A DNA stretch of 64,000 nt from Candidatus Binatia bacterium (lineage in GTDB: Bacteria; Desulfobacterota; Binatia; UBA12015): positions 248,001 through 312,000 of the forward strand of contig JAQWJE010000039.1 of the NCBI GenBank assembly GCA_029248525.1, read 5' to 3'. The position numbers and the translations under genes are program-made. Every line of letters starts with the position of its first letter. Within the stretch, counting starts at the first letter, position 1. The notes under the pieces are model-generated. The model made no database searches, was not told the DNA's origin, and was given only the letters and a program-made list of their open reading frames with translations. Shown here piece after piece: positions 1-64,000 of this stretch.

Positions 1-318
1 GCCGAGGCGATTAACGAGACGCAACCGGACTTCAAGCCGGGCATGAGGGATTACGCGATCGAAGTGTTGCGTGAAGCGGTTGAAGAACCGCCGCCCGAAG
101 CGGAAAGGGTCGCTTTGGCTGCGGCCGGGACGCCAGCCCCGCTGAATCCGCTCGCTTTCGGGATTCCGTTGGTCGCCGTCGGATTCTTTCTCGCGCTGAT
201 TTTCCCGCCGGTCGGTCTGACGATCATGGCCCTCGGCGCAGTTACAGTTATAATTGGAGTCGCATCGGCGATCGTTCGATCGCTTTTGGCGAAAATTTCG
301 TTTGGCAAGGCAAGCTAA
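1..318 (+). CDS. C-terminal part of an unrecognised membrane protein (partial)
   Basis: The reading frame is open from base 1, so this is the end of a gene that starts before the window; the first ATG inside (43) is probably internal. The visible 105 residues have a polar, Pro/Glu-rich stretch followed by two hydrophobic segments separated by a short PP-containing turn, ending in a basic KISFGKAS tail, which suggests a C-terminal helical hairpin. I recognise no family. It lies 98 bases upstream of the Rieske gene on the same strand, so it may belong to the same respiratory operon, but nothing in the sequence proves this. Confidence 0.55.
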   Translation, partial: AEAINETQPDFKPGMRDYAIEVLREAVEEPPPEAERVALAAAGTPAPLNPLAFGIPLVAVGFFLALIFPPVGLTIMALGAVTVIIGVASAIVRSLLAKISFGKAS

Positions 319-416
319 TGAAGCACTTTGCTGATCTTATTGGTGGGTGCGCGCAGCGATTTCTAATGTTGCTCCAAACCCGATGTTTGACCGAACACGA
401 AGGCTGAGAGTTTTCC

Positions 417-1022
417 ATGGCAAGTGGTGAAGCAACAGTACCTGAGACCTCTGACGACGCGGCAGCCGTTGCGTCCAGAAGACGCGAAGAGCAGCGTCTC
501 GAGCGCGCCAAGCGACAGCGCGAGAAAGCGCAACTCGGGGGCTTATGGTCGCGGCGCGACGTGATCGGACGCGTCGGTTGGATGCTTTTTGGCGTCTTCT
601 CGCTGACTTTCCTGCTTGCGGCTCTTCGAGCGGCTTTCCCCCGGATCCTGTTCGTCCCGCCGAGCAGTTTCAAGGCAGGCGTGCCCGGCGATTTCGCCAT
701 CGGCGAGGTGGATCGCAAATACGAGAAGGATTTCCGGGTCTGGATCGTGCGCGAACCCGAAGGGTTCTACGCATTGTGGGCGAAATGCACCCATCTCGGC
801 TGCACCCCTCGTTGGCTCAACGCCGAAGCAAAATTCAAATGCCCTTGTCACGGCAGCGGCTTCTACAAAAGCGGCATCAACTTCGAGGGGCCGGCACCAC
901 GGCCGCTGGTCCGCCTGAAAATCGCTCTGGCCGAGGACGGCCAGATCAAGATCGACAAAAGCACCAAGTACCTGTTCGAAAAGGGCCAGTGGGGAAAACC
1001 TGGTTCGTTCCTGAAAGCTTGA
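417..1022 (+). CDS. Rieske iron-sulfur protein of a cytochrome bc/b6f-type complex
   Basis: 201 residues. A charged N-terminus with a basic, helical stretch (about residues 20-48) precedes one membrane helix (about 53-78), then a periplasmic Rieske domain. The two cluster-binding boxes are clear: CTHLGC at 124-129 and CPCHGSG at 142-148, giving two Cys and two His ligands for a [2Fe-2S] centre plus the two disulfide cysteines. The subunit takes an electron from quinol at the outer site of cytochrome b and passes it to a c-type cytochrome. It is the first clear gene of the operon that continues with both cytochrome b halves. The membrane helix has no obvious twin-arginine pair of canonical spacing, although SRRDVIG just before the helix could act as one, as in many Rieske proteins. 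Confidence 0.93.
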   Translation: MASGEATVPETSDDAAAVASRRREEQRLERAKRQREKAQLGGLWSRRDVIGRVGWMLFGVFSLTFLLAALRAAFPRILFVPPSSFKAGVPGDFAIGEVDRKYEKDFRVWIVREPEGFYALWAKCTHLGCTPRWLNAEAKFKCPCHGSGFYKSGINFEGPAPRPLVRLKIALAEDGQIKIDKSTKYLFEKGQWGKPGSFLKA

Positions 1023-1098
1023 TTTCCGTCCGGCACGACAATGTGCCGAGACCGTCACGTTTGGCTGAATAACATTTCTGCCCTGAGGAGGGGCCCCC

Positions 1099-1869
1099 AT
1101 GAGTTGGTGGGACGAAACAAAAGAACAAATCACGGAGTCGCAGGTTTGGAAGTCAATCTTCCGCCACGGCTATGATGATACGCCGCGAAACCGCATCTTG
1201 ATGGTTTCGGGGAACGTCTGGCTTCATCTTCACCCGTCGAAGGTGCGCCGGCATGCAACACGGCTGCGCTTCACGTGGTGCATGGGCGGAATCACCTTCC
1301 TCATGTTCTTGATCACGGTCGTCACGGGCATCTATCTGATGTTCTACTACCGGCCCGTGACCCAGTACGCCTACGCGGACATGAAGTACCTCGAGTTCGA
1401 CATGCCCTTCGGTATGGTAATGCGCAACATGCACCGCTGGGCAGCACACGGCATGGTGATCGCTGTATGGCTGCATATGTTCCGGGTGTTCCTGACCGGT
1501 TCCTACAAGCCGCCTCGCGAGTTCAACTGGATCGTCGGCGTCATCCTTCTCGTCCTGACTTTGTTGCTGAGCTTCACCGGCTATCTGCTCCCTTGGGATC
1601 AGTTGGCGATCTGGGCTGTAACCGTGGGTTCGAACATGGGTGCGGCGACGCCATTAATGGGGAACGAGGGGCCGTTCAAGGAGTTGCTCGGAGCAAATCC
1701 GATCTACGACGTGCGGGCCTTCCTCTTCGGTGGCGGCGAAGTCGGACCGGCTACACTGCTTCGGTTTTACATTCTGCACTGCATTTTTATTCCGCTCGTC
1801 ACGAGTCTTTTCCTGGCGGTTCATTTCTGGAGAATTCGTCGTGATGGCTTCTCTGGTCCGGCACTGTAG
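1099..1869 (+). CDS. Cytochrome b, N-terminal half (cytochrome b6-like)
   Basis: 256 residues, preceded by a good ribosome site (GAGGAGG just upstream of the ATG). It carries four membrane helices and both b-haem pairs: H112 and H126 in the helix around HRWAAHGMV...LHMFRV, and H227 and H242 in the last helix. The 14- and 15-residue spacings match cytochrome b6. A GYLLPWDQ motif (161-168) sits in the loop of the quinol-oxidation region. The protein ends after the fourth helix, so cytochrome b is split as in b6f and menaquinol:cytochrome c complexes rather than fused as in the classical bc1 protein. The other half follows after a very small gene. Confidence 0.93.
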   Translation: MSWWDETKEQITESQVWKSIFRHGYDDTPRNRILMVSGNVWLHLHPSKVRRHATRLRFTWCMGGITFLMFLITVVTGIYLMFYYRPVTQYAYADMKYLEFDMPFGMVMRNMHRWAAHGMVIAVWLHMFRVFLTGSYKPPREFNWIVGVILLVLTLLLSFTGYLLPWDQLAIWAVTVGSNMGAATPLMGNEGPFKELLGANPIYDVRAFLFGGGEVGPATLLRFYILHCIFIPLVTSLFLAVHFWRIRRDGFSGPAL

Positions 1870-1886
1870 GGGAGGGGGACTATCAG

Positions 1887-1970
1887 ATGCGCGTACTCGT
1901 TCTTCCAATTCTTTTCGTCGTAATCGTCTGGGCCTTGTACGTTCTGGCCGCGCCCCCAAAGGATCTCTAG
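1887..1970 (+). CDS. 27-residue single-helix membrane peptide between the two cytochrome b halves
   Basis: A short ORF with an ATG at 1887 sits in the 104 bases between the cytochrome b halves. It is preceded by a purine-rich ribosome site (GGGGAGGGGG, 7 bases before the start). The peptide begins MRVLVLPILF, continues as one hydrophobic helix and ends with the polar tail APPKDL. Its stop lies 3 bases before the ATG of the next gene, so it fits translation within the operon. Size and topology resemble the tiny PetG/PetL/PetN subunits of cytochrome b6f, but homology to them is only a guess. Confidence 0.6.
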   Translation: MRVLVLPILFVVIVWALYVLAAPPKDL

Positions 1971-1973
1971 ATC

Positions 1974-2780
1974 ATGGCGACAACCACGAAACCACCCGCA
2001 ACCGGCGGCCGCGTTGAAGTCACACTGAAGAAGGCCTTCGGGCCCGGTGACGACAAGGTTCATACGTGGCCTCATCTGATTCGAGCGGAGTTTCTCTGCG
2101 GCCTTCTGGTGACCATCTTCATGATGGTCTGGGCCCTCTCGATCGATGCCCCGCTCGAGGAACCTGCGAACCCGGCGAGAACGCCAAACCCGTCCAAGGC
2201 ACCTTGGTATTTCCTCGGTCTGCAGGAGATCCTGGTGTTCTTCGACCCATGGCATGCGGGCGTGGTCTTGCCCAGCCTGATCATCGTCGGGCTGATGGTG
2301 ATCCCCTACATCGACATCAATCCCGCCGGCAACGGCTACTACGTCTGGGAGTCCCGGAAATGGGAGCTTCTGACCTTTTTCTTCGGGTTTCACATCCTGT
2401 GGGTCTCGCTGATCGTTATCGGGACCTTGTTGCGCGGTCCCGGCTGGAACTGGTTCTGGCCCTGGGAGCGTTGGGACCCTCATCTGGTTGAGGCCCTGAC
2501 AAGCGTCAACTTCCCGTACCTTCTGGGGATTCGTGACTACTTTTGGTCAGCGATCTTCGGGCTGGTGAGTGTGATCCTGTTTTTCACCGTTGGCACCGCT
2601 GCGATGTATGCATGGTGCGTTTGGCTCAAGGGCAAGGAATTCATGGTGCGTTGGGGCATGCCGCGATTCCTGATCACCTCGTTCCTCTTTCTGAACATGA
2701 TGGGAACTCTGGTGAAGATGCTGATGCGACACCTGTTTAACATTCAGTATGTGATGGAGACTCCCTGGATTAATATCTGA
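1974..2780 (+). CDS. Cytochrome b, C-terminal half (subunit IV-like, extended)
   Basis: 268 residues. It corresponds to subunit IV of b6f-type complexes: one helix (about 36-57), the quinol-oxidation-site motif KAPWYFLGLQE (75-85), then helices at about 97-113 and 131-153. The canonical PEWY motif appears as APWY, with Pro at the Glu position; related PPWY-type motifs are known mainly in low-potential (menaquinone) complexes. Unlike the three-helix subunit IV, the protein continues with two further hydrophobic segments (about 188-217 and 231-254). No c-type haem motif is present. It follows the 27-residue peptide after 3 bases and is completed structurally by the cytochrome b6-like half. Confidence 0.9.
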   Translation: MATTTKPPATGGRVEVTLKKAFGPGDDKVHTWPHLIRAEFLCGLLVTIFMMVWALSIDAPLEEPANPARTPNPSKAPWYFLGLQEILVFFDPWHAGVVLPSLIIVGLMVIPYIDINPAGNGYYVWESRKWELLTFFFGFHILWVSLIVIGTLLRGPGWNWFWPWERWDPHLVEALTSVNFPYLLGIRDYFWSAIFGLVSVILFFTVGTAAMYAWCVWLKGKEFMVRWGMPRFLITSFLFLNMMGTLVKMLMRHLFNIQYVMETPWINI

Positions 2781-2789
2781 AGCAGCCTC

Positions 2790-2963
2790 ATGCGATTTTA
2801 TTTGGCAAAAACACTTCAGATGGCAGGAATTTTAATAGTAGGAATCGGCCTGTTTCAGAGCCTGGCAGAAATTGCCGGCCTCAGGTTCGAGTTGGAGATG
2901 CTGGTAGCCGGAACTGTGGTGTTCACGGCAGGACGACTGATCGAGAGTCGCGACGGAGACTGA
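2790..2963 (+). CDS. 57-residue two-helix membrane peptide
   Basis: An ATG at 2790, 9 bases after the stop of the cytochrome b C-terminal half, opens a 57-residue ORF. It starts MRFYLAKTLQMAG and has two hydrophobic segments (about 8-27 and 36-48) joined by a short Glu-containing loop, with a charged tail ending in RLIESRDGD. No strong ribosome site is visible, so it may be translated by coupling. It fills most of the gap between cytochrome b and the octahaem cytochrome. I do not recognise the family; position suggests an accessory subunit of the quinol:cytochrome c complex. Confidence 0.5.
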   Translation: MRFYLAKTLQMAGILIVGIGLFQSLAEIAGLRFELEMLVAGTVVFTAGRLIESRDGD

Positions 2964-2985
2964 ACCCCGGCGCGAGTTGGAAACC

Positions 2986-5673
2986 ATGGCGAGACGAGAT
3001 CTTAACCTCGAAGATGAAAAGCGCAGTTACGCAGGATTGTGGCTGTTGTGTGCAGCGTTGCTTGTGGTGGGTGCCATCTGGGCCCTCCTCGATGACACGA
3101 CGCTTCGGCGCCCCTGGAAACAGGTCCAGAACGAGTTCTTTGCTCTGGAGAAGGGCCGGCAAATCAAGGCATTGGAAGCCGAAGAGGCTTCTCTTGGCGG
3201 CAATGAGACCTATCAGGAGCTCCAAGCGAACCTGACCAAAGCTCAAGACGCGCTGAAAGAACCTTCGACTGCGGCGGAAATTGCGGCATTGGAGGCAAAG
3301 CTTCCCGGCCTCGGACTTGATAACCGCGATGCCGATATCAGGGTCCGGTTTATCAAGAGCGAACTCGAAGTCGCCAAATTCAAATACGATCACGCGATCC
3401 AGGAAGGTGGCGACGTCGGGGCCGCCCGTGAGCATCGCGACGAGTTGAGTCGCCAGAAAGAGACTCTCGAAGCCGCTTTCGCCGAATCACAGGCGGATGT
3501 CGCGGCGGTTGAGGGCGAAATTGCGAAGTTGCGCGCTCCAGTAACGGCCGCACAGAAAGAGCTGGATACGGTCGCCTCGGAGAGGGACGCGATACAGGTG
3601 AAGCTCGACGGCATGAAGTCCGTGATTGGTATCTTGGAGACCGACCGGATTCCGACGATTCATCAAATTGTCCTGCCGGACTTCGATGTGAACAACTTCG
3701 AGCAGCCAGTGGGACGTGTGGACCGTTGTGTTACTTGTCATATCGGGATTGACCGGGCAGGTTTCGAGGACGTCGGCCAGCCGCTTGCGACTCATCCGGA
3801 CCGCTCCCTCTATATCGGAAAGCATCCAAGCAATCAGTTCGCCTGTACGCCTTGCCACGACGGGCAGGGCGTAGCCTTGAACTCGGTAGAACAAGCCCAC
3901 GGTGACGTAGCGTTTTGGCTGCAGCCCTTATTGCGAGGCCCGCAGCAACAGTCGCGTTGTATCGATTGCCACCGCGAGGTCGTCGACCTCGAAGGTGCGG
4001 GGAACATCGCCAAGGGCGAGCAACTCTTCGAGCAACTTGGCTGTCACGGATGCCATCTGGTGGCCGGTTACGAGGAACTCGACAAAGTCGGACCAAGCCT
4101 GGCCCGGGTCTCTGCCAAAGTCGACCCCCAATGGTTGGTCGATTGGATCCAGAACCCTCAGGCCTTCCGGCCCCGAACCAAAATGCCGAATTATATGTTC
4201 TCGGACGAAGAAGCGACTGCTGTGGCCGCCTACGTCTGGACCTCCAGTCAGGAGGATGGGGCCGAATGGGAAGCCCGCCAAGTGAGCGACACGGGGGTCG
4301 ACGCATCGAACCCCGAACTGGTCGCCGAAGGCGAACTCGTATTTAACCAGGTTGGTTGTCGAGGTTGTCACGCGGTAGGCGAGGAGCAAGTCTCCCGGAG
4401 TCTCGGAGTGGACAAGGACTGGGCGCCCAATCTCTCCCGCGTCGCGATGAAGACCAATGGCGAGTTCCTCTACGCCTGGGTCAAGAACCCCAAGGGGTAT
4501 AATGCCCACACCCGAATGCCGAGCCTGCGCCTTTCCGATCAGGAAGCCCGGGCCGTATCTTCGTATCTTTTGAGTATCTCTCCCACGATGGAGCCGGACC
4601 CTGAAACAGTGACCGTGGCCATGCTCGAAGACCCGGAGCGTGCCGAGCAAGGCAAGGCGCTGATCCGCAAATACGGGTGTGCCGGGTGTCATACGATCAA
4701 CGGGATGGAAAACGAGTCTCGTATCGGTGTGGAGCTCTCCGCCTTTGCGGCCAAGGGCATCGAAGAGCTCTTCTTCGGAAACGCCAAGGGCATCGACCAC
4801 AATTGGAATGCCTGGACCTACGGGAAGCTCGAGAACCCTCGCGTCTACGCCACCGAGCACGTGGAAGGAATTATGCCCAACTTCCATCTGAGTCACGAGG
4901 ACATCATCAATCTTCGTGTGTGGCTCCTGAGCAGAAACGATCGCCAGCCTCCAATGAGCTATCGGCAACCGGGCTACGACGGCCGGTGGGCAAAAGTTCA
5001 AAAGGGCAGACGGTTGGTCGACAAATACAACTGTCAGGGTTGTCACGAAATCGACGGCAAGGGCGGCTATATCAACGCTCTCTACGAAGATAACCCGACC
5101 GAGGCACCTCCGATTCTCTACAACGAGGGCGGTAAGGTTCAACCCGAGTGGCTTTACGGCTTCTTGCAGAACCCCGCGCTCCAGCCTCTGCGTTTCTGGC
5201 TGAAGGTCCGGATGCCCACCTTCCCGCTCTCGGCTGATGATACGACATCGATTGTGGAGTATTTCACAGCGAAATCCGAGCTGGAAAACCCGTATTTCTT
5301 CTGGGATCCGAAAGTCGATTCCACCCCCGAGTTGTTGCACAACGGCGACCTGCTGATGTCGGAAGAATATTTCTCCTGCTGGTCGTGTCACGTGATGGGC
5401 GACAAGACACCGGGCGGACCCATGGAGTATTGGGCACCAAACCTGGCCTACGCTCACGAGCGCTTGAACCCGGACTGGATTATTCGCTGGATCGAGGACC
5501 CGCAGTCCGAAATGCCGGGAACCAAGATGCCGGCATTCTACCCGGGCGGCCCGGAGGATATCTTCGATGGGGATGAGGCCAAGCAGATCGTGGCGATGCG
5601 AGATTGGATCATGTCGCTCGATTATATGAGCGGTAATGCGGCAGCGGGTGACGAAATGGTGCAGGAACCATAG
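2986..5673 (+). CDS. Membrane-anchored octahaem c-type cytochrome with coiled-coil stalk
   Basis: 895 residues from the ATG at 2986 (an in-frame TTG at 2977 is the alternative). One membrane anchor (about 15-38) is followed by a long Glu/Lys/Ala-rich, probably coiled-coil region (about 45-215) and then eight CXXCH haem sites at residues 248, 287, 325, 353, 458, 565, 683 and 798. The last five are each followed by an xMP motif (TKMP, TRMP, GIMP, VRMP, TKMP) typical of the Met ligand in class I cytochromes c, so they look like tandem mono-haem domains. The first three lack such a Met and may form a separate triple-haem unit. It is the last gene of the bc operon and is the likely electron acceptor from the Rieske protein. 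Confidence 0.9.
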   Translation: MARRDLNLEDEKRSYAGLWLLCAALLVVGAIWALLDDTTLRRPWKQVQNEFFALEKGRQIKALEAEEASLGGNETYQELQANLTKAQDALKEPSTAAEIAALEAKLPGLGLDNRDADIRVRFIKSELEVAKFKYDHAIQEGGDVGAAREHRDELSRQKETLEAAFAESQADVAAVEGEIAKLRAPVTAAQKELDTVASERDAIQVKLDGMKSVIGILETDRIPTIHQIVLPDFDVNNFEQPVGRVDRCVTCHIGIDRAGFEDVGQPLATHPDRSLYIGKHPSNQFACTPCHDGQGVALNSVEQAHGDVAFWLQPLLRGPQQQSRCIDCHREVVDLEGAGNIAKGEQLFEQLGCHGCHLVAGYEELDKVGPSLARVSAKVDPQWLVDWIQNPQAFRPRTKMPNYMFSDEEATAVAAYVWTSSQEDGAEWEARQVSDTGVDASNPELVAEGELVFNQVGCRGCHAVGEEQVSRSLGVDKDWAPNLSRVAMKTNGEFLYAWVKNPKGYNAHTRMPSLRLSDQEARAVSSYLLSISPTMEPDPETVTVAMLEDPERAEQGKALIRKYGCAGCHTINGMENESRIGVELSAFAAKGIEELFFGNAKGIDHNWNAWTYGKLENPRVYATEHVEGIMPNFHLSHEDIINLRVWLLSRNDRQPPMSYRQPGYDGRWAKVQKGRRLVDKYNCQGCHEIDGKGGYINALYEDNPTEAPPILYNEGGKVQPEWLYGFLQNPALQPLRFWLKVRMPTFPLSADDTTSIVEYFTAKSELENPYFFWDPKVDSTPELLHNGDLLMSEEYFSCWSCHVMGDKTPGGPMEYWAPNLAYAHERLNPDWIIRWIEDPQSEMPGTKMPAFYPGGPEDIFDGDEAKQIVAMRDWIMSLDYMSGNAAAGDEMVQEP

Positions 5674-5747
5674 GGTCTTCTGCAACTTAACACTCTCGTA
5701 ACATGGATCGAGTTGACCTTGACCTCGCTTGGACTAGACAGTCTGGT

Positions 5748-5909
5748 ATGGACCAAGAACAACGAGACGAGAAGGCTTCTGCTGATCTCCTGCAACACCT
5801 GATCAGGTACCCCGAGGATCTGCTCGATATCCGTCGACTGCAGCGATCCTTCGGGGTGCCGTCACAGAGAGTGGCTCAGGTTTTATGGAAGGTGAGCCCG
5901 AGGCATTAA
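5748..5909 (+). CDS. Small helical protein coupled to pstB, possibly DNA-binding
   Basis: From the ATG at 5748 (an earlier ATG at 5703 would add 15 residues) this ORF gives 53 residues with a charged N-terminus and a segment [20 protein letters not shown] that reads like a helix-turn-helix. Its stop codon overlaps the ATG of pstB (TAATG, base 5909 shared), a pattern of translational coupling that argues for a real gene. I do not recognise a family. It could be a small regulator of the phosphate genes that follow, or simply a leader peptide. Confidence 0.45.
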
Positions 5910-6718
5910 TGGCCGTTTCTTCGTTTCCCAAGATCCCGGATCCTTCGCCTGAGGCACCTCATCGGCTTTCCCGAATGAGAGCGGAAGCTGTCGATTTTTA
6001 CTACGGCGAGACTCAGGCACTCTCCGAGGTCTCCCTCGAGATTCCCGATCGCCATGTGCTGGCTCTGATCGGGCCCTCGGGCTGTGGCAAATCCACCTTC
6101 TTGCGCACCCTCAATCGGATGAACGATCTGGTGCCGGGCGCGCGGCTCGAGGGGAAAGTGCTCCTCGATGACAGGGATATCTACGAGCGCTCAGTCGACG
6201 TGGTCGACCTCCGGCGGCGCGTAGGAATGGTTTTCCAGAGATCCAATCCATTTCCGAAATCGATTTACGAGAATGTGGCCTACGGTCCGAGGATTCACGG
6301 TGTTTCCAACCGCACCGAACTCGATGGCATCGTGGAGGATACGCTACGGAGGGCCGCTCTCTGGGATGAAGTCCAAACACGGCTTCATACTTCGGCACTC
6401 TCTCTCTCCGGTGGACAACAACAGCGACTTTGTATCGCCAGAGCCCTGGCAGTACAGCCGGATGTGCTGCTGATGGACGAGCCCGCCTCGGCGTTGGACC
6501 CTTTGGCCACAGCAAAAATCGAAGAGTTGGTGCACGAGCTCAAGGCGGATTATACCATCGTGATCGTGACACATAATATGCAGCAGGCAGCTCGGGTTTC
6601 GGATACGACGGCCTATTTCTATCTCGGTAAGTTGATCGAAGTTGGGGAAACGTCCGCAATCTTTACCAATCCGGTCAAAAAGGAGACCGAAGACTATATC
6701 ACGGGTCGTTTTGGCTAG
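5909..6718 (+). CDS. pstB: Phosphate ABC transporter ATP-binding protein PstB
   Basis: 269 residues from the ATG at 5909, which overlaps the previous stop (TAATG); an in-frame ATG at 5885 is an alternative. It has the Walker A motif GPSGCGKST (55-63), the ABC signature LSGGQQQR, Walker B VLLMDEP followed by ASALDP, and the switch histidine in VTHNMQQA. The order and wording are those of PstB, which hydrolyses ATP for high-affinity phosphate uptake on the inner face of the membrane. The permease and binding-protein genes pstS, pstC and pstA are not next to it, which is unusual; phoU, phoB and phoR follow. Confidence 0.93.
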
Positions 6719-6823
6719 CCTGCGAATAGAATTCGGTCCAGCTACCATAGGAGCATACCTACGGGGCGCGGACGGATGCCAGCAGCGCCGGTTACCAAGC
6801 GCGCCGTGAGTTATGGGGGGATA

Positions 6824-7501
6824 ATGGCTCAACATACTGATCAAAGATACGAGGAAGAGCTCGGGACTTTGCGGCAGCATATCCTGGAAATGGGCGGCTT
6901 GGTGGAACGGCAGATCGGGGATGCCTCGAACTCTCTGGCGACGGCAGACCGAGTTCTTGCTGAGCGGACCATCGAGCGAGACCATGAAGTGAATCGATAC
7001 GACGTGGAGATCGATGATGAGTGTCTCCGTCTGCTGGCGCTTCATCAGCCGGCTGCCGGCGATTTGCGTTTCATCACCACGGCTTTGAAAATCACAACGG
7101 ATCTGGAGCGCATCGGGGATATGGCCGTCAATATCTGCGAGAGGACGATCGATCTCTCGGGCTCCGGCTTTGAACTGCTGGTGGATCTGCCTCGGATGTC
7201 CACTCTCGTGCAAAAAGCTCTCCGCGGATCGCTGGATGCTTTTGTCCGCGGCGATCCGGAGTTCGCCCTGCAGGTATGTCAGGAGGACGACGAAATCGAC
7301 GACCTGCATGCCGCCATGTTTCGTGAGGTCCTCGACAAGATCCGCGACGACAGCAACTTGGTAGTGCCCGGGCTGGCCCAACTTTTCGTTTCGAAATACC
7401 TCGAAAGGATCGCCGACCACGCGACCAATATAGCCGAGATGGTTATTTTCATGGTCAAGGGGAAAAGTATCCGACACATCGCACTTCCTGACTCGATTTG
7501 A
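6824..7501 (+). CDS. phoU: Phosphate signalling protein PhoU
   Basis: 225 residues from the ATG at 6824, preceded by a GGGGGG ribosome site; the frame is open further upstream (to 6776) but without a better start. The all-helical protein has the two PhoU repeats with the metal-binding signatures ALKITTDLERIGDMAVNI and SKYLERIADHATNIAE. PhoU links the Pst transporter to the PhoR kinase and holds the phosphate response off when phosphate is plentiful. It lies 105 bases after pstB and is followed closely by phoB. Confidence 0.93.
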   Translation: MAQHTDQRYEEELGTLRQHILEMGGLVERQIGDASNSLATADRVLAERTIERDHEVNRYDVEIDDECLRLLALHQPAAGDLRFITTALKITTDLERIGDMAVNICERTIDLSGSGFELLVDLPRMSTLVQKALRGSLDAFVRGDPEFALQVCQEDDEIDDLHAAMFREVLDKIRDDSNLVVPGLAQLFVSKYLERIADHATNIAEMVIFMVKGKSIRHIALPDSI

Positions 7502-7515
7502 ATAACGCTGACGTC

Positions 7516-8238
7516 ATGAATCCGGCACCGGTCCTGATCATCGAAGACGAACCCGATATTCGAGAGCTTCTGACGATTACTCTCGAGGAGGAGAAATTCG
7601 AAGTCCTTGCGGCCGGAACGGGCGAGCAGGGATTGAAGATGGCTCGATCGGGGCGCCCTTCCTTGGTAATCCTCGACCTCATGTTGCCCAACGTCTCCGG
7701 ACTCGATATCTGCCGCCAACTTCGATCCGAGCCAGACTTTTCCAATATTCCGATCTTGATGTTGACCGCGAAGGGCACGGAAACGGACAAGGTTGTTGGT
7801 CTGGAACTCGGTGCCGATGACTATGTAACGAAGCCCTTCAGCCCGCGTGAGCTTGTGGCGCGCGTGAAGGCACTTCTCCGACGCTCGCAGTCAGGCTCCG
7901 CATCTTCGAAGTCCCCGGCGCTCTATGAGAAATGCGGCATCAAGATCGACTTCGACACCTACGATGTCCGGATTCGAGGGCAGCGTGTCGAGCTTTCGTT
8001 ACGCGAGTTCGAGCTCCTGGGCTTTTTGGTCACCCACCCCAATCGTGCCTACAATCGGGCCCAGTTGCTTGATCTGGTTTGGGGCTCCGAAACCTATGTC
8101 GAGCCCAGGACTGTGGATGTGCATATTCGACGATTGCGGCGGCACGTTGAGGAGAATGATTCGTCCCCGAGTCGCATTCTGACCGTTCGTGGCGTCGGAT
8201 ATCTATTTGATGATCGCGCCGATTCGGCGGCCGGCTAG
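7516..8238 (+). CDS. phoB: Phosphate response regulator PhoB (OmpR family)
   Basis: 240 residues from the ATG at 7516; a TTG at 7498 overlapping the phoU stop is also in frame. The receiver domain has the acidic pair in IIEDEPD, the phospho-acceptor D54 in VILDLMLP, and the lysine in DDYVTKPF. The C-terminal half is a winged-helix DNA-binding domain (ELSLREFELLGFL ... VDVHIRRLRRHV ... TVRGVGYLF), the hallmark of OmpR/PhoB regulators. Its neighbours PstB, PhoU and a PhoR-like kinase make PhoB the best name. Confidence 0.9.
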   Translation: MNPAPVLIIEDEPDIRELLTITLEEEKFEVLAAGTGEQGLKMARSGRPSLVILDLMLPNVSGLDICRQLRSEPDFSNIPILMLTAKGTETDKVVGLELGADDYVTKPFSPRELVARVKALLRRSQSGSASSKSPALYEKCGIKIDFDTYDVRIRGQRVELSLREFELLGFLVTHPNRAYNRAQLLDLVWGSETYVEPRTVDVHIRRLRRHVEENDSSPSRILTVRGVGYLFDDRADSAAG

Positions 8239-8258
8239 GTCCGGAGATCGGAAAAAAT

Positions 8259-9584
8259 TTGCTCCTTCGACTCGCCATAGGGTTTCTGCTCGGAATCATC
8301 GGAGGGACTGTCTGGCCCGGGCCCGCGGAGCAAAAGATTATCCTTGCGCTCCTCGTGGGCCTGGCGTGCCAAATACCTTCCGGTCGACGACAGCGAGAAA
8401 AGCTGTCCGCGCTTCAGAATTGGGCGGAGGCTGCTCGTGTTGGCAATTTCAAATCGCCACCGCTCTCGGCCGCGACACCCGATGCGATCGATCGATTGGG
8501 GCGAACCCTCGACACGGTGCTGAACACGCAACTGGAAACGCAACGAGGGCTCGTCTGGGAGCGTGATCGGCTGCAGGCGATCCTCAGCGCGATGGTCGAG
8601 GGCGTCTTGGTGATTGACCTCGCTGGAGTTGTGTTGCGGGCCAACGACCGGGTGCAGACCTTGCTTGAACTGCCCCAGGAAACAAACCCTCTGGGGATGT
8701 CGATCTGGGATCTGACGCGAGATATCGAGCTTCATCGGATTGTCCGCGATGCCATGGGTGCAGGTCGCTCGGCGAGTGGCGAGTTCGATCTGATCGGTGA
8801 CGTCGCACGCCGGCTGGGTCTTACGGTTGGTCCAACGGCGGACGGTACCGCCTGGGTTCTGGTTTTTCACGATATGACCGAGCAGCGGCGGCTGGAAATG
8901 GTTCGAACTGACTTTGTGGCGAATGTCTCCCACGAACTCCAAACTCCCTTGACCGCGATCAAGGGGTTCGCAGAGACACTCCTTTCCTCGGAACTTACAG
9001 ATCCTCAACAAGTTCGCCGTTATCTGTCCATTATCAATCGCAATAGCGAGCGAGTTGGCCTCCTCATCCGGGACTTGCTGGTAATCAGTGATCTCGAACT
9101 CGGCCGCGTTCCGTTGGCCCTGGCGAGCATCGAATTGGCGCCGGTGATCGAGGAGGTTGTCGAGCTTCTGGAAGAGGCTGCTCGAGCCAAGAACGTGACA
9201 ATCGAGGTCGTCGCGGGAGCCGATGGTTGGATTATGGGCGATCACGACCGGTTGGTGCAGGTTTTTCTGAATCTGATCGATAACGCCATCAAATACACCC
9301 CCTCGGATGGTGAAATTCGTGTCGAGTGGAAGCCTCGCAAAGAATTTTTGTCGATCAGCGTCGCGGATAGCGGTATCGGGATCCCCGAATCCGATCTACC
9401 TCGGCTTGCCGAGCGGTTCTACCGGGTCGACAAAGCGCGCTCGCGGGAGGCTGGCGGGACTGGGCTGGGCCTTTCGATCGTCCGCCATATTGTACTGGCC
9501 CATGACGGGACGTTGGAATTTTCCAGCCGCGTGGGAGTTGGAACGAAGGTCATGATCTCCTTACCCCGTGCCACCAATGCCTGA
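8259..9584 (+). CDS. phoR: Phosphate regulon sensor histidine kinase PhoR
   Basis: 441 residues, starting at a TTG at 8259 behind a GGAGATCGG ribosome site; no ATG lies close by. Two short N-terminal hydrophobic stretches (about 2-20 and 27-38) form the membrane anchor without a large periplasmic domain, as in PhoR. A PAS domain (about 105-205) precedes the dimerisation/phospho-acceptor helix NVSHELQTPL (H225) and an HATPase domain with LIDNAIKYTP, DSGIGIPE and GGTGLGLSI. It lies 20 bases after phoB. The 3' end converges with ntrC, 9 bases apart. Confidence 0.9.
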   Translation: MLLRLAIGFLLGIIGGTVWPGPAEQKIILALLVGLACQIPSGRRQREKLSALQNWAEAARVGNFKSPPLSAATPDAIDRLGRTLDTVLNTQLETQRGLVWERDRLQAILSAMVEGVLVIDLAGVVLRANDRVQTLLELPQETNPLGMSIWDLTRDIELHRIVRDAMGAGRSASGEFDLIGDVARRLGLTVGPTADGTAWVLVFHDMTEQRRLEMVRTDFVANVSHELQTPLTAIKGFAETLLSSELTDPQQVRRYLSIINRNSERVGLLIRDLLVISDLELGRVPLALASIELAPVIEEVVELLEEAARAKNVTIEVVAGADGWIMGDHDRLVQVFLNLIDNAIKYTPSDGEIRVEWKPRKEFLSISVADSGIGIPESDLPRLAERFYRVDKARSREAGGTGLGLSIVRHIVLAHDGTLEFSSRVGVGTKVMISLPRATNA

Positions 9585-9593
9585 AGAGACTGC

Positions 9594-11051
9594 TTAGCCC
9601 GATGCTCCCGGGCGATGCCGACTTGCGAGGCCGAGGTAGAGAAGTTTCTTTCGCAGCGTGTTTCGATTGATCCCGAGGATCTGCGCCGCATGGACCTGAT
9701 TCCCACCGGTTCGCTCCAATGTGGTTTCGAGGAGAGGCTTCTCCATTTCGGCAAGGAGTGCGTCGTAAAGTTCGCGTGGATCTGCGGGAACAGCTGTGTC
9801 GAAGCGGGCCTGCACCTCGCCTCGGACAACGTCCTGCAGAGACCCCGCGGCCAGCGCTCTGTCGGGTTCTTCGCGGGGGCTTAGTGCGAAATCTTCTGGC
9901 ATGAGTGTCTCGTCCGGGGCGACGACTGCCGCGCGAACCAACGCGTTCTCGAGTTCCCGGACATTGCCAGGCCAATTGTAGTCGAGCAGCATCTTCTCGG
10001 CCGAACGCGCGATGCCGGTTTTCGTTGTGCCGAGGTCCCGATTGATCTTAGCGAGAAAGTGCCGGATGAGATCCGGGATATCGGCGACGCGCTCCCGGAG
10101 CGGGGGGACGCGGAGCGGGACGACATTGAGTCGAAAGAAGAGATCTTCGCGGAAACGATTTTCCCGCACGGCGTCTGCGAGATTCTGATTCGTCGCGGCT
10201 ATGATGCGTACGTTGCTGGGCATCGTTTCGCGTCCGCCAACCCTCGTAAACTCGCGTTCCTGAAGAACTCGGAGGAGCTTTGCTTGAAGCTCGAGCGGCA
10301 TATCGCCCAGTTCGTCCAAAAGGAGTGTGCCTCCGGCCGCTTGCTCGAATTTCCCGGACCGCCGTTCTGTAGCGCCGGTGAACGCGCCCTTTTCGTAGCC
10401 GAATAATTCGCTTTCCAGTAACTCGCGAGGAATCGCCGAGCAATTGATCGCGACAAATGGTCCCTCCCAGCGAGGCGAGTGAAAATGGATAGCCTTTGCG
10501 ATCAGTTCCTTACCGGTACCGCTCTCTCCCTGAATCAGAACCGTTGCGTCGTTTTGCGCCACTCGACCGAGTAGCTTGTAGATCGACTGCATGGCCGCGG
10601 AGGAACCGATGATATCCACGCCAATCTCGAAACGTTTCTTCAGTTCACCCTTCAGAACGTGAACGTCTGTGCTCAATCGCCTCGCATCGGCCACCCGGCC
10701 CACCAGCAAATTTACCACATCCAGGTCGAAGGGCTTGGTCAGGTAGTCGTACGCGCCGCGTTTCATCGCCTCGACGGCATTGCCCATTGTCGTCTGGGCT
10801 GTCATCACCACCAGAGTCGTTGCGAGGCGTTCCTCGCGAGCTGCGGTGACAACATCAAGCCCGTTGATCTCCGGCATGCGGATATCCACGAAGGCGAGGT
10901 CGATATTGCCTTGGCGCAGTATCTCAAGGGCGCGCGTGCCGTTTTCCGCCTCGACGACATCGTGTCCCGCTGCCGTGAGCGATTCCTTCAAGACCCAGCG
11001 AATCGAACGTTCGTCATCTGCAACGAGAATGCGGATTTGTTTATCAGTCAT
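9594..11051 (-). CDS. Sigma54-dependent response regulator, NtrC family
   Basis: 485 residues in the classical three-part layout: receiver domain with D56 as phospho-acceptor (AFVDIRMPE), a central AAA+ domain with Walker A GESGTGKE, the sigma54-contacting loop GAFTGA and Walker B LLLDELGDMP, and a C-terminal Fis-type helix-turn-helix (GGNQVHAAQILGINRNTLRKK). It should activate sigma54 promoters when phosphorylated. The histidine kinase gene lies immediately upstream and overlaps by 8 bases, so the two are co-translated partners. It closely resembles NtrC/GlnG, but the regulated pathway (nitrogen or other) is not shown by the neighbours. Confidence 0.9.
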   Translation of the reverse strand: MTDKQIRILVADDERSIRWVLKESLTAAGHDVVEAENGTRALEILRQGNIDLAFVDIRMPEINGLDVVTAAREERLATTLVVMTAQTTMGNAVEAMKRGAYDYLTKPFDLDVVNLLVGRVADARRLSTDVHVLKGELKKRFEIGVDIIGSSAAMQSIYKLLGRVAQNDATVLIQGESGTGKELIAKAIHFHSPRWEGPFVAINCSAIPRELLESELFGYEKGAFTGATERRSGKFEQAAGGTLLLDELGDMPLELQAKLLRVLQEREFTRVGGRETMPSNVRIIAATNQNLADAVRENRFREDLFFRLNVVPLRVPPLRERVADIPDLIRHFLAKINRDLGTTKTGIARSAEKMLLDYNWPGNVRELENALVRAAVVAPDETLMPEDFALSPREEPDRALAAGSLQDVVRGEVQARFDTAVPADPRELYDALLAEMEKPLLETTLERTGGNQVHAAQILGINRNTLRKKLLYLGLASRHRPGASG

Positions 11052-12156
11052 TGGGTTCGATCCTTTCTACGGGCAGCGTCAAGATAAACGCCGCGCCTCC
11101 CTGCTTTCGAGGTTGTACCCGAAGTACCCCTCCATGTTCGGTGATGATGCGCTGGCTGATCGCTAATCCGAGGCCGGTCCCATCGTCTTTTGTGGTGAAA
11201 AAGGGGTTGAAAATCTTGTTGAGGTTCTGCTCCGGGATTCCCGGACCCTGATCGCTGATCTCCACGGAAAGGAATTGTGCGCGCCCGTTTTTGCCGCCGA
11301 CTCGATACGAGCTTTCCATCCTTGTCCTCAGGGTGATTGTCGCGTGATCTCCGCTGGCCTCGATCGCATTGCGAATCAGGTTCATCAGTACCTGAATAAG
11401 TCGGCTGACATCGACGCAGACCGGAGGCAGGCTTGGGTCGAAAGCTCGCTCGATATGGACTCCGGTTGATATGCCCGGCTGCAATGTCAGGACAACCTGA
11501 TCGAGGAGTTCATGAATATTCACGGACCGCGTTTCGAGGCGCGACGGCCCGGCGATATCGAGAAGTTGACCGATCAGATTGGAGAGCCGCTCGATTTCGT
11601 GCAGCAGAATGTCGGTGCACTCTTTGGTTCTCGGCGTATTGGCTATCGCCGCTTCAAGGATCTGAGCCGCCCCCTTCATGCCGGAGAGCGGATTCTTCAC
11701 CTCGTGAGCGAGGCCGGCAACAAGGATTTCCAACTGCTGGAGTCTTTCGGACTCTCTGGACCGAGACTCCAACTCGCGCTGGTAGCTTGTGTCCTGAATT
11801 GTGAGAAGTGTGCCGACTCGGTGCCCACGAGCGTCGGAGAGCAGAGTTACAGCGGCTCGAACCGGACTCGACCGCCAGGGCGCCTGGGCATCCTTGAGCA
11901 CTCCGTCGGCGCGCACGTTGCGAACCCCCGTCTCAAGCGTGGTTTCCAGGAGTTCGATCAACCAGGCATTGGAGACGAGAACTTCCTGCACGGGCCGTCC
12001 GATCGAGCGATAGGCAGCGATTCCCGCTAATTCCGCGCCGCCCTCGTTGATAAATTCAAGCGATCCGTCTGCATCGACCACGAGAACACCATCATCGAGG
12101 CTTTCGAGTACATTGAGCCACTCGCGTGACAAGAATTCTGAAGATGCCTTTATCAT
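11044..12156 (-). CDS. PAS-domain sensor histidine kinase, NtrB family
   Basis: 370 residues from the ATG at 12156; an in-frame GTG at 12201 would add 15 residues. It has no membrane segment. A PAS domain (about 10-120) is followed by the phospho-acceptor motif LAHEVKNPLSGMKGAA, typical of NtrB, and an HATPase domain with LIRNAIEA, DQGPGIPE and GTGLGLAIS. It is a soluble kinase for the NtrC-type regulator downstream, whose start it overlaps by 8 bases. The promoter should lie in the 124-base gap shared with the divergent moeA gene. Confidence 0.88.
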   Translation of the reverse strand: MIKASSEFLSREWLNVLESLDDGVLVVDADGSLEFINEGGAELAGIAAYRSIGRPVQEVLVSNAWLIELLETTLETGVRNVRADGVLKDAQAPWRSSPVRAAVTLLSDARGHRVGTLLTIQDTSYQRELESRSRESERLQQLEILVAGLAHEVKNPLSGMKGAAQILEAAIANTPRTKECTDILLHEIERLSNLIGQLLDIAGPSRLETRSVNIHELLDQVVLTLQPGISTGVHIERAFDPSLPPVCVDVSRLIQVLMNLIRNAIEASGDHATITLRTRMESSYRVGGKNGRAQFLSVEISDQGPGIPEQNLNKIFNPFFTTKDDGTGLGLAISQRIITEHGGVLRVQPRKQGGAAFILTLPVERIEPND

Positions 12157-12280
12157 GTGCAATTGCCTAAAACTTATACACTCGGACGAGTTATTTTCCA
12201 CAAAAACCTTGATTCTGCGGAATTTTCTATCTCCTTAGCAAGGACTTGACCGCCCGATCCTCAAAGGCAAGGTAAACGGA

Positions 12281-13525
12281 ATGATCTCGATAGGTGAGGC
12301 GATCCAAAGGGTCCTGGCCCGGACGAAGACAGGAAAAATCGAGCGAGTGGCTTTAGGGGATGCATGCGGAAGCACACTGGCGGGTCCGGTGAAGGCCGTC
12401 GTAAACGTCCCGTCTTTCCGGAACTCTCAAATGGACGGCTATGCCGTCCGCAGCCGCGAAACTGCGTCGGCCTCCACCCAAAGTCCGATTCGCTTGCGGA
12501 AAGGCCCGACAGTCGCCGCGGGAAGCCCCAAGCCGGGTGAACTTCCACCGGGCCACGCGGCGTCGGTCATGACAGGGGCGGCGCTTCCTGACGGAGCTGA
12601 TGCGGTGATCCCGATCGAGGATCTCAGGGAGATGGCCGATGGCGTCCACATCTCCGCAAGGGTCGAAGCAGGGTGCTTTATCCGGCCCGCCGGGATCGAT
12701 CTGGCCGCGGGCGAGACCGTCCTGCTCGGAGGCAGCCAGCTGCGCCCGGCCGATATTGGTCTTTTGGCTTCACTCGGATGCACGGAAGTTGAGCGGGTCA
12801 CACCTCCGCGAGTCGCGATTTTAGGTACCGGCGATGAATTGGTGTCTGTGGGGAAGCCGCTGGGTTTCGGGCAAATCCATGACTCCAACGCCCATGCGCT
12901 CGCTGCGGCAGTGCAAGTTTGTGGGGGCCAACCGCACTATCTGGGAATTGTTCGCGATACGAAATCGGCTCTGACAGAGGCGTTCCGCTCGGCAGCGACC
13001 TATGATCTGGTCATCTCGACCGGCGGTGTGTCGGTCGGCAAGTTCGACTATGTCAAAGAAGTTCTCGAGGACTTGGGTGTGGAAAGAAGCTTTTGGAAAG
13101 TCGCACAAAAACCCGGAAAGCCCGTTACATTCGGCCAGCAAGGTGACGGCGCTCTGTTCTTCGGCCTACCCGGCAATCCGGTTTCGGCCATGGTCTGTTT
13201 CGAAATCTATGTCGGACCCGCGATTCGATCGATTCTGGGCCGGCGCGACTTGTTTCGTCCCACGATCAAGGTGGTTCTGGCGGAAGATATGGGAACTTCC
13301 GAGCGTTTCCACGAACTCGTGCGGTGCCAGCGGAGCGTGGTGGGCGGTGCCGTTACCGCCACATTGGCCGGGAACCAGAACTCGGGGGCTCTTCACTCGC
13401 TTGCCCGAGCGGATTGCCTTGTTCTTTCACCGCCGGGTCGCAAACGGCTGCATTCAGGTGAAGAGCATCTCGCATTGGACCTTTCTTCAGATACGAATTT
13501 CTCGAGCATTCATGCTTTTTCGTAA
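12281..13525 (+). CDS. moeA: Molybdopterin molybdenumtransferase MoeA
   Basis: 414 residues. Motifs of the MoeA/gephyrin E-domain family run along the protein: RNSQMDGYAV near residue 46, TGAALPDGADAVIP, a GTGDELV box, DSNAHAL, STGGVSVG and LPGNPVSAM in the MPT-binding domain. MoeA inserts molybdate into adenylated molybdopterin to make the molybdenum cofactor in the cytosol. No other moa/mob genes are nearby, so it is isolated from the rest of the pathway. It is divergent from the NtrB-type kinase. Confidence 0.93.
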   Translation: MISIGEAIQRVLARTKTGKIERVALGDACGSTLAGPVKAVVNVPSFRNSQMDGYAVRSRETASASTQSPIRLRKGPTVAAGSPKPGELPPGHAASVMTGAALPDGADAVIPIEDLREMADGVHISARVEAGCFIRPAGIDLAAGETVLLGGSQLRPADIGLLASLGCTEVERVTPPRVAILGTGDELVSVGKPLGFGQIHDSNAHALAAAVQVCGGQPHYLGIVRDTKSALTEAFRSAATYDLVISTGGVSVGKFDYVKEVLEDLGVERSFWKVAQKPGKPVTFGQQGDGALFFGLPGNPVSAMVCFEIYVGPAIRSILGRRDLFRPTIKVVLAEDMGTSERFHELVRCQRSVVGGAVTATLAGNQNSGALHSLARADCLVLSPPGRKRLHSGEEHLALDLSSDTNFSSIHAFS

Positions 13526-13536
13526 GCATCCAAGGA

Positions 13537-13872
13537 TTGAATTCGTGCACGGCACTATTTTCACCGGTAGGCTTGGAAGTGGTGTTCTCAAGGCCCTCTC
13601 AGAAAGCTTGGCTTTTTTTCTTTCTTCTCGGGACGAGCGGAATCCTTGGCTGCGCCTCGGAGTTGCCCGAAACCGATTCACCGGGAGCGCGACTTTATAT
13701 CGAAGCCTGTGGAAGCTGCCACGCGCCGATTCCGCCCAAGGCCCTCACATTTGCCAGCTGGGAGTTTCAGGTTCGACGGATGGATGAATTCAGGCTCGCT
13801 CGGGGCTGGGGCCCCTTGCCGACATCGCAACGAACAGGGGTACTGAACTACCTCCGCCAACATTCAGGATGA
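13537..13872 (+). CDS. Small c-type cytochrome lipoprotein
   Basis: 111 residues if read from the TTG at 13537; a GTG at 13579 gives a better lipoprotein signal, beginning MVFSRPSQKAW and running through a hydrophobic stretch to GILGC. After the lipid-modified cysteine comes ARLYIEACGSCHAP, with one CXXCH haem site, then a short helical region to the end. The size suits a mono-haem carrier or sensor domain. There is no obvious xMP motif, so the sixth haem ligand is unclear. It sits 11 bases after moeA and 3 before the aminopeptidase gene. Confidence 0.7.
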   Translation: MNSCTALFSPVGLEVVFSRPSQKAWLFFFLLGTSGILGCASELPETDSPGARLYIEACGSCHAPIPPKALTFASWEFQVRRMDEFRLARGWGPLPTSQRTGVLNYLRQHSG

Positions 13873-13875
13873 GAC

Positions 13876-15423
13876 ATGATGATGAATCAAATGGAAATCC
13901 AGACGGGGACCGCAAAGGCCCTCAAGCATGCAACCGAGTTCCTCGCCGTTCCAGTTTTTGAGGCAGACGAGTTATCGGCGGAGCTTCGCGCACTCGATGA
14001 GGCGACTGACGGCCGTCTCATGGCCGAGGCTCGCCGTCGCAAGTCGAACCCCGCGGCAGCAGGGAGCGTCTATATCTACCAGACACACGGTCAACACCCC
14101 GCAGAGATGATCGCTCTGATCGGCATGGGACGTTCCGGCCCCGACGGCAAGTTCGGATCAACGGCATGGCGCGAGTTTGCCGGTCGTGCGCGAGGCGCAG
14201 CGGCCGGGGTCAAGGCCGGATTGATGGCCATCTCGATTCATGCGGCCGACGAGAAGGAGCGGAGCGAAATCGCGGTCGAGGCTTCGGTCGAGGGTCTCCT
14301 GTTGAGTGACTATCAACCCAAGCTTGTGGCTCAGCGAGTCGCACCGCGAGGGCCAACACGTTGTGTGGTTTTGGGCGCGGCGAAGTCTGCGCGAGCCCGC
14401 GTGGCAAAGGATCGGGGCCGAATCATTGCCGAGGCGACCCGCGACAGCCGCGACTGGATCAATCTCCCGGCCGCGGTCCTTCATCCCGCGAAGTTCGGGG
14501 CGATTGCGCGTGCGCTGGCGAAGAAAAGCGGTCTGCAGATCACCCTTCATGGGCCCAAGCAACTCAAGCGACTCGGGATGGGGGCGATTTTGGGTGTGGG
14601 GCAGGGAAGTCACCGGGATGAATGCCTTATCGAACTGGTTTACAAGCCCAAGGGGCGCCGCGGCACCAAGCCCTCGCCAGATCATATTTGTCTGGTGGGC
14701 AAGGGCATCACCTTTGATTCCGGAGGGCTATCTCTCAAGACTTCGCGGGGGATGGAAATTCAGAAACGGGATATGTCCGGGGGGGCAGCCGTACTAGGTG
14801 CGATGAAGGCAATCGCCGAACTGAAGCCGGACGTTGAAGTTCGCGGACTGATCGCCTGTGCCGAAAATATGCCGGGTGGTAATGCTTGTCGCCCCGGGGA
14901 CGTGCTTGAGACCTACAATAAAAAGACGATCGAAGTTCTGAACACGGACGCCGAAGGCCGCCTGGTGCTCGCCGATGCTCTCGGATACGCCGCAAACGGA
15001 TGCGGTTCAGGGGTGAAGCCGCGCTATATCGTCGATCTGGCAACTCTTACGGGTGCCGCGACGGTTGCTCTGGGAACCGGAATCGGTGCTGTGATGGGGT
15101 CGGATTCCGAACTGGTCTCGCGATTGCGTGCGGCCGGGGAAGAGGCTGGCGAACCCCTGTGGGAGCTCCCGTTGATTGACAGCTACCGCGCAGCCTTGGC
15201 AAGCCCGATCGCGGACCTGAAGAACACGGGCGACGGAACAGCGGGCTCAATTTTTGGCGGCCTCTTCCTGCAGGCGTTTACCTCAGGGCTCCCGTGGGCC
15301 CATCTGGATATCGCGGCAGTCGCCTTCTCGGAGAAGAGCCGCCCTTGTGTGCCGCGTGGCGCAGTCGGTTGGGGCGTGGCGACGCTGGTGCGTTTGGTCG
15401 AAGCGGTTTCTCGCGAAGACTAA
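13876..15423 (+). CDS. pepA: Leucyl aminopeptidase (M17 family)
   Basis: 515 residues. The C-terminal catalytic domain has the M17 signatures VGKGITFDSGG (K276, D281) and NTDAEGRLVLADAL (D358, E360, catalytic R362), which bind two metal ions and remove N-terminal residues from peptides in the cytosol. The N-terminal domain is the usual divergent macro-like fold. Three consecutive ATG codons open the gene; any could be used. The stop codon interlocks by 4 bases with that of the convergent Xaa-Pro aminopeptidase gene. Confidence 0.93.
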   Translation: MMMNQMEIQTGTAKALKHATEFLAVPVFEADELSAELRALDEATDGRLMAEARRRKSNPAAAGSVYIYQTHGQHPAEMIALIGMGRSGPDGKFGSTAWREFAGRARGAAAGVKAGLMAISIHAADEKERSEIAVEASVEGLLLSDYQPKLVAQRVAPRGPTRCVVLGAAKSARARVAKDRGRIIAEATRDSRDWINLPAAVLHPAKFGAIARALAKKSGLQITLHGPKQLKRLGMGAILGVGQGSHRDECLIELVYKPKGRRGTKPSPDHICLVGKGITFDSGGLSLKTSRGMEIQKRDMSGGAAVLGAMKAIAELKPDVEVRGLIACAENMPGGNACRPGDVLETYNKKTIEVLNTDAEGRLVLADALGYAANGCGSGVKPRYIVDLATLTGAATVALGTGIGAVMGSDSELVSRLRAAGEEAGEPLWELPLIDSYRAALASPIADLKNTGDGTAGSIFGGLFLQAFTSGLPWAHLDIAAVAFSEKSRPCVPRGAVGWGVATLVRLVEAVSRED

Positions 15424-16754
15424 AACGCAGCCGCGCGCAAACTGAGAATCTCGTCGCGCTCCTTGGGCACTCGGTGGGACAGCACCTCGCATCCGTCCGT
15501 GGTCACCAGTACGTCGTCCTCGATCCGAACTCCGATGCCCTTGTATTCTGCCGGGGTGCCGGCTGTGGACGGTGAGAAATAGAGCCCAGGCTCGACTGTC
15601 AGGATCATGCCGGGTTCGAGCGGTCGAGGCTTGCGATCGATCTCATAGGCGCCAACGTCGTGCACGTCCATCCCCAGCCAATGGCTGGTTCGGTGCATGT
15701 ACCAAGGCTGATAGAGGCTGCCATCGATCACCTCTTGCAAGCTGCCCTCGACGAGTCCGAGAGACAATAGCCCGTCGGCCAGAATTTCTACAGAGGCCTT
15801 GTGTACCGCATCAACAGTGCTGCCCGGCTTCACTTCATCGATCGATGCCTTCTGTGCAGCGAGGACGAGATCGTAGATCTGCGCCTGAGCCTTTGTGAAA
15901 TCTTCTCCAACGGGAAATGTACGAGTAATATCCGCGCAATACGGTCCAAGCGCACATCCCGCGTCGATGAGGAGTAGATCCCCGCCCCGCAAAGCTTCCG
16001 TGTTCGCAATATAATGAAGAACCGTCGCATTTTCCCCGCCCGCGACGATCGAGGGGTAGGCCCATCCCTCGGCACCGCGGCGGCGGAAGACATATTCGAG
16101 CAACGCTTCGATCTCATATTCCGTCTTGCCCGGGCGGGTCTGTCCCATAGCCTCTCGGTGCGCCTCGGCGGCAATCGCAATACTCGCGCGCATCCAGGCG
16201 AGTTCCTCTTCCGACTTGAACAGCCGCATCTCATGGACGATGGGTCTGGGGTCAATCACGGAGGAGGGGGTGCCCGCCGCGGAGCGGGGTCGACGAGCCC
16301 AGCCCGACCCTGCCAGTCGCATCAACTCCGGATCAAACTCCGGGGCGGAGCCGAGGGGATAATAGAGCTCTCGAGATTTTCCGATCAGTACCGGCAATCG
16401 GGATTCGAGCTCATCGAGGGGATAGGCGGCATCCGCGCCGAACTCCTCGCAAGCGCCCTCGATACCCGCGCGCGGGCCTGTCCAGGCTTCGCGTTCGGGG
16501 TCCCGAGGGGCCACGAAAAGGATGAATCGTTCGGATTCGCCGGAGCCGTCAAAGACCGCGACGGTCTCCGGCTCCTGGAACCCGGTCAGATAGAAGAAAT
16601 CCGCATTCGGCCGGTAGCGATACTCAACATCGTTGGCGTGCCTGGCCAGAGCAGGTGCACGCAGAACCGCTAATCCCTCACCCAGGGAGGCCAGAAATCG
16701 CTCCCGGCGACCAGCGAAATCGAAGCGAGGCAATTCTTTGTGAGCCTGATTCAT
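15420..16754 (-). CDS. pepP: Xaa-Pro aminopeptidase (M24B family)
   Basis: 444 residues. The N-terminal domain matches aminopeptidase P (FLASLGEGLAVLRAP, NADFFYLTGFQEPE) and the C-terminal pita-bread domain has the five metal ligands spread over LLIDAGCALGPYCADITRTFP (two Asp), a His in YMHRTSHWLGMDVHDVG, and Glu in LTVEPGLYF and GIRVEDD-type GVRIEDDVL. It cleaves N-terminal residues in front of proline and needs manganese. It converges with the leucyl aminopeptidase gene, so two cytosolic peptidases lie side by side. Confidence 0.93.
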   Translation of the reverse strand: MNQAHKELPRFDFAGRRERFLASLGEGLAVLRAPALARHANDVEYRYRPNADFFYLTGFQEPETVAVFDGSGESERFILFVAPRDPEREAWTGPRAGIEGACEEFGADAAYPLDELESRLPVLIGKSRELYYPLGSAPEFDPELMRLAGSGWARRPRSAAGTPSSVIDPRPIVHEMRLFKSEEELAWMRASIAIAAEAHREAMGQTRPGKTEYEIEALLEYVFRRRGAEGWAYPSIVAGGENATVLHYIANTEALRGGDLLLIDAGCALGPYCADITRTFPVGEDFTKAQAQIYDLVLAAQKASIDEVKPGSTVDAVHKASVEILADGLLSLGLVEGSLQEVIDGSLYQPWYMHRTSHWLGMDVHDVGAYEIDRKPRPLEPGMILTVEPGLYFSPSTAGTPAEYKGIGVRIEDDVLVTTDGCEVLSHRVPKERDEILSLRAAAF

Positions 16755-16757
16755 GAA

Positions 16758-17114
16758 TTATTCCTTGGCACCTTCCCGGGCCCTCTTCAACGGGGGCCCG
16801 GAAACTGCAATCCAGGTTGCGCGTGATTCGGAATCGCGAGAGACAATCACGATTCGATCACCGCGTTGAAGGTCCGCAAGTCGCCGCTCCGTCCGTCCCG
16901 ACCGAATCGTGACCTCTGGCGCCAGCCGGACTTCATGTCGGAAACCCTTGTCTGTGAGTTTCAAGGACCGGGCCTCGACATCAATGCTCAGAATGCTTCC
17001 AGCGAGGCGTTGGTCGCTCGACGCCATCGGCTCGGGGGCCCCCAGCCCCGCGCATCCGCCGAGCAGGAGAGCGCCTGAAATTACGGCTCCCGCGAATCCT
17101 CTGCCTCTTCTCAT
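16758..17114 (-). CDS. Small lipoprotein with DUF5666-like beta domain
   Basis: 118 residues. A short basic N-terminus and hydrophobic stretch end in the lipobox LLLGGC, so it is a lipoprotein. The rest (about 37-105) is a compact, beta-rich domain of the pattern GSILSIDVEARSLKL ... VRLAPEVTIRSGR ... LQRGDRIVIV, resembling the DUF5666 family of small extracytoplasmic domains. Its function is unknown. It lies 3 bases upstream of the Xaa-Pro aminopeptidase gene on the same strand and probably shares its transcript. Confidence 0.65.
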   Translation of the reverse strand: MRRGRGFAGAVISGALLLGGCAGLGAPEPMASSDQRLAGSILSIDVEARSLKLTDKGFRHEVRLAPEVTIRSGRTERRLADLQRGDRIVIVSRDSESRATWIAVSGPPLKRAREGAKE

Positions 17115-17219
17115 AGTCGTAACCTAAGGGCTAGCGCGGGTGATCGAACAGCGCCAGCGGCGAAGTTGCCGGGGGGAGTTTCGGAATCGGCTCGAGTTCG
17201 GTACATTTGCGGCAAGACT

Positions 17220-17879
17220 ATGATGGATACAGAAACTCTTCTCGATCTGATTCGGCAGGGCTACTACGCAACCTACCCGTTGATAGCCTGTTCGATCATC
17301 GCTCTGGCGGTCTCCGCCGATCGTCTATGGGCGCTCCGCGGTCTCGACAAGAAGATGATGGAGCTGTCGAGGCAGATCGGGGTCATGCTCCAGCACGGAG
17401 ATGCTGAGGGTGCTGCAGCCCTGATTCGCCGGGACGCCGGAGATCTGCCTCTCGGCCAGATTTATCTGAATCTGCTGCCCCGTGTCGGGGATACGCGCGT
17501 GGAGGACCTTCTCGTCCTCGCGGATGGGTTTCGGATGGAACAGGCACAGACGCTCAGGCGAAACATCTGGCTTCTCGGAACGATCGGTAGTTCAGCGCCC
17601 TTCATCGGGCTGTTCGGAACCGTTGTCGGGATCATGAGAGCTTTCCACCAGATGTCGATTGCCGGGACCGGCGGATTCGCCGTCGTGGCATCCGGAATTT
17701 CTGAGGCACTTGTCGCTACCGCCCTCGGGTTGGGTGTCGCCATTATCTCCGTGGCTCTGTACAACTTCTTTCAGGTTCGCCTGGGTGAATTAGGGACGAC
17801 AATGCAGGTCGGCATCGCTCGTTTCATCGAAGCGCTCTGCGCAGCAAGGGGGAGCGATGGCCGTCGGCAGATTGCCTGA
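17220..17879 (+). CDS. MotA/TolQ/ExbB-type proton channel protein
   Basis: 219 residues from the ATG at 17220 (a second ATG follows at once). Three membrane helices are seen at about 15-32, 120-140 and 165-190, with the family signature IGSSAPFIGLFGTVVGIMRAF and ALVATALGLGVAIISVALYNFF. Together with ExbD/TolR it forms an inner-membrane motor that uses the proton gradient to energise outer-membrane processes. No tonB or tolA/tolB/pal gene lies in this window, so the partner system cannot be told. It overlaps the exbD-like gene by 23 bases. Confidence 0.88.
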   Translation: MMDTETLLDLIRQGYYATYPLIACSIIALAVSADRLWALRGLDKKMMELSRQIGVMLQHGDAEGAAALIRRDAGDLPLGQIYLNLLPRVGDTRVEDLLVLADGFRMEQAQTLRRNIWLLGTIGSSAPFIGLFGTVVGIMRAFHQMSIAGTGGFAVVASGISEALVATALGLGVAIISVALYNFFQVRLGELGTTMQVGIARFIEALCAARGSDGRRQIA

Positions 17880-18270
17880 GGGCAACAGCGACGGTGCCAT
17901 CGTCGCCGAGATCAATATTACCCCATTGACCGATATATTTCTGGTTCTGTTGATCATCTTCATGGTGACCAGTTCGGCGATGGTCGAATCGGGCCCTCAG
18001 GTCAATCTTCCCGAGGCGGCTGACACGACCAGCGAGAGTCGCGGTGTCGTTGTTACAGTCGATGATCAGGCAGCGATCTACGTCGACGGAGCAATGGTCG
18101 ATCGTGCCAGCCTTCAGGAGACCCTGCGTCTTGCTGTGGCAAGTTCGGATGCCAAACGGGTGGTACTGGAGGGCGACCGAGATATCGTTCTTGGCGAGGT
18201 GGTCTTTATCCTCGATGAGGCCAAGCGGGCTGGTGCGACGGAAGTCGCTATCGCCGCGAGGAGGCCCTGA
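17857..18270 (+). CDS. ExbD/TolR-type biopolymer transport protein
   Basis: 137 residues, with a GGGGGAG ribosome site inside the end of the previous gene. A short cytosolic N-terminus with INITPLTDIFLVLLIIFMV contains the essential membrane aspartate (in PLTD) in its single helix; a periplasmic domain follows with the typical sequence VVVTVDDQAAIYVDGAMV. It is the stator partner of the ExbB-like channel. The stop overlaps the start of the next small gene (TGATG). Confidence 0.88.
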   Translation: MAVGRLPEGNSDGAIVAEINITPLTDIFLVLLIIFMVTSSAMVESGPQVNLPEAADTTSESRGVVVTVDDQAAIYVDGAMVDRASLQETLRLAVASSDAKRVVLEGDRDIVLGEVVFILDEAKRAGATEVAIAARRP

Positions 18271-18647
18271 TGGCTGCCGACGATCTGATTTTGGCACCGG
18301 AGAACCTGCAGGTCCTGCTGCAGGGGCTCGACGGGCTCCGTCCTGTTCTTGGTCCCGAGGCGGCGCCGGGGCTCGAGCGTGTTCGCGAACTTTTGCAGCA
18401 GGCACTCAATGCTCAGGCAGACGGCCGGAATCCGGATGCGCTCGGGGCGATCACACTTGCGATGCGGGAGTTGGTGCAGTTAGCCAATCGAATGGATCCG
18501 GGCGAAGCTGCCATCATGCAGGCGGTCGCCGCTCGGTTCGAGCAGGCAATGCACCAGGGGGACCTCGGCGACGCTGCCGAAAGTCTCGATCAGATGAGAG
18601 AGAGATCCGGAGCCACCAAACGGGGTCCGGAAGAGACCGAACTCTAA
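18270..18647 (+). CDS. Unknown helical protein in the ExbBD operon
   Basis: 125 residues, with its ATG overlapping the exbD stop by one base. It is rich in Ala, Leu, Gln and Glu and is predicted to be wholly helical without membrane segments (for example LLQGLDGLRPVLG, LERVRELLQQALNAQADG, ALGAITLAMRELVQLANRM). I recognise no family. Tight coupling to exbB/exbD suggests a cytosolic role connected with the motor or with the small protein that follows. Confidence 0.6.
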   Translation: MAADDLILAPENLQVLLQGLDGLRPVLGPEAAPGLERVRELLQQALNAQADGRNPDALGAITLAMRELVQLANRMDPGEAAIMQAVAARFEQAMHQGDLGDAAESLDQMRERSGATKRGPEETEL

Positions 18648-18676
18648 ACGCTAGGAAAACGCGGAGCGAACGAACA

Positions 18677-18886
18677 ATGGCCAAGGCAAGTGAACGAACA
18701 GCATTGCGCACCGAGTTGTACGATTGTTGTCATCGGGAAATGCGAAAGGAACTCGGAACCATCGAGCAAAGCTACCTTTCGTTTCCTGTAATCAAGAATG
18801 TGGTTTGCCCCGAGTGCAGCTTCGTCTGCAAACTCCGTGTCTACTCCCGCGATCAACTGGACGAAAAAATCGCGGCGCATAGCTGA
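18677..18886 (+). CDS. 69-residue Cys-containing small protein
   Basis: The ATG at 18677 is preceded by the purine-rich GCGGAGCGAACGAAC. The protein is short, basic at the start (MAKASERTALRTEL), and contains a CC pair (DCCHREM) and a VVCPECSFVCKLRVYS segment, so it may be a small zinc-ribbon-like or metal-binding protein. The same frame is open far upstream within the previous genes, but the compositional change and ribosome site support this start. Function unknown. Confidence 0.55.
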   Translation: MAKASERTALRTELYDCCHREMRKELGTIEQSYLSFPVIKNVVCPECSFVCKLRVYSRDQLDEKIAAHS

Positions 18887-18956
18887 GTCCCGGATTCTCC
18901 AAGGGATATCGGGTCGCAGCCTGCCTTTATTCGCCGAAATTTGCTAGAGTATTGCC

Positions 18957-20006
18957 ATGGCATCATCTTTCGAACCGCGGCTGATCAACGGCCCATTTGG
19001 GGATCCCGGGCTTTTTGTCGGGATGCGGTGGGAGGGCACGGCTGCCGTTTTTGATTTAGGTCGGAATGACGGCTTGCCTGCAGCCGAGCTTCTTCGGGCG
19101 TCTCATATCTTTGTTTCGCACACGCATATGGATCACTTCATTGGCTTCGATCGCGTGCTCCGGCTGTTTCTGAATCGAGACAAGCGCGTCCACCTCTACG
19201 GGCCGGAAGGAATCGGGGCCTGTGTAGCGGGAAAACTGCGTGGCTATGTATGGAACCTGACGGAGTCCTATACCCTGGTCTTTGACGTCACCGAGGTCCG
19301 CGTCGATGGTTGCCGGCGTTGGCAATTCCGCGCCGCGACTGGTTTTGAACAAGAGGAAATTCCTTACGAATCGCTTGAGCCGAGCGGGTCGCCCGAGCGG
19401 CCGCTTCTGGTCGATAACGGAAAATTTCGCGTCCGCGCCGGGATCACCGACCATCGGATCCCATGCTTGTCTTTCGCCCTCGATGAGCCCACTCACCTCA
19501 ACGTGGATAACGATGAGATCGCCCAGAGGGGCTACCTCCCCGGCCGGTGGATCGCGGAGCTTAAACAGGCCCTCCGCGAGCAACGCCCGGCGGCTACCGA
19601 GTTGGTGCCGGCCCGTCGGGATGGTGAACAAATACCGGTCCGACTCGGCGACCTGCAGGAACTGGTACGCACCACGCCCGGACAAAAGATTGGATATGTG
19701 GTCGATACGCGATTTATGCCGGAGAATTTGGCCGTCCTCTTGCCGCTGCTTCGGGGCGCGACAACGCTTTACTGCGAGGCATCGTTTCTGGATGAGGATC
19801 GGGATCAGGCGGCCATGCGTTACCACCTCACCGCAGCGGAGGCGGGCGCTCTGGGCCGGCTCGCAGAGGCCCGACGGCTCCGCGTTTTTCATTACTCGTC
19901 TCGGTATCAGGGCAAGGGCGAGCGCCTGCGTCAGGAAGCCGAGAACGCATTTCGGGGTCGCAAGGAGCCGGGTGCGATGTCGGATTTCGACTCGATCGCG
20001 GTCTGA
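18957..20006 (+). CDS. Metallo-beta-lactamase-fold hydrolase, RNase Z-like
   Basis: 349 residues. The metal site motif SHTHMDHFIGFDR gives H55, H57, D59 and H60; further candidate ligands occur in AGITDHRIPC, VVDTRF and a late HYSSRY. Overall layout resembles tRNA 3'-processing RNase Z (ElaC/Trz) and related phosphodiesterases, with an insertion typical of the longer members. A GDPGLFVG start and RNase Z-like order favour an RNA or nucleotide phosphodiesterase, but the substrate cannot be fixed from the sequence. It is monocistronic in appearance and converges with rarA. Confidence 0.75.
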   Translation: MASSFEPRLINGPFGDPGLFVGMRWEGTAAVFDLGRNDGLPAAELLRASHIFVSHTHMDHFIGFDRVLRLFLNRDKRVHLYGPEGIGACVAGKLRGYVWNLTESYTLVFDVTEVRVDGCRRWQFRAATGFEQEEIPYESLEPSGSPERPLLVDNGKFRVRAGITDHRIPCLSFALDEPTHLNVDNDEIAQRGYLPGRWIAELKQALREQRPAATELVPARRDGEQIPVRLGDLQELVRTTPGQKIGYVVDTRFMPENLAVLLPLLRGATTLYCEASFLDEDRDQAAMRYHLTAAEAGALGRLAEARRLRVFHYSSRYQGKGERLRQEAENAFRGRKEPGAMSDFDSIAV

Positions 20007-20026
20007 GTTGCCAGCCCCTGGCGCAT

Positions 20027-21415
20027 TCAGCCAGAGCCGACCTTGCCTTTGACGGCGTTGCGCCAGCCCCGGAGTCGGTCCCGGATCGTCTCCTCGTGCC
20101 CCTGACCGCCCGGCTCGTAGAATCGGGTTCCGTGAAGGGTTTCCGGTAGATAATTGGACGCTACATGATTGCCCTCGAAGTCGTGCGGGTATTCGTAGCC
20201 TTCGCCGTAACCCTGCTCCTTCATCAACTCGGTCGGAGCGTTGCGGAGGTGCAAAGGCACCGCCAGACTCCCGCTCGAGCGGACTTCTTCGGTTGCAGCA
20301 CCGAGGGCGCGGTAGCTGGCGTTCGACTTCACGGCTGTCGCCAAATAGGTCACTCCCTGCGCCAGGGGAATGCGCCCTTCAGGCAGGCCGGTGAAGTGCA
20401 CGGCATCCTTTACGGACAACGCGATGCGAAGAGCCTCGGGATCGGCATTGCCGATATCCTCGGACGCGAAAATTACCATACGTCGAGCGATGAATTTGGG
20501 ATCCTCTCCCGCCTCGAGCATGCGAACCAGCCAGTATAGCGCTCCGTCAGGATCACTCCCACGCATACTCTTGATAAAGGCAGAGACGATATCATAATGC
20601 TGGTCGCCCTGAGCATCGTATCGAAGCGATTTTCGCTGGGCAGCCTCCAGCACGTGTTCGGGCTCGATTATGGTATCTTTGCGTCCGACGGCGATCTCGG
20701 CGGCGATCTCGAGCGTTCCCAAAGCGATGCGTGCGTCGCCTTGTGCGTGCGCAATCAGCGCGTCGCGGGCTGTCGGCGAAAGGTCTTCCGGAGCCAATCC
20801 CAACCCGCGTTCCGGATCGCAACTGGCGCGTTCGAGAATCTCGGCCATGGCTTCCCTGGTCAGGCTCGAAAGGGTCAGCACCCGAGTCCGTGAGAGGAGA
20901 GGAGCATTGACCTCGAATGACGGGTTTTCGGTGGTCGCCCCGATCAGGGTGAAAAGTCCTGCCTCCACATGAGGGAGAAGCGCATCCTGCTGAGATTTGT
21001 TGAAGCGATGAATCTCATCCACGAAAACAAGAGTTGCCCGCCCGGTCGCCTGTTGGCGAACTCGAGCCGATTCGACTGCCGCTCGAATATCCTTGACTCC
21101 GGCCAGAACCGCCGACAAGGCGATGAAGGAGAGGTCGACTTCCCGGGCCATCAACCGTGCCAAAGTGGTCTTGCCGGTACCTGGAGGGCCCCAGAAGAGC
21201 AGCGAGTGGATTCGACCAGCGTCGACCATCGAGCGCAATAATTTGCCGGGCCCCAATAGATGCTCCTGGCCCCGCACCTCTGCCAGGACCCGCGGGCGCA
21301 TTCTTTCTGCCAAGGGGGCATCGCTCGGTACCTCGGGAGGCGTTTCCGAGGTCGGTCTGGGAGGCGGCTGGGTCGGGAATAGCTCCAATTCTTCGGACAC
21401 TCTTTTCAATCTCAT
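20027..21415 (-). CDS. rarA: Replication-associated recombination protein RarA (MgsA)
   Basis: 462 residues from the ATG at 21415 (a TTG at 21466 would extend it). The AAA+ domain has Walker A GPPGTGKT (76-83), Walker B VFVDEIHRFNKSQQD and the sensor TTENPSFEVN, followed by the clamp-loader-like helical domains with KSMRGSDPDGALYWL and ASEDIGNADP, which are diagnostic of RarA. It acts at stalled replication forks. It is divergent from nadK, only 60 bases apart, so the two probably share a promoter region. Confidence 0.93.
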   Translation of the reverse strand: MRLKRVSEELELFPTQPPPRPTSETPPEVPSDAPLAERMRPRVLAEVRGQEHLLGPGKLLRSMVDAGRIHSLLFWGPPGTGKTTLARLMAREVDLSFIALSAVLAGVKDIRAAVESARVRQQATGRATLVFVDEIHRFNKSQQDALLPHVEAGLFTLIGATTENPSFEVNAPLLSRTRVLTLSSLTREAMAEILERASCDPERGLGLAPEDLSPTARDALIAHAQGDARIALGTLEIAAEIAVGRKDTIIEPEHVLEAAQRKSLRYDAQGDQHYDIVSAFIKSMRGSDPDGALYWLVRMLEAGEDPKFIARRMVIFASEDIGNADPEALRIALSVKDAVHFTGLPEGRIPLAQGVTYLATAVKSNASYRALGAATEEVRSSGSLAVPLHLRNAPTELMKEQGYGEGYEYPHDFEGNHVASNYLPETLHGTRFYEPGGQGHEETIRDRLRGWRNAVKGKVGSG

Positions 21416-21475
21416 GGACGAGGCTTCTATGCCAGTGCGCTTGCGCTTCTGCCCAGAAACGCCCAACGTCTGGAT

Positions 21476-22327
21476 ATGGCAATTGTGGGTCTGGTTCTGA
21501 AGCGGGAGGCACCGGAAGCGCTGGAGGCAGCGCGACCGATCGTGGCATGGTGTTCAGCCAATGGTGTTGAAGCCGCCACCGAGCCCGAAACCGCGGATCT
21601 TCTCGGGATTCCCGGCATGACCAAATCGATGATGTTTGACAAGGCCGAGGCCATCGTCGTGCTGGGCGGGGATGGCACCCTGCTCGCGACAGCGCGCCTT
21701 TGCGGCCCCCGAAAGATACCCATCCTTGGCGTAAACTTGGGGACACTGGGTTTTCTTGCCGAGACACCATTGGAAGAGCTCACACAGGTGCTCGCTTTGG
21801 CCCTCGAGGGTCGTGCTCACGTCGAGGAACGGCGGATGCTGCAGGCGACGGTGGTGCGTGCCTCGGGTGAGACGACAGAGCATCAAGCCCTGAATGATGC
21901 TGTCCTCAGCCGTGGCGCGATGGGTCGGACCATCGACCTCGAGGCTCGCATTGACGGCGAATTTCTCGCTCTTTTCAACGCGGATGGTTTGATCGTGGGG
22001 ACTCCGACCGGGTCGACCGCCTATAACCTTTCCGCAGGTGGCCCGCTGATTCACCCGACAGTCCGGGTCATGATCTTGTCGCCGATCTGTCCGCATGCCC
22101 TGAATATGCGACCGATCGTGGTTCACGACTCCTCGACCTTGGAGCTCCGGCTAGGCTCTTCCCGTGAGGAGTTATTGCTGACTCTGGACGGACAGGAGAC
22201 GGTATCGGTGAGTTCCGAGGATACCATTCGAATCTCATGCTCCTCCTTTGAGGCTTGTCTTGTAACCGCTGCCGATATTTCCTTTTACGAGCTGCTGCGC
22301 AAGAAGCTCGGCTGGGCGAGGCCTTAG
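21476..22327 (+). CDS. nadK: NAD kinase
   Basis: 283 residues. The signature VVLGGDGTLLATAR (GGDGT at 64-68) and the NE/D-type segment HQALNDAVLSRG, followed by NADGLIVGTPTGSTAYNLSAGGP, identify the ATP-NAD kinase that makes NADP in the cytosol. The gene is followed after 8 bases by recN, and this nadK-recN order is common in bacteria. Confidence 0.95.
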   Translation: MAIVGLVLKREAPEALEAARPIVAWCSANGVEAATEPETADLLGIPGMTKSMMFDKAEAIVVLGGDGTLLATARLCGPRKIPILGVNLGTLGFLAETPLEELTQVLALALEGRAHVEERRMLQATVVRASGETTEHQALNDAVLSRGAMGRTIDLEARIDGEFLALFNADGLIVGTPTGSTAYNLSAGGPLIHPTVRVMILSPICPHALNMRPIVVHDSSTLELRLGSSREELLLTLDGQETVSVSSEDTIRISCSSFEACLVTAADISFYELLRKKLGWARP

Positions 22328-22335
22328 GACAGACG

Positions 22336-24123
22336 ATGCTGCTTCGGTTGAAGGTAACGAATCTGGCCCTGCTCGAAGACCTCGATCTCGAATTCGGGTC
22401 TGGTCTCAATATCGTGACCGGCGAGACAGGAGCGGGCAAGAGTTTACTGCAGCGGGCGCTCGCGCTCGCTGCCGGTCATCGGGCCAGCAGCGAGGTGGTC
22501 CGCCGCGGCGCGGATGCAGCCCGAATCGAAGCGAATTTTCAGGTGCCTGACGACGCAAGGGCCCTGTTGGCCCGACTGGACGAAATTGGCGTACCGGTGC
22601 CGGATCAGGAACTTTTGGTCAGACGCACGATTCCACGTTCGGGCAAAGCGCGGGTTTCGATCAATGATGCCTCCGTGACGTTGGCCACCTTGAACGAAGT
22701 TGGCGGTGTATTGGTGCATTTGCAGGGACAGCACGAATCCCTGCGGCTGGCGCAGCCCGAGGCCCATGTGGAGATGTTGGATGCCGCTTGTGGCACTCTC
22801 GACAAAGCGGAGGATTTCCGTTCCCGCTACGGTGCGCTCCTGAAATTGATCGCGCGACTCGAGGCGGTTGAACAAGGCCTCTCCGAGCACGAACGACGGC
22901 TCGAGCTTACGCGTTGGGAGCTCGAGGAGCTGGATGAAGCCGGCTTTCTTGATCTGAAGGAAGAGATTTCGTTGACAAGCGAGCGGGAACGTTTGCGCCA
23001 TGGAGAGAAGCTACGCGCGACGGCCGCCGAGGCTCTTGAACAACTCGACCTTGGCGAACAACCGGCGTTGGCTGCTCTCGAAAGGCAGGCCCGGCGCATG
23101 AGCGAGATGGCAGAGCTGGACTCGGACCTGCAGGAGATCGCGGAAGGGTTGGAGCAGGCAGTCGTTCCGTTGCAGGAGGCGGTTCGCGGACTGCAAGGGT
23201 ATGCGGAGAGCTTGCGTGACGACCCGAGCCGTCTCGAGGAGGTGGAAGACCGGCTCGCCTTGCTGGCCCGCCTCGAGCGCAAACATGGCGTCCAGGGCCT
23301 CGAAGGCTTGCTCCAGCACCGCGAAGCTTTGGCAGCCGAACTCGATGCCGCTACCCGCGATGCTCAGGACCCCGAAGAGCTTCGTCGAGAGCTGGCGGCA
23401 GCTGCCGATACGACATGGAAGGCCGCTGACCGGCTGGAGACACTGAGGCGCAAGGGTGCGAAGGCCTTATGTCCACCGGTGATCGCCGAATTGGGGGCAC
23501 TGGGCATGGAGGGAGCAACCTTCTCGGTGGGCTTCTCTGATCTGCCAGCCAGAGCGGAGAAGGGCCCGGCGCAGGTTCTGCACCGCGACGGAGCAAACCT
23601 TGGTTCGGATGGCCGGTCCCAGATCGAGTTTCTCCTGGCGGCGAACCCTGGGGAGGGCGAGTCTCCTCTGGGCAAGGTGGCCTCCGGCGGCGAACTATCC
23701 CGCGTGATGTTGGCTCTCCGCAACGTCGCCGGCGGCCCCGGTGTACCCACCATGGTTTTCGATGAGGTGGATGCGGGAATTGGTGGAAGCACGGCAGAGG
23801 CGGTTGGTGAGAGACTCGCGCGATTGGCCGAGGAACATCAAGTCCTCTGCATTACCCATCTGGCTCAGATTGCCGCTTATGCGGACGCGCATTATGCCGT
23901 CGCCAAAGGGAGTCGCGGGGGTCGCACGCGAACGATTGTCGACCCGATCGAGGGTGAGGCGCGAAAGGCGGAATTGGCGCGAATGTTGGGCGGGGGCGGC
24001 GTTCATGCCGAGACTCATGCGGCAGAGATGTTGCGTCGGGGCCATGAATTTCGAAAAAAGGGCATGAAAGCGGGGGGCAAGAGCGCTCCCAAAAAGAAGC
24101 GCTCGCGACAGAAGACCGCATGA
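22336..24123 (+). CDS. recN: DNA repair protein RecN
   Basis: 595 residues from the ATG at 22336; the frame is open upstream inside nadK, but the conserved N-terminus begins MLLRLKVTNLALLEDL. It is an SMC-like ATPase: Walker A GETGAGKS (29-36), long coiled-coil arms (about 160-370), then the ABC signature ASGGELSRVMLAL and Walker B MVFDEVDAGIGG. RecN acts in double-strand break repair. The C-terminal tail is Lys-rich (KSAPKKKRSRQK), beyond the usual end of the protein. Confidence 0.95.
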   Translation: MLLRLKVTNLALLEDLDLEFGSGLNIVTGETGAGKSLLQRALALAAGHRASSEVVRRGADAARIEANFQVPDDARALLARLDEIGVPVPDQELLVRRTIPRSGKARVSINDASVTLATLNEVGGVLVHLQGQHESLRLAQPEAHVEMLDAACGTLDKAEDFRSRYGALLKLIARLEAVEQGLSEHERRLELTRWELEELDEAGFLDLKEEISLTSERERLRHGEKLRATAAEALEQLDLGEQPALAALERQARRMSEMAELDSDLQEIAEGLEQAVVPLQEAVRGLQGYAESLRDDPSRLEEVEDRLALLARLERKHGVQGLEGLLQHREALAAELDAATRDAQDPEELRRELAAAADTTWKAADRLETLRRKGAKALCPPVIAELGALGMEGATFSVGFSDLPARAEKGPAQVLHRDGANLGSDGRSQIEFLLAANPGEGESPLGKVASGGELSRVMLALRNVAGGPGVPTMVFDEVDAGIGGSTAEAVGERLARLAEEHQVLCITHLAQIAAYADAHYAVAKGSRGGRTRTIVDPIEGEARKAELARMLGGGGVHAETHAAEMLRRGHEFRKKGMKAGGKSAPKKKRSRQKTA

Positions 24124-24201
24124 CGAAAGTACGCGGACGTCGGGGAATCCTACCGAAGACATTGCAGTAAGGACCGGCGTCCCGTAAGAGAGACCCTGCT
24201 C

Positions 24202-24274
24202 GGGGCCGTAGCTCAGTTGGGAGAGCGCCTGGCTGGCAGCCAGGAGGTCAGGGGTTCGACCCCCCTCGGCTCCA
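24202..24274 (+). tRNA. tRNA-Ala (GGC)
   Basis: A 73-base cloverleaf: acceptor GGGGCCG pairs with CGGCTCC (discriminator A), D-arm GCTC...GAGC, anticodon loop CTGGCAG with GGC, and T-arm AGGGG-TTCGACC-CCCCT. The CCA end is not encoded. A strong terminator follows. Confidence 0.96.
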
Positions 24275-24276
24275 TT

Positions 24277-24308
24277 AAAAAAAACCTCTGCTTTGCAGAG
24301 GTTTTTTG
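24277..24308 (+). terminator. Rho-independent terminator after tRNA-Ala
   Basis: CCTCTGC (24285-24291) and GCAGAGG (24295-24301) form a perfect 7-pair stem with a TTT loop. It is preceded by a run of A and followed by a run of T (24302-24307), so it could stop transcription from either side. Confidence 0.9.
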
Positions 24309-24494
24309 TTTTTCAGGACTCGATTCCTCACAACCTTGCCTGGGGATCGCGCAGACGCTGATGCACATGTCCTGCAAAATGAAGGAACGGCCTGCAGGTG
24401 AATTGTCAAACGGGCCGCTCCGCAGTTAAACTCGGCGCAGACGGGCCTGAATTAGCGAGTCGAGTGCCAGGCGGTCGCCTCGGGAGACGTGCAA

Positions 24495-26066
24495 ATGAAC
24501 GAACGCAAAAGGGCCAACATGCGCGGAAGTGCGCTCCCGGTTTCCATCGTCAGTTTGGCGATCCTTCTGTCGACGGCCGGATGTGGCGGCGGTGGTGGCG
24601 AGGGTGCCCCGAACCGGGTCGAACCGGCGAACCCCACGATCGAAGGACCGATCACCGGTGGCGGCGGCGACGATTGCTGCACGATTCTCGGGGGGGCGGT
24701 TGATTTACGGACTCAGGGGTATACCCCGGGACGCCCCTTTTTTGCTGACGTAATCTTCGATCCTGCCGAGGTTGGCTACGAGCAGAAAGAATACTTCATG
24801 TCCGGCACGGCGAGTTCTTATACGAGCGCCCGAGAACTGTCCGTCGACGGGCTATGGAACGTGACGGAGAGCGCGCAAGCGGACTATCGGACTCGAATCG
24901 TCGTGTACCGGCCCATCGACCCCAAGGAGTTCAATGGCACCGTCGTGATGGAATGGTTCAATGTCTCCGGCGGTATCGACGCGGGTCCCGACTGGCTGCA
25001 GACCCAGACCGAGCTTCGTCGCTCCGGATACGCTTATGTGGGAGTGTCGGCGCAATCCGTTGGTGTGGAAGGCGGCGGCGGGGCTTTCGATATCTCCCTC
25101 AAGGTCGTTGATCCTGTCCGTTACGGGTCGCTTAGTCATCCCGGCGACGATTTCGCTTACGATATTTTCTCACAGGCCGCGCAGGCTGTGCGAAGGCCGC
25201 GCGGTATGGACCCGCTGGGCGGACTGAGAGTCAAGCGCATCATCGCTGTCGGACAATCACAGTCGGCATACACTCTGGTCACCTACTTCAACGCGGTGCA
25301 GCCGAAGTTCGAGATTTTCGATGCTTTTCTGATTCATAGCCGGGGAGCGGATGCCCGGGCCCTCGCTCTGACAAACGAGATTTATCCGCCGACGCCCACC
25401 CTGCTGCGGGAGGATCTGCGCACGCCGGTGATCACCCTGCAGGGCGAAACCGATCTGTTCCGTCTGGGTTCCATAAGAGTGCGGCAGCCGGATACCGATT
25501 ACCTTTTCCTGTGGGAGGTGGCCGGGTCGGCGCATTCGGACATCTACACCACCTTGAAATCGCCCCGCGACCGGGGTGGCGATGCCAGCACGGCAGACGT
25601 AATCGAAGAAGCTCGGGTCCGCCCACCTTTTATCGAGTGCGAATTCCCTGCCAATGACGGTCCCATGCATTGGGTTGCCAAGGCAGCAATCCACGCGTTG
25701 GACCAGGCCGTCCGCAACAAGAGAGCCATTCCGACCGCACCGCGTCTGGGGACTATTTTGCGATCGAGTGAATTCATCCTCGATGATTTCGGAAATGTGC
25801 GAGGCGGAGTCCGCACGCCCCATGTGGAGGCGCCGGTGGCGATCTTGAGTGGCGAAGGCCAAGTTGGCTCGGCCTTCTGCGACCTTTTCGGTCGCACGAC
25901 GCTCTTCGGACCGGAACAACTGCGAGAACTCTATCCAACGCGGGAATCCTACGTGAGCGCGATCGAAGCGAGCACGGACGATGCGGTCGCGCAGGGGTTT
26001 CTGCTGGAGGCCGATGGCGAGTTGATCAAGCAGCGCGCGACCGAGGTGAATATCGGGGGATCCTGA
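24495..26066 (+). CDS. Secreted alpha/beta-hydrolase-domain lipoprotein
   Basis: 523 residues from the ATG at 24495 (an in-frame GTG at 24489 is possible). The N-terminal signal ends at the lipobox STAGC (C30), followed by a Gly-rich linker. The rest matches the alpha/beta-hydrolase domain often called Abhydrolase_10: NGTVVMEWFNVSGG near residue 150 and the nucleophile elbow GQSQS (253-257, S255), with candidate acid and base residues in ETDLF and AGSAHSD. Substrate unknown; homologues are secreted esterase-like enzymes. It is isolated by the tRNA terminator upstream and converges with the arsR-like gene. Confidence 0.78.
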   Translation: MNERKRANMRGSALPVSIVSLAILLSTAGCGGGGGEGAPNRVEPANPTIEGPITGGGGDDCCTILGGAVDLRTQGYTPGRPFFADVIFDPAEVGYEQKEYFMSGTASSYTSARELSVDGLWNVTESAQADYRTRIVVYRPIDPKEFNGTVVMEWFNVSGGIDAGPDWLQTQTELRRSGYAYVGVSAQSVGVEGGGGAFDISLKVVDPVRYGSLSHPGDDFAYDIFSQAAQAVRRPRGMDPLGGLRVKRIIAVGQSQSAYTLVTYFNAVQPKFEIFDAFLIHSRGADARALALTNEIYPPTPTLLREDLRTPVITLQGETDLFRLGSIRVRQPDTDYLFLWEVAGSAHSDIYTTLKSPRDRGGDASTADVIEEARVRPPFIECEFPANDGPMHWVAKAAIHALDQAVRNKRAIPTAPRLGTILRSSEFILDDFGNVRGGVRTPHVEAPVAILSGEGQVGSAFCDLFGRTTLFGPEQLRELYPTRESYVSAIEASTDDAVAQGFLLEADGELIKQRATEVNIGGS

Positions 26067-26096
26067 ACCGGGAACCTGTACCGAAGGGAAACTTCG

Positions 26097-26438
26097 CTAG
26101 GAGGATTCTTGCGCGCGGCTCAGCGCATCTTCTACAAGGTGGGACACATAGTCGTCCGAAAGATCGTAAATGATATGGCGGCCCGAGCGAGTGGCGCTCA
26201 CGAGCTCGGCGTCGCGCAACACCCGCAACTGATGCGAGAGCGCGCTCTGTTCCGTGCCGGAAATTTCTTGGAGACGCCCTACAGGAAGCGCCCCCTCACG
26301 GACAAGTGCGTAAAGGACAGCGAGTCGCGTGGGGTGGGCGATCGCACCCAAGATCGTTGCGGTGCGCGTCAGTGCCTGAGGCGAAGGCCATGCCGAACTC
26401 CGCACACAACTCCGCTCCGATCGAATTTTGCGATTCAT
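26097..26438 (-). CDS. ArsR-family transcriptional regulator
   Basis: 113 residues with the winged-helix core LGAIAHPTRLAVLYALVREG ... EQSALSHQLRVLRDAELVSATRSGRHIIYDL. These are the helix-turn-helix and beta-wing of SmtB/ArsR proteins. No Cys-x-Cys-type metal site is seen; metal sensing, if any, would use the C-terminal His/Asp residues (DDYVSHLVEDA). It overlaps the end of the cation-exporter gene by 4 bases (ATGA), so it very likely regulates that operon by metal-controlled repression. Confidence 0.88.
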   Translation of the reverse strand: MNRKIRSERSCVRSSAWPSPQALTRTATILGAIAHPTRLAVLYALVREGALPVGRLQEISGTEQSALSHQLRVLRDAELVSATRSGRHIIYDLSDDYVSHLVEDALSRAQESS

Positions 26439-27361
26439 CCGGACTTCCTCTCCATAGACCAGACCTGTTCTACGCTTGAACAGCCATCGTCGAATTCGGT
26501 TTGCACTGTCATTTGCGTGATTCCGAACTGACCGGTGAGCATCGCCTGCACGCTCCTTCGGATCTGGTCGGCGTCACTCCCGTCCGGAATCCGCAAATGC
26601 ACGGAAAGGATCGTTTCCCGTCCATCGAGTGACCAGAGATGTAAATCGTGCACGTCTTCGATTCCGTCCAGGCTCCGCAAAGCCTGAAGCACCTCGTCGG
26701 CTGGTTGGGTCACCGGCGTGAATTGCAGCAAGATCCCACCGGTCTCACGAAGAAGGCGCCAGGAACTCGTAGCCACGATCCCGGCGATCAGAAGCGCGAT
26801 CAAAGGGTCCGCTATCGGGACGCCGTAGGATAGGAATATACCCGCAATTACCGCGCCGACAGATCCAAGTGCATCCGCCAACATATGCAGAAGAGCGCCG
26901 CGAACGTTGAGGTTCTCCCGATCCGATTGAAAGAGTTTCCACGCGCTGCCCAAATTGATCATGAGACCAACCGTACCGACCAGAATCACGGGCCACGCCT
27001 CGACGGCCTGCAGCGGTGCGTTGAGTCGGCCGACAGCCTCCACCACCAGAAAAATGCAGGCACCCATAAGAGCAAGCGCGTTGACAAAAGCACCGAGAGT
27101 TTCGGCACCGACAAGGCCGTAGGTGCGCGATGCCGTCGCCGCCGAGCGTGAGAGTCGCCGCATCATGTAGGCAAGTGCCAGGGCGGCCACGTCGCCAATC
27201 ATATGTACCGCGTCCGAAAGAAGAGCCAGGGAACCTGTCCACCACCCGGCTGCGGCTTCGAGCACCAAAAAGCCGCCATTCAGCACAAACGCCCAACCCA
27301 GAGCTCGATCGACGGCATCATGGTGCCCATGGTGGTGTCCGTGATGGTGATCGTGGCCCAT
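26435..27361 (-). CDS. Cation diffusion facilitator (zinc/cadmium/cobalt exporter, CzcD-like)
   Basis: 308 residues. It starts with a His-rich stretch (MGHDHHHGHHHGHH), followed by six membrane helices and a cytosolic C-terminal domain. Transport-site motifs are present: SDAVHMIGD in helix 2 (H53, D57) and LLHMLADALGSVGAV in helix 5, the H-x3-D pairs of zinc-type CDF proteins. The C-terminal domain shows VHDLHLWSLDG. It would export divalent metal ions in exchange for protons and forms an operon with the ArsR-type regulator. Confidence 0.92.
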   Translation of the reverse strand: MGHDHHHGHHHGHHDAVDRALGWAFVLNGGFLVLEAAAGWWTGSLALLSDAVHMIGDVAALALAYMMRRLSRSAATASRTYGLVGAETLGAFVNALALMGACIFLVVEAVGRLNAPLQAVEAWPVILVGTVGLMINLGSAWKLFQSDRENLNVRGALLHMLADALGSVGAVIAGIFLSYGVPIADPLIALLIAGIVATSSWRLLRETGGILLQFTPVTQPADEVLQALRSLDGIEDVHDLHLWSLDGRETILSVHLRIPDGSDADQIRRSVQAMLTGQFGITQMTVQTEFDDGCSSVEQVWSMERKSG

Positions 27362-27495
27362 CAGATGGAGATATCTTCATATGAAGGATTCGTCAAATGA
27401 GGCTGGCACACACGCCGTGACCTTGATTTGCAGTCGACTCTTGTGGACCATGCAGCGATGCGGAAAATGGTGCGTTCCCGGATGGGCGGAACTCT

Positions 27496-29256
27496 ATGAG
27501 AGCTCTGATTCGCGCGGCTCGCAGCCTTGAGGCTGTTGTCGGGGCGTCTCTGCTGCTGGCGTTGGCGGGTTGTAGCCGCTCGGAACCTCTGGAGCGAGCT
27601 TTCTCTGTTCAGCACGAACGCCCCAACATCCTTCTCCTGATGGCGGAGGATATGAGTCCCCGAGTGGGCGCGTTTGGCGACCCCGTCGCGCGCACCCCAC
27701 ATCTGGACGAGTTGGCGGGCCAAGGGACGCGGTTTCCCAATACGTTCACAACCGCTGGTGTCTGTTCGCCGAGCCGCGCCGCCCAGATTACCGGCGTTCA
27801 TCAGAACACGCTCGGCGCAGGGCATATGCGCACCGCCAGCTACCCTGAGGGTGCGTACGCCGCGGTTCCTCCCCCCTGGGTCAAAGCGTACCCCGAGCTC
27901 CTTCGGGCCGCCGGATATTATACCTTCAACTCCGGAAAGACCGACTACCAGCTGGCCTCCCGAATATGGACGGACGACAGTCCGCGGACCATTTGGGACG
28001 AGAGTAGCCCGTTCGGCGCCCCGGATTGGCGCTCTGCGCCGCCGGACAAACCATTCTTCGGTCTGATCAACTTCCAGACCACACACGAAAGCGGCCTCTT
28101 CCCGAAATTCTTCTGGCCGGAAAACCTTGCCCACGCCGCTCTAATGGTCGGCAATCTGCTCGGTAGGCGCGCGCCCGAGGCGTTGACGGACCCCGACGGT
28201 GTCATTCTACCGCCAATCTATCCCGATACGGAAATGGTGCGAGGAACAGTTGCTCGACAATATGATAATATCCACTTGATGGACCAGGAGGTGGGCGTGG
28301 TCCTCGACCAACTGGCGAGGGACGGGCTCGAATCATCTACCATCGTGATCTGGACCACCGACCACGGCTCGGGCTTGCCTGGGGCTAAAAGAGAACTGAC
28401 GGATGCCGGGATTCGGGTTCCGATGATCATTCGCTGGCCGGAACGCTTCCGACCAGTCGGGACCAGTCCGGGCCAGATTGAGGAACGCATGATCAGCTTT
28501 GTCGATTTGGCCCCGACGATCCTCGCGATGGCGGGCGTCGCGGCCCCGGACTGGATGGTCGGGCAGATCTTCTCCGGAGCCCGTGCGGCGCCTCCGCGCG
28601 AGTTCGTCTTTGCTGCGCGGGACCGACTGGACGAGTTTCCGGACCGCTCCCGGGCCGTGCGCTCGAGCGAATACAAGCTCATCCGAAACTGGCAGCCGGA
28701 TTTGCCGGCGGCTTTTGATCTGGAATTTAGGCGCGGTGTGCCCATGATGGGAGAGTGGCGCGATGCCTTTGCGGCTGGGGACCTCAACCCCGCTCAGGCC
28801 AAATTTTTTGAACCTCGGGGGCCAGAGGAACTCTACGATCTTTCCACGGACCCCTGGGAAACTCGGAATCTCGCGAACGACCCTCGATATGCCGGGGCCC
28901 GCGAGTCCCTAAGCCAGGCCTTGGACGAGTGGTTGGCCAGTAGCGAAGACCTTGGAATGATCCCCGAGTCCCGACTCGTCGAACGGTTTGCGACAAATGG
29001 CGAACCGAACATTACCTTGCCGCCCCGGCTCGAACTGCAGCGTGCGAAGGGCGGTTGGAGGGCTACGATCACACATACGGATCCCAATGTTTCGCTGGGA
29101 ATTCGCCGTTCGGGCGGAACCAGGGCCGACCAGTGGCAACTCTACACCGCCCCGATTCTGGTCGGGGAGGGCGAGACTGTCACAGCTTTCGCGGTGCGCT
29201 ACGGATGGTTGGAAAGTCCAAAAATCGAAAAATCTACGGGCCAGGCGTCCGGTTAG
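27496..29256 (+). CDS. Sulfatase lipoprotein (arylsulfatase family)
   Basis: 586 residues. A lipoprotein signal ends at LALAGC (C26). The alkaline-phosphatase superfamily core has metal ligands in LLLMAEDMSP (D52) and the sulfatase signature CSPSRAAQITG with C90-x-P-x-R94, the cysteine converted to formylglycine in active sulfatases. TTDHGSGLPGAKRELTD later supplies two more metal ligands. It should hydrolyse a sulfate ester outside the cytosol; the substrate is unknown. No formylglycine-generating enzyme gene is in the window. Its stop interlocks with the convergent crotonase gene. Confidence 0.9.
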   Translation: MRALIRAARSLEAVVGASLLLALAGCSRSEPLERAFSVQHERPNILLLMAEDMSPRVGAFGDPVARTPHLDELAGQGTRFPNTFTTAGVCSPSRAAQITGVHQNTLGAGHMRTASYPEGAYAAVPPPWVKAYPELLRAAGYYTFNSGKTDYQLASRIWTDDSPRTIWDESSPFGAPDWRSAPPDKPFFGLINFQTTHESGLFPKFFWPENLAHAALMVGNLLGRRAPEALTDPDGVILPPIYPDTEMVRGTVARQYDNIHLMDQEVGVVLDQLARDGLESSTIVIWTTDHGSGLPGAKRELTDAGIRVPMIIRWPERFRPVGTSPGQIEERMISFVDLAPTILAMAGVAAPDWMVGQIFSGARAAPPREFVFAARDRLDEFPDRSRAVRSSEYKLIRNWQPDLPAAFDLEFRRGVPMMGEWRDAFAAGDLNPAQAKFFEPRGPEELYDLSTDPWETRNLANDPRYAGARESLSQALDEWLASSEDLGMIPESRLVERFATNGEPNITLPPRLELQRAKGGWRATITHTDPNVSLGIRRSGGTRADQWQLYTAPILVGEGETVTAFAVRYGWLESPKIEKSTGQASG

Positions 29257-30068
29257 CGCTTTTTCCATTCGACGCGCTGGCCGGAACTGAAGAATTTCTG
29301 GCCCTCGGCAAGGTTTTCGGGGTTCCAGCCCAAGGCAAGGAACGCATTCCCGTTCGCTAGAGCCTGACTGCGCGTCATATCCCTCGTTGCCCATGCCGTC
29401 CGCACGGTCCCCTGAACTGCCTCGCGAGGCCTGGCGGCAATCGTTTCCGCAATCCAGCGGGCCCGATCTTCCAGTTCATCAGCGCCACAGACTTCGCTGA
29501 CGAGCCCGATCCGATGGGCGGTTTCGGCGCTCAGCCTCTCGTGTGCCCCCAGCAGCTGCATTCGCAGAAGTTCACCGAAGGGCATCTTCTGCGCCATATG
29601 GATCGTTTCGTAACTGGCCACCATCCCGTAGGTGACGTGCGGATCAAAGAAGGTCGCGTCATCAGAGCAGATCATGATGTCGACCTCACCGAGCATGTAG
29701 AAAGCTCCGCCGCAGGCGATTCCTCGAACAGCACCGATCACCGGCTTCCACAAATCGTTTGCTTTCGGCCCAAGTGCTGCGCCCGGATCGTCGAAGTGCA
29801 TCAGGGTGTCCGCAGGAGAGCCCCCCTCATGTTCACCCGCGTCATCTGCGATCGCTTCGGATCGATCAATGCCGGTGCAGAAAGCGCGGTCGCCGGCCGC
29901 GCAGAGAATTGCTGCCCCAACAGAATCATCGTCGCGCAACCGCCGCCAGATCTGCGAGAGCTCGAGTTGCATCTGGTCATTGAACGAGTTCATCTTCTCG
30001 GGGCGGTTCAAGCGCACCCACGCAACTCCGTTTTCGACGCGATAATCAATCGTTTCATATTCACTCAT
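29253..30068 (-). CDS. Enoyl-CoA hydratase/isomerase (crotonase) family protein
   Basis: 271 residues from the ATG at 30068 (MSEYETIDY; an upstream in-frame start at 30089 exists). The crotonase fold is shown by NRPEKMNSFND, CAAGDRAFCTGID and RGIACGGAFYML. The two glutamates that catalyse hydration in true enoyl-CoA hydratases are replaced (GGAFYM instead of GGCELA, DPHVTYG instead of xPExxLG), so the reaction is probably a different crotonase reaction on a CoA thioester. It is followed upstream on the same strand by the LLM oxidoreductase gene, 45 bases away, so the two may act in one catabolic route. Confidence 0.8.
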   Translation of the reverse strand: MSEYETIDYRVENGVAWVRLNRPEKMNSFNDQMQLELSQIWRRLRDDDSVGAAILCAAGDRAFCTGIDRSEAIADDAGEHEGGSPADTLMHFDDPGAALGPKANDLWKPVIGAVRGIACGGAFYMLGEVDIMICSDDATFFDPHVTYGMVASYETIHMAQKMPFGELLRMQLLGAHERLSAETAHRIGLVSEVCGADELEDRARWIAETIAARPREAVQGTVRTAWATRDMTRSQALANGNAFLALGWNPENLAEGQKFFSSGQRVEWKKR

Positions 30069-30113
30069 AGCGGGTTCCTTTGGAGGCAAACAGAAGTAGT
30101 TACCGTGATCTTT

Positions 30114-31031
30114 TCAACCGGGTTCGATCTTGTCGATGACCTCGGTGCCAAATTTGTGAATCGAGTCGATGTAGCCGGCGCGCGTTTGATCCGGAAATCC
30201 CATCGCCAACCAATCGACACCAAGGGATCCCAGGAGCAGGCTTCGATCGAGCATCTCATTGCCGGACCGCGAAGATCCCCCCATCCCCTCGAGTGAGTAG
30301 CCGATCTGCAGCGGGGCTTCGCGTCCCTGCGCACGCGCGTAGGATTGGGCATACTGCAGTCCCTCAACAAGGTCTTCATCCGTCTCCAAAGCAGGCGTCC
30401 GGGTAAAACGTGCCATAGCCTTCGTGTTTGGAAAGGGGAGCCAACCCTCGCAGGAGTCAACCGCGCGTCGAATCGCCGGGCGGGAGTTTCCACCCATCCA
30501 GAGCGGAGGGTGCGGGCGCTGCAGCGGGAGGGGCCGCATCGTATTTCCTCTTGCATGAAAGCTTGAGCCAACAAACTCGACGTCTTCCTCACTGAGTGCG
30601 AGCTTGAGCGCCGTGATCGTCTCCTCTGCCAAAGCGCCTCGCCCTTCGAAGGTCGCGCCGAGAGCATCGAACTCGCCTCGGAGATAGCCTGCGCCAACCC
30701 CCACGGTCAGACGCCCACGCGATAGAAGATCCAGCGATAAAATCGATTTGGCGAGGAGAAAGGGGTTGCGATATCCCAACACCAGAATGTGCGTCTGAAG
30801 GCGGAGCGTTGTTGTCGCTGCGGCGGCAAACGAGAGCGTCACGAACGGATCGAGTGCATGATGGCCTCCGCCATCCAACCAGCGTTGCACCGGAAACGGG
30901 TGGTCCGTCACATAACAGGAGGCGAAGCCGGCGGCCTCGGCTGCCCGAGCAATCTCGGCGACTCCCTCCGGAGTAAGAAATTCCTCCGCAGCATCCACGC
31001 GGTCAGTTGGGATTGCTACACCAAAACGCAC
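30114..31031 (-). CDS. LLM-class flavin/F420-dependent oxidoreductase
   Basis: 305 residues from a GTG at 31031 behind a GAGAGACGG ribosome site; a start at 31067 is also in frame but lacks a good site. The bacterial-luciferase-like TIM barrel begins MRFGVAIPTD and shows TVGVGAGYLRGEFDALGATFEGRGALAEET, PLWMGGNSRPAIRRA and FPNTKAMARF. The pattern is close to the F420-dependent LLM subgroup (TIGR03619-like), but sequence alone does not separate F420 from FMN use. Divergent from the MATE gene. Confidence 0.83.
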   Translation of the reverse strand: MRFGVAIPTDRVDAAEEFLTPEGVAEIARAAEAAGFASCYVTDHPFPVQRWLDGGGHHALDPFVTLSFAAAATTTLRLQTHILVLGYRNPFLLAKSILSLDLLSRGRLTVGVGAGYLRGEFDALGATFEGRGALAEETITALKLALSEEDVEFVGSSFHARGNTMRPLPLQRPHPPLWMGGNSRPAIRRAVDSCEGWLPFPNTKAMARFTRTPALETDEDLVEGLQYAQSYARAQGREAPLQIGYSLEGMGGSSRSGNEMLDRSLLLGSLGVDWLAMGFPDQTRAGYIDSIHKFGTEVIDKIEPG

Positions 31032-31129
31032 CCGTCTCTCATATTCCAACACCCACCCGAACGCCAATCACCGACATTTCCGCCGTGCGGATGGGGGTCG
31101 GTGTTTCCCGTGCTATCAATACTTGGACG

Positions 31130-32575
31130 ATGAAGGCCGACGCATCAAAAGAGCCGCGCGGGCGCCTCAAGACCCTCTTGGGGCGAGACCATCGCGAGGG
31201 TTCACTGCTGGTCTCGATGCTGGTGCTCGCGTTGCCGATGATCGTGGGGAGCGTCGGGGTCGGCGCGTTGTACCCGATCATTGATCTCAGCTTTCTGGTT
31301 CAACTTGGTGATCAGAGCATGGCTTCTGTCGTTATTGTGAACCAGACCGTTTGGCAGTTGGTGATCATGGGCTTCATGGGCCTGAACTTCGCGACCCAGT
31401 CGCACGTCTCGCAATGGATTGGAGCCGGCCAGCCCCGTCAGGCGGAGGAGGTCGCAGGACAAGCCCTCTTGTTGGCTGGATTGCTGGGCATCTTGATCGC
31501 AATCGTCGGAGGCCTGGCGCCGCGGTCCCTTCTGATTCTCAGCGGCGCCGATGTTTCTTTCTTTCCACTCGCGCTGCCTTACCTGCAATGGCTCTTCGTC
31601 CTCTCTGCGGGCTTTGGCGGAGTGTTTGTATTTCGCGCGATCCTGACTGGCGCCGGGGATACCACGACCCCTCTGCTGGTTTCGGTGGTGCAGGTAACGG
31701 TCTCGCTCGTTTCGGAATGGATTTTCATCTTTGGACATTTCGGAGCACCCGAATTGGGTGTCCGGGGTGTGGCCCTGGGAATGGGTCTGGGCCAAATCAC
31801 CGGGGCGGGACTTGGCATGTTTCTCCTTTTCCGCGGCACGAAACGTGTTCGACTACGCCTTGCGGACCTCCGCCCTCGACCGTCGATTTTGCTCAAGCTG
31901 TTGCGTTCGGCATGGCCACCCGCAGTTCAGATGATCGGGATGGTGGTTTCGGCATTTTTCTACCTCCGTCTCGCAAAGCCTTTTGGCACGGAGGTCCAGA
32001 CCGCCTATACGATCGGCCTTCGTCTGGGCATGATCATTCCGCAGTTTTCATTCCCGCTGGCAACCGCATGCGCTACGCTTGTCGGACAAGCTCTAGGTAA
32101 CGGGGATGTGCCCCGTGCATGGCGGGCGATGCGTACCGGGATTCTGGTGCATGGTGGCTTATTATGGTCGTTTGCGGCGATTCTCTTCGTCTTCCGCTTT
32201 GATATTTTGGGACTGGTGACTTCGGACCCCGAGGTGATTCGTATCGGATCGGAATACCTTGCCTTCTCGGCCGCAGGCTACGTGATCATGGGCATCGGGA
32301 TGGTTCTGATGCGGGCGCTGCAGGGCGCAGGCGATTTCATGGTGCCCATGGCCATTTCGCTCGCCAGCACCTTTCTGGTCAATCTTCCGTCGGCTTATGC
32401 ACTCTCCCGCTGGACCGACCTGGGCCCGACAGGGATCTGGTGCGGTGGGCTTTTCGGTGGCCTCTTCACGCTGATCGCGACGGGTGCCTGGGTGGCCACA
32501 GGTCGCTGGACACGCCGCGGAAGCGTTATCCGGCACGAAAGCTCCTCAAACGATCAGGCGGGAAGGTCGGGGTGA
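31130..32575 (+). CDS. MATE-family multidrug/toxin efflux protein
   Basis: 481 residues from the ATG at 31130; the frame is open further upstream without support. About 12 membrane helices with the MATE pattern (LALPMIVGSVGVGALYPIIDLSFL; QTVWQLVIMGFMGLNFATQSHVSQWIGAG; PLLVSVVQVTVSLVSEWIFIF). It exports an organic compound in exchange for Na+ or H+ in the inner membrane. The stop overlaps the start of the next gene by 4 bases (GTGA). Confidence 0.9.
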   Translation: MKADASKEPRGRLKTLLGRDHREGSLLVSMLVLALPMIVGSVGVGALYPIIDLSFLVQLGDQSMASVVIVNQTVWQLVIMGFMGLNFATQSHVSQWIGAGQPRQAEEVAGQALLLAGLLGILIAIVGGLAPRSLLILSGADVSFFPLALPYLQWLFVLSAGFGGVFVFRAILTGAGDTTTPLLVSVVQVTVSLVSEWIFIFGHFGAPELGVRGVALGMGLGQITGAGLGMFLLFRGTKRVRLRLADLRPRPSILLKLLRSAWPPAVQMIGMVVSAFFYLRLAKPFGTEVQTAYTIGLRLGMIIPQFSFPLATACATLVGQALGNGDVPRAWRAMRTGILVHGGLLWSFAAILFVFRFDILGLVTSDPEVIRIGSEYLAFSAAGYVIMGIGMVLMRALQGAGDFMVPMAISLASTFLVNLPSAYALSRWTDLGPTGIWCGGLFGGLFTLIATGAWVATGRWTRRGSVIRHESSSNDQAGRSG

Positions 32576-32979
32576 GCATTCCGGGGCGCATATCAGTTTG
32601 GCTGTGGTGTCTGGTCCTTTTGGCGATTGCGGGTTGCGCAACGCCTCGCAACTTGGTTCGACGTCCACAGTTGGAACTTCCGCAGCCGACCGGGCAATGC
32701 ATCGCCACCGCGAAGATTCGAGATTTTCGAGCCAAAGGCGTCAAGGAATTACGCGTGCGCACGGAGGAGAACGATTGGCAATACCTGCTGGTGCTGGATC
32801 GCGAATGTCCCAACCTCGCGGACGCCCAGCGGATCGGCTGGACCTCCCAGCGAGGCAAGATCTGTGACTATCGACATGATGCCATTCTGGTCGATGGCGA
32901 GCGGTGTGCGATTGGCCGAATTGAAGATTATGCTGCAGGCGCGGCCGCGGACCGAACGACCGAAAGCGCAGTCCCATGA
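32572..32979 (+). CDS. DUF6491-like lipoprotein
   Basis: 135 residues from a GTG that overlaps the MATE stop (GTGA). The signal runs through WLWCLVLLAIAGC, a lipobox, so it is a lipoprotein. The remainder (QCIATAKIRDFRAKGVKEL ... YLLVLDRECPNLADAQRIGW ... ICDYRHDAILVDGERCAIGRIEDY) has four conserved-looking cysteines and resembles the DUF6491 family of unknown function. The frame is open upstream inside the MATE gene, but the lipoprotein signal fixes this start. The following gene overlaps it by 4 bases. Confidence 0.7.
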   Translation: MSIPGRISVWLWCLVLLAIAGCATPRNLVRRPQLELPQPTGQCIATAKIRDFRAKGVKELRVRTEENDWQYLLVLDRECPNLADAQRIGWTSQRGKICDYRHDAILVDGERCAIGRIEDYAAGAAADRTTESAVP

Positions 32980-33950
32980 ATAGTCCCATAAAAACATTTC
33001 TTGAGCGACACTACCGGCACTTCAACGCAGCCACGCTGATCGACGCATCTCGGGGTTGGCTCGATCTGCTCGAATCCGGGGGGCAGATGTTCCTGACGCT
33101 CGGAGGCGCGATGAGCACTGCCGAATTGGGGATCTCGCTTGCAGAGCTCATCCGTGAGGAGAAAGTGCACGGGATCTGTTGCACCGGCGCGAACCTCGAG
33201 GAGGACCTCTACAATCTGGTCGCCCACGACCACTACGAGAGGATCCCGAACTATCGCGAACTCTCCCCCGAAGAGGAGGCTAAACTGCTCTCGCGACACC
33301 TCAATCGGGTGACCGATACATGCATCCCCGAAGAAGAGGCCATGCGTCGTTTGGAGTCCGCGGTTCTGGAGGACTGGCAAGCGGCCGATCTCTCGGGTCA
33401 GCGTTTTTTTCCTCACGAATTCCTCTATCGACTTCTACGCTCCGGAAAGCTCGCATCGGCCTACCAGATCGATCCGCAGGATAGTTGGATGGTTGCCGCT
33501 GCCGAGAAAAATTTGCCGATGTTCGTCCCCGGTTGGGAGGACTCCACCATGGGCAATATGTTCGCCGCTCAATGCATTCGAGGTGCGGTCAAGAATCCGT
33601 CTATCGTTCGTTCCGGGATCGAATATATGATGGTCCTTGCTGAATGGTACGAGGAGACCACGACGACACATCCGCTCGGGTTCTTTCAGATTGGCGGCGG
33701 GATTTCAGGGGATTTCCCAATCTGTGTCGTGCCGATGCTGAGTCAGGACCTCGGTCGCACGGAGGTGCCGCTATGGGCCTACTTCTGCCAGATCTCCGAC
33801 TCCACCACGAGCTATGGGTCCTACTCGGGTGCTGTCCCCAACGAGAAGATCACTTGGGGCAAGCTGGGCGTTTCGACGCCCAAATTCGTCATTGAATCGG
33901 ATGCGACAATCGTCGCGCCGCTGGTCTTCGCCATGGTGCTTGGCAAGTAA
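32976..33950 (+). CDS. Deoxyhypusine-synthase-family protein
   Basis: 324 residues. The NAD-binding fold of deoxyhypusine synthase is clear: MFLTLGGAMSTAELG, HGICCTGANLEEDLYN, the NAD segment FFQIGGGISGDFPICVVPML, and NEKITWGKL with the catalytic lysine K296 that forms the enzyme-imine in eukaryotic and archaeal enzymes. Bacteria lack the hypusine-modified translation factor; bacterial and plant members are often homospermidine synthases or act on other polyamines. The likely reaction is transfer of a 4-aminobutyl group from spermidine to an amine. It overlaps the DUF6491-like gene by 4 bases and is followed by an SDR gene. Confidence 0.85.
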   Translation: MNSPIKTFLERHYRHFNAATLIDASRGWLDLLESGGQMFLTLGGAMSTAELGISLAELIREEKVHGICCTGANLEEDLYNLVAHDHYERIPNYRELSPEEEAKLLSRHLNRVTDTCIPEEEAMRRLESAVLEDWQAADLSGQRFFPHEFLYRLLRSGKLASAYQIDPQDSWMVAAAEKNLPMFVPGWEDSTMGNMFAAQCIRGAVKNPSIVRSGIEYMMVLAEWYEETTTTHPLGFFQIGGGISGDFPICVVPMLSQDLGRTEVPLWAYFCQISDSTTSYGSYSGAVPNEKITWGKLGVSTPKFVIESDATIVAPLVFAMVLGK

Positions 33951-33966
33951 ACGCAGGGAGAAAGCT

Positions 33967-34764
33967 ATGAGTCGTCTTCAAGGAAAAGTCGCATTGATCA
34001 CAGGGGCCGCGTCGGGAATCGGCGCAGCATGTTCGGAACGATTCGCTCAGGAAGGCGCCACGATTGTTGGCTGTGACCTCCAGAGCGACGGACTGGAGAA
34101 CTGGCAGGCGGCGACCAAGGTGGCGCCTGCCTCGAGTTTTCAAGGTGGGCTTGATGTTCGTGAGGAAGCTGTGGTTTCAGCTTGGGTGAAATCGGCGCAA
34201 GAGAAATTCGGACGCATTGATATCCTGGTCAATGCGGCGGGCGTGGCAGGCGGCGGTCCTGTTCATATGATGGATCTCGAAGAGTGGAATCGAGTTATCG
34301 ATATCAACCTCACCGGAACCTTTCTCGCCTCCAAGCATGTTCTCCCGACGATGCTGGAGCAGGAGTCGGGGAGCATTATCCATATCGCCAGCGTCGAGGG
34401 ACTCGAGGGCAATGAGGGCGGCTCTTCCTACAATGCTTCCAAGGGCGGTGTGGTGATTCTGATGAAGAATATGGCGATGGATTATGGTCGCAAGGGCATC
34501 CGCGTAAATGCCATTTGTCCCGGATTTATCGACACCCCGTTGCTGCGCGAGGTGATGTCGATGCCGGGACTCGAGGAGCACGGCGAGAAAGTCCGCCAAC
34601 AGCACCAGCTCGGACGATTCGGGCGTCCCGAGGAGATCGCAGGTGCTGCGTTCTTCCTCGCTTCCGACGATTCCTCGTTTGTAACAGGCCAGGCCCTCGC
34701 CGTGGATGGCGGGTACACCGCAGGCAAGCGTTACGGCCTGTCGGCGATGATGGGGCTTGAATAG
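33967..34764 (+). CDS. Short-chain dehydrogenase/reductase
   Basis: 265 residues from the ATG at 33967 behind a GCAGGGAGAAA ribosome site. Classical SDR features: TGAASGIG cofactor loop (12-19), NAAG at 89-92, catalytic S142, Y155 and K159 (SSYNASKGG), and the C-terminal FVTGQALAVDGGYTA. Asp37 in GCDLQ favours NAD(H). Substrate unknown. It lies 16 bases after the deoxyhypusine-synthase-like gene, so both may be in one transcript. Confidence 0.9.
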   Translation: MSRLQGKVALITGAASGIGAACSERFAQEGATIVGCDLQSDGLENWQAATKVAPASSFQGGLDVREEAVVSAWVKSAQEKFGRIDILVNAAGVAGGGPVHMMDLEEWNRVIDINLTGTFLASKHVLPTMLEQESGSIIHIASVEGLEGNEGGSSYNASKGGVVILMKNMAMDYGRKGIRVNAICPGFIDTPLLREVMSMPGLEEHGEKVRQQHQLGRFGRPEEIAGAAFFLASDDSSFVTGQALAVDGGYTAGKRYGLSAMMGLE

Positions 34765-34777
34765 CAGGCCCCGGAGA

Positions 34778-36235
34778 TCATCCCGGGTCCGAACCGCTGT
34801 CAGAATCGAGAATTAATTGGCGATAGAAGCGCGCCATCTCGACGAGGTTCTCCACCGCGATTCGTTCGTTGGTACCATGGATGCGAGCCAGATCGTCGGG
34901 GCCCAATCGCATGGGGCCGAAGCGGAGACTGGCGTCGGCCAGTCGGACATAGTGGCGGGTATCTGTGCCGCCCACCACCAGACCCGGAATGACGAGCACC
35001 CCGGGGAAGGTCTCCTCAATCGCGTTCGAGACCAGCTGGTATCCCGCGCTCTCGAGTGCCGCGACAGGACTGGCCTCGTTCGCGTTCCCGATCCGCAGGA
35101 TCTCGATTTCCGGATCGTCAATAACCTCGCGAAGATGGGCCTCGACGTCGGCCACCGTATCGCCGGGGCGCAGGCGGAAATTCACTACCGCCTGCGCTTT
35201 CTGCGGCAGCACGTTTTCCTTGGTTCCGGCGTTCATCATCGTCACCGCGGTCGTGGTGCGCACCTGCGCGGATAATGCGGGAGTCGCATTGTAGCTTTGC
35301 AGAATCAGGGCCTCGGACAATGGCAGCGCCCCGATTGCGAGCCTTGTGGTGGTATCGAGATGGGGTGCGAGGGCTTCGAGCATCGCGCGCGCGGGGCCAT
35401 CGATCTCTCCAGGCATCGGCGAGCTTTCAACAGCGACGATCGCCCGTGCCAGACGCCCCGCAGCAGTGCTTCGCGGGGGCATGGATGAGTGTCCGCCCGC
35501 GCCACGACTGGTGAGTTCAAAGGTGACGTAGCCCTTCTCGGCAATACCGATGATGGCGGCGGGGCGCTCGAGGCCCGGCATGATATCGGAGACAATGACG
35601 TTACCTTCGTCCAGAGTGAAGAGGAAACGAACGGATCTGGCCTCCAGAGATGCGGCCATCACGGCGGCCCCTGCGTGGCCGCCGACTTCCTCGTCGGCTC
35701 CGAAAGCCAGATAGACAGTTCGCTCGGGGACGAACCCGTTGGCAAGCAATCCTTCGACCGCCGTCAGCGTGGCGATCACAGTGGTCTTGCAATCCAGAGT
35801 CCCACGCCCCCAGACATAGCCTTGTGCGATCTCACCGGAAAAAGGCGGGAAGACCCAATCGGATTCCGTTCCGGCCTCCACAGGCACGACGTCTATGTGG
35901 CCAAGGAGAAGATAGGGCAACTTCTTGCGGTCTCGGCCGGGCCACTCCAGCAAAAGCGAACCACCGGGAAAGGCCTGCACCTCAAGCCGGGAGAACGTCA
36001 ATGGAAAGGAGTTTCGCAGGAGGGCTTCGACGGCATCGAAATTCGTTGCAGGCGAGCCCGTGACGCTGGGAATGCGGACAGCGGCCGAAAGCGTTTTGGC
36101 GAGCCTATCGGAGTCGACCTTCGCGAGGGGCTGGCGCCGTTCCACCGACGGGCGCACCGGAGCCGCGCAGCTTGCCCATAAAAGACCGATGATCATCAGA
36201 AAGCATGTGTGACGCATGGTACTCTTTCTTTTCAT
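34778..36235 (-). CDS. M20-family metallopeptidase with lipoprotein signal
   Basis: 485 residues from the ATG at 36235 (ATG at 36217 also possible). The signal MRHTCFLMIIGLLWASCA ends in a lipobox-like WASC. The M20 zinc site is spread over LLGHIDVVP, GRGTLDCKT and GADEEVGGHAG, with the dimerisation domain (about 245-390) inserted and further ligands in GGTDTRHY. The family hydrolyses peptides or N-acyl amino acids; with a signal it would act outside the cytosol. It is divergent from the peroxiredoxin gene. Confidence 0.87.
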   Translation of the reverse strand: MKRKSTMRHTCFLMIIGLLWASCAAPVRPSVERRQPLAKVDSDRLAKTLSAAVRIPSVTGSPATNFDAVEALLRNSFPLTFSRLEVQAFPGGSLLLEWPGRDRKKLPYLLLGHIDVVPVEAGTESDWVFPPFSGEIAQGYVWGRGTLDCKTTVIATLTAVEGLLANGFVPERTVYLAFGADEEVGGHAGAAVMAASLEARSVRFLFTLDEGNVIVSDIMPGLERPAAIIGIAEKGYVTFELTSRGAGGHSSMPPRSTAAGRLARAIVAVESSPMPGEIDGPARAMLEALAPHLDTTTRLAIGALPLSEALILQSYNATPALSAQVRTTTAVTMMNAGTKENVLPQKAQAVVNFRLRPGDTVADVEAHLREVIDDPEIEILRIGNANEASPVAALESAGYQLVSNAIEETFPGVLVIPGLVVGGTDTRHYVRLADASLRFGPMRLGPDDLARIHGTNERIAVENLVEMARFYRQLILDSDSGSDPG

Positions 36236-36290
36236 CTTTCTTGAGCGCCGCAAACCGCTGGGCTAAGACGATCCTGAGGAGATTCAGAAA

Positions 36291-36779
36291 ATGCCGATTA
36301 AAGAAGGTGAAACGATTCCCGCAGTTGGTTTGGTCGAGATGGTGGAGGGCGCACCGACACCCGTGCAATCGACAGAACTTGGTGCCGGCCGGAAGATTGT
36401 GATCTTTGCCGTGCCGGGTGCTTTCACGCCGACCTGCTCGGCGAAGCATGTCCCCGGGTTCTTGAAGAATACAGCGGCCCTGCGCGCCAAGGGCGTCGAA
36501 GAGATCGTGTGTGTCTCCGTCAACGACGCTTTTGTGATGAATGCCTGGGGCGAAGCCCAGGGCGTCGGCAGCGACATCCGAATGGTTGCGGACGGCAATG
36601 GAGACCTCGCCTCGGCGTTGGGCCTTGAGATGGACGGCTCCAAGTTCGGGATGGGAACGCGATCGCAACGTTTTGCAATGATTCTGCAGGACAATCGGGT
36701 GGAGAAGCTTCTGGTCGAATCGGGACCCGGACTCTCGGCTTCCAGCGCAGAAAGCGTCCTCGAACACCTCGCGGGCTAA
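36291..36779 (+). CDS. Peroxiredoxin, Prx5-like
   Basis: 162 residues. The Prx5 active site PGAFTPTCSAKHVPGF has the peroxidatic C49, and the pattern VCVSVNDAFVMNAWG is typical of the atypical Prx5/AhpE-like group. It reduces hydroperoxides using a thiol donor. A cysteine at VEEIVCVSVND precedes it as possible resolving residue. Stop codons interlock with the convergent HIT gene. Confidence 0.9.
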   Translation: MPIKEGETIPAVGLVEMVEGAPTPVQSTELGAGRKIVIFAVPGAFTPTCSAKHVPGFLKNTAALRAKGVEEIVCVSVNDAFVMNAWGEAQGVGSDIRMVADGNGDLASALGLEMDGSKFGMGTRSQRFAMILQDNRVEKLLVESGPGLSASSAESVLEHLAG

Positions 36780-37210
36780 GCGCCGGTCGGACCCGAGAGT
36801 CGCTGCCGAAGACGTTCGGCAATTTCGGGAAGCGGATTGGGATCTTTGGCGAATCCGGGGAAGGCCGAGTGGAGGCTACCGGCACCATCGCCGGCAAACC
36901 GCGGCACCACATGCAGATGCACGTGGGGCACTGTCTGCCCGGTCTCGGCGCCATTATTGATCCCCATGGTGGTGCCGGCGGCGCCGAATTCGCGACAGAG
37001 CGCTGCCGAGACGCGACTGGCGACCTGCATCAAGGCCCCAGCGGTTTGCTCGGGAAGTTCCTCGACGATCCGCGCATGCATCTTGGGAATCACCAGGACG
37101 TGCCCGTCCGCCAGGGGCATGACGTCGAGAAACGCGAGAATCTCATCCGTTTCCGCGACTACCTCGCCGGGGATCTCGCCAGCAACAATTCGGCAAAAGA
37201 TACAATCCAT
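36776..37210 (-). CDS. HIT-family nucleotide-binding protein
   Basis: 144 residues. The histidine triad is VPHVHLHVV (H96, H98, H100), preceded by a CIFC zinc-type N-terminus (C3, C6) and GHVLVIPKMHARIVEELP. Family members hydrolyse nucleoside phosphoramidates or dinucleoside polyphosphates in the cytosol. It converges with the peroxiredoxin gene. The 236 bases upstream, to tRNA-Glu, show no clear gene. Confidence 0.9.
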   Translation of the reverse strand: MDCIFCRIVAGEIPGEVVAETDEILAFLDVMPLADGHVLVIPKMHARIVEELPEQTAGALMQVASRVSAALCREFGAAGTTMGINNGAETGQTVPHVHLHVVPRFAGDGAGSLHSAFPGFAKDPNPLPEIAERLRQRLSGPTGA

Positions 37211-37446
37211 GGGCGCTCCATATGGGGCCGGGGCGTTACCGTCAAACGGGGACGAGCACGGTGCCTGAACCTGGCGGCGAGCGGCCGAAGTGCATTGAGA
37301 CGGGAGTCGGCAGACGAGGGATTCGTATCCGCGACAGGCGCGGGTGCCTGTTGGCCTGGTCCGCTATCGGGTTTCCGAGCGGCAACCTACTGGGCCGGGG
37401 GGCCACGATCTCGACCCGACAATGCTCCGGGCCGAGAATCGGAATA

Positions 37447-37518
37447 TGACCCCAGGGGGACTTGAACCCCCGTTTCCGGCGTGAGAGGCCGGCGTCCTAA
37501 CCACTAGACGATGGGGCC
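37447..37518 (-). tRNA. tRNA-Glu (CTC)
   Basis: A 72-base cloverleaf on the minus strand: acceptor GGCCCCA / TGGGGTC with discriminator A, anticodon arm CCGGC-CTCTCAC-GCCGG with CTC, and T-arm GGGGG-TTCAAGT-CCCCC. It is 21 bases from tRNA-Gln on the same strand, so both are probably transcribed together. Confidence 0.95.
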
Positions 37519-37539
37519 GCGATCAATTCCGTTCAAGAG

Positions 37540-37612
37540 CTGGGGTGGTAGGACTCGAACCTACAATCGACGGAATCAGAATCCGTTGCCTTACCAATTT
37601 GGCCACACCCCA
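37540..37612 (-). tRNA. tRNA-Gln (CTG)
   Basis: A 73-base cloverleaf on the minus strand: acceptor TGGGGTG / CACCCCA with discriminator G, anticodon arm ACGGA-TTCTGAT-TCCGT with CTG, and T-arm GTAGG-TTCGAGT-CCTAC. Its 3' end faces tRNA-Glu(CTC). Confidence 0.95.
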
Positions 37613-37756
37613 TCTTCGTAAAACCCTCCGGGAAAGCGACCAGATCCCGGGGAATACCCCGTTTTGAGTAGCGAACCATCGCGCCCGCCGCAATCGGGGA
37701 AGGGACCGTTTGGGGTGGCGCGAGCGGTTCCAAGGGCTAGAACGCACCCTGTGCCC

Positions 37757-38764
37757 ATGCAAGTTCGAAGAATTCCAGCCCCTCGCAGCCTTGCCGGTCT
37801 CGAGGACCTCGTGGCCACGGGGGAGCCTGCGGTCTTTCCGCAGGAAACCGTTTATAACGAACTGAGCGAGGCCGGTCGTCAGGAACCGGCAAGGCTTCTG
37901 CAACTTCTCCAACAACGGGCTGGCGATCGTAAGTTGAGCGTGGCCGAGATTCCGGCCGAGGCTGACGGCTTGCTCACGCATACTGGACGCGGCGGTCTTG
38001 CCGCGGCGTGGACGCCCGTAGAAGCGTCGCTCGACGATGTTCTCGGACGCATGCTCGCCGATCCCGTGGATGTCGCTCGTGTGCTGATCCACGGCGCCCC
38101 CGTGGACGAAGTGCTGCCAGAGCTCGCGACACTCATGCGTCTCCCGATTCTGCCGGAGGTTGCAGGGCGTTTATGGTTGGGAACCGCCCGCGGGATCGAT
38201 CTCAGTTTCGATGCGTTTGAGTCCCTTCGTTGGCTCTTCCTCGGAAGCATGAGAGTCTATCTCTTCCCGCCCTCTGTAGGGCCCGAGATGCAGATAGGCG
38301 CTCTCGAGGGATCCCATCTCAACACTCCGATTTCCCGGCTGGATCCCGAATCGAGCTCATCCGCTCTGCCGCCGGGCGGGCTCGTTGTGGATCTCGTGCC
38401 CGGTGAGGTGCTTTTTGTGCCGACTTATTGGTGGCATTGCTTCCGAACGGCTCGGGCCTTCGGTTTGATCAACCACTCATGGACCGATCTCGACGGTCGG
38501 GCTGCAAAGGCAGCCCACGCGACGTTCTGGCAGGCCGTTCTTGCCATCCGCGAACTACCCGAGGCACACCGCGCGCATTACGGTCGGCTTTTGGATGCGA
38601 TCGTTTTCCGGAGAGGCGGGGATCCCTACCAGCACCTTGCGGCGGAGGAACAAGGTCTCGCTGGCGCTCCTAACGAGGAGCGGCGACTTGAGCTCAGGCG
38701 GCGGGCGCTTCATGAAGCGGCCCGCATGGCCCGTGAAGCACTCCGCGATGGTGAGCAGAGCTAG
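37757..38764 (+). CDS. JmjC/cupin-8-like protein with altered iron site
   Basis: 335 residues from the ATG at 37757 (GTG at 37751 possible). The C-terminal half resembles the cupin-8/JmjC-like hydroxylases: RLWLGTARGIDLSFDAFESLRWLFLGSMRVYLFPP corresponds to the double-strand beta-helix core (written here as positions about 163-197), and GEVLFVPTYWWHCFRT gives the distal histidine. The usual HxD iron pair reads SFD, so the first histidine is lost. The N-terminal region (about 1-110) includes a possible winged domain but is otherwise unclear. It might still bind metal through other residues or have lost oxygenase activity. Confidence 0.6.
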   Translation: MQVRRIPAPRSLAGLEDLVATGEPAVFPQETVYNELSEAGRQEPARLLQLLQQRAGDRKLSVAEIPAEADGLLTHTGRGGLAAAWTPVEASLDDVLGRMLADPVDVARVLIHGAPVDEVLPELATLMRLPILPEVAGRLWLGTARGIDLSFDAFESLRWLFLGSMRVYLFPPSVGPEMQIGALEGSHLNTPISRLDPESSSSALPPGGLVVDLVPGEVLFVPTYWWHCFRTARAFGLINHSWTDLDGRAAKAAHATFWQAVLAIRELPEAHRAHYGRLLDAIVFRRGGDPYQHLAAEEQGLAGAPNEERRLELRRRALHEAARMAREALRDGEQS

Positions 38765-38791
38765 CGCTCCCTCAGTCCAGCGCGAATCCTC

Positions 38792-40198
38792 TCAACCCTG
38801 ATAGCCAGCCGCATTCTGCAACCGCTGCAGGGAACGCTCCCGACCGAGGATCTCCAGGACGTCGAAAATACCCGGGCTCACGGTGCCGCCGGTCATCGCA
38901 ACCCGAACTGGCTGCGCGAGTTGACCCAGTTTGATCCCCTTGCGCTGTACCAGATCGAGAAAACTCATTTCGAGGTCGTCGGGCGTCCACGACGCCAACT
39001 CCGTCAACTGTACCGCCAGTTCCGCCAGCAAGGCGGTACTCTCGTCGGTCAGGTGCTTGCGGGCTGCCTTTTCCTGATATTCGATTTGGTCATCGATAAA
39101 ATAAGTGCAGCTATCCGCGAGTTCACGTAAATTACGCGCCCGCTCCTGAAAGACCTGCACCATCTTCGCCTGCCAGACGGTATCTCCGGGAAGGGTGCGG
39201 CCCTCGCCCGCGAGGAACTCGCGAAGGTCGCCGGCTAGTTGATCCGCGTCGCGGTTTTTCAAGTATTCGAAGTTCAACCAATCCAGTTTTTCCAAATCGA
39301 AGACGCCTGGTGACTGCCCGATATCCTCGAGGCGAAAGAGAGAGACCATTTCCTCGCGGGTGAAAATCTCCTGATCACCGTGGGACCACCCAAGGCGGGC
39401 GAGAAAGTTCATCAGCGCGTCCGGGAAATAGCCCTCGGCTCGGTAGCTCAGGACATCTGTGGCTCCGTGACGCTTGGAAAGGCGCCCCTTGTCTTTGCCC
39501 AATACCTGCGGAAGGTGCGCGAATTTCGGGAGCTCGGCACCGAGCGCGAGATAGATATGAATTTGCTTGGTGGTGTTGTTGAGATGATCATCGCCCCGAA
39601 TTACGTGCGAGATCTGCATCTCGATATCATCGACCGTGACGACCAGCTGATACGTCGGGGTGCCGTCGGAGCGAGCGATCACAAAATCGTCGATCTCCGC
39701 GTTGCGGACGACGATCGGCCCCTTGACCAGATCCTCGACGGTGACTTCGCCCTCCACCGGCGCCGCAAACCGAATCGTGGCCGGTCGTTCTGCGAGCGGC
39801 CCCGGGCCAAAACCCGGGCGACAATGGCGGTTATAGGCAAAGCCCTTGCCGGCGGCTTTGGCGGCAGCTCTCTGTTCTTCGAGTTCCTCGGTGGTGCAAG
39901 TGCATCGATAGGCGTGGCCATTGGCCAGAAGCTTCTCCAACGCCGCTGCGTAGACATCCGAGCGTTCGGATTGGTAGTAGGGGCCCTCATCCGGGGAGAG
40001 ACCGAGCCAATCCATGGCAGCGATGATTCCCTCGGTGAATTCAGGTCGAGAGCGCTTTTGGTCCGTATCTTCAATCCGAAGAACAAAGGTGCCCCCGTTG
40101 GCCTTGGCGTGCAGCCAACTGAAGAGGGCGGTCCTGACGCCACCGACATGCAGCATACCGGTAGGGCTCGGGGCGAAACGAGTTCGAACGACTTTCAC
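38792..40198 (-). CDS. gltX: Glutamyl-tRNA synthetase
   Basis: 468 residues. Class I synthetase signatures are FAPSPTGMLHVGG (HIGH-type, near residue 8) and the KMSKS-type loop KGRLSKRHGA; VLRIEDTDQKRS and the substrate-binding VYRCTCTTEEL also match GltX. It charges tRNA-Glu in the cytosol. A tRNA-Glu gene lies about 1.3 kb away and a second about 1.6 kb on the other side. Whether it also mischarges tRNA-Gln depends on a GatCAB system elsewhere. Confidence 0.96.
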   Translation of the reverse strand: MKVVRTRFAPSPTGMLHVGGVRTALFSWLHAKANGGTFVLRIEDTDQKRSRPEFTEGIIAAMDWLGLSPDEGPYYQSERSDVYAAALEKLLANGHAYRCTCTTEELEEQRAAAKAAGKGFAYNRHCRPGFGPGPLAERPATIRFAAPVEGEVTVEDLVKGPIVVRNAEIDDFVIARSDGTPTYQLVVTVDDIEMQISHVIRGDDHLNNTTKQIHIYLALGAELPKFAHLPQVLGKDKGRLSKRHGATDVLSYRAEGYFPDALMNFLARLGWSHGDQEIFTREEMVSLFRLEDIGQSPGVFDLEKLDWLNFEYLKNRDADQLAGDLREFLAGEGRTLPGDTVWQAKMVQVFQERARNLRELADSCTYFIDDQIEYQEKAARKHLTDESTALLAELAVQLTELASWTPDDLEMSFLDLVQRKGIKLGQLAQPVRVAMTGGTVSPGIFDVLEILGRERSLQRLQNAAGYQG

Positions 40199-40285
40199 AT
40201 AGGAGGACTAGCAAAAGCCACCAATGCCTGCCATTCTCTTAGGTGTTTCCCCCTAGCCGCGGATTTGGCCGGATGGAGTAGAAAA

Positions 40286-40675
40286 ATGTCGCTAAAACGA
40301 ATTTTGGTAGTCGAAGATAACGAAGACAACCGCCGCATCCTCCTTTACAGACTCAAGAAAATCTCCGAGTTCGAGATTGTCGAAGCGTCCAATGGCGAGG
40401 AAGCCGTTGCTGCTGTTCAGGCCTCGGCGCCCGATTTGATCTTCATGGATCTGAAAATGCCCGTGATGGACGGCTGGGAGGCCACCCGGAGAATTCGCGC
40501 CCTTCCGGATGGTGCATCCATCCCGATCATCGCACTCACGGCGCAAGCCATGGCCGGGGACGAGCAGAAAGCTCTTGCGAACGGCTGCAATGACTACCTC
40601 GCCAAACCGGTAGTCGACCCCGAGCTCGTGCGGGAAAAGATATCCCGATACTTGCCTCTGCCACCGGCAGGCTGA
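40286..40675 (+). CDS. Single-domain response regulator (CheY/DivK-like)
   Basis: 129 residues from the ATG at 40286; the upstream open frame is antisense to gltX. It is a receiver domain alone: VVEDNEDN acidic pair, phospho-acceptor in LIFMDLKMPVMDGWE (D about 54), Thr in IIALTAQAM and the lysine in NDYLAKPV. Output must be through protein contact. No kinase gene is adjacent. The shape is like DivK or the receiver modules of hybrid kinases. Confidence 0.9.
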   Translation: MSLKRILVVEDNEDNRRILLYRLKKISEFEIVEASNGEEAVAAVQASAPDLIFMDLKMPVMDGWEATRRIRALPDGASIPIIALTAQAMAGDEQKALANGCNDYLAKPVVDPELVREKISRYLPLPPAG

Positions 40676-40877
40676 TTGCGGTCACAGACTCACTGTCATC
40701 GAGGACAACCGGGCGGAACCCCCGTTGTCGTTGCCGCGACAGGAATCCTCCCAACTTATCTCTTGAAAAGCATGCGACGAAATTCCCGGAACAACCCCCG
40801 CTGGTTGCGCTCACTAGTTGGTGCGCACTCCCTTTCCCCTCGCCACATCAGTCGTTATAGGCTGGGAGACCTCTGTT

Positions 40878-40951
40878 GGGCCGCTAGCTCAGTTGGTTAG
40901 AGCATTCGCCTTTTAAGCGAAGGGTCCTGGGTTCGATTCCCAGGCGGCCCA
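40878..40951 (+). tRNA. tRNA-Lys (TTT)
   Basis: A 74-base cloverleaf: acceptor GGGCCGC / GCGGCCC with discriminator A, D-arm GCTC...GAGC, anticodon arm TTCGC-CTTTTAA-GCGAA with TTT, and T-arm CTGGG-TTCGATT-CCCAG. Only 12 bases separate it from the first crcB gene. The about 200 bases upstream show no gene. Confidence 0.96.
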
Positions 40952-40963
40952 TTTATTTTCCCC

Positions 40964-41362
40964 ATGCAAACGCGAGGCAAGCAACTTCTCTCGGTCGGTG
41001 CGGGCGGGGCTACAGGAGCCCTGGTCCGGGAGCTGTTGGGTCATGTCGACGGTATGCCCCCCGAGATCGGCATCCTGTTTGCCAACATGCTCGGCTGTGG
41101 TCTGATTGGCTTGGTGCTGCATATTGAGCACCGCTTGCACCCGCATGTTCGGGAATTCAATGCAGCCGGTTTCTGTGGAGGGTTGACCACGGTTTCCGGT
41201 TGGAGTCTTGTGCTCGTTCGATACCTGGCCGCCGACGAATTTGGTCAGGCGACCTTTTTCGCCGTGATCGGACTGGTCTCCGGGATTGTCGCACTTCTAG
41301 TCGGGAGACTCCTGGCGGCCGGGATCGAGAGTGTTTTCCTGCAACTCGGGAGGCAGCCTTGA
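40964..41362 (+). CDS. crcB: Fluoride exporter subunit CrcB/Fluc
   Basis: 132 residues with four membrane helices. CrcB features are GGATGALVRELL near the start, NMLGCGLIG (Asn in helix 2) and FCGGLTTVSGWS in the third helix, the discontinuous segment that holds the central sodium ion. It makes a dimeric channel for fluoride. It overlaps a second crcB-like gene by 4 bases, and the pair resembles the two-gene (heterodimeric) form. No fluoride riboswitch is evident; the promoter region is taken up by tRNA-Lys. Confidence 0.9.
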   Translation: MQTRGKQLLSVGAGGATGALVRELLGHVDGMPPEIGILFANMLGCGLIGLVLHIEHRLHPHVREFNAAGFCGGLTTVSGWSLVLVRYLAADEFGQATFFAVIGLVSGIVALLVGRLLAAGIESVFLQLGRQP

Positions 41363-41712
41363 GCCTCGATATTTTCGCAGCGGTCGTCTGCGGCGGTTTC
41401 CTCGCTTCGATCCTCCGATTTCGCTGGACCGAGAGTGAAACCCCATTCCCCCGGTACACCCTGTCTGCCAATATCGTCGGCTCCTTCGCGATGGGCCTCA
41501 TCCTGACGGGCTGGGAACCCACGGGGTTCTGGCGGGGCCTGTGGATCACGGGTTTTTGCGGGACGCTGACCACTTTCTCGGCCTTCGCCTGGCAGACCGT
41601 GGCTCTGGCGGAAAGGCGGCACCTCCTGCAGGCTTTGGGTTACCTCATCCTGACGACTGTCCTTTCGGTCCTCGGGGGATGGGGCGGCGTCCTTCTGGGA
41701 CGTCAGCTCTAG
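41359..41712 (+). CDS. crcB: Second CrcB/Fluc-type fluoride channel subunit
   Basis: 117 residues starting at a TTG that overlaps the first crcB stop (TTGA). Motifs are ASILRFR, NIVGSFAMG and the canonical FCGTLTTFSAFAW, again with four helices. The two proteins are similar in shape but clearly divergent, so the working channel is probably a heterodimer. tRNA-Glu(TTC) follows 67 bases later. Confidence 0.87.
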   Translation: MSLDIFAAVVCGGFLASILRFRWTESETPFPRYTLSANIVGSFAMGLILTGWEPTGFWRGLWITGFCGTLTTFSAFAWQTVALAERRHLLQALGYLILTTVLSVLGGWGGVLLGRQL

Positions 41713-41779
41713 GTGAATCTGATTCGATACTTGCAGCGGGGGCTGTCACAAAGTAACCCTACCTCCGGACACGGTTTCT

Positions 41780-41854
41780 GACCCCGTCGTCTAGCTTGGC
41801 CAAGGACACCAGCCTTTCACGCTGGTAACACGGGTTCAAATCCCGTCGGGGTCG
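41780..41854 (+). tRNA. tRNA-Glu (TTC)
   Basis: A 75-base cloverleaf: acceptor GACCCCG / CGGGGTC with discriminator G, anticodon arm CCAGC-CTTTCAC-GCTGG with TTC, and T-arm ACGGG-TTCAAAT-CCCGT. It is the second glutamate isoacceptor in the window. Confidence 0.95.
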
Positions 41855-41929
41855 TTTTCGTGTCCTTTTCGCGCCTCCGTACCCGAACGATCGAGCCTGC
41901 GGAGCCGAGACCCCGGATTTCGCTCCGGC

Positions 41930-43264
41930 TTACGGCTGTCGGCGGCGGCGACCACCGCGGCGCCGCTCGCGGCCGAGATCCCAGACGTATTTGTTGAAAT
42001 CAATTTGCATTCGGTGTCGGGCGGAATCGTAAAAGTGGCCGAGGTACTGCCGTTCCTCCCGAACGATGGTCGCTTCCATTTCGGACCTTAAGGGGAGCGC
42101 GTAATTCCCGGCCAGATAATCGCCGATCAGCTTCATCTGCTGTTCTGCCAGGTTGACCAGCGTAGGCAGCGGTTGGGCCAGTCCGAGAAATAGGAGGCTC
42201 GGCAAACCCGGGCTCCAGATGCGCTTGAAGAGAGGAAGATAGTTGTCTTCCGGGCGAATCAGATCTTCGCTCAAAAACGGAAAGCTGACGTCGTAGCCCG
42301 TCGCATAGATGATGGCGTCTACCTCCTCGGAAGTGCCGTCGGCGAATTCCACCCCGTGGGCCGAAAGCCGGCGAATATCGGGCCGTGGCAGGATATCGCC
42401 GCAACCAACCCGGGTCAGGAATTCGCCCGAGACCGAGGGGTGGGCGTCGAGGGGTTCATGGTCAGGCTTTTGGAGCCCGTAATCCTCCATGCGTCCGAGC
42501 ACTCGTTTCAGTAATGGTCTGGCGATCATCCGCTGCAGGCGCAAGGGGATCCAACCGGGCATGGTGGCCTTGTCCGCAACTCGGCCGTGAATATATTTCG
42601 GCAGGATCCAGACGCCACGTCGCGCCGAGACCCAAAGCCGCCCGGCTACCGATCGCTGCGACAATTCGGATGCAATGTCCATCGCGGAGTTTCCCATGCC
42701 CACCACGACGATTCGTTTCCCCTGCAGATTTTCGGGCGTTGACGGGTTCAAATACGAATGCGCGTGCATCTGAATGCCTTCGAAAGTTTCCTGTCCTTCG
42801 AATTCCGGCATCCGGGGCTTCCAATGATGACCGTTGCTGACCAACACGGCATCGTATTCTCGAGTTTGTTCCGATCCATCCGGGCAGCGGATACGAACCG
42901 CCCAGCGATCCTCCGGAAGCGGCGCCACCTCCTGAACGCAAGTCTCGAACTCTATTTTGGAGCGTAAACCGAAATGGTCCACGTAGGCGTTGAAATATTC
43001 GAAGATTTCAGAGTGGTGGGGAAAGTCGGGCAAGTGTTCCGGAATCGGAAAATCGGCAAACGCCATCCGGTGTTTTGAAGTGTCGATATGAAGCGACTCG
43101 TAACACGCCGAGTGGCCATTCGAATTTTTGTAGGCCCAGTTCCCGCCGATGACGTCGGACATCTCGAGAATATCGAAGGACAGGCCACGGTCCTGAAGCG
43201 CCTTTGCTGCCGTGAACCCGGAACATCCCGCCCCGATGATACAGCAATGAGGGTCCGTTCTCAT
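41930..43264 (-). CDS. Flavin-containing monooxygenase
   Basis: 444 residues from the ATG at 43264 (MRTDPHCC). The FAD-binding loop is GAGCSG (11-16), the FMO fingerprint reads FEGIQMHAHSY (FxGxxxHxxxY/W), and the NADPH loop is VVGMGNSAMDIA. IYATGYDVSFPFL matches the second FMO/Baeyer-Villiger motif. It would add one oxygen atom to a soft nucleophile or ketone. The upstream DksA-type gene overlaps its start by 4 bases. Confidence 0.88.
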   Translation of the reverse strand: MRTDPHCCIIGAGCSGFTAAKALQDRGLSFDILEMSDVIGGNWAYKNSNGHSACYESLHIDTSKHRMAFADFPIPEHLPDFPHHSEIFEYFNAYVDHFGLRSKIEFETCVQEVAPLPEDRWAVRIRCPDGSEQTREYDAVLVSNGHHWKPRMPEFEGQETFEGIQMHAHSYLNPSTPENLQGKRIVVVGMGNSAMDIASELSQRSVAGRLWVSARRGVWILPKYIHGRVADKATMPGWIPLRLQRMIARPLLKRVLGRMEDYGLQKPDHEPLDAHPSVSGEFLTRVGCGDILPRPDIRRLSAHGVEFADGTSEEVDAIIYATGYDVSFPFLSEDLIRPEDNYLPLFKRIWSPGLPSLLFLGLAQPLPTLVNLAEQQMKLIGDYLAGNYALPLRSEMEATIVREERQYLGHFYDSARHRMQIDFNKYVWDLGRERRRGGRRRRQP

Positions 43265-43626
43265 CGCTTCCCTCCCTGGCACTCGACGCAAAGTGGCGCT
43301 TCCGGGTAGGCAGAGAGCCGCTGATAACCAACCGGCTCCTCGCAACTTCCGCACATCCCGTACGTACCGGCCTCGACCGCACGACATGCCTGTCGCGTGA
43401 GTTCGAGGCGCAGACGCAACTTCTCTCTGGTCGCCTGAGCCATCGCCTGCTGCTGCAGCGCATCCATGCGTGAGAGTCTGCCTACCGAGCTTTGGTCCAG
43501 CTCGACCGGCCGCACGAAGTTGCCGCCGCGATCCAGTTGGTCTTCGAGCCCGCTAATTTGGCTCTCGAGCGCATCTCGCAATTCGGCGAATTGCGTCGGC
43601 GTCAACTCCGCTGGTTCCTCGACCAC
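43261..43626 (-). CDS. DksA/TraR-family zinc-finger protein
   Basis: 121 residues from a GTG at 43626. A coiled-coil-like helical half (about 8-85) precedes the DksA-type zinc finger MCGSCEEPVGYQRLSAYPEAPLCVECQ (four Cys). DksA relatives bind RNA polymerase through its secondary channel and change promoter responses. The acidic tip residues of DksA are not clearly conserved, so it may be a divergent paralogue rather than DksA itself. Overlaps the monooxygenase gene by 4 bases. Confidence 0.83.
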   Translation of the reverse strand: MVEEPAELTPTQFAELRDALESQISGLEDQLDRGGNFVRPVELDQSSVGRLSRMDALQQQAMAQATREKLRLRLELTRQACRAVEAGTYGMCGSCEEPVGYQRLSAYPEAPLCVECQGGKR

Positions 43627-43706
43627 TCATGATGTCTACCATAAAAAACTTCCTCATCGATGGGAACGATTCGCCCGCGCGGAGGAGAATTGTTAGATGC
43701 CCTTGT

Positions 43707-44507
43707 ATGGAAAATCCCGAACCAGCCGTGAAGTTGGATATCGTCGAGCAGATCGCCACGATCACGCTCAACCGTCCCGAGAATCGCAACAGCATGACGC
43801 CGGATGTCCTCGAGGCACTCGCGGAGGTCATCACACGAGTGCGCGACGACCGGGAAGTCCGCTGCGTGATCATTACCGGAGAAGGACGCAGTTTTTGTGC
43901 GGGGGCCGATTTCAAATCGGTCGGCGGCGCCTGGGATGGTGAAGGTGAGTTTCAGACGCGCAACGAGCGATCTTTCGCGATGTACCAGCCTTTCCTTTCC
44001 TTGCTTGAGGTGGAAGTCCCGGTGATTGCGGCCATGCAGGGGCATGCCATCGGTGGCGGGCTCGGACTTGCGGTTGTCTGCGACATTCGCGTCGCTGCCC
44101 AAGACTCCCGATACGGCGTGAACTTCGTGCGACTGGGGCTGCATCCGGGGATGGCAACGACCTGGATCCTGCCGCGACTCATGGGCATGCCGCGTGCAGT
44201 GGAGCTGCTTCTGACAGGGCGGATTATCAGCGGTACCGAAGCCGCTGAGGCCGGCCTCGTGAACTATGCGGTCCCGGCAGCCGAGGTCCTTACGCGCGCT
44301 CGGGAACTTGCAAAAGAAATTGCCGCAGCAGCACCATTGGCGGTCCGTTGGACCAAGCAAACGATCTATCAAGGCCAGCAGTGGGACCCACCCACAGCCG
44401 CGCGCTACGAGGCACACGCACAATCGCGCACCTTTGAAACAGAGGACTTCCGGGAGGGAGTTGCCGCGATGTTGGAGAAACGGACGCCCCGGTTCAAGGG
44501 ACGTTGA
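43707..44507 (+). CDS. Enoyl-CoA hydratase/isomerase (crotonase) family protein
   Basis: 266 residues from the ATG at 43707; an upstream frame to 43629 lacks support. Crotonase features: NRPENRNSMTPD, GEGRSFCAGADFKSV and GHAIGGGLGLAVVCDIRVA. As in the other crotonase of this window, the two hydratase glutamates are replaced (GGGLGLA for GGGCELA; YGVNFVRLG for xPExxLG), so it is likely an isomerase or another crotonase. It is followed at once by an SGNH-hydrolase gene (4-base TTGA overlap). Confidence 0.82.
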   Translation: MENPEPAVKLDIVEQIATITLNRPENRNSMTPDVLEALAEVITRVRDDREVRCVIITGEGRSFCAGADFKSVGGAWDGEGEFQTRNERSFAMYQPFLSLLEVEVPVIAAMQGHAIGGGLGLAVVCDIRVAAQDSRYGVNFVRLGLHPGMATTWILPRLMGMPRAVELLLTGRIISGTEAAEAGLVNYAVPAAEVLTRARELAKEIAAAAPLAVRWTKQTIYQGQQWDPPTAARYEAHAQSRTFETEDFREGVAAMLEKRTPRFKGR

Positions 44508-45526
44508 GAAGGCTCGCAAAAGCTTTTCTGCTGGTGTTTCTGCTTGGACTGAGCATCGAAGTAGCGGTGCGAATCAGCGGACATGCGGGTCCGTTTGTGA
44601 CCGATCCAGCTTTTCATGCCCGGCCCGGCGCATCCTATTGGCAATACCGCGCCGACCGTCAATTCACGGTCTACGGGCCAACCGACCTTCGCACTGGACC
44701 TCTGGGCGAGCGAAGGCACGGACCCCGGGGACCGAAAACGGGTCCGCTCGTGGCCGTTTTTGGAGATTCCTTCACGTTCGGCCAGGCGGTTGCAGACCAC
44801 GAGACCTGGCCTGCCCAATTGGAGGCGGCACTGCGTCCTCGCTTTCCCGGCGTCCGGGTTATGAACTTCGGTGTTCAGGGCCACTCCCTCCGCATGATCG
44901 TTGCGCATGCACAGGAGCGATTGCAGACGATTCGCCCGGCGTTGGTCGTGCTGGCGTTCATCGGGGATGACCTCGATCCGGGTCGAGAGCAAAAACATGT
45001 CGATCGCTTCGGCTATCTGGCGCGCGGCGGCCCCGATCAGCCGATCGACCGAACATCTGAATTATTAAGGGCAATAGCTCGACAATCGCATGGCCTGTTG
45101 TGGTTCAAGCACTGGCTGATGCGAGTCGTCCCGTCGAGCGAGAACCCGGAGCCCAGCGCTCTCATCGCCACCGTGGAGACCCGAGAGCAGCCTGTCGCCG
45201 TGCTGCCTGCGAATTTACCGGTCTTGATCGAAAGCCTCGCCGACACGCCCTTGATTCTCGCAGAGCTGGACCTTGCCGAAACGAAGAAGAGTCGATGGCT
45301 TCGCCGCGAGCTGGAGCGGAGGCTTCCCGAAGTGTCGTTGGTTTATATGCCGCCGAATTTCAGCTCTGCACCGGATTCCGTATGGCGGGTTCCGGGCGAC
45401 GGCCATCCTTCTGGACCAGCCCATGCCATTTACGCCTCGACGCTGGTACCGGCGGTCTCGCAGGCCCTCGAAAAACCGGCGGCGGCCGACGCGCTCATCG
45501 GCACTGCCCCCGGGAAGACGCCCTAG
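44504..45526 (+). CDS. SGNH/GDSL-type hydrolase
   Basis: 340 residues, starting at a TTG that overlaps the crotonase stop (TTGA). An N-terminal membrane or signal segment (RRLAKAFLLVFLLGLSIEVA) precedes the GDSL block VFGDSFTFGQ with the nucleophile Ser, NFGVQGHS, and the catalytic Asp-His block PGDGHPSGPAH near the C-terminus. It resembles AlgX/acetyltransferase-like or esterase members that act outside the cytosol. Its stop interlocks with the convergent thiolase gene. Confidence 0.78.
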   Translation: MRRLAKAFLLVFLLGLSIEVAVRISGHAGPFVTDPAFHARPGASYWQYRADRQFTVYGPTDLRTGPLGERRHGPRGPKTGPLVAVFGDSFTFGQAVADHETWPAQLEAALRPRFPGVRVMNFGVQGHSLRMIVAHAQERLQTIRPALVVLAFIGDDLDPGREQKHVDRFGYLARGGPDQPIDRTSELLRAIARQSHGLLWFKHWLMRVVPSSENPEPSALIATVETREQPVAVLPANLPVLIESLADTPLILAELDLAETKKSRWLRRELERRLPEVSLVYMPPNFSSAPDSVWRVPGDGHPSGPAHAIYASTLVPAVSQALEKPAAADALIGTAPGKTP

Positions 45527-46677
45527 GGCATCCCCAGAATCGCGATGCCGCAGGTCGTCGGTGGGCCACCGATATTATGACTCAGGGCAGTAGTGGCATT
45601 CTTGATCTGGCGCTGCTCGGCTTTGCCCTGCAGCTGCTTCACATTCTCGTAAATCATCCGGATTCCGGTTGCGCCGGTCGGGTGCCCGAAGGTCTTGAGA
45701 CCACCATCGGTATTCACCGGAAGCTCCCCTCCGAGCTCGAAGGTGCCGCTCGCGACATGATCCTTGGCCGAGCCTTTTTCGCAAAGACCCAGGTCTTCGT
45801 AGGAGAGCATCTCGGTAAGAGTGAAACAGTCGTGCAGTTGGACGACGTCGATCTCCTTGAACGGATCCGAGATCCCCGCCATCGCATAGGCGTCCTGAGC
45901 CGCGATCTGGGTCGGTTTCCAGCCGAGGAAATCAAAGTTCGGGTCGCGCTGCGGGTGCTCGCTGCAAGCTACCGTGACCGCCTTGACCAAAACATGGTCA
46001 TCACGAACTTGCTTGGCGAGATCGGCCCGGGTCAGGATCACGGCTGAGGCGCCATCGGATTGAGCCGCGCAATCAAACAGTCCGAAGGGCCAGGAAATGA
46101 TCCTCGCCTTCAAAACATCTTCGACGGTGATCTCCTTTTTCAGCATGCTTTTGGGAGCCAGCGTCCCATTATGATGATTTTTGACGGCGATCTTCGCGAG
46201 ATCCTCGCGTCCTGCACCATAGGTTTCGAAATAGCGCGCCGCGCACAGGCTGAACCAGCCGGCAGGCGTTGCCGGAAGGCCACGAACTTTGTCGAAGCTC
46301 ACAGACGGCCCGGAGACTCCACGATCCTTGGGCTTGTCGAAGCCGACCACCAGGACCTTGTCGTAGACGCCCGCCGCAATCGCGAAAACGCCGAATCGAA
46401 AGGCATCGGTGCCCGTCTGGCAGTAGTCGGAGACCACGGAGATCGGCTTGCCGAAAATCTTGAGGGCTTCGGCGATCTCCGCGCTGCCGTCGCGGGGATA
46501 GACAGCTCCTGCGAAAATCGCATCGATCTCGTCCTGAGGACTCTCGATGCCGGCATCGGCGTACGCCTCGTAGCACGCATCGACAATCATATCTTCGCGC
46601 GATTTGTCCCAGTTCTCCCCGAACTGGCAGCAGCCCGCACCCACAATTGCGACCTTGTCGCGTAATGATTCACTCAT
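45523..46677 (-). CDS. Thiolase family protein (SCP2/archaeal-type acetyl-CoA C-acetyltransferase)
   Basis: 384 residues. The nucleophile is C86 in SDYCQTGTDAF; VQLHDCFTLTEML and NTDGGLKTFGHPTGATG give the His and the second Cys/His region typical of the SCP2-thiolase type. It could condense two acetyl-CoA or cleave a 3-ketoacyl-CoA. Its start overlaps the stop of the HMG-CoA-synthase-like gene by 4 bases. That neighbour carries a DUF35 domain, the arrangement known for the archaeal thiolase/HMG-CoA synthase complex. Confidence 0.85.
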   Translation of the reverse strand: MSESLRDKVAIVGAGCCQFGENWDKSREDMIVDACYEAYADAGIESPQDEIDAIFAGAVYPRDGSAEIAEALKIFGKPISVVSDYCQTGTDAFRFGVFAIAAGVYDKVLVVGFDKPKDRGVSGPSVSFDKVRGLPATPAGWFSLCAARYFETYGAGREDLAKIAVKNHHNGTLAPKSMLKKEITVEDVLKARIISWPFGLFDCAAQSDGASAVILTRADLAKQVRDDHVLVKAVTVACSEHPQRDPNFDFLGWKPTQIAAQDAYAMAGISDPFKEIDVVQLHDCFTLTEMLSYEDLGLCEKGSAKDHVASGTFELGGELPVNTDGGLKTFGHPTGATGIRMIYENVKQLQGKAEQRQIKNATTALSHNIGGPPTTCGIAILGMP

Positions 46678-48095
46678 GATACGTCTCCAGCGCTGAAGGG
46701 CAGGGCCTTCCAGAAATAATTGGGCTTACCGCCCGCATCGTGAATCTTGCGGAAAGTAAATTTGACCGGCAAGTCGAGTTTCACGTCGGCCGGCTCGGTA
46801 TCAGCCATTTGCACTTGAATCCGACAACCGTCGACCTCGGTGATCACAACGATCGTCGGGGGCTCTGCTTTCGGGAAAAAGAAATCAAAGGTGTAGCTCA
46901 AAACAACGCCTGTCCGATCCGAGAGACGAACACGCTCGAAGGTGTCCTTCGAGCGGCAGGAGTAGCAGACACGTTGCTTCGGGAAGTGGATCTGGCCACA
47001 AGCCGTGCACCTCTCCCCAACGAACCCGATATCAGCGTCGCGCTCCCGGTATCGAATCGTTGCCGAGAGCCCGAGATCCTTGCCCGTTTCCCACTCGCCG
47101 GCAGCCAGGCCTCTGGACTTCAGATAGGAATCGTAACTCTTGAGTGGGCGGCGACGGTCGAGATGGCCGGACACCCCAAGCCGTGGAGCCAGGCTCTCAA
47201 TCGCTTTCTGGACCTCGAAGGCCATTGCGTGCGCACCATCTCCGTATGCCGCGGTGAGCAGGCGGTCCCCGGAGCGTGCTCGCTCGAGCGAAGCCGCCAG
47301 CAGCATCATGCCATATGCAGCGCCGGTATTTCCGACGCGCCCGATAAGAAGATCCTGCACTTGCTCGCGTCCCAGCCCAAGCCCCTTCATGACCCCGCCA
47401 ATACTTCGGGCGTCGGGAGCGACGATGGCCGCGGACGCGAAGTCCCCGATACCGTGGCCGGTTTTTTCGAGCAATGCGCTCAGGACCTCGATCATGGCTG
47501 GTGTGTAGCCCTCCTGGATGATGAACCGGTCCTCCCATGCGTGGGTAAAGTTCTCGCCGTCACCGCGCCAATAATCCTGAAACTCGTTGGCAACACTATG
47601 GGCGCCATCGAGTTTGGCGATCACGTCGGTGCCGCTGACCAGAAAGGCGGCGGCTCCGTCGCCCAATTTGGCTTCGAGAGCGCCCCGGGGACTTCCCATC
47701 CGACAGTCCGCCGCAACCACCAATACGTTGTGCGCGGCGCCTGAGCTGACCGCATGGATCGCGTTCTCGAGCGCGGTGCTGCCGCAGCGCAGCGACCCGG
47801 ATACGTCCTGAGTCTGAACGTCGCGTTTGAGGTCCAGGGCGCGGGCGACCACAGTGGCGGCCTGTTTTTCGCGCTGAGCGTAGCTGGTCGAGGCGAAAAC
47901 AAGCGCATCCACGTCGTTCCGGTCGATCTCGCCGAGACAGTCGATTCCCGCGGCCACGGCCATCGTGACGACATCTTCATCATCTCCAGCGACCGCTTTC
48001 TCTGGTCCGCCGTCTTTCGCTGCTCGGCCCTGAATCAAGGCAAGAGGTAGGCGGGTCCTCGGGATATAGGCGCCATAGGCTCTGATTCCACTCAT
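46674..48095 (-). CDS. HMG-CoA-synthase/KAS III-like enzyme fused to a DUF35 OB-fold domain
   Basis: 473 residues from the ATG at 48095 (MSGIRAYGAYIP). The N-terminal part (about 1-330) is a thiolase-fold condensing enzyme of the HMG-CoA synthase/3-oxoacyl-ACP synthase III type, with the nucleophile C104 in SLRCGSTALENA. The C-terminal part (about 340-473) is a DUF35 domain: zinc ribbon C363/C366/C377/C380 (ERCTACGQIH...VCYSCRSK) followed by an OB fold. In archaea DUF35 is a separate protein that bridges thiolase and HMG-CoA synthase. Here it is fused to the synthase and the thiolase gene overlaps by 4 bases. Confidence 0.83.
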   Translation of the reverse strand: MSGIRAYGAYIPRTRLPLALIQGRAAKDGGPEKAVAGDDEDVVTMAVAAGIDCLGEIDRNDVDALVFASTSYAQREKQAATVVARALDLKRDVQTQDVSGSLRCGSTALENAIHAVSSGAAHNVLVVAADCRMGSPRGALEAKLGDGAAAFLVSGTDVIAKLDGAHSVANEFQDYWRGDGENFTHAWEDRFIIQEGYTPAMIEVLSALLEKTGHGIGDFASAAIVAPDARSIGGVMKGLGLGREQVQDLLIGRVGNTGAAYGMMLLAASLERARSGDRLLTAAYGDGAHAMAFEVQKAIESLAPRLGVSGHLDRRRPLKSYDSYLKSRGLAAGEWETGKDLGLSATIRYRERDADIGFVGERCTACGQIHFPKQRVCYSCRSKDTFERVRLSDRTGVVLSYTFDFFFPKAEPPTIVVITEVDGCRIQVQMADTEPADVKLDLPVKFTFRKIHDAGGKPNYFWKALPFSAGDVS

Positions 48096-48223
48096 CCGTT
48101 CAAATTCTCCTCTCGTGGCACCCAAGGGTGCCCGTGTATCTTTCCCTAGCAGGAGGCTCACGCGCAAACGACTCACGGGCAAAGCATCGCAACCGGCGCC
48201 CAGTTCCCGTATGAAGTTTCTCC

Positions 48224-49000
48224 ATGCGGATTGCCTCTTGGAATATCAACGGGATGAAGGCGCGCCTGGGCTACCTGAAGCATTGGCTGGAAGCACGGCA
48301 ACCAGACGTTGTCGGTTTGCAGGAATTGAAGATGCAGGACGACCAGTTCCCCCACGAAGCACTGGCGGAAATCGGCTACCACGCGGTCGTTCACGGACAG
48401 AAGGCCTGGAACGGCGTGGCGGTACTGACACGCGAGAAGCCTGCGGAACTTGTGTGCCGCGGACTGCCCGGGCAGGAGGAAATGGGCTCCCGGCTGATCG
48501 CTACCCGCGTGGATGGACTGAACTTCATCACAGTTTACGTTCCGAATGGGAAAAACCTTGAGCACGAAGACTACCAGCGAAAGCTGAAATGGTATGACGA
48601 CCTGCAGCGATTTCTCGTCGATACATTCGACGCGGGCGACCCCCTTGTGCTCTGCGGTGACTTCAATATTTGTCCCACCCCGCTGGACTCTCACGGTGGG
48701 GAGGGCGCCGACGGCAATATTTTCCATACGACGGCAGAGCGCGATCGCGTAACGACCTTGTTGGGCTGGGGCTTCACGGATCTTTACCGCCACCTCCATC
48801 CCGACGAGCAGACCTTTTCCTGGTGGGATTACCGAGCCGGTGCATTTCCGCGAAACCGAGGCTTGCGAATCGATTTCCTCCTCGGCACTCCGGCCGTGCA
48901 GGAACGCGTCCTGCACGTCGAAACCGATCGTGACTATCGCAAGAAAAAAGATGAATTATCCGCATCCGATCATGCGCCCGTACTGGCGGATCTTCGATGA
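48224..49000 (+). CDS. xthA: Exodeoxyribonuclease III
   Basis: 258 residues. The signatures are SWNINGMKARL, LQELKMQDDQFP (catalytic Glu), GDFNICPTPLD, LRIDFLLGTPAVQ and SASDHAPVLADL at the C-terminus, which match XthA. It cuts at abasic sites and removes 3' blocking groups during base excision repair. Its stop overlaps the ATG of the Maf-YggS fusion gene by 4 bases. Confidence 0.93.
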   Translation: MRIASWNINGMKARLGYLKHWLEARQPDVVGLQELKMQDDQFPHEALAEIGYHAVVHGQKAWNGVAVLTREKPAELVCRGLPGQEEMGSRLIATRVDGLNFITVYVPNGKNLEHEDYQRKLKWYDDLQRFLVDTFDAGDPLVLCGDFNICPTPLDSHGGEGADGNIFHTTAERDRVTTLLGWGFTDLYRHLHPDEQTFSWWDYRAGAFPRNRGLRIDFLLGTPAVQERVLHVETDRDYRKKKDELSASDHAPVLADLR

Positions 49001-50271
49001 GGAAGGTGATTCTCGCCAGCGCGTCGCCGCGGCGCCACGATCTCCTCGCGCGCATCGTGTACCCCTACACAATCGTGCCCGCCAATATCGACGAATCGCC
49101 ACTCCGGGGGGAATCACCAACCGACTATGTGCATCGCCTGGCGCGATCAAAGGCTCTGGCCGTGAGTGCCGACTACCCGGCGCATGCGGTACTCGGTGCC
49201 GACACGATCGTGGTGCTCGATGGTGAGATGCTTGGCAAGCCCCGAGACCCGGAGGACGCCCTTCGCATGCTTGGAAGGCTCGCCGGAAGGCAACATGAGG
49301 TCCATACCGGCGTGGCCTGGGCACTCAATGCGCAGGTGCGTCATTCGGGACACTTCACGAGCAAGGTTCATTTGCGCGAGAGCAGCGATCAGGAACGAGC
49401 GGCGTATGTCGCGACAGGCGATCCAATGGACAAGGCGGGTTCCTACGCGATTCAGGGCGACGCGGGATCGCTGGTGACTCGGGTCGACGGATCGATCACA
49501 AACGTGATCGGATTGCCGCTTGCCGAAACGGAAGCCATGGCTCGGTCTCTGGGCCTCGATGCCCCGCAGGGCCCGCTGCCGGCCGATGCCGTAGAGCGTC
49601 GGTTTCGGGCCGTGAGCGGAGAGATTCAGGCAACCGCCGCCGCGCATGGTCGAGGTGTCCACGACGTCGATCTCATCACGGTGATCAAGGGCCTGCCGGT
49701 GGAACTCGCCGAGGCTGCCGTTCGGGCGGGAGCGCGCGACCTTGGCGAAAATTATGTCCAGGAGGCACAGGCAAAGCGCTCTCGGATCGGCCCCGGACCT
49801 CGCTGGCATCTGATCGGACCGCTGCAGTCCAACAAGGCGAAACTCGCAGCTGCAAATTTCGATCTCATCCACACAGTGAGCCGCGCGAAAACCGCGACGG
49901 CGCTGGCGCGACACGCCGATGGCGATTGCCGGATGCTCCTTCAAGTGAATATCAGCGATGATCCGGCCAAGGCAGGCTTGCGGATCGAGGAGGTCGAGCC
50001 ACTGGCCGAGAGCCTGCGCAACGAGCCCGGAGTTATCGTGGAGGGTCTCATGACGATCGGTCGCGCGGGCACGTCCGCGCAGGCGACGCGTGCCAGCTTT
50101 GCGGCTCTTTCGGAATGCCTGAAAGATTTAAGGGCTCGAGAGCGGGTGCAAGGCAGCACTCTTTCCATGGGGATGAGTGCCGACTATGATCTGGCAATAG
50201 CGGAAGGGGCAACACTCGTTCGCCTCGGGACGGCGATCATGGGACCGCGGTCACCGCGGGAGGAGGGGTAG
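48997..50271 (+). CDS. Fusion of Maf nucleotide pyrophosphatase and YggS PLP-binding protein
   Basis: 424 residues in one uninterrupted frame. Residues 1 to about 192 are a Maf protein: SASPRRHDLL (8-17), ADTIVVLDGEMLGKP and the GSYAIQGDAGSLV segment that holds the substrate. Residues about 199-424 are YggS: the PLP lysine in LITVIKGLP (K231), GENYVQEAQAK, WHLIGPLQSNK (270-280) and MGMSADYDLAIAEGATLVRLGTAIMG. Maf hydrolyses modified or canonical nucleoside triphosphates; YggS keeps pyridoxal phosphate in balance. The join has no stop or start between. It lies between xthA and proC, and yggS next to proC is a common arrangement. Confidence 0.92.
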   Translation: MRKVILASASPRRHDLLARIVYPYTIVPANIDESPLRGESPTDYVHRLARSKALAVSADYPAHAVLGADTIVVLDGEMLGKPRDPEDALRMLGRLAGRQHEVHTGVAWALNAQVRHSGHFTSKVHLRESSDQERAAYVATGDPMDKAGSYAIQGDAGSLVTRVDGSITNVIGLPLAETEAMARSLGLDAPQGPLPADAVERRFRAVSGEIQATAAAHGRGVHDVDLITVIKGLPVELAEAAVRAGARDLGENYVQEAQAKRSRIGPGPRWHLIGPLQSNKAKLAAANFDLIHTVSRAKTATALARHADGDCRMLLQVNISDDPAKAGLRIEEVEPLAESLRNEPGVIVEGLMTIGRAGTSAQATRASFAALSECLKDLRARERVQGSTLSMGMSADYDLAIAEGATLVRLGTAIMGPRSPREEG

Positions 50272-50274
50272 GGC

Positions 50275-51087
50275 ATGGAAACGATCGGATTCATCGGAGC
50301 TGGAAACATGGCTTGCGCTCTCGGCGGCGGCATTGCGCGGGCCACCGAATCATCATCTTCCTTCGAGGTGATTGCCAGCGATCCAAGCCCTGACGCACGC
50401 AAAAGGTTTACAGAGGAAGTGGGCGGCGCCACCTGCGATAGCGTGACGGAACTGGCGCGCCGTGCGGATGTGGTGATCCTCGCCGTGAAGCCACAAATTT
50501 TACCGAATCTTCTTCCGGAGATTTCGGCAGCCAATCACCGAGATTCTCTGATCGTATCGATCGCCGCCGGTATTCCTCTGGCCTTCATGCAGGCCGGGTT
50601 GGGCGCGTCCGCAAGGATCATCCGCGCGATGCCGAACACGCCGGCCCTGATCCGGCGCGGAATGACCGTGCTGGTGCCGGGGACGGCTGCGACGCCGGAA
50701 GATCTGGCCTTGACGGGGCGTCTATTTGCGACGGCAGGCCGGGTGCTGACGCACGAGGACGAGTCCGTCCTCGATGCGGTTACTGCCGTGAGTGGCAGTG
50801 GGCCCGGCTTTTTCTTTGCGTATGCCGAAGCGATGATTGCCGCCGGGATTCGGGCGGGACTAAGCCGGGAGATGACTGAAGTTCTGGTCCAGGAAACCCT
50901 TGCGGGGTCGGCTGAGCTTTGGCGGTCTTCCGGCAAGGCGGCCGGTGCGCTGCGTGAGCAGGTCACGTCGCCGGGGGGAACGACCGAGGCGGGGCTTGCG
51001 GCGCTGAATGACGAGGGCCTGGCGGCGGCGGCCGATGCCGCCGTTGCTGCAGCGACGGCCCGTTCCCGACAGTTGTCAGGAAACTGA
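50275..51087 (+). CDS. proC: Pyrroline-5-carboxylate reductase
   Basis: 270 residues, 3 bases after the Maf-YggS gene. The NAD(P)-binding loop is GFIGAGNMACALGGG, followed by the P5C-reductase signature PNTPALIRRGMTVL and VSGSGPGFFFAYAEAMIAAGI. It makes proline from pyrroline-5-carboxylate in the cytosol. It ends 22 bases before the yggT gene. Confidence 0.95.
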   Translation: METIGFIGAGNMACALGGGIARATESSSSFEVIASDPSPDARKRFTEEVGGATCDSVTELARRADVVILAVKPQILPNLLPEISAANHRDSLIVSIAAGIPLAFMQAGLGASARIIRAMPNTPALIRRGMTVLVPGTAATPEDLALTGRLFATAGRVLTHEDESVLDAVTAVSGSGPGFFFAYAEAMIAAGIRAGLSREMTEVLVQETLAGSAELWRSSGKAAGALREQVTSPGGTTEAGLAALNDEGLAAAADAAVAAATARSRQLSGN

Positions 51088-51109
51088 GTCTCTGCAAGGA
51101 GAAGTAGAT

Positions 51110-51436
51110 ATGTTTGTGATGGGGAATTTCCTTCAAGCTGTTGCTGCCGTTCTCGACGCGCTACTGAATCTCTATTGGTGGCTCATCATCGGGTCGGTCG
51201 TGGTTTCGTGGATTGGCGCCGATCCCTACAACCCGATCATTCGTTTTTTGCGTGGCGCTACCGAGCCAGTCTTCTATCAGATACGCACCCGTCTCCCGAT
51301 GGTCTTCGGTGGCATGGATTTCACACCGATCGTCGTTCTGCTCGCGATCCAATTCCTTCGGATTTTCCTTGTACAAAGCCTTTATCAGGCTGCGGACGGA
51401 CTGGGTGGACAAGACCGGCTTGGATTCTTACTCTAG
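51110..51436 (+). CDS. YggT-family membrane protein
   Basis: 108 residues from the ATG at 51110, behind a clear AAGGAGAAG ribosome site. Two YGGT-type membrane segments ([21 protein letters not shown] and [18 protein letters not shown]) flank [18 protein letters not shown]. The family is widespread, often next to proC and yggS, with a possible role in envelope or cell division; its exact function is unknown. Confidence 0.87.
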
Positions 51437-51465
51437 AAACTCCGGCGCAATGGGGGTGCGTTTCA

Positions 51466-51795
51466 ATGCCTATCTACGAGTATGAATGTTCGAAATGCGG
51501 TGTGGTCGATGCCATGCAGAAAATCACCGAGGAGCCGCTCAAGACGTGTCCGGTGCCCAAATGCCGTCGAAAAGTCCGGAAGTTGATGTCGAGCACGCAA
51601 TTCCAGCTCAAAGGATCGGGTTGGTACGTAACCGATTACGGCAAGGGCGGGCAGAAACCAGCGGCAGGCGAGGGTGGCGCCTCGGATTCCTCAGCGGGCG
51701 CGAGCAAAGCGGATGGCGATGCGACGGACACCAAAAAGCCCTCCAAAAAGAAGTCCCCAGCAAAGAAGAACGCGAAGAAAAAATCAGCCGCTTGA
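51466..51795 (+). CDS. FmdB-type zinc ribbon protein
   Basis: 109 residues from the ATG at 51466. The N-terminus [12 protein letters not shown] with a second pair in [14 protein letters not shown] is the FmdB/CxxC regulatory zinc ribbon. After it the sequence becomes Gly/Ala-rich and ends in a Lys-rich tail ([16 protein letters not shown]) that resembles the Lys/Ala tails of histone H1-like proteins. Function is unknown. A terminator follows 34 bases later. Confidence 0.87.
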
Positions 51796-51828
51796 GCTCG
51801 GCAGGCGCCGATTTTCGACGAAAAAAAA

Positions 51829-51857
51829 GGCCGAGACCCTTGAGGTCCCGGCCTTTT
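51829..51857. terminator. Bidirectional terminator between fmdB-type and phasin-like genes
   Basis: GGCCGAGACC (from 51829) and GGTCCCGGCC form a 10-pair stem with one mismatch and a CTTGA loop. A run of A precedes it and TTTT follows, so it can stop transcripts coming from both convergent genes. Confidence 0.82.
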
Positions 51858-51876
51858 CACGTGGAAAGAAGAGACC

Positions 51877-52323
51877 TCAGGCAGCTTTGTCTTCTGCGAG
51901 GGCGGCGATCTTCTTCTCCAGACTGGAAACCTTCCGCTTGAGCGCATCGACTTCGCTTTTCGTGGACAGGCGCAAGCTTTTCGCGAGGTTGCTGACGGCC
52001 TTCAGGAATTCCGACTGGAGGCTCTCGACCTGCTTTTCGACAAATGGCGGAATTGTCAGGAAATCTGGCCAGACGCCGGCACGTTCTTCGATCGATTCGC
52101 GGGCATCGTCAAGGTTCTTGCGCACTAACTTCAGAGTCTTTTCGGTTTGTTCGCGGGCATCGTCCAGAGCCTTCTCCGACCGATTGCGAACCTCGCCTGC
52201 GGTGGTTCGCACCATCTCGCGAGCCTTTTCGTCGAGTTCCTTCATCTGCGCCATAGCGCCGTCCAACGGTGCCCAGGCGGTGCTGTCTTCGCTCGTCGTC
52301 TCGTCTGCATTTTCCATTAGCAT
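51877..52323 (-). CDS. Phasin-like coiled-coil protein
   Basis: 148 residues (or 146 from the second ATG at 52317). It is almost wholly helical and highly charged, with a central coiled-coil-like region (about 30-85) and a C-terminal heptad-like LSTKSEVDALKRKVSSLEKKIAAL, which is typical of poly(3-hydroxyalkanoate) granule-associated phasin proteins. A phasin would coat storage granules, but no polymer synthase gene is in the window. Other coiled-coil proteins cannot be excluded. Confidence 0.6.
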   Translation of the reverse strand: MLMENADETTSEDSTAWAPLDGAMAQMKELDEKAREMVRTTAGEVRNRSEKALDDAREQTEKTLKLVRKNLDDARESIEERAGVWPDFLTIPPFVEKQVESLQSEFLKAVSNLAKSLRLSTKSEVDALKRKVSSLEKKIAALAEDKAA

Positions 52324-52494
52324 GACCTCCTGACTAGTTTCATAACACGGTGCGTCATCTGCGGCAAGAGGTCGCCTTGCGGCAGGGATTCTGCCATAGA
52401 GTCGATCGGGGGGAATGTGCCAGGCGGGGGGCTAGCTCAGGGGAAAAGCCCGGGGCTTCAAGGATCGCGACAGTGACGTCCCCCGGGAAACATC

Positions 52495-54282
52495 ATGAAT
52501 CAGAAACGCGTTCTTCCTTGGCTCGGCTTTGCGCTGGTGGCCATCCTGTTTTTTTCACGGATAGCCGGGTTCTCGTTTCAGGATCCCGATGAAGGCCGAT
52601 ACGCGCGGGTGCCTCAAGAGATGCTGAATGCGGGCAACTGGCTGACACCCAGCCTCGCCAGCGTTCCCTATTTCGAGAAACCACCCCTCTTCTATTGGCT
52701 AGTGGCCAGCGCCTACAGCCTCTTCGGCCAGAGCGAGGGAGCCGCCCGGGCGGTTCCGGCACTAGCGGCTTTCCTCACGGTCTGGATGACATTCAGCTTC
52801 GGCCGTCACCATTTTGGCCAGCGGGCAGGGCTTCTCGCTGCCGGCATTCTCGCCACAGCACCTCTGTTTTTTATTTTTTCGCAATCGCTCGTGATCGATA
52901 TGGTCCTCACGGCCTGTTTTACGGCGACGATGTTCGCCTTTTACCGGGCATGCGAGGCCGAGGCGAAAACGCGCTGGGTATTAGCCACCGTCGTCGCTGC
53001 TTCGCTAGCGATCCTCGCCAAGGGGCTGCTCGGCTTGGTGCTTCCCGGCGCGATTGCCGTGCTCACGCTGATCGTTCGGCGGGACAGCGCGACTCTTCGC
53101 GCTCTGTTGCGACCCGCCCCGATCGGACTTTTCCTCCTGATCACGATGCCCTGGTTCATCTGGATGAGCGCCACCCACCCAGAGTTTTTGCAATATTTTT
53201 TGATCGAGAACCATTTCGGACGCTTCCTCGATGCAGAGGGCTATGGAATCGCTCATCCCGAGGGACCCTGGTTCTACTTGCCGGTCATGCTCCTTACCCC
53301 TCTGCCGTGGTCCTTGGCGCCATTCCTTCTCGCGGGGCAAACAGCCACGCGCAGGGCGTTCGGTCTCGTCCGTAAGGATCTACTGGTGTTCTTCCTCCTT
53401 TGGGCGCTTGTCGTGATTTTGTTCTTTTCCGCGTCCAGTTCGAAACTTCCTCCCTATGTTTTGCCAGCGTTTCCCCCGCTCGCGTTGCTTCTTGGTGCAT
53501 GGCTTGATCTGGCAATGGACGAAGAGCTCGAGGAGCCCTTGCTGCTCCGGGTGATCTGGCCCGCCCTGATCAGTTTGGGCATTTTGTTTCTGATGGCATC
53601 GCTCGGGGCGCTCCTGTTCGGGGGATTTCTGGCGACATCTTTTCCGGGGAACGGCAGCGAGATTTTGGCGATTCGCAACGCGGTGTTTTTCGCTGGAATT
53701 GCGCTGGTGCTTGGCGGCGCTCTTTGGGCCCGGCAGCGTCGCTCCCGGCTTCCCGTCGATCTGATTCTGCTGATGATTTTGACGATAGGGGCGACCGAAC
53801 TCGGCGCCGTGGGCGCCCGGAGTGTCGCCAAATCCGGACGCGCGGCGGCACAGATTCTGAACGATCAGGCTGAACCTGAGGATTTGATCGTGATGTACCG
53901 GCAACTCAGCCAATCGCTGCTGTTTTACGCCGACCGCCGCCCCATCCACCTCGATGACTTCGTCGAATTGACGGAATTGGTCGCCTTGATGCCCGCCGCC
54001 GATCGCGAGCCATGGTTCTGGAAAGGAAATGAGCAGCTTCTGGAGGCATGGAACTCCCCGAGGCGGGTATTTGTCTACATCAACGAGCGAAACCTGGCGA
54101 AACTGGAGCCGGAATTCGAGCGTCCCTATCGGGTGCTGGTTCGAAACCGAAAACGTCTGCTCGTGGACAATCAGGGAGGCGCGGACGACAATCGGGCCTC
54201 CGCAGGCTCAAAAGTGGGCGAAGTAGAGAAAATCGCAACGGATTCGGCTCGCAATCTGGCGGGGTCCTCCCCCGATCGCTAG
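52495..54282 (+). CDS. ArnT/PMT-like membrane glycosyltransferase
   Basis: 595 residues with about 12 membrane helices. The GT-C signature FQDPDEGRYARVPQEML near residue 30 (the periplasmic loop with the catalytic Asp/Glu) and KPPLFYWLVASAYSLFG place it with ArnT and dolichyl-phosphate-type mannosyltransferases. It would transfer a sugar from a lipid-linked donor to lipid A, a polysaccharide or protein at the outer face. A soluble C-terminal part (about 470-595) follows. The 170-base gap before it shows no gene. Confidence 0.82.
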   Translation: MNQKRVLPWLGFALVAILFFSRIAGFSFQDPDEGRYARVPQEMLNAGNWLTPSLASVPYFEKPPLFYWLVASAYSLFGQSEGAARAVPALAAFLTVWMTFSFGRHHFGQRAGLLAAGILATAPLFFIFSQSLVIDMVLTACFTATMFAFYRACEAEAKTRWVLATVVAASLAILAKGLLGLVLPGAIAVLTLIVRRDSATLRALLRPAPIGLFLLITMPWFIWMSATHPEFLQYFLIENHFGRFLDAEGYGIAHPEGPWFYLPVMLLTPLPWSLAPFLLAGQTATRRAFGLVRKDLLVFFLLWALVVILFFSASSSKLPPYVLPAFPPLALLLGAWLDLAMDEELEEPLLLRVIWPALISLGILFLMASLGALLFGGFLATSFPGNGSEILAIRNAVFFAGIALVLGGALWARQRRSRLPVDLILLMILTIGATELGAVGARSVAKSGRAAAQILNDQAEPEDLIVMYRQLSQSLLFYADRRPIHLDDFVELTELVALMPAADREPWFWKGNEQLLEAWNSPRRVFVYINERNLAKLEPEFERPYRVLVRNRKRLLVDNQGGADDNRASAGSKVGEVEKIATDSARNLAGSSPDR

Positions 54283-54308
54283 AGTTATCTGTAGAAAGAC
54301 AAGTCTAT

Positions 54309-54917
54309 ATGGCAACGGAAATTCAAGAATTCTTGAACCCGGACGGACGTCCGGGCGGTTCGGACACACGCGACTCCTTTTTCACCTCGAAATATGAGGA
54401 TGCTCTCGCTTGGGCACGGAAATACGCGATGTTTCAATATCCCTTTGTGACCGCGTGCTGCGGGATGGAGTACATGTCCGTTACGGGGCCTCGGTATGAT
54501 GCCGACCGTTTCGGATTGACTCTGCCTCGTTTCACGCCGCGACAATCCGACCTGCTGCTGGTCGTCGGGACCATCACCCAAAGGCAGGCTCCGATTTTGC
54601 GGCGAGTTTGGGAACAGATGGCCGATCCCAAATGGGTCATGTCGTTTGGGAACTGCACCAATTCCGGTGGGCCCTACAATAATTATGCGGTCTTGCAGGG
54701 CATCGATCAGATCCTGCCGGTCGATATTTACATCCCCGGCTGCCCCCCGCGTCCGGAGGCCGTCATTGACGGCTTGCTGAAACTGCAGGAACGAATCGAG
54801 CGGGAGCATACCGGTCGGCCCGTAGAAAATATTCACGGGGGCATCAAGGCATTGGACTATCAAGCTGGAGAGCCCGCCAAGGTTGTCCCGGGCAGGGTTC
54901 CAAATCATCATGAGTGA
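54309..54917 (+). CDS. nuoB: NADH-quinone oxidoreductase subunit B
   Basis: 202 residues from the ATG at 54309; the frame is open upstream through the end of the glycosyltransferase gene. The N2 iron-sulfur cluster ligands are C50, C51 (TACCGMEY), C116 (GNCTNSGG) and C145 (PGCPPRPE). It is the peripheral-arm subunit that contacts quinone. No nuoA precedes it, which differs from the usual order. It overlaps nuoG by 8 bases. Confidence 0.94.
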   Translation: MATEIQEFLNPDGRPGGSDTRDSFFTSKYEDALAWARKYAMFQYPFVTACCGMEYMSVTGPRYDADRFGLTLPRFTPRQSDLLLVVGTITQRQAPILRRVWEQMADPKWVMSFGNCTNSGGPYNNYAVLQGIDQILPVDIYIPGCPPRPEAVIDGLLKLQERIEREHTGRPVENIHGGIKALDYQAGEPAKVVPGRVPNHHE

Positions 54918-56574
54918 AGAAAAGCCCGCAACCGAAGAGGCGACGGTACGTCTGACGATCGACGGCCTCGAAATCGAGGCACAGCCGGGACAGATGTTGC
55001 TCCAGGCCGCCCTCGACAATGGCGTCGAGATTCCCCACTACTGCTACCATCCGAAGTTGTCGATCGATGGCTCCTGCCGCATGTGTCAGGTCAAGGTCGA
55101 GGGTGGCCGCAAATTGGCGATCTCCTGCAACGAGCCGGTCCGCGATGGAATGGTCGTGGACACCAAATGCGACGAAGTGAAACACGCCCGTCAGGGAGTG
55201 ATGGAACTGCTGCTGGTCAACCACCCGCTGGACTGTCCGATTTGTGACCAGGCCGGCGAGTGCTTTCTCCAGGATTATTCGCACGGCTACGGTCGCGACC
55301 ACGCTCGGACAACGGCGCCGCGGCGCAAGGGGGTCAAGCGGGCTCCGATCGGCGAGCATGTGGTTTTCGATCAGGAGCGGTGCATTCTTTGTCGCCGTTG
55401 TGTGCGATTCACCCAGGAAATTACCGAAACCGACGAGCTCAGGGTTTTCGGGATTGGCGATCACTCCCACATTGGCACGATGCCCGACGCACCTCTGAAC
55501 AATGATTATTCGGTCAATGTGGCCGATATCTGTCCCGTGGGCGCTCTTCTCTCGAGTGATTTCCACCATAAGAGGCGTGTGTGGTTTCTGGAGGACACCC
55601 CCAGTGTCTGTCCTTCCTGCTCGAAGGGCTGCAACGTCAATGTGGGCGTCTTCAAAAATGAAATCCAGCGGATGGTGCCACGTCGCAACGATGACGTGAA
55701 TGATACCTGGATGTGTGATCACGGACGACTCCGATACGCCTTCACGAGCGATGAGACGAGAGTCCGGCAAGCCTTGGTCCGCAATGACGCTGGCGACTTC
55801 ACGGAGACGCCGTTTCGCATCGCTCTCGAGGCAGCAGCCGATTTAATCCGGCCGAGCCTCGAAAATCCGGAAGCTTTCGCAGTAATCGCATCACCTCATC
55901 TGACGAATGAGGAAAGTTTTCTTCTCGCGGACCTGTGTAACCACAAGATCCCGGCGGGACACGTTACATTGCCCGTCATCCGGGGAGACGCAGACGGCTT
56001 TCTGATTCAGGAAGAGAAAGCAGCCAACGCCACGGGAACGCGCGCGATGGGAATCGAGGAACGCGGCGATGGTCTGCGTGGTCTGGCAGAAGCAATTCGC
56101 GTCGGCACGGTAAAGAGCCTCCTGGTGATGGGGGGCGACGCCCTTTCGGTTCCCGAAGGTGAGGGCCTTCTCGATGTACTCGGCGATCTCGAGTCGCTGA
56201 TCTTGATCACCCCGAATCAAACCCCCATCAGTGAACATGCGAGCGTCCTGATTCCCGGTGCCACATTTGCAGAAAAAGACGGATCATTCACAAACGGGGA
56301 GGGGCGTGTGCAATGGATCTCGCGAGCCCTGAACCTCCCCGAGGGCGTGGAAACCGAAGGCGAGACGTTATCTCGAATCAAGGCATTTCTGGATAATGCG
56401 AAGCCTGAACCTTTCGACGCCATCACAACTCTGGGGAAGGTCGCGGAGTCCGTTCCCGAATACGCTCATATCAGCCGGGCCGAGCTTGGTGCTGACGGAC
56501 TCCTGTCCGGAATTCAGGAAGCACCCGAACCGGAACCCGAACCCACCGAAGTCACAGCGTCGGGAGAAGCCTGA
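54910..56574 (+). CDS. nuoG: NADH-quinone oxidoreductase subunit G, short form
   Basis: 554 residues from the ATG at 54910. The N-terminal iron-sulfur modules are: [2Fe-2S] C45, C56, C59, C73; the His-Cys cluster H105, C109, C112, C118; a [4Fe-4S] site C158, C161, C164, C208; and an extra site C234, C237, C241, C269. The molybdopterin-oxidoreductase-like C-terminal domain is shorter than in the E. coli protein (about 900 residues) and ends in a Glu/Pro-rich tail. It lies second in the cluster, ahead of nuoI and nuoC. Confidence 0.92.
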   Translation: MSEEKPATEEATVRLTIDGLEIEAQPGQMLLQAALDNGVEIPHYCYHPKLSIDGSCRMCQVKVEGGRKLAISCNEPVRDGMVVDTKCDEVKHARQGVMELLLVNHPLDCPICDQAGECFLQDYSHGYGRDHARTTAPRRKGVKRAPIGEHVVFDQERCILCRRCVRFTQEITETDELRVFGIGDHSHIGTMPDAPLNNDYSVNVADICPVGALLSSDFHHKRRVWFLEDTPSVCPSCSKGCNVNVGVFKNEIQRMVPRRNDDVNDTWMCDHGRLRYAFTSDETRVRQALVRNDAGDFTETPFRIALEAAADLIRPSLENPEAFAVIASPHLTNEESFLLADLCNHKIPAGHVTLPVIRGDADGFLIQEEKAANATGTRAMGIEERGDGLRGLAEAIRVGTVKSLLVMGGDALSVPEGEGLLDVLGDLESLILITPNQTPISEHASVLIPGATFAEKDGSFTNGEGRVQWISRALNLPEGVETEGETLSRIKAFLDNAKPEPFDAITTLGKVAESVPEYAHISRAELGADGLLSGIQEAPEPEPEPTEVTASGEA

Positions 56575-57119
56575 TGGCCACCAAGGTAGTCACGATCGAT
56601 CGCGACCAATATAGCAAGGCCGCCGGCCCGTTCGGCATCAAGGCCTTCATTTCCGGCTTTCGGGTAACGACGAGCCATTTTCTCGGAAACCTGATCGGTT
56701 GGATCCGTGGAAAGCCCACGGTGGCGACGGTCATGTTCCCCGAGGAGCACCTCGCCAAGCCTCCCGCTTTCCGGGGAATGCCGGTCCTCGTCGAAATGGA
56801 AAACGGCAAGGAGCGCTGCGTTGCCTGCGGCCTTTGTGAATGGGCTTGTCCGGTAAACTGCATCCATATCGAGCCTGGTGAAACGACCGACGAGGTCGAG
56901 CGATATCCGCAAGTCTTCGATATCGATATGAGCCGATGCATGTACTGTGGTCTGTGCGAAGAAGCCTGTCCGGAAGAAGCAATCGTCATGAGTGATCGTG
57001 TCGAAATCAGTGCATTTACGCGGGCCGGCACCCTTTGGAACAAGAGTGACCTCCTCACCCCGGTGGCACAGGTGGCCCGACGGCTGGAACACATCCGTCG
57101 GGACTACGATCGGAGATAA
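56574..57119 (+). CDS. nuoI: NADH-quinone oxidoreductase subunit I
   Basis: 181 residues, start overlapping the nuoG stop (TGATG). Two [4Fe-4S] motifs are C82xxC85xxC88xxxC92 (CVACGLCEWAC) and C122xxC125xxC128xxxC132 (CMYCGLCEEAC), the N6a and N6b clusters. They carry electrons to N2 in NuoB. An N-terminal helix segment (FLGNLIGWIRG) is typical of NuoI. Confidence 0.94.
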   Translation: MATKVVTIDRDQYSKAAGPFGIKAFISGFRVTTSHFLGNLIGWIRGKPTVATVMFPEEHLAKPPAFRGMPVLVEMENGKERCVACGLCEWACPVNCIHIEPGETTDEVERYPQVFDIDMSRCMYCGLCEEACPEEAIVMSDRVEISAFTRAGTLWNKSDLLTPVAQVARRLEHIRRDYDRR

Positions 57120-57121
57120 AC

Positions 57122-57688
57122 GTGGCGGATCAGGAAGAGACCGAAACGAAAACGGAAGATTCGGAGACCGCCCAGCCCGAGAAACTGGAACCTCTTGCTC
57201 CCGTATTGGAGAGGCTGCGCGAACGGCTCGGCGATCACCTTATAGCGACTTCCGACTACCGCGGTGATCTTTGTGCCACGATTGCACGCGAAGCCACGAT
57301 CGAGACTTTTCAATGGCTTCGCGACGAGGAACATTTTGATATGCTCGCGGATCTCACGGCGGTAGATTATCTCGGTCGCGAGCCGAGGTTCGAGATGGTC
57401 TACCACCTCGTTTCCGTCGAGACCTCAAATCGACTCCGCATCAAGATTCCGGTCGCGCAGGCGGATGCCAAGGTGCCTACGCTCTGCGAACTGTGGCAGG
57501 GTGCGAACTGGCTCGAGCGCGAGGCCTACGACATGTACGGGATCGAGTTCACGGGCCATCCCGACATGACCCGAATCTACCTTTATGAAGAATTCGAGGG
57601 TCACCCCCTCCGCAAGGACTATCCCAAGGAGAAGCGGCAACCGCTGATCGGACCGGGTGCGATCGTGCGTACAGGCGAGGGGAGCTGA
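57122..57688 (+). CDS. nuoC: NADH-quinone oxidoreductase subunit C
   Basis: 188 residues from a GTG 2 bases after the nuoI stop. The conserved core is LTAVDYLGREPRFEMVYHLVS and the signature ANWLEREAYDMYGIEFTGHPDMTRI, followed by GHPLRKDYPKEKRQP. It is separate from NuoD, not fused as in E. coli. A Glu-rich N-terminal extension (about 30 residues) is present. Confidence 0.94.
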   Translation: MADQEETETKTEDSETAQPEKLEPLAPVLERLRERLGDHLIATSDYRGDLCATIAREATIETFQWLRDEEHFDMLADLTAVDYLGREPRFEMVYHLVSVETSNRLRIKIPVAQADAKVPTLCELWQGANWLEREAYDMYGIEFTGHPDMTRIYLYEEFEGHPLRKDYPKEKRQPLIGPGAIVRTGEGS

Positions 57689-57689
57689 G

Positions 57690-58901
57690 ATGGCAGATTC
57701 GGCAGCAGTTGTGCAGGAAGACACGATCGACCTTCCCTTCAAGACCCTCGAGATGAAGGTGGGGCCGTCCCATCCGGCGACGCACGGAACCGTTCGGATC
57801 CAGTTGGAATTGGATGGAGAGACTGTCCACGCATGCCGGGTGGAGGTCGGTTATCTTCACCGCGGATTCGAAAAGGAATGCGAGAGCGGACTCTACTATC
57901 AGGCATTTCCTTATACGGACCGCCTGAACTACGTGTCTCCGATGATCAACAATGTGGGCTACGCGCTCGCCTGCGAGAAGCTCTTCGGGATCGAAAGCCC
58001 CGAGCGATGCCAGTATCTTCGAGTAATTGCGAGTGAGGCCTCACGAATTGCTGACCATCTGACCTGTCTCGGAGCATGCTCGCTCGAACTGGGGGCATTC
58101 TCGGCATTTCTCTATGCGGTGGAAGCCAGGGAAAGCGTCTGGGACCTTCTCGATTCGATGTGCGGCGCACGAGTGACACCGAACTACGTAAGAATTGGCG
58201 GCGTCTCGCATGATATCGGTGCCGAATTCCCGGGATTGGTTGAGGAGAAACTCGCGGAGCTCGAACGGCTCCAAAAGGATTTTGAGGATTTACTGCTGGC
58301 CAACCCGATCTTTCGCGAACGGATGGAAAATACCGGCGTCCTCTCTCGCGACGATTTGATCTCATTCGGCTGCACCGGCCCGCTCCTGCGGGCCAGCGGC
58401 ACAGCCTATGATATCCGACGGGTGGAGCCATACCTCGTCTACGACCGGCTCGACTTCGATATCCCGGTTGGCTCGGCAAGTGATAATTTCGATCGCTTCC
58501 TCATTCGGCTCGAGGAGATCCGTCAGAGCAGTCGCATGATTCGGCAGTGCATCGAGCAGATGAAGCCTGGGCCCGTTGATATCGACAATCCGCAGATCCG
58601 ACTGCCGGGGAAGAGCAAGGTCTTTGGTCGGATGGAAGAACTGATCGGCCAGTTCAAGGTCGTGACCGAGGGACCGAAACCCCCTCCGGGAGAGGTCTAT
58701 CAAGCCGTGGAGGGTGGCAACGGTGAGCTGGGATTCTATCTGGTCAGCGACGGCACCGGCAAGCCTCTGAAGTGCCGACCGCGCTCTCCGAGCTTTGCCA
58801 ACACATCGGCAATGGAAAAAATGGTGGTCGGATCGATGTTTGCGGACATCGTCCCGACCTTCGATATGATCAATATGATCGGCGGCGAATGTGATCGTTA
58901 A
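57690..58901 (+). CDS. nuoD: NADH-quinone oxidoreductase subunit D
   Basis: 403 residues from the ATG at 57690, one base after nuoC. Motifs of the 49-kDa subunit are VGPSHPATHGTVRI (quinone-site His), VEVGYLHRGFEKECE, TDRLNYVSPM and the C-terminal IVPTFDMINMIGGECDR. With NuoB it forms the quinone-reducing site next to the membrane. Confidence 0.95.
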   Translation: MADSAAVVQEDTIDLPFKTLEMKVGPSHPATHGTVRIQLELDGETVHACRVEVGYLHRGFEKECESGLYYQAFPYTDRLNYVSPMINNVGYALACEKLFGIESPERCQYLRVIASEASRIADHLTCLGACSLELGAFSAFLYAVEARESVWDLLDSMCGARVTPNYVRIGGVSHDIGAEFPGLVEEKLAELERLQKDFEDLLLANPIFRERMENTGVLSRDDLISFGCTGPLLRASGTAYDIRRVEPYLVYDRLDFDIPVGSASDNFDRFLIRLEEIRQSSRMIRQCIEQMKPGPVDIDNPQIRLPGKSKVFGRMEELIGQFKVVTEGPKPPPGEVYQAVEGGNGELGFYLVSDGTGKPLKCRPRSPSFANTSAMEKMVVGSMFADIVPTFDMINMIGGECDR

Positions 58902-58912
58902 GGAAAAATCCA

Positions 58913-59419
58913 ATGGCACTTTCTGAGGAGCTGAAGTCACGTATTCGGGCAGAACTCCCGAAGTACCCTGAAAAGCGCGCCGTCTTGCTGACGGCCTTGC
59001 ACTTTGTGCAGGAAGAATGCGGGGGATGGATCGAGCCCGAAGTGATTCCTGAAGTGGCGGAGATCCTCGAGATACCGCCGATCGACGTCAAGGAGGTCGC
59101 GAGTTTTTACGCGATGTTCAACGAAAGCGCGATCGGAAAGCGCCACGTTCGCGTCTGCACCGGATTGTCCTGCTGCCTGCGGGGGGCTCGGTCGCTGCAG
59201 GACGCGTTTGAGGAAGAACTGAATATTCGCCCCGGCGAAGTCTCCGAGGACGGATGCTTCTCGATTGGTTCGGTCGAATGTCTGGGTTCCTGCGGCTCGG
59301 CGCCGGTGTTGCAAATCAACACGCGGACGTACCTGGAGAACCTTTCTCCTGCCGATGCGCCAGCGATCCTGGAAAATCTGCGCCGCGAGATTACCGAAGA
59401 CGAAGCCGAGACGGCCTGA
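58913..59419 (+). CDS. nuoE: NADH-quinone oxidoreductase subunit E
   Basis: 168 residues. The thioredoxin-like [2Fe-2S] subunit has C82 and C87 (VCTGLSCCLRGA) and C123 and C127 (VECLGSCGSAP), the N1a cluster. It is followed by nuoF 7 bases later, its partner in the NADH-oxidising module. Confidence 0.94.
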   Translation: MALSEELKSRIRAELPKYPEKRAVLLTALHFVQEECGGWIEPEVIPEVAEILEIPPIDVKEVASFYAMFNESAIGKRHVRVCTGLSCCLRGARSLQDAFEEELNIRPGEVSEDGCFSIGSVECLGSCGSAPVLQINTRTYLENLSPADAPAILENLRREITEDEAETA

Positions 59420-59426
59420 GGATACG

Positions 59427-60713
59427 ATGGAACAGCCACAATTGCTCCTGCCCGAGGGCGACGCAAATTTCTCCTCAATCGAGGACTACAAGGCGCAGCG
59501 CGGTTATGAAGCCGCCGAGGCGAATGTCGGAAAGACCAACCCGGAAGAAATTGTCTCTATCGTGAAGGAATCCGGTCTCAGAGGTCGAGGCGGTGCGGGC
59601 TTCGGCGCAGGGATGAAGTGGTCGTTTCTTCCCAAGGACGGCCGACGGCCACGTTATATCGCTTGCAACGGCGATGAGAGCGAACCCGGCACCTTCAAGG
59701 ACCGGCAGATCCTCGAACGCAATCCGCATAAATTGATCGAGGGCCTTCTGATTGCCGGCTGGGCCAATACGATCGACGCGGCCTACGTCTATCTCCGCGG
59801 GGAGTATCGTGGTCCCTACGAGAATCTTTGCAGGGCGATCGATGAAGCCTATGAAGCTGGTTATCTCGGCAAGAATATCCTCGGCAGTGGGATGGATTTC
59901 GATATCTACGTCCATCGTGGGGCCGGCGCCTACATTTGCGGCGAAGAGACCGGGCTCATGGAATCTCTCGAGGGTCGCAAAGGCCAACCTCGCAAAAGAC
60001 CGCCTTTCCCTGCGGTCTCTGGACTTTGGAAACAACCGACCCTGATCAACAACGTCGAGACCCTGGCCCATGTGCCTGCGATCGTGCTCGACGGAGCCAA
60101 ACATTTCCTGTCCTACGGAACCGAGAAGAGCTCCGGTACCACAATCTTCGGGATCAGTGGTGATGTGCAACGTCCGGGTGCCTACGAACTTCCGTTCGGC
60201 ATGCCTCTCGACGAGATGATCGAAACCGTCGCTGGCGGCGTCGCGCCGGGAAGAAAAATCAAGGCGGTGATTCCCGGGGGAACCTCGATGCCGGTGCTCA
60301 CGGCGGATCAGATCAAGGGCCTCCCCATGGACCACGATTCCGTTCAGAAGGCTGGATCCCTGCTGGGGACTGGCGCTGTCATCGTGATGGACGATCGGCA
60401 GTGCATGGTTCGAGCCGCTTTGGTGATCGCACGTTTTTTCCGCCATGAATCCTGTGGGCAATGCACGCAATGCCGCGAAGGGACTGGCTGGATCTACAAA
60501 TTATTCGCCAAGATAGAGAGCGGACAAGCCTCCATGGAGGACATCGATACCATCGATGAGGTCGCGAATTATATGGAGGGTCACACAATCTGCGGCCTCG
60601 CCGATGCCGCTTCCTGGGGGGCGGGTTGGTTTGTGCGGCGCTTCCGGGACGAGTTTGAAGCCCATGTCGAGCTGAAAGGCTGCCCGCTCGCCGAAACGTC
60701 GTTCGAGGTCTGA
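59427..60713 (+). CDS. nuoF: NADH-quinone oxidoreductase subunit F
   Basis: 428 residues from the ATG at 59427. FMN/NADH-binding motifs are GLRGRGGAGFGAGMKW, CNGDESEPGTFKDR and GAGAYICGEETGLMESLEG, followed by an SLBB domain and the N3 cluster SCGQCTQCREGT with a fourth Cys in HTICGLAD. It takes electrons from NADH into complex I. It is the last recognisable nuo gene of the cluster. Confidence 0.95.
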   Translation: MEQPQLLLPEGDANFSSIEDYKAQRGYEAAEANVGKTNPEEIVSIVKESGLRGRGGAGFGAGMKWSFLPKDGRRPRYIACNGDESEPGTFKDRQILERNPHKLIEGLLIAGWANTIDAAYVYLRGEYRGPYENLCRAIDEAYEAGYLGKNILGSGMDFDIYVHRGAGAYICGEETGLMESLEGRKGQPRKRPPFPAVSGLWKQPTLINNVETLAHVPAIVLDGAKHFLSYGTEKSSGTTIFGISGDVQRPGAYELPFGMPLDEMIETVAGGVAPGRKIKAVIPGGTSMPVLTADQIKGLPMDHDSVQKAGSLLGTGAVIVMDDRQCMVRAALVIARFFRHESCGQCTQCREGTGWIYKLFAKIESGQASMEDIDTIDEVANYMEGHTICGLADAASWGAGWFVRRFRDEFEAHVELKGCPLAETSFEV

Positions 60714-60718
60714 ATCCG

Positions 60719-61003
60719 ATGAGTCCAGAGACCGAAAAAGAAACTTCCTTGCGGCGTAATCAGGTCGTTCGCCTTTGGGGCACACCGGATCGCACCGAGG
60801 GCAGCCTCAATGACCCCCGGATTCGCCATGAAGGCGGCGTTCATTTTAACGAAAAATGGGTCTATGCGTGGCCCAAGGGCGAAGCGAGCCGCCCTCGAGA
60901 GCGAATCATATACTGGCAGCGCTATGACTTCGTCGGCGCGTGTCGTATCGAACAGGATGGCCACCGGATCGCCGAGGGACCGGAAGTTCTCGGCCAGCGA
61001 TAG
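60719..61003 (+). CDS. 94-residue unknown protein after nuoF
   Basis: ATG 5 bases after the nuoF stop. The protein is soluble and aromatic-rich, with RRNQVVRLWGTPDRTEGSLN and NEKWVYAWPKG ... RIIYWQRYDFVGACRIEQDG, which reads as a beta-rich domain. I recognise no family. It lies tightly behind the Nuo cluster and could be an accessory factor; this is inference from position only. Confidence 0.6.
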   Translation: MSPETEKETSLRRNQVVRLWGTPDRTEGSLNDPRIRHEGGVHFNEKWVYAWPKGEASRPRERIIYWQRYDFVGACRIEQDGHRIAEGPEVLGQR

Positions 61004-61117
61004 CACTCGGCATGGCAAGCATCGACGCAGACGCGCCGTGGCTTGCTGGTTTCTGAAGTCCGGGCTTGCTCTATGCATGGCCCCTGCGTACTCTCGTCTC
61101 AACCGGAGGACGACAGG

Positions 61118-62578
61118 ATGAAGACTTTGCATACCTTACCGGCCCAGGCTCGCTGGTATTTGATTGGCCTTGCCCTATGCGGGGCTGTTGGTTGCGGCTC
61201 GGAGAAAAAGCCACAGCCTGTGCCAGATGGCGCTCAGGTACTCCTGACTGACGGTGATCGGCTCCTGCCCAATTTTGAAATCCTCAGCATCGAGTCGGCG
61301 AATATGGCCGCTGACCGCTCAATTTCGTTTATCGCATCACGAACTGGCACGGACACTCTCAATGGAGTCTTCTTCCGGACGCCCACCGGTCAAATCCGCT
61401 CCATCTTGGCACCGGGGTCTGCCCTCGCGGGAGATCTGCCGCTGACAAGAATCCGAAAACTGAACATGGCCCAATCAGGCCAGTTCGCCTTCAGTGTGGG
61501 CGACCAACTGGATGATAACACGATCTTCTACTCGGATGGCACCCGAACGAGCTTGATTGCGACAACGGAATCAGAGGAACCTCTCCCTGATTTCCGTATC
61601 GTTGGAGAGCTTCGTGTGGAGGAGGGCGGCGTCCTCGCCTTCAGCGACGGTTCCAATCCGTGCTCGGTCGACACATCCGGAGCTGTACAACGAACGCGCT
61701 GCCGCCTGCGACTGCAATACGGCCCTCCAGGAGATGTCACTGAGGTCGCTGTGCCCAATGATCTCGACGGACAGAACCCCACCGCGATCATTCTTCAGCT
61801 CAACGAAAGGAATCAGGCCGCTGTTGGTCTACCGGCTCGCGGGGAGGAGCCCTACGTAGGAATTCTCGATCAGGGCATCTTTACCGGCATTCTGTTCCGC
61901 CGTGAGACGCTTCCCGAATACGGAGTTCTCACAAACGCAAAACCTCGAGCGATGGGTAAGGACGGAACGATCGCGATTGATGGAGATTTTGATACCGATG
62001 GCGACTCGGACCGCGATGTGGAAAGGGTTCTTCGCTACCGTAGCGGTGGGTTGGACCTTGCTGCATCAACGGGAGACGAAGTGCCCTTCGGCCAGAAGGA
62101 AATTATTGACCTGAATGCTGTCGCAGTCGATGACATCGGTCGGATGTACTATATCGCGGAGTTTCTCGGCGGCGGGGAAGAACGAGACCTGCTCCGTGTC
62201 TGGGACGGCACCACAAACACCGATATAATTTGGCAACGCAAGCGATATGGCGGCGAAGCCGAGATGGGCCAGGAACTGGAAATCACCGAGATCTTTCAGA
62301 CTCGCGTCTACGGCGACGGGACCGTGCTCATGGTTGTCAGCCTCGGGTTTTACGAGGAAGGAACGCGCCGGATCACCTCCCGCCAATTATTGCGCTGGAA
62401 GGATGGCAAACTCGACACTCTCCTCGAGTCAAAGGCAACGATCGGAGATGGCACGCTGGTCGGATTCCAGATTGCCGATTTGAACTCGTCAGGTGACCTC
62501 CTGCTCATCGCGGAGATCAACGTCCGCGCGAACCGTGCGCTCCTTTTGCTGCCCCGCGAGGATGTGTTGCTGCCCTAG
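61118..62578 (+). CDS. Lipoprotein with tandem NxxGxxAF-like beta repeats
   Basis: 486 residues from the ATG at 61118, behind a GGAGGACGACAGG ribosome site. The signal ends at GAVGC, a lipobox. The rest is a series of similar segments with patterns such as MAQSGQFAFS, VEEGGVLAFS and NSSGDLLLIAEI, resembling the NxxGxxAF tandem-repeat proteins with beta-propeller-like structure. A DGDFDTDGDSDRD stretch looks like a calcium-binding loop. Function unknown; probably a surface or periplasmic protein. Its stop interlocks with the convergent dehydrogenase gene. Confidence 0.7.
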   Translation: MKTLHTLPAQARWYLIGLALCGAVGCGSEKKPQPVPDGAQVLLTDGDRLLPNFEILSIESANMAADRSISFIASRTGTDTLNGVFFRTPTGQIRSILAPGSALAGDLPLTRIRKLNMAQSGQFAFSVGDQLDDNTIFYSDGTRTSLIATTESEEPLPDFRIVGELRVEEGGVLAFSDGSNPCSVDTSGAVQRTRCRLRLQYGPPGDVTEVAVPNDLDGQNPTAIILQLNERNQAAVGLPARGEEPYVGILDQGIFTGILFRRETLPEYGVLTNAKPRAMGKDGTIAIDGDFDTDGDSDRDVERVLRYRSGGLDLAASTGDEVPFGQKEIIDLNAVAVDDIGRMYYIAEFLGGGEERDLLRVWDGTTNTDIIWQRKRYGGEAEMGQELEITEIFQTRVYGDGTVLMVVSLGFYEEGTRRITSRQLLRWKDGKLDTLLESKATIGDGTLVGFQIADLNSSGDLLLIAEINVRANRALLLLPREDVLLP

Positions 62579-63570
62579 ATAGCGACTTGCACCTTGATCG
62601 ACCCCGAGTCCTTGTCGAGTGCGGTGGAGAAAGCTTCATCCACCTGCTCGAGGGGATAGCTATGGGTCAGCAAGCGTGCCGCTATCGCATCCCCATCATC
62701 CTTCAGGATTTGATGGGCCGTCTCGAAATCAGCGACCCCCGAGGCTGTGCCGTAGCACATCGCTCCCACCATCCGGATTTCCTTGCACATCAATTGCAGA
62801 GCCGGAAGCAGCGGCGGATCGGCAAACACGCCGAGAACGACGATCGTGCCGCCCGGACGAACAGCGCTCAGGGCCTCGGTAATTGTCGCGCCATCCCCAC
62901 CGACGGTCTCGTAAACCAGATCGTAGGAATTCTCCTGAGACTCGCCGGGCTGGAGGATCGATGTCGACCCCAATTGCTCGGCGGCCGTCCGCTGGTGGCT
63001 GCGCTTCGCGGTGATGTCGACGCTGGCGGCGCCCGCCCTGACCAGACAGAAAGCCGTCAGCAAGCCGATGGTGCCCCCACCCAGAACAAGAGCCTTCTTT
63101 CCCACCGGCGATGGCCCCAAACGTAAGGCGTGTACGGCCACGGCGACCGGCTCGGCGAAAGTGGCTACTTCCGAGGAGAGACTCTCGGGGACACGATGGA
63201 TCTGGCTCGGTAATACGTCGAGAAACTCGGCAAAACCGCCAGGTCGGTCGACGCCAACCAGCCCGAGCTGTGTGCATAATTGTCGTGAGCCCGCCTTGCA
63301 GTAGGAACAGGCCCCGCAGCTTCGGACGGCCTCGACCGTCACCCGTTCCCCGGCTCGCACGCTGCTTCCTTCCGGGACGTCGCCGGTGACTTCGCCGACA
63401 ATCTCGTGGCCGGGACAGATTGCCGGAACAAACCCATGTCGGAACCAATGCAGATCCGAACCGCAGATACCGCAGCGGAGAACCGACAGTCGAATCTCTC
63501 CGGACGGAAGCGGTGGAAGGTCACGTTCGCCACAGGCGACATTCCCCTCAATGCCAACCAAAGCCTTCAT
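62575..63570 (-). CDS. Zinc-dependent alcohol dehydrogenase (medium-chain family)
   Basis: 331 residues from the ATG at 63570 behind a TTGGAGAAG ribosome site. Catalytic zinc ligands occur in CGICGSDLH and PGHEIVGEV; the structural zinc loop is SCGACSYCKAGSRQLC. The Rossmann motif is LGGGTIGLL. It oxidises an alcohol or polyol with NAD(P). It is closest to sorbitol/threonine-dehydrogenase-type members by pattern; substrate uncertain. Confidence 0.9.
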   Translation of the reverse strand: MKALVGIEGNVACGERDLPPLPSGEIRLSVLRCGICGSDLHWFRHGFVPAICPGHEIVGEVTGDVPEGSSVRAGERVTVEAVRSCGACSYCKAGSRQLCTQLGLVGVDRPGGFAEFLDVLPSQIHRVPESLSSEVATFAEPVAVAVHALRLGPSPVGKKALVLGGGTIGLLTAFCLVRAGAASVDITAKRSHQRTAAEQLGSTSILQPGESQENSYDLVYETVGGDGATITEALSAVRPGGTIVVLGVFADPPLLPALQLMCKEIRMVGAMCYGTASGVADFETAHQILKDDGDAIAARLLTHSYPLEQVDEAFSTALDKDSGSIKVQVAI

Positions 63571-63669
63571 CTTCTCCAAACTGCACCTCCTGCAGGCTCA
63601 GTGATCGCACGGAGACGGGATGAAAGAAACCGGTCCGGCGGCAGAAGTACCCGCCGCCGAACCCTCTCT

Positions 63670-64000
63670 CTACCGACGCTTGCGCGCGACCGTCTTGGAC
63701 TTTGCTGCTTTTTTCTTGCCAACGGCGCTTTTCGCGACAGACTTCTTTCGAGCTGCACTCTTCCGGGCGACGGCCTTCTTGGCCACCACCCTCTTCTTCG
63801 CTGCGGCTACCTTCTTCGCGACTGTCTTCTTGGCGACCTTCTTCTTCGCGACGGCTTTTTTCGCAACGGCTTTTCTCTTGGTGACGATCTTTTTCCGGGT
63901 AGCGGGAAGCTTTTGCGCCGCCAACTTCTTGGCCCCTGAGGCGCGCGCGGGTTTTACCTTGACGGCTTTTTTCGAATTCTTCTTCGCCAGCGCAGCTGCC
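63670..64000 (-). CDS. Histone H1-like Lys/Ala-rich protein (partial, start beyond window)
   Basis: The minus-strand frame is open from the window edge (base 64000) to the stop at 63670, about 109 residues visible. It is made of Lys, Ala, Val and Arg in short imperfect repeats of the type VAKKAVAKKKVAKK, ending KTVARKRR. This is the composition of bacterial histone H1-like or AlgP-type nucleoid proteins. The first in-frame start (TTG at 63924) is internal to the repeat region, so the true start lies outside. It would bind DNA through its positive charge. Confidence 0.75.
   Translation of the reverse strand, partial: AAALAKKNSKKAVKVKPARASGAKKLAAQKLPATRKKIVTKRKAVAKKAVAKKKVAKKTVAKKVAAAKKRVVAKKAVARKSAARKKSVAKSAVGKKKAAKSKTVARKRR

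Follow-up and report, generated by a model that had tools for sequence, protein, structure and literature searches.

In an operon of an uncultured Binatota bacterium, flanked by the genes for the two parts of cytochrome b, we have identified a 27-residue ORF which, as judged from sequence comparisons, is a real gene: it is selected as protein, linked exclusively to the petB–petD gap, homologous to other ORFs in this gap and fused to PetD in one family. Its product is very probably a translated and conserved accessory subunit, with a single transmembrane helix, of the Binatota b6-type Rieske/cytochrome b/multihaem-c quinol oxidase. A gene of 27 residues is of the kind that annotation would normally skip, and literature searches brought up, among the records listed, no description of this small helix gene. 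Overall, we judge that a complex of known kind has here a small-subunit gene that is new and unusually varied in its architecture.

The operon and its two small genes

The window (the whole stretch of 64,000 nucleotides that was analysed) carries at 417–5673 an operon with the order Rieske, PetB, 27-residue ORF, PetD, 57-residue ORF and a cytochrome c with eight CXXCH motifs. Its features are as follows, with the evidence in brackets.

417..1022, + strand, Rieske iron-sulfur protein (Pfam/NCBIfam searches)
1099..1869, + strand, cytochrome b6-like subunit PetB (family searches; alignment with cytochrome b6)
1869–1878, + strand, GGGGAGGGGG, purine-rich ribosome site serving the 27-residue gene (predicted anti-Shine-Dalgarno pairing)
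1887..1970, + strand, gene of the 27-residue single-helix membrane peptide (ORF, conservation, selection, profile search, hydropathy)
1974..2780, + strand, subunit-IV-like C-terminal cytochrome b subunit PetD (family searches; match to b6f subunit IV)
2790..2963, + strand, 57-aa membrane protein, the second small one without annotation (retained in this operon among relatives; profile search)
2986..5673, + strand, 895-aa cytochrome c with eight CXXCH motifs (family searches, with the sequence from 2992)

The small ORF starts with ATG and encodes MRVLVLPILFVVIVWALYVLAAPPKDL; its TAG stop (1968–1970) ends three bases upstream of the petD ATG at 1974. The peptide has one hydrophobic helix, with a Kyte-Doolittle mean of 2.95 over residues 3–19. 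For GGGGAGGGGG, pairing to a generic anti-Shine-Dalgarno sequence was predicted to yield −11.0 kcal/mol; among 20-base windows drawn at random from these loci, 0.4% reach a value as low. This site is among the strongest of the operon (petB −11.7, petD −4.7, Rieske −3.1 and 57-aa ORF −0.4 kcal/mol), and in 27 of the 42 separate gap ORFs the ribosome site falls within the lowest 10% of background energies. The sequence-only reading, which had described an ATG with a strong purine-rich ribosome site, a 27-residue one-helix ORF between the cytochrome b halves and a stop three bases before the next start, thus agrees with the coordinates, the hydropathy and the pairing energy; the predicted site also supplies the translation signal whose absence at the ATG would, according to that reading, speak against the gene.

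The same reading took the flanking genes for halves of cytochrome b, and comparison with solved structures bears this out and shows the cytochrome to be of b6 type. PetB matches cytochrome b6 at 2e-48 (best bc1 chain, 5.7e-27), while the best solved relative of PetD is b6f subunit IV, with the best match covering the first 122 residues of PetD, the longer of the two proteins. PetB Cys61 is aligned opposite Cys35 of cytochrome b6, which we take to be the ligand of haem c (c_n/c_i). With its Rieske protein, two-part cytochrome b and partner cytochrome c, the operon has the make-up of a cytochrome bc complex, here one with a b6-type cytochrome b split from subunit IV, to which the small peptide is assigned by operon linkage. 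The 895-aa cytochrome c is the probable electron acceptor of the complex.

The second small gene lies between petD and the gene for the multihaem cytochrome c, a place conserved in relatives, and its 57-aa product probably has two helices. A profile of 15 members found it in 89 of 148 class genomes, close to the 91 with petD-like matches, and the gene is present also in lineages without the 27-residue gene. The consensus of the protein is FYxAKxLQxxGxAxVGxALFxG...ELxLxxxGxxxFxxGRLLExR. No Pfam or NCBIfam family scored over cut-off for either the 57-aa protein or the 27-residue peptide.

Outside the operon, the same genome has a second cytochrome b (G000:C49:703023-703568, locus L144) in a 505-codon open frame, and one NrfD-family match, which could belong to an alternative complex III. 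A survey of Binatota reports, in the text available, alternative complex III in all genomes; its main text does not contain the word 'Rieske' (PMC8262859).

Conservation and selection of the helix gene

The petB–petD gap was compared in 93 non-redundant loci out of 124. Left out were the window itself (L001), 27 loci with identical petD DNA and four without petB (L023, L050, L059 and L069); the petD DNA of L033 is identical to that of the same-family locus L005. L026 was retained despite a petB match that breaks off at residue 111; in L026 and its duplicate L057, where the match ends at about this residue, the small ORF and petD are intact, and the break may be an assembly error or real decay. 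A separate ORF was found in 42 loci, a fused helix in seven (three from Binatota, four from Myxococcota) and neither in 44. One locus, L101, had first counted as 'separate' and was reassigned manually to 'none', its ORF having no shared motif and a score of 2.9 bits. It is the one look-alike hydrophobic ORF among the 44 loci scored as lacking the gene, which indicates that a hydrophobic ORF is rare by chance in this gap.

Within the family of the window the same gap ORF is present in 11 of 11 non-redundant loci (the window and L002–L011), three of them with GTG starts. Three further genomes of the same family or species (G004, G010 and G497; 88, 81 and 63% complete) yielded no petD match at a cut-off of E ≤ 1e-30, which makes them uninformative on the presence of the small gene. 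Selection was assessed on the first 23 codons of 23 one-helix ORFs, with the start codon excluded. The pN/pS ratio was 0.376 within the family and 0.395 for the 23 ORFs taken together; none of 300 and none of 60 column shuffles, respectively, came as low. By codon position, changes in the family amount to 0.27/0.16/0.50 and fall mostly on the third; frame +1 has 12 stops, and frame +2 is open in the family with the opposite bias. The low pN/pS, the third-position bias and the stops in frame +1 argue that the ORF is selected as protein. The sequence-only reading had suggested looking in this gap of related genomes for a short ORF with synonymous-biased changes, and had named loss of the frame in close relatives as evidence to the contrary; the ORF is kept, its frame is intact and its changes have the anticipated bias.

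A profile of 18 one-helix peptides was used in a six-frame search of the 148 class genomes. It gave 47 matches at E ≤ 0.1, of which 39 are in the petB–petD gap (placement judged by eye from coordinates) and eight elsewhere, all with E ≥ 0.0129; all 37 matches with E ≤ 0.0031 are in the gap. Families absent from the profile (f9, f11, f13 and f15) contributed 16 of the 39. Six genomes in which a gap ORF can be seen by eye (G024, G025, G031, G038, G462 and G480) escaped the profile. When two-helix, extended and fused forms from f8, f9, f11 and f13 were scored alone, they reached 16.7–34.2 bits, with 0 of 300 shuffles of each scoring as high. A chance ORF is ruled out by the conserved frame, the selection on codons and the confinement of strong profile matches to the gap; relocation of the gene in the genomes scored 'none' is not borne out either, there being no strong profile match outside the gap in the 148 class genomes.

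Alignment of 23 cores that cover every Binatota form shows V3, P7 and A21 without variation, R2 in 22 of the cores and P23 in 21; the pattern R-V...P...A-x-P is kept across one- and two-helix forms. The conserved residues lie on one face of the helix (peak at 100–102 degrees, p of 0.007–0.08 depending on the choice of borders), a statistic that is marginal for two of the three choices.

Architectural forms and their history

The 42 separate ORFs comprise 23 one-helix forms (26–31 residues), 13 N-terminally extended forms and six two-helix forms. The extended form constitutes family f9, with an N-terminal extension of ∼13 residues and a total of 44–50. In eight f9 loci (L109–L111, L113 and L116–L119) an unusually long stretch of ∼200–277 bases separates the small ORF from the conserved part of petD; the locus DNA of these eight gave no Rieske match. 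Fusion of the helix to the N-terminus of PetD is seen in three Binatota loci of one family (L018, L022 and L048), where the fused part carries two helices. An AlphaFold model of the fused PetD (L047 with 28 relatives) is of low confidence (mean pLDDT 61, pTM 0.40); its two predicted N-terminal helices are the only part that agrees with the fusion reading, and it holds no information on packing.

A quick tree of PetB plus PetD was built for the 93 loci; the program flagged long outgroup branches. Parsimony on this tree requires three changes for presence or absence of the gene, and seven for six states together (the least possible being five). The fused two-helix form makes one clade (support 99), as does the extended form (100). 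The first-branching clade of 29 Binatota loci is without the gene, and so is a nested clade of eight; the branch joining the 53 rows has support of 90 and is not starred. The probable history on this tree is a single gain inside the class and a single loss. When 395 genomes of the phylum were searched with a profile built from all the Binatota forms, 10 genomes came up at E ≤ 0.01; six are known class members and the other four have partial matches with E ≥ 0.001. The gene is restricted to part of one class.

Several class genomes have a divergent petB–petD pair without the small helix, which forms its own clade (L070, L071, L120, L121 and L124). It is ∼39–42% identical in PetD, and one genome, G486, carries both kinds of pair.

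Proposed role, alternatives and known small subunits

The natural fusion to PetD is the best evidence for subunit status, and a small membrane subunit of a b6-type complex, as the sequence-only reading had proposed, is the best, putative, reading of the peptide; we infer its translation, stoichiometry and function. In b6f, subunit IV begins on the n-side of the membrane. Since the fusion puts the C-terminal end of the helix where subunit IV begins, the stand-alone peptide would be inserted N-out/C-in, an orientation with which its basic tail is in line; the two-helix form would have its N-terminus inside. R2 would mark the periplasmic border of the membrane and the KP(R/K) tail the cytoplasmic one. 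Through one conserved face (V3, P7, F/M10, L17, Y/W/F18 and A21) the peptide may pack beside the first PetD helix, near the seam where the split halves of cytochrome b meet, and there may stabilise assembly, the dimer or the lipid/quinone surroundings. It would carry no cofactor, since it has no haem-ligating motif. As 44 of the 93 loci lack the gene, the peptide is not essential to such a complex. According to the available text of PMC1540425, PetN in b6f lies against the first subunit IV helix, with an Arg–Asp bond between them, an arrangement that the peptide could copy.

The gene may, as a side benefit, also couple petD translation to its own. Were coupling the whole function, the ORF would be a leader delivering ribosomes to the weak petD start and the peptide itself would be inert. 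The petD ribosome site does lie inside the small ORF and is the weaker one (−4.7 versus −11.0 kcal/mol), with stop and start three bases apart; however, coupling needs neither protein-level selection, nor the R-V...P...A-x-P pattern, nor the PetD fusion, and in the 13 f9 loci the stop comes 160–277 bases before the HTWPH region of petD (90 in the window), so that we regard an inert leader as highly unlikely. Gene order and tiny size would suit equally well a factor that assists assembly of the split cytochrome b, during insertion or haem loading, and does not last as a subunit, and the 44 loci without the gene mean that the complex can be made without the peptide. Still, the covalent PetD fusion in one family fits a resident helix better, which leaves an assembly factor improbable.

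It is hardly credible that the peptide is a true homologue of PetG, PetL, PetN or PetM, diverged beyond recognition. These four, single-helix subunits of ∼29–38 residues from a b6-type complex whose cytochrome b is likewise split, are of the same size class, and the peptide, one short transmembrane helix, falls within the ∼27–40 residues of b6f small subunits; its inferred N-out/C-in topology beside subunit IV is that described for PetN in the available part of PMC1540425. On the other hand, the tree places the origin of the gene inside one class and not at the class base. The best of two profiles gave 4.1 bits (PetG), a score reached by 6 of 300 PetG shuffles (up to 10.3), all scores being within reach of shuffles, and a PDB search with the peptide found none of the four subunits at E ≤ 10. 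The suggestion in the sequence-only reading of a bacterial counterpart of PetG/PetL/PetN is therefore without support as far as descent is concerned: the peptide is an analogue of PetG/PetL/PetN/PetM in place and in probable topology, and common descent is not supported by sequence. It differs from them in having its gene between petB and petD, in an operon with a multihaem cytochrome c, and in having two-helix or subunit-IV-fused variants.

In some PetD proteins of the Myxococcota group (L060–L063 and L141) the N-terminus carries a helix with the motif (P/G)DN(I/V/L)P. Like the Binatota helix it is hydrophobic, is found at the same point of the operon and is fused to PetD; it is one helix, whereas the Binatota fusions have two. 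Against profiles of the Binatota helix, two of the L060–L063 helices score like weak relatives and two like shuffles. A likeness of the Myxococcota helix to PetG had been noted by eye, but a PDB search with it found no PetG. Among 19 further regions from the Myxococcota phylum, L140 lacks petB and L141 has the fused PDN-type helix; the remaining regions, with frames read by eye, show no comparable helix in the gap.

The ExtO/ExtP/ExtQ/ExtS proteins of the Geobacter ext operon resemble the present set in comprising a Rieske protein, a b-type cytochrome, a membrane protein and multihaem cytochromes. PetB (270 bits) and PetD (52.2 bits) are both below the cut-offs of the NCBIfam equivalogs for ExtP (290) and ExtQ (150), and no helix gene is listed between extP and extQ in the text available of PMC5877670. 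Accessory, lineage-restricted subunits on a minimal bc complex have a further parallel in bacterial bc1. There a supernumerary subunit, a different protein, is reportedly present, for example in Rhodobacter sphaeroides (PMC10041115).

Single-helix subunits are known mainly from the oxygenic b6f complex, and the reason for their existence is still argued. We hold it an even chance that Binatota independently added a set of tiny membrane subunits to a b6-type complex encoded outside a photosynthesis operon, the 27-residue helix having its own origin and the 57-residue protein two helices; both genes are conserved and have been missed by family libraries. If this is true, living relatives display the evolutionary stages of the helix gene: how it arose, was extended at the N-terminus, went from one helix to two, became fused with subunit IV and was lost. 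They would provide a natural series for testing the roles of small subunits. With an example that is bacterial, lineage-restricted and variable, pairs of related complexes with and without the helix, together with a natural fusion, would make the role of such a subunit directly testable.

Follow-up and report, generated by a model that had tools for sequence, protein, structure and literature searches.

A fused maf–yggS gene conserved in a Binatia family joins two neighbours of a long-standing operon

In the window, a 64,000-nucleotide stretch of a Binatia contig, one open reading frame encodes both a Maf-type nucleotide pyrophosphatase and a pyridoxal 5'-phosphate (PLP)-binding protein of the YggS/PLPHP family. 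We consider it very likely that this is a true gene fusion, giving one two-domain bifunctional protein whose halves act like their separate relatives. The features of the locus are as follows.

48224..49000, + strand: xth (exonuclease III), upstream of the fusion; its TGA overlaps the ATG of the fusion (ATGA).
48997..50271, + strand: fused maf::yggS gene, 424 aa, ATG start, TAG stop.
49003..49545, + strand: Maf domain, residues 3–183, YhdE-type nucleotide pyrophosphatase (Pfam/NCBIfam, alignment, PDB relatives 1ex2 and 4p0e).
49546..49581, + strand: linker, approximately residues 184–195 (about 12 residues; AlphaFold2 secondary structure, alignment).
49582..50250, + strand: YggS/PLPHP domain, residues 196–418, with the PLP lysine K231 (TIGR00044, alignment to 1w8g, Foldseek).
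50275..51087, + strand: proC (pyrroline-5-carboxylate reductase), downstream of the fusion, starting 3 bases past its stop.
51104..51436, + strand: yggT-family membrane protein, downstream of proC (Pfam YGGT, E = 6e-19).

The presence of Maf and YggS in a single frame, proposed in the initial annotation, was confirmed by family searches, in which both halves exceeded the curated cut-offs. The Maf half matched Pfam PF02545 (E = 7.5e-58, residues 3–183) and NCBIfam TIGR00172 (maf; 165.9 bits vs. a cut-off of 117), and the YggS half matched Pfam Ala_racemase_N PF01168 (E = 2e-23, residues 235–417) and NCBIfam TIGR00044 (153.9 bits vs. a cut-off of 106.25, residues 205–418). Both domains had also been described as complete. 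This holds for Maf, whereas YggS is near-complete: the TIGR00044 match covers model positions 10–229 of 229, leaving the first nine unmatched, and YggS helix 1 (residues 196–216) is present in the predicted model of the fusion. The linker spans from the end of the last Maf helix to this helix. Moreover, the GC content at third codon positions is even over the three parts (Maf 0.71, linker 0.67, YggS 0.69), which fits one coding frame. The tight packing of xth, maf::yggS, proC and yggT forms an operon-like run. In the source genome (4.27 Mb assembly, 98.9% complete), the fusion is the sole Maf and the sole YggS and no stand-alone copy of either was found, ruling out that the fusion is dispensable through such extra copies. 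No plasmid was found with the full fused protein.

A sequencing or assembly error that deleted a stop codon, which the initial annotation had placed between residues 190 and 203 as a finding that would overturn the fusion, was weighed against the other genomes of the family. The source is a single assembly, and the contig of the other genome of the same species begins at residue 208 and so leaves the junction uncovered. However, among 13 other genomes of this family, whose members are uncultured bacteria, all nine with the full locus carry the fusion uninterrupted, at 50–55% identity, and these nine are independent species from five further genera. Two of the remaining genomes gave contig-end pieces (G012 holds only such a fragment) and two gave no match (G004 and G006, fragmented assemblies of 400 contigs each); most of the genomes compared are metagenome assemblies. 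Because the same open junction recurs in 9/9 other family loci, an error at this site is ruled out for practical purposes, its probability being vanishingly small. The initial annotation had also asked how far the architecture extends across the lineage, and besides these nine loci it was found in one genome of another Binatia family (L020).

The residues expected at both active sites were located in an alignment of 11 fused Binatia sequences, comprising the family of the window and the one fused genome from another Binatia family (42% identical). Maf proteins share an S-R-E-K-D-K signature, and an R-T-Q set distinguishes the YhdE subfamily from YceF, which has W-Q-E (PMC3899018). The first signature corresponds to S10, R13, E33, K52, D69 and K81 and the second to R12, T70 and Q153, and all of these residues are invariant in 11/11 sequences. 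So is K231, the PLP Schiff-base lysine, which aligns with K36 of E. coli YggS (alignment to 1w8g). The motifs named at the outset were thus all found to be kept, SASPRR as residues 8–13, GENYVQE as residues 250–256 and K231 between them, and the MGMS and GTAI motifs of the YggS half are retained as well. With both residue signatures, a score above the cut-off and a predicted Maf fold, the N-terminal half belongs to the YhdE subfamily; with a score above the cut-off, the PLP lysine and the phosphate-site motifs, the C-terminal half belongs to YggS/PLPHP. Every active-site residue is retained, and we saw no sign of a decayed or inactive domain. Immediately after the PLP lysine, the fused family reads KG(H/L/Q) (residues 231–233, window positions 49687–49695; L003–L011) where E. 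coli has KTK, the G being typical of the family. Loss of the E. coli-type K38 was rejected as a hallmark of fusion, as this position also varies in unfused members of the class.

The structure of the fusion was predicted with AlphaFold2 using the 11-sequence alignment as input (mean pLDDT 89.6, pTM 0.88), and the model is predicted to consist of two standard folds. Foldseek matched the Maf half to 4heb and 1ex2 (target TM 0.89–0.92) and the YggS half to 1w8g and 7u9h (target TM 0.91), and none of the 50 matches listed was a solved structure covering both halves (query TM at most 0.50). The pTM of this one monomer model suggests that the halves may have a preferred arrangement rather than a loose tether. 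Maf proteins dimerise via their C-terminal region (PMC3899018), which here lies just before the linker; therefore, a dimer formed through the Maf halves and carrying two YggS halves would be expected.

The fusion is much less surprising in view of its unfused relatives, because maf and yggS are usually adjacent in this lineage. The initial annotation had stated that the usual forms are separate genes; they are separate, although mostly neighbours in this lineage. In most loci read from the class and the phylum, the two genes are arranged head-to-tail on one strand, with yggS immediately after maf, and within the class the pair is mostly followed by proC and usually by yggT. Many unfused pairs also share a reading frame, with one or two stops between the genes. 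Some families of the class appear to be unlinked, with the Maf and YggS matches on different contigs (for example, f2 and f12). The head-to-tail order and the frequently shared frame, often with one stop, indicate that the fusion joined long-standing operon neighbours.

Fused genes were also found in 4/291 sampled genomes of the Bdellovibrio phylum (L146, L152, L153 and L159), L152 being the same locus as L066 of a Bdellovibrionaceae MAG. In L153 and L159 the N-terminal part of YggS is shortened at the junction. No fusion was found in samples from four other phyla, namely 398 genomes from the phylum of a Marinobacter, 199 from that of an Acidobacteriaceae MAG, 199 from that of a Paenibacillus and 241 from that of an Anaerolineae genome; these four negatives are weak, since a distant fusion such as that of L159 (1.2e-48) could escape the E-value limits used for them (1e-50, 1e-45). 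In a tree of 86 Maf and YggS pairs, the family of the window forms one strongly supported clade and the fused state needs four changes, while an AU test does not reject a single origin of all Binatia fusions (p = 0.133). A fair reading is therefore that there were at least two origins, one or two in Binatia and at least one in the Bdellovibrio phylum, and the Maf–YggS fusion probably arose more than once.

YhdE-type Maf proteins act on dTTP, UTP and modified pyrimidine NTPs, yielding NMPs (PMC3899018), and YggS, which has no known catalytic activity, carries PLP on a lysine and influences the balance of B6 and of amino acids (PMC9601805). Both activities likely persist in the fusion, to judge from its sequence, because all site residues are kept. 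Under our preferred explanation, the family ancestor would have lost the maf stop beside a same-strand yggS in a maf-yggS-proC-yggT operon. The N-terminal half would then hydrolyse pyrimidine NTPs (of the dTTP/UTP/m5UTP/pseudo-UTP type) to NMP and PPi, and the C-terminal half would serve in B6 homeostasis by binding PLP through K231. The benefit may be fixed 1:1 production of the halves from one message rather than a channelled reaction, and such co-production is probably the advantage of the fusion. No new mechanism is needed to account for it.

The initial annotation went further and saw in the gene a link between nucleotide clean-up and vitamin B6 balance. The sequence points to such a link at the physical and transcriptional level, whereas functional coupling goes beyond what it demonstrates. 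Coupling would mean that the Maf half is controlled by whether the YggS half has PLP bound, or that nucleotide binding controls B6 delivery, and, if true, it would tie vitamin B6 state to nucleotide pools such as dTTP. Synthesis of dTTP depends on the PLP enzyme SHMT. Work in E. coli has addressed the transfer of PLP by YggS to apo-SHMT (PMC9601805), and the fixation of the fusion in the whole family, its probable recurrence and the preferred placement of the halves that the model suggests are in keeping with coupling. However, simple adjacency also predicts recurrent fusion, many relatives keep maf and yggS apart, and the linker, unlike the two active sites, shows poor sequence conservation. 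We therefore consider coupling unlikely, and slightly less likely still its form as a regulated device, in which YggS-bound PLP tunes pyrimidine-NTP hydrolysis by Maf, or the reverse, so that B6 status is tied to dTTP/UTP pools.

More doubtful again is that the gene yields two proteins, with an internal start in the linker or helix 1 producing free YggS beside the fusion. All ten family members do have an in-frame GTG (or ATG/TTG) after the Maf core and before the PLP lysine, but GTGs of this kind are to be expected where a gene is rich in valine and in GC. Moreover, the candidate codons differ in position between family members and have no clear Shine-Dalgarno motifs before them, and initiation near residue 206 would halve helix 1.

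The fusion is an apparently undescribed combination of two well-known families, and we found no earlier report of it in the open-access literature. Known already are Maf fusions as such (ASMTL) and the genomic association between the yggS family and proC. The N-terminal half shares the six signature residues, R-T-Q and the predicted fold with YhdE-subfamily Maf (E. coli YhdE, B. subtilis BSU28050/Maf; 4p0e, 1ex2), which is a single-domain protein, whereas here YggS directly follows the C-terminal dimer-forming region. The C-terminal half shares the PLP lysine, GENYVQE, WHLIGPLQSNK, LSMGMS and GTAI with YggS/PLPHP (COG0325; E. coli YggS 1w8g, PipY 5nlc), normally a free small protein and here part of a larger one; K38 and the K233/K234 tail of E. 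coli YggS are not kept. Human ASMTL and other eukaryotic Maf–methyltransferase fusions likewise have an N-terminal YhdE-like Maf and a second domain, but that domain is a predicted methyltransferase (PMC3899018). The yggS-proC-yggT and pipY-sepF-proC clusters have the same operon context, with proC and yggT following, although yggS is a separate gene there.

A family-wide, recurrent fusion is a 'Rosetta stone' hint that Maf and YggS may act in one process; this hint loses force because the two genes already lie side by side, so that only the loss of a stop is needed. The cellular role of Maf is debated and, to our knowledge, YggS has no settled molecular mechanism. The fusion offers a single purifiable protein in which the mutual effects of both halves could be measured.

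Three other parts of the window were recorded. Upstream of xth and beside a thiolase gene (45523..46677, − strand), a 502-aa protein (46674..48182, − strand) carries a ChsH2-type zinc ribbon and an OB-fold together with a part of the thiolase superfamily, which gave a weak ACP synthase III C-terminal match. Downstream of the operon, a phasin-like protein below the Pfam cut-off lies on the opposite strand (51877..52323, − strand), and an ArnT/PMT-type glycosyltransferase (52495..54282, + strand) also comes after the operon.
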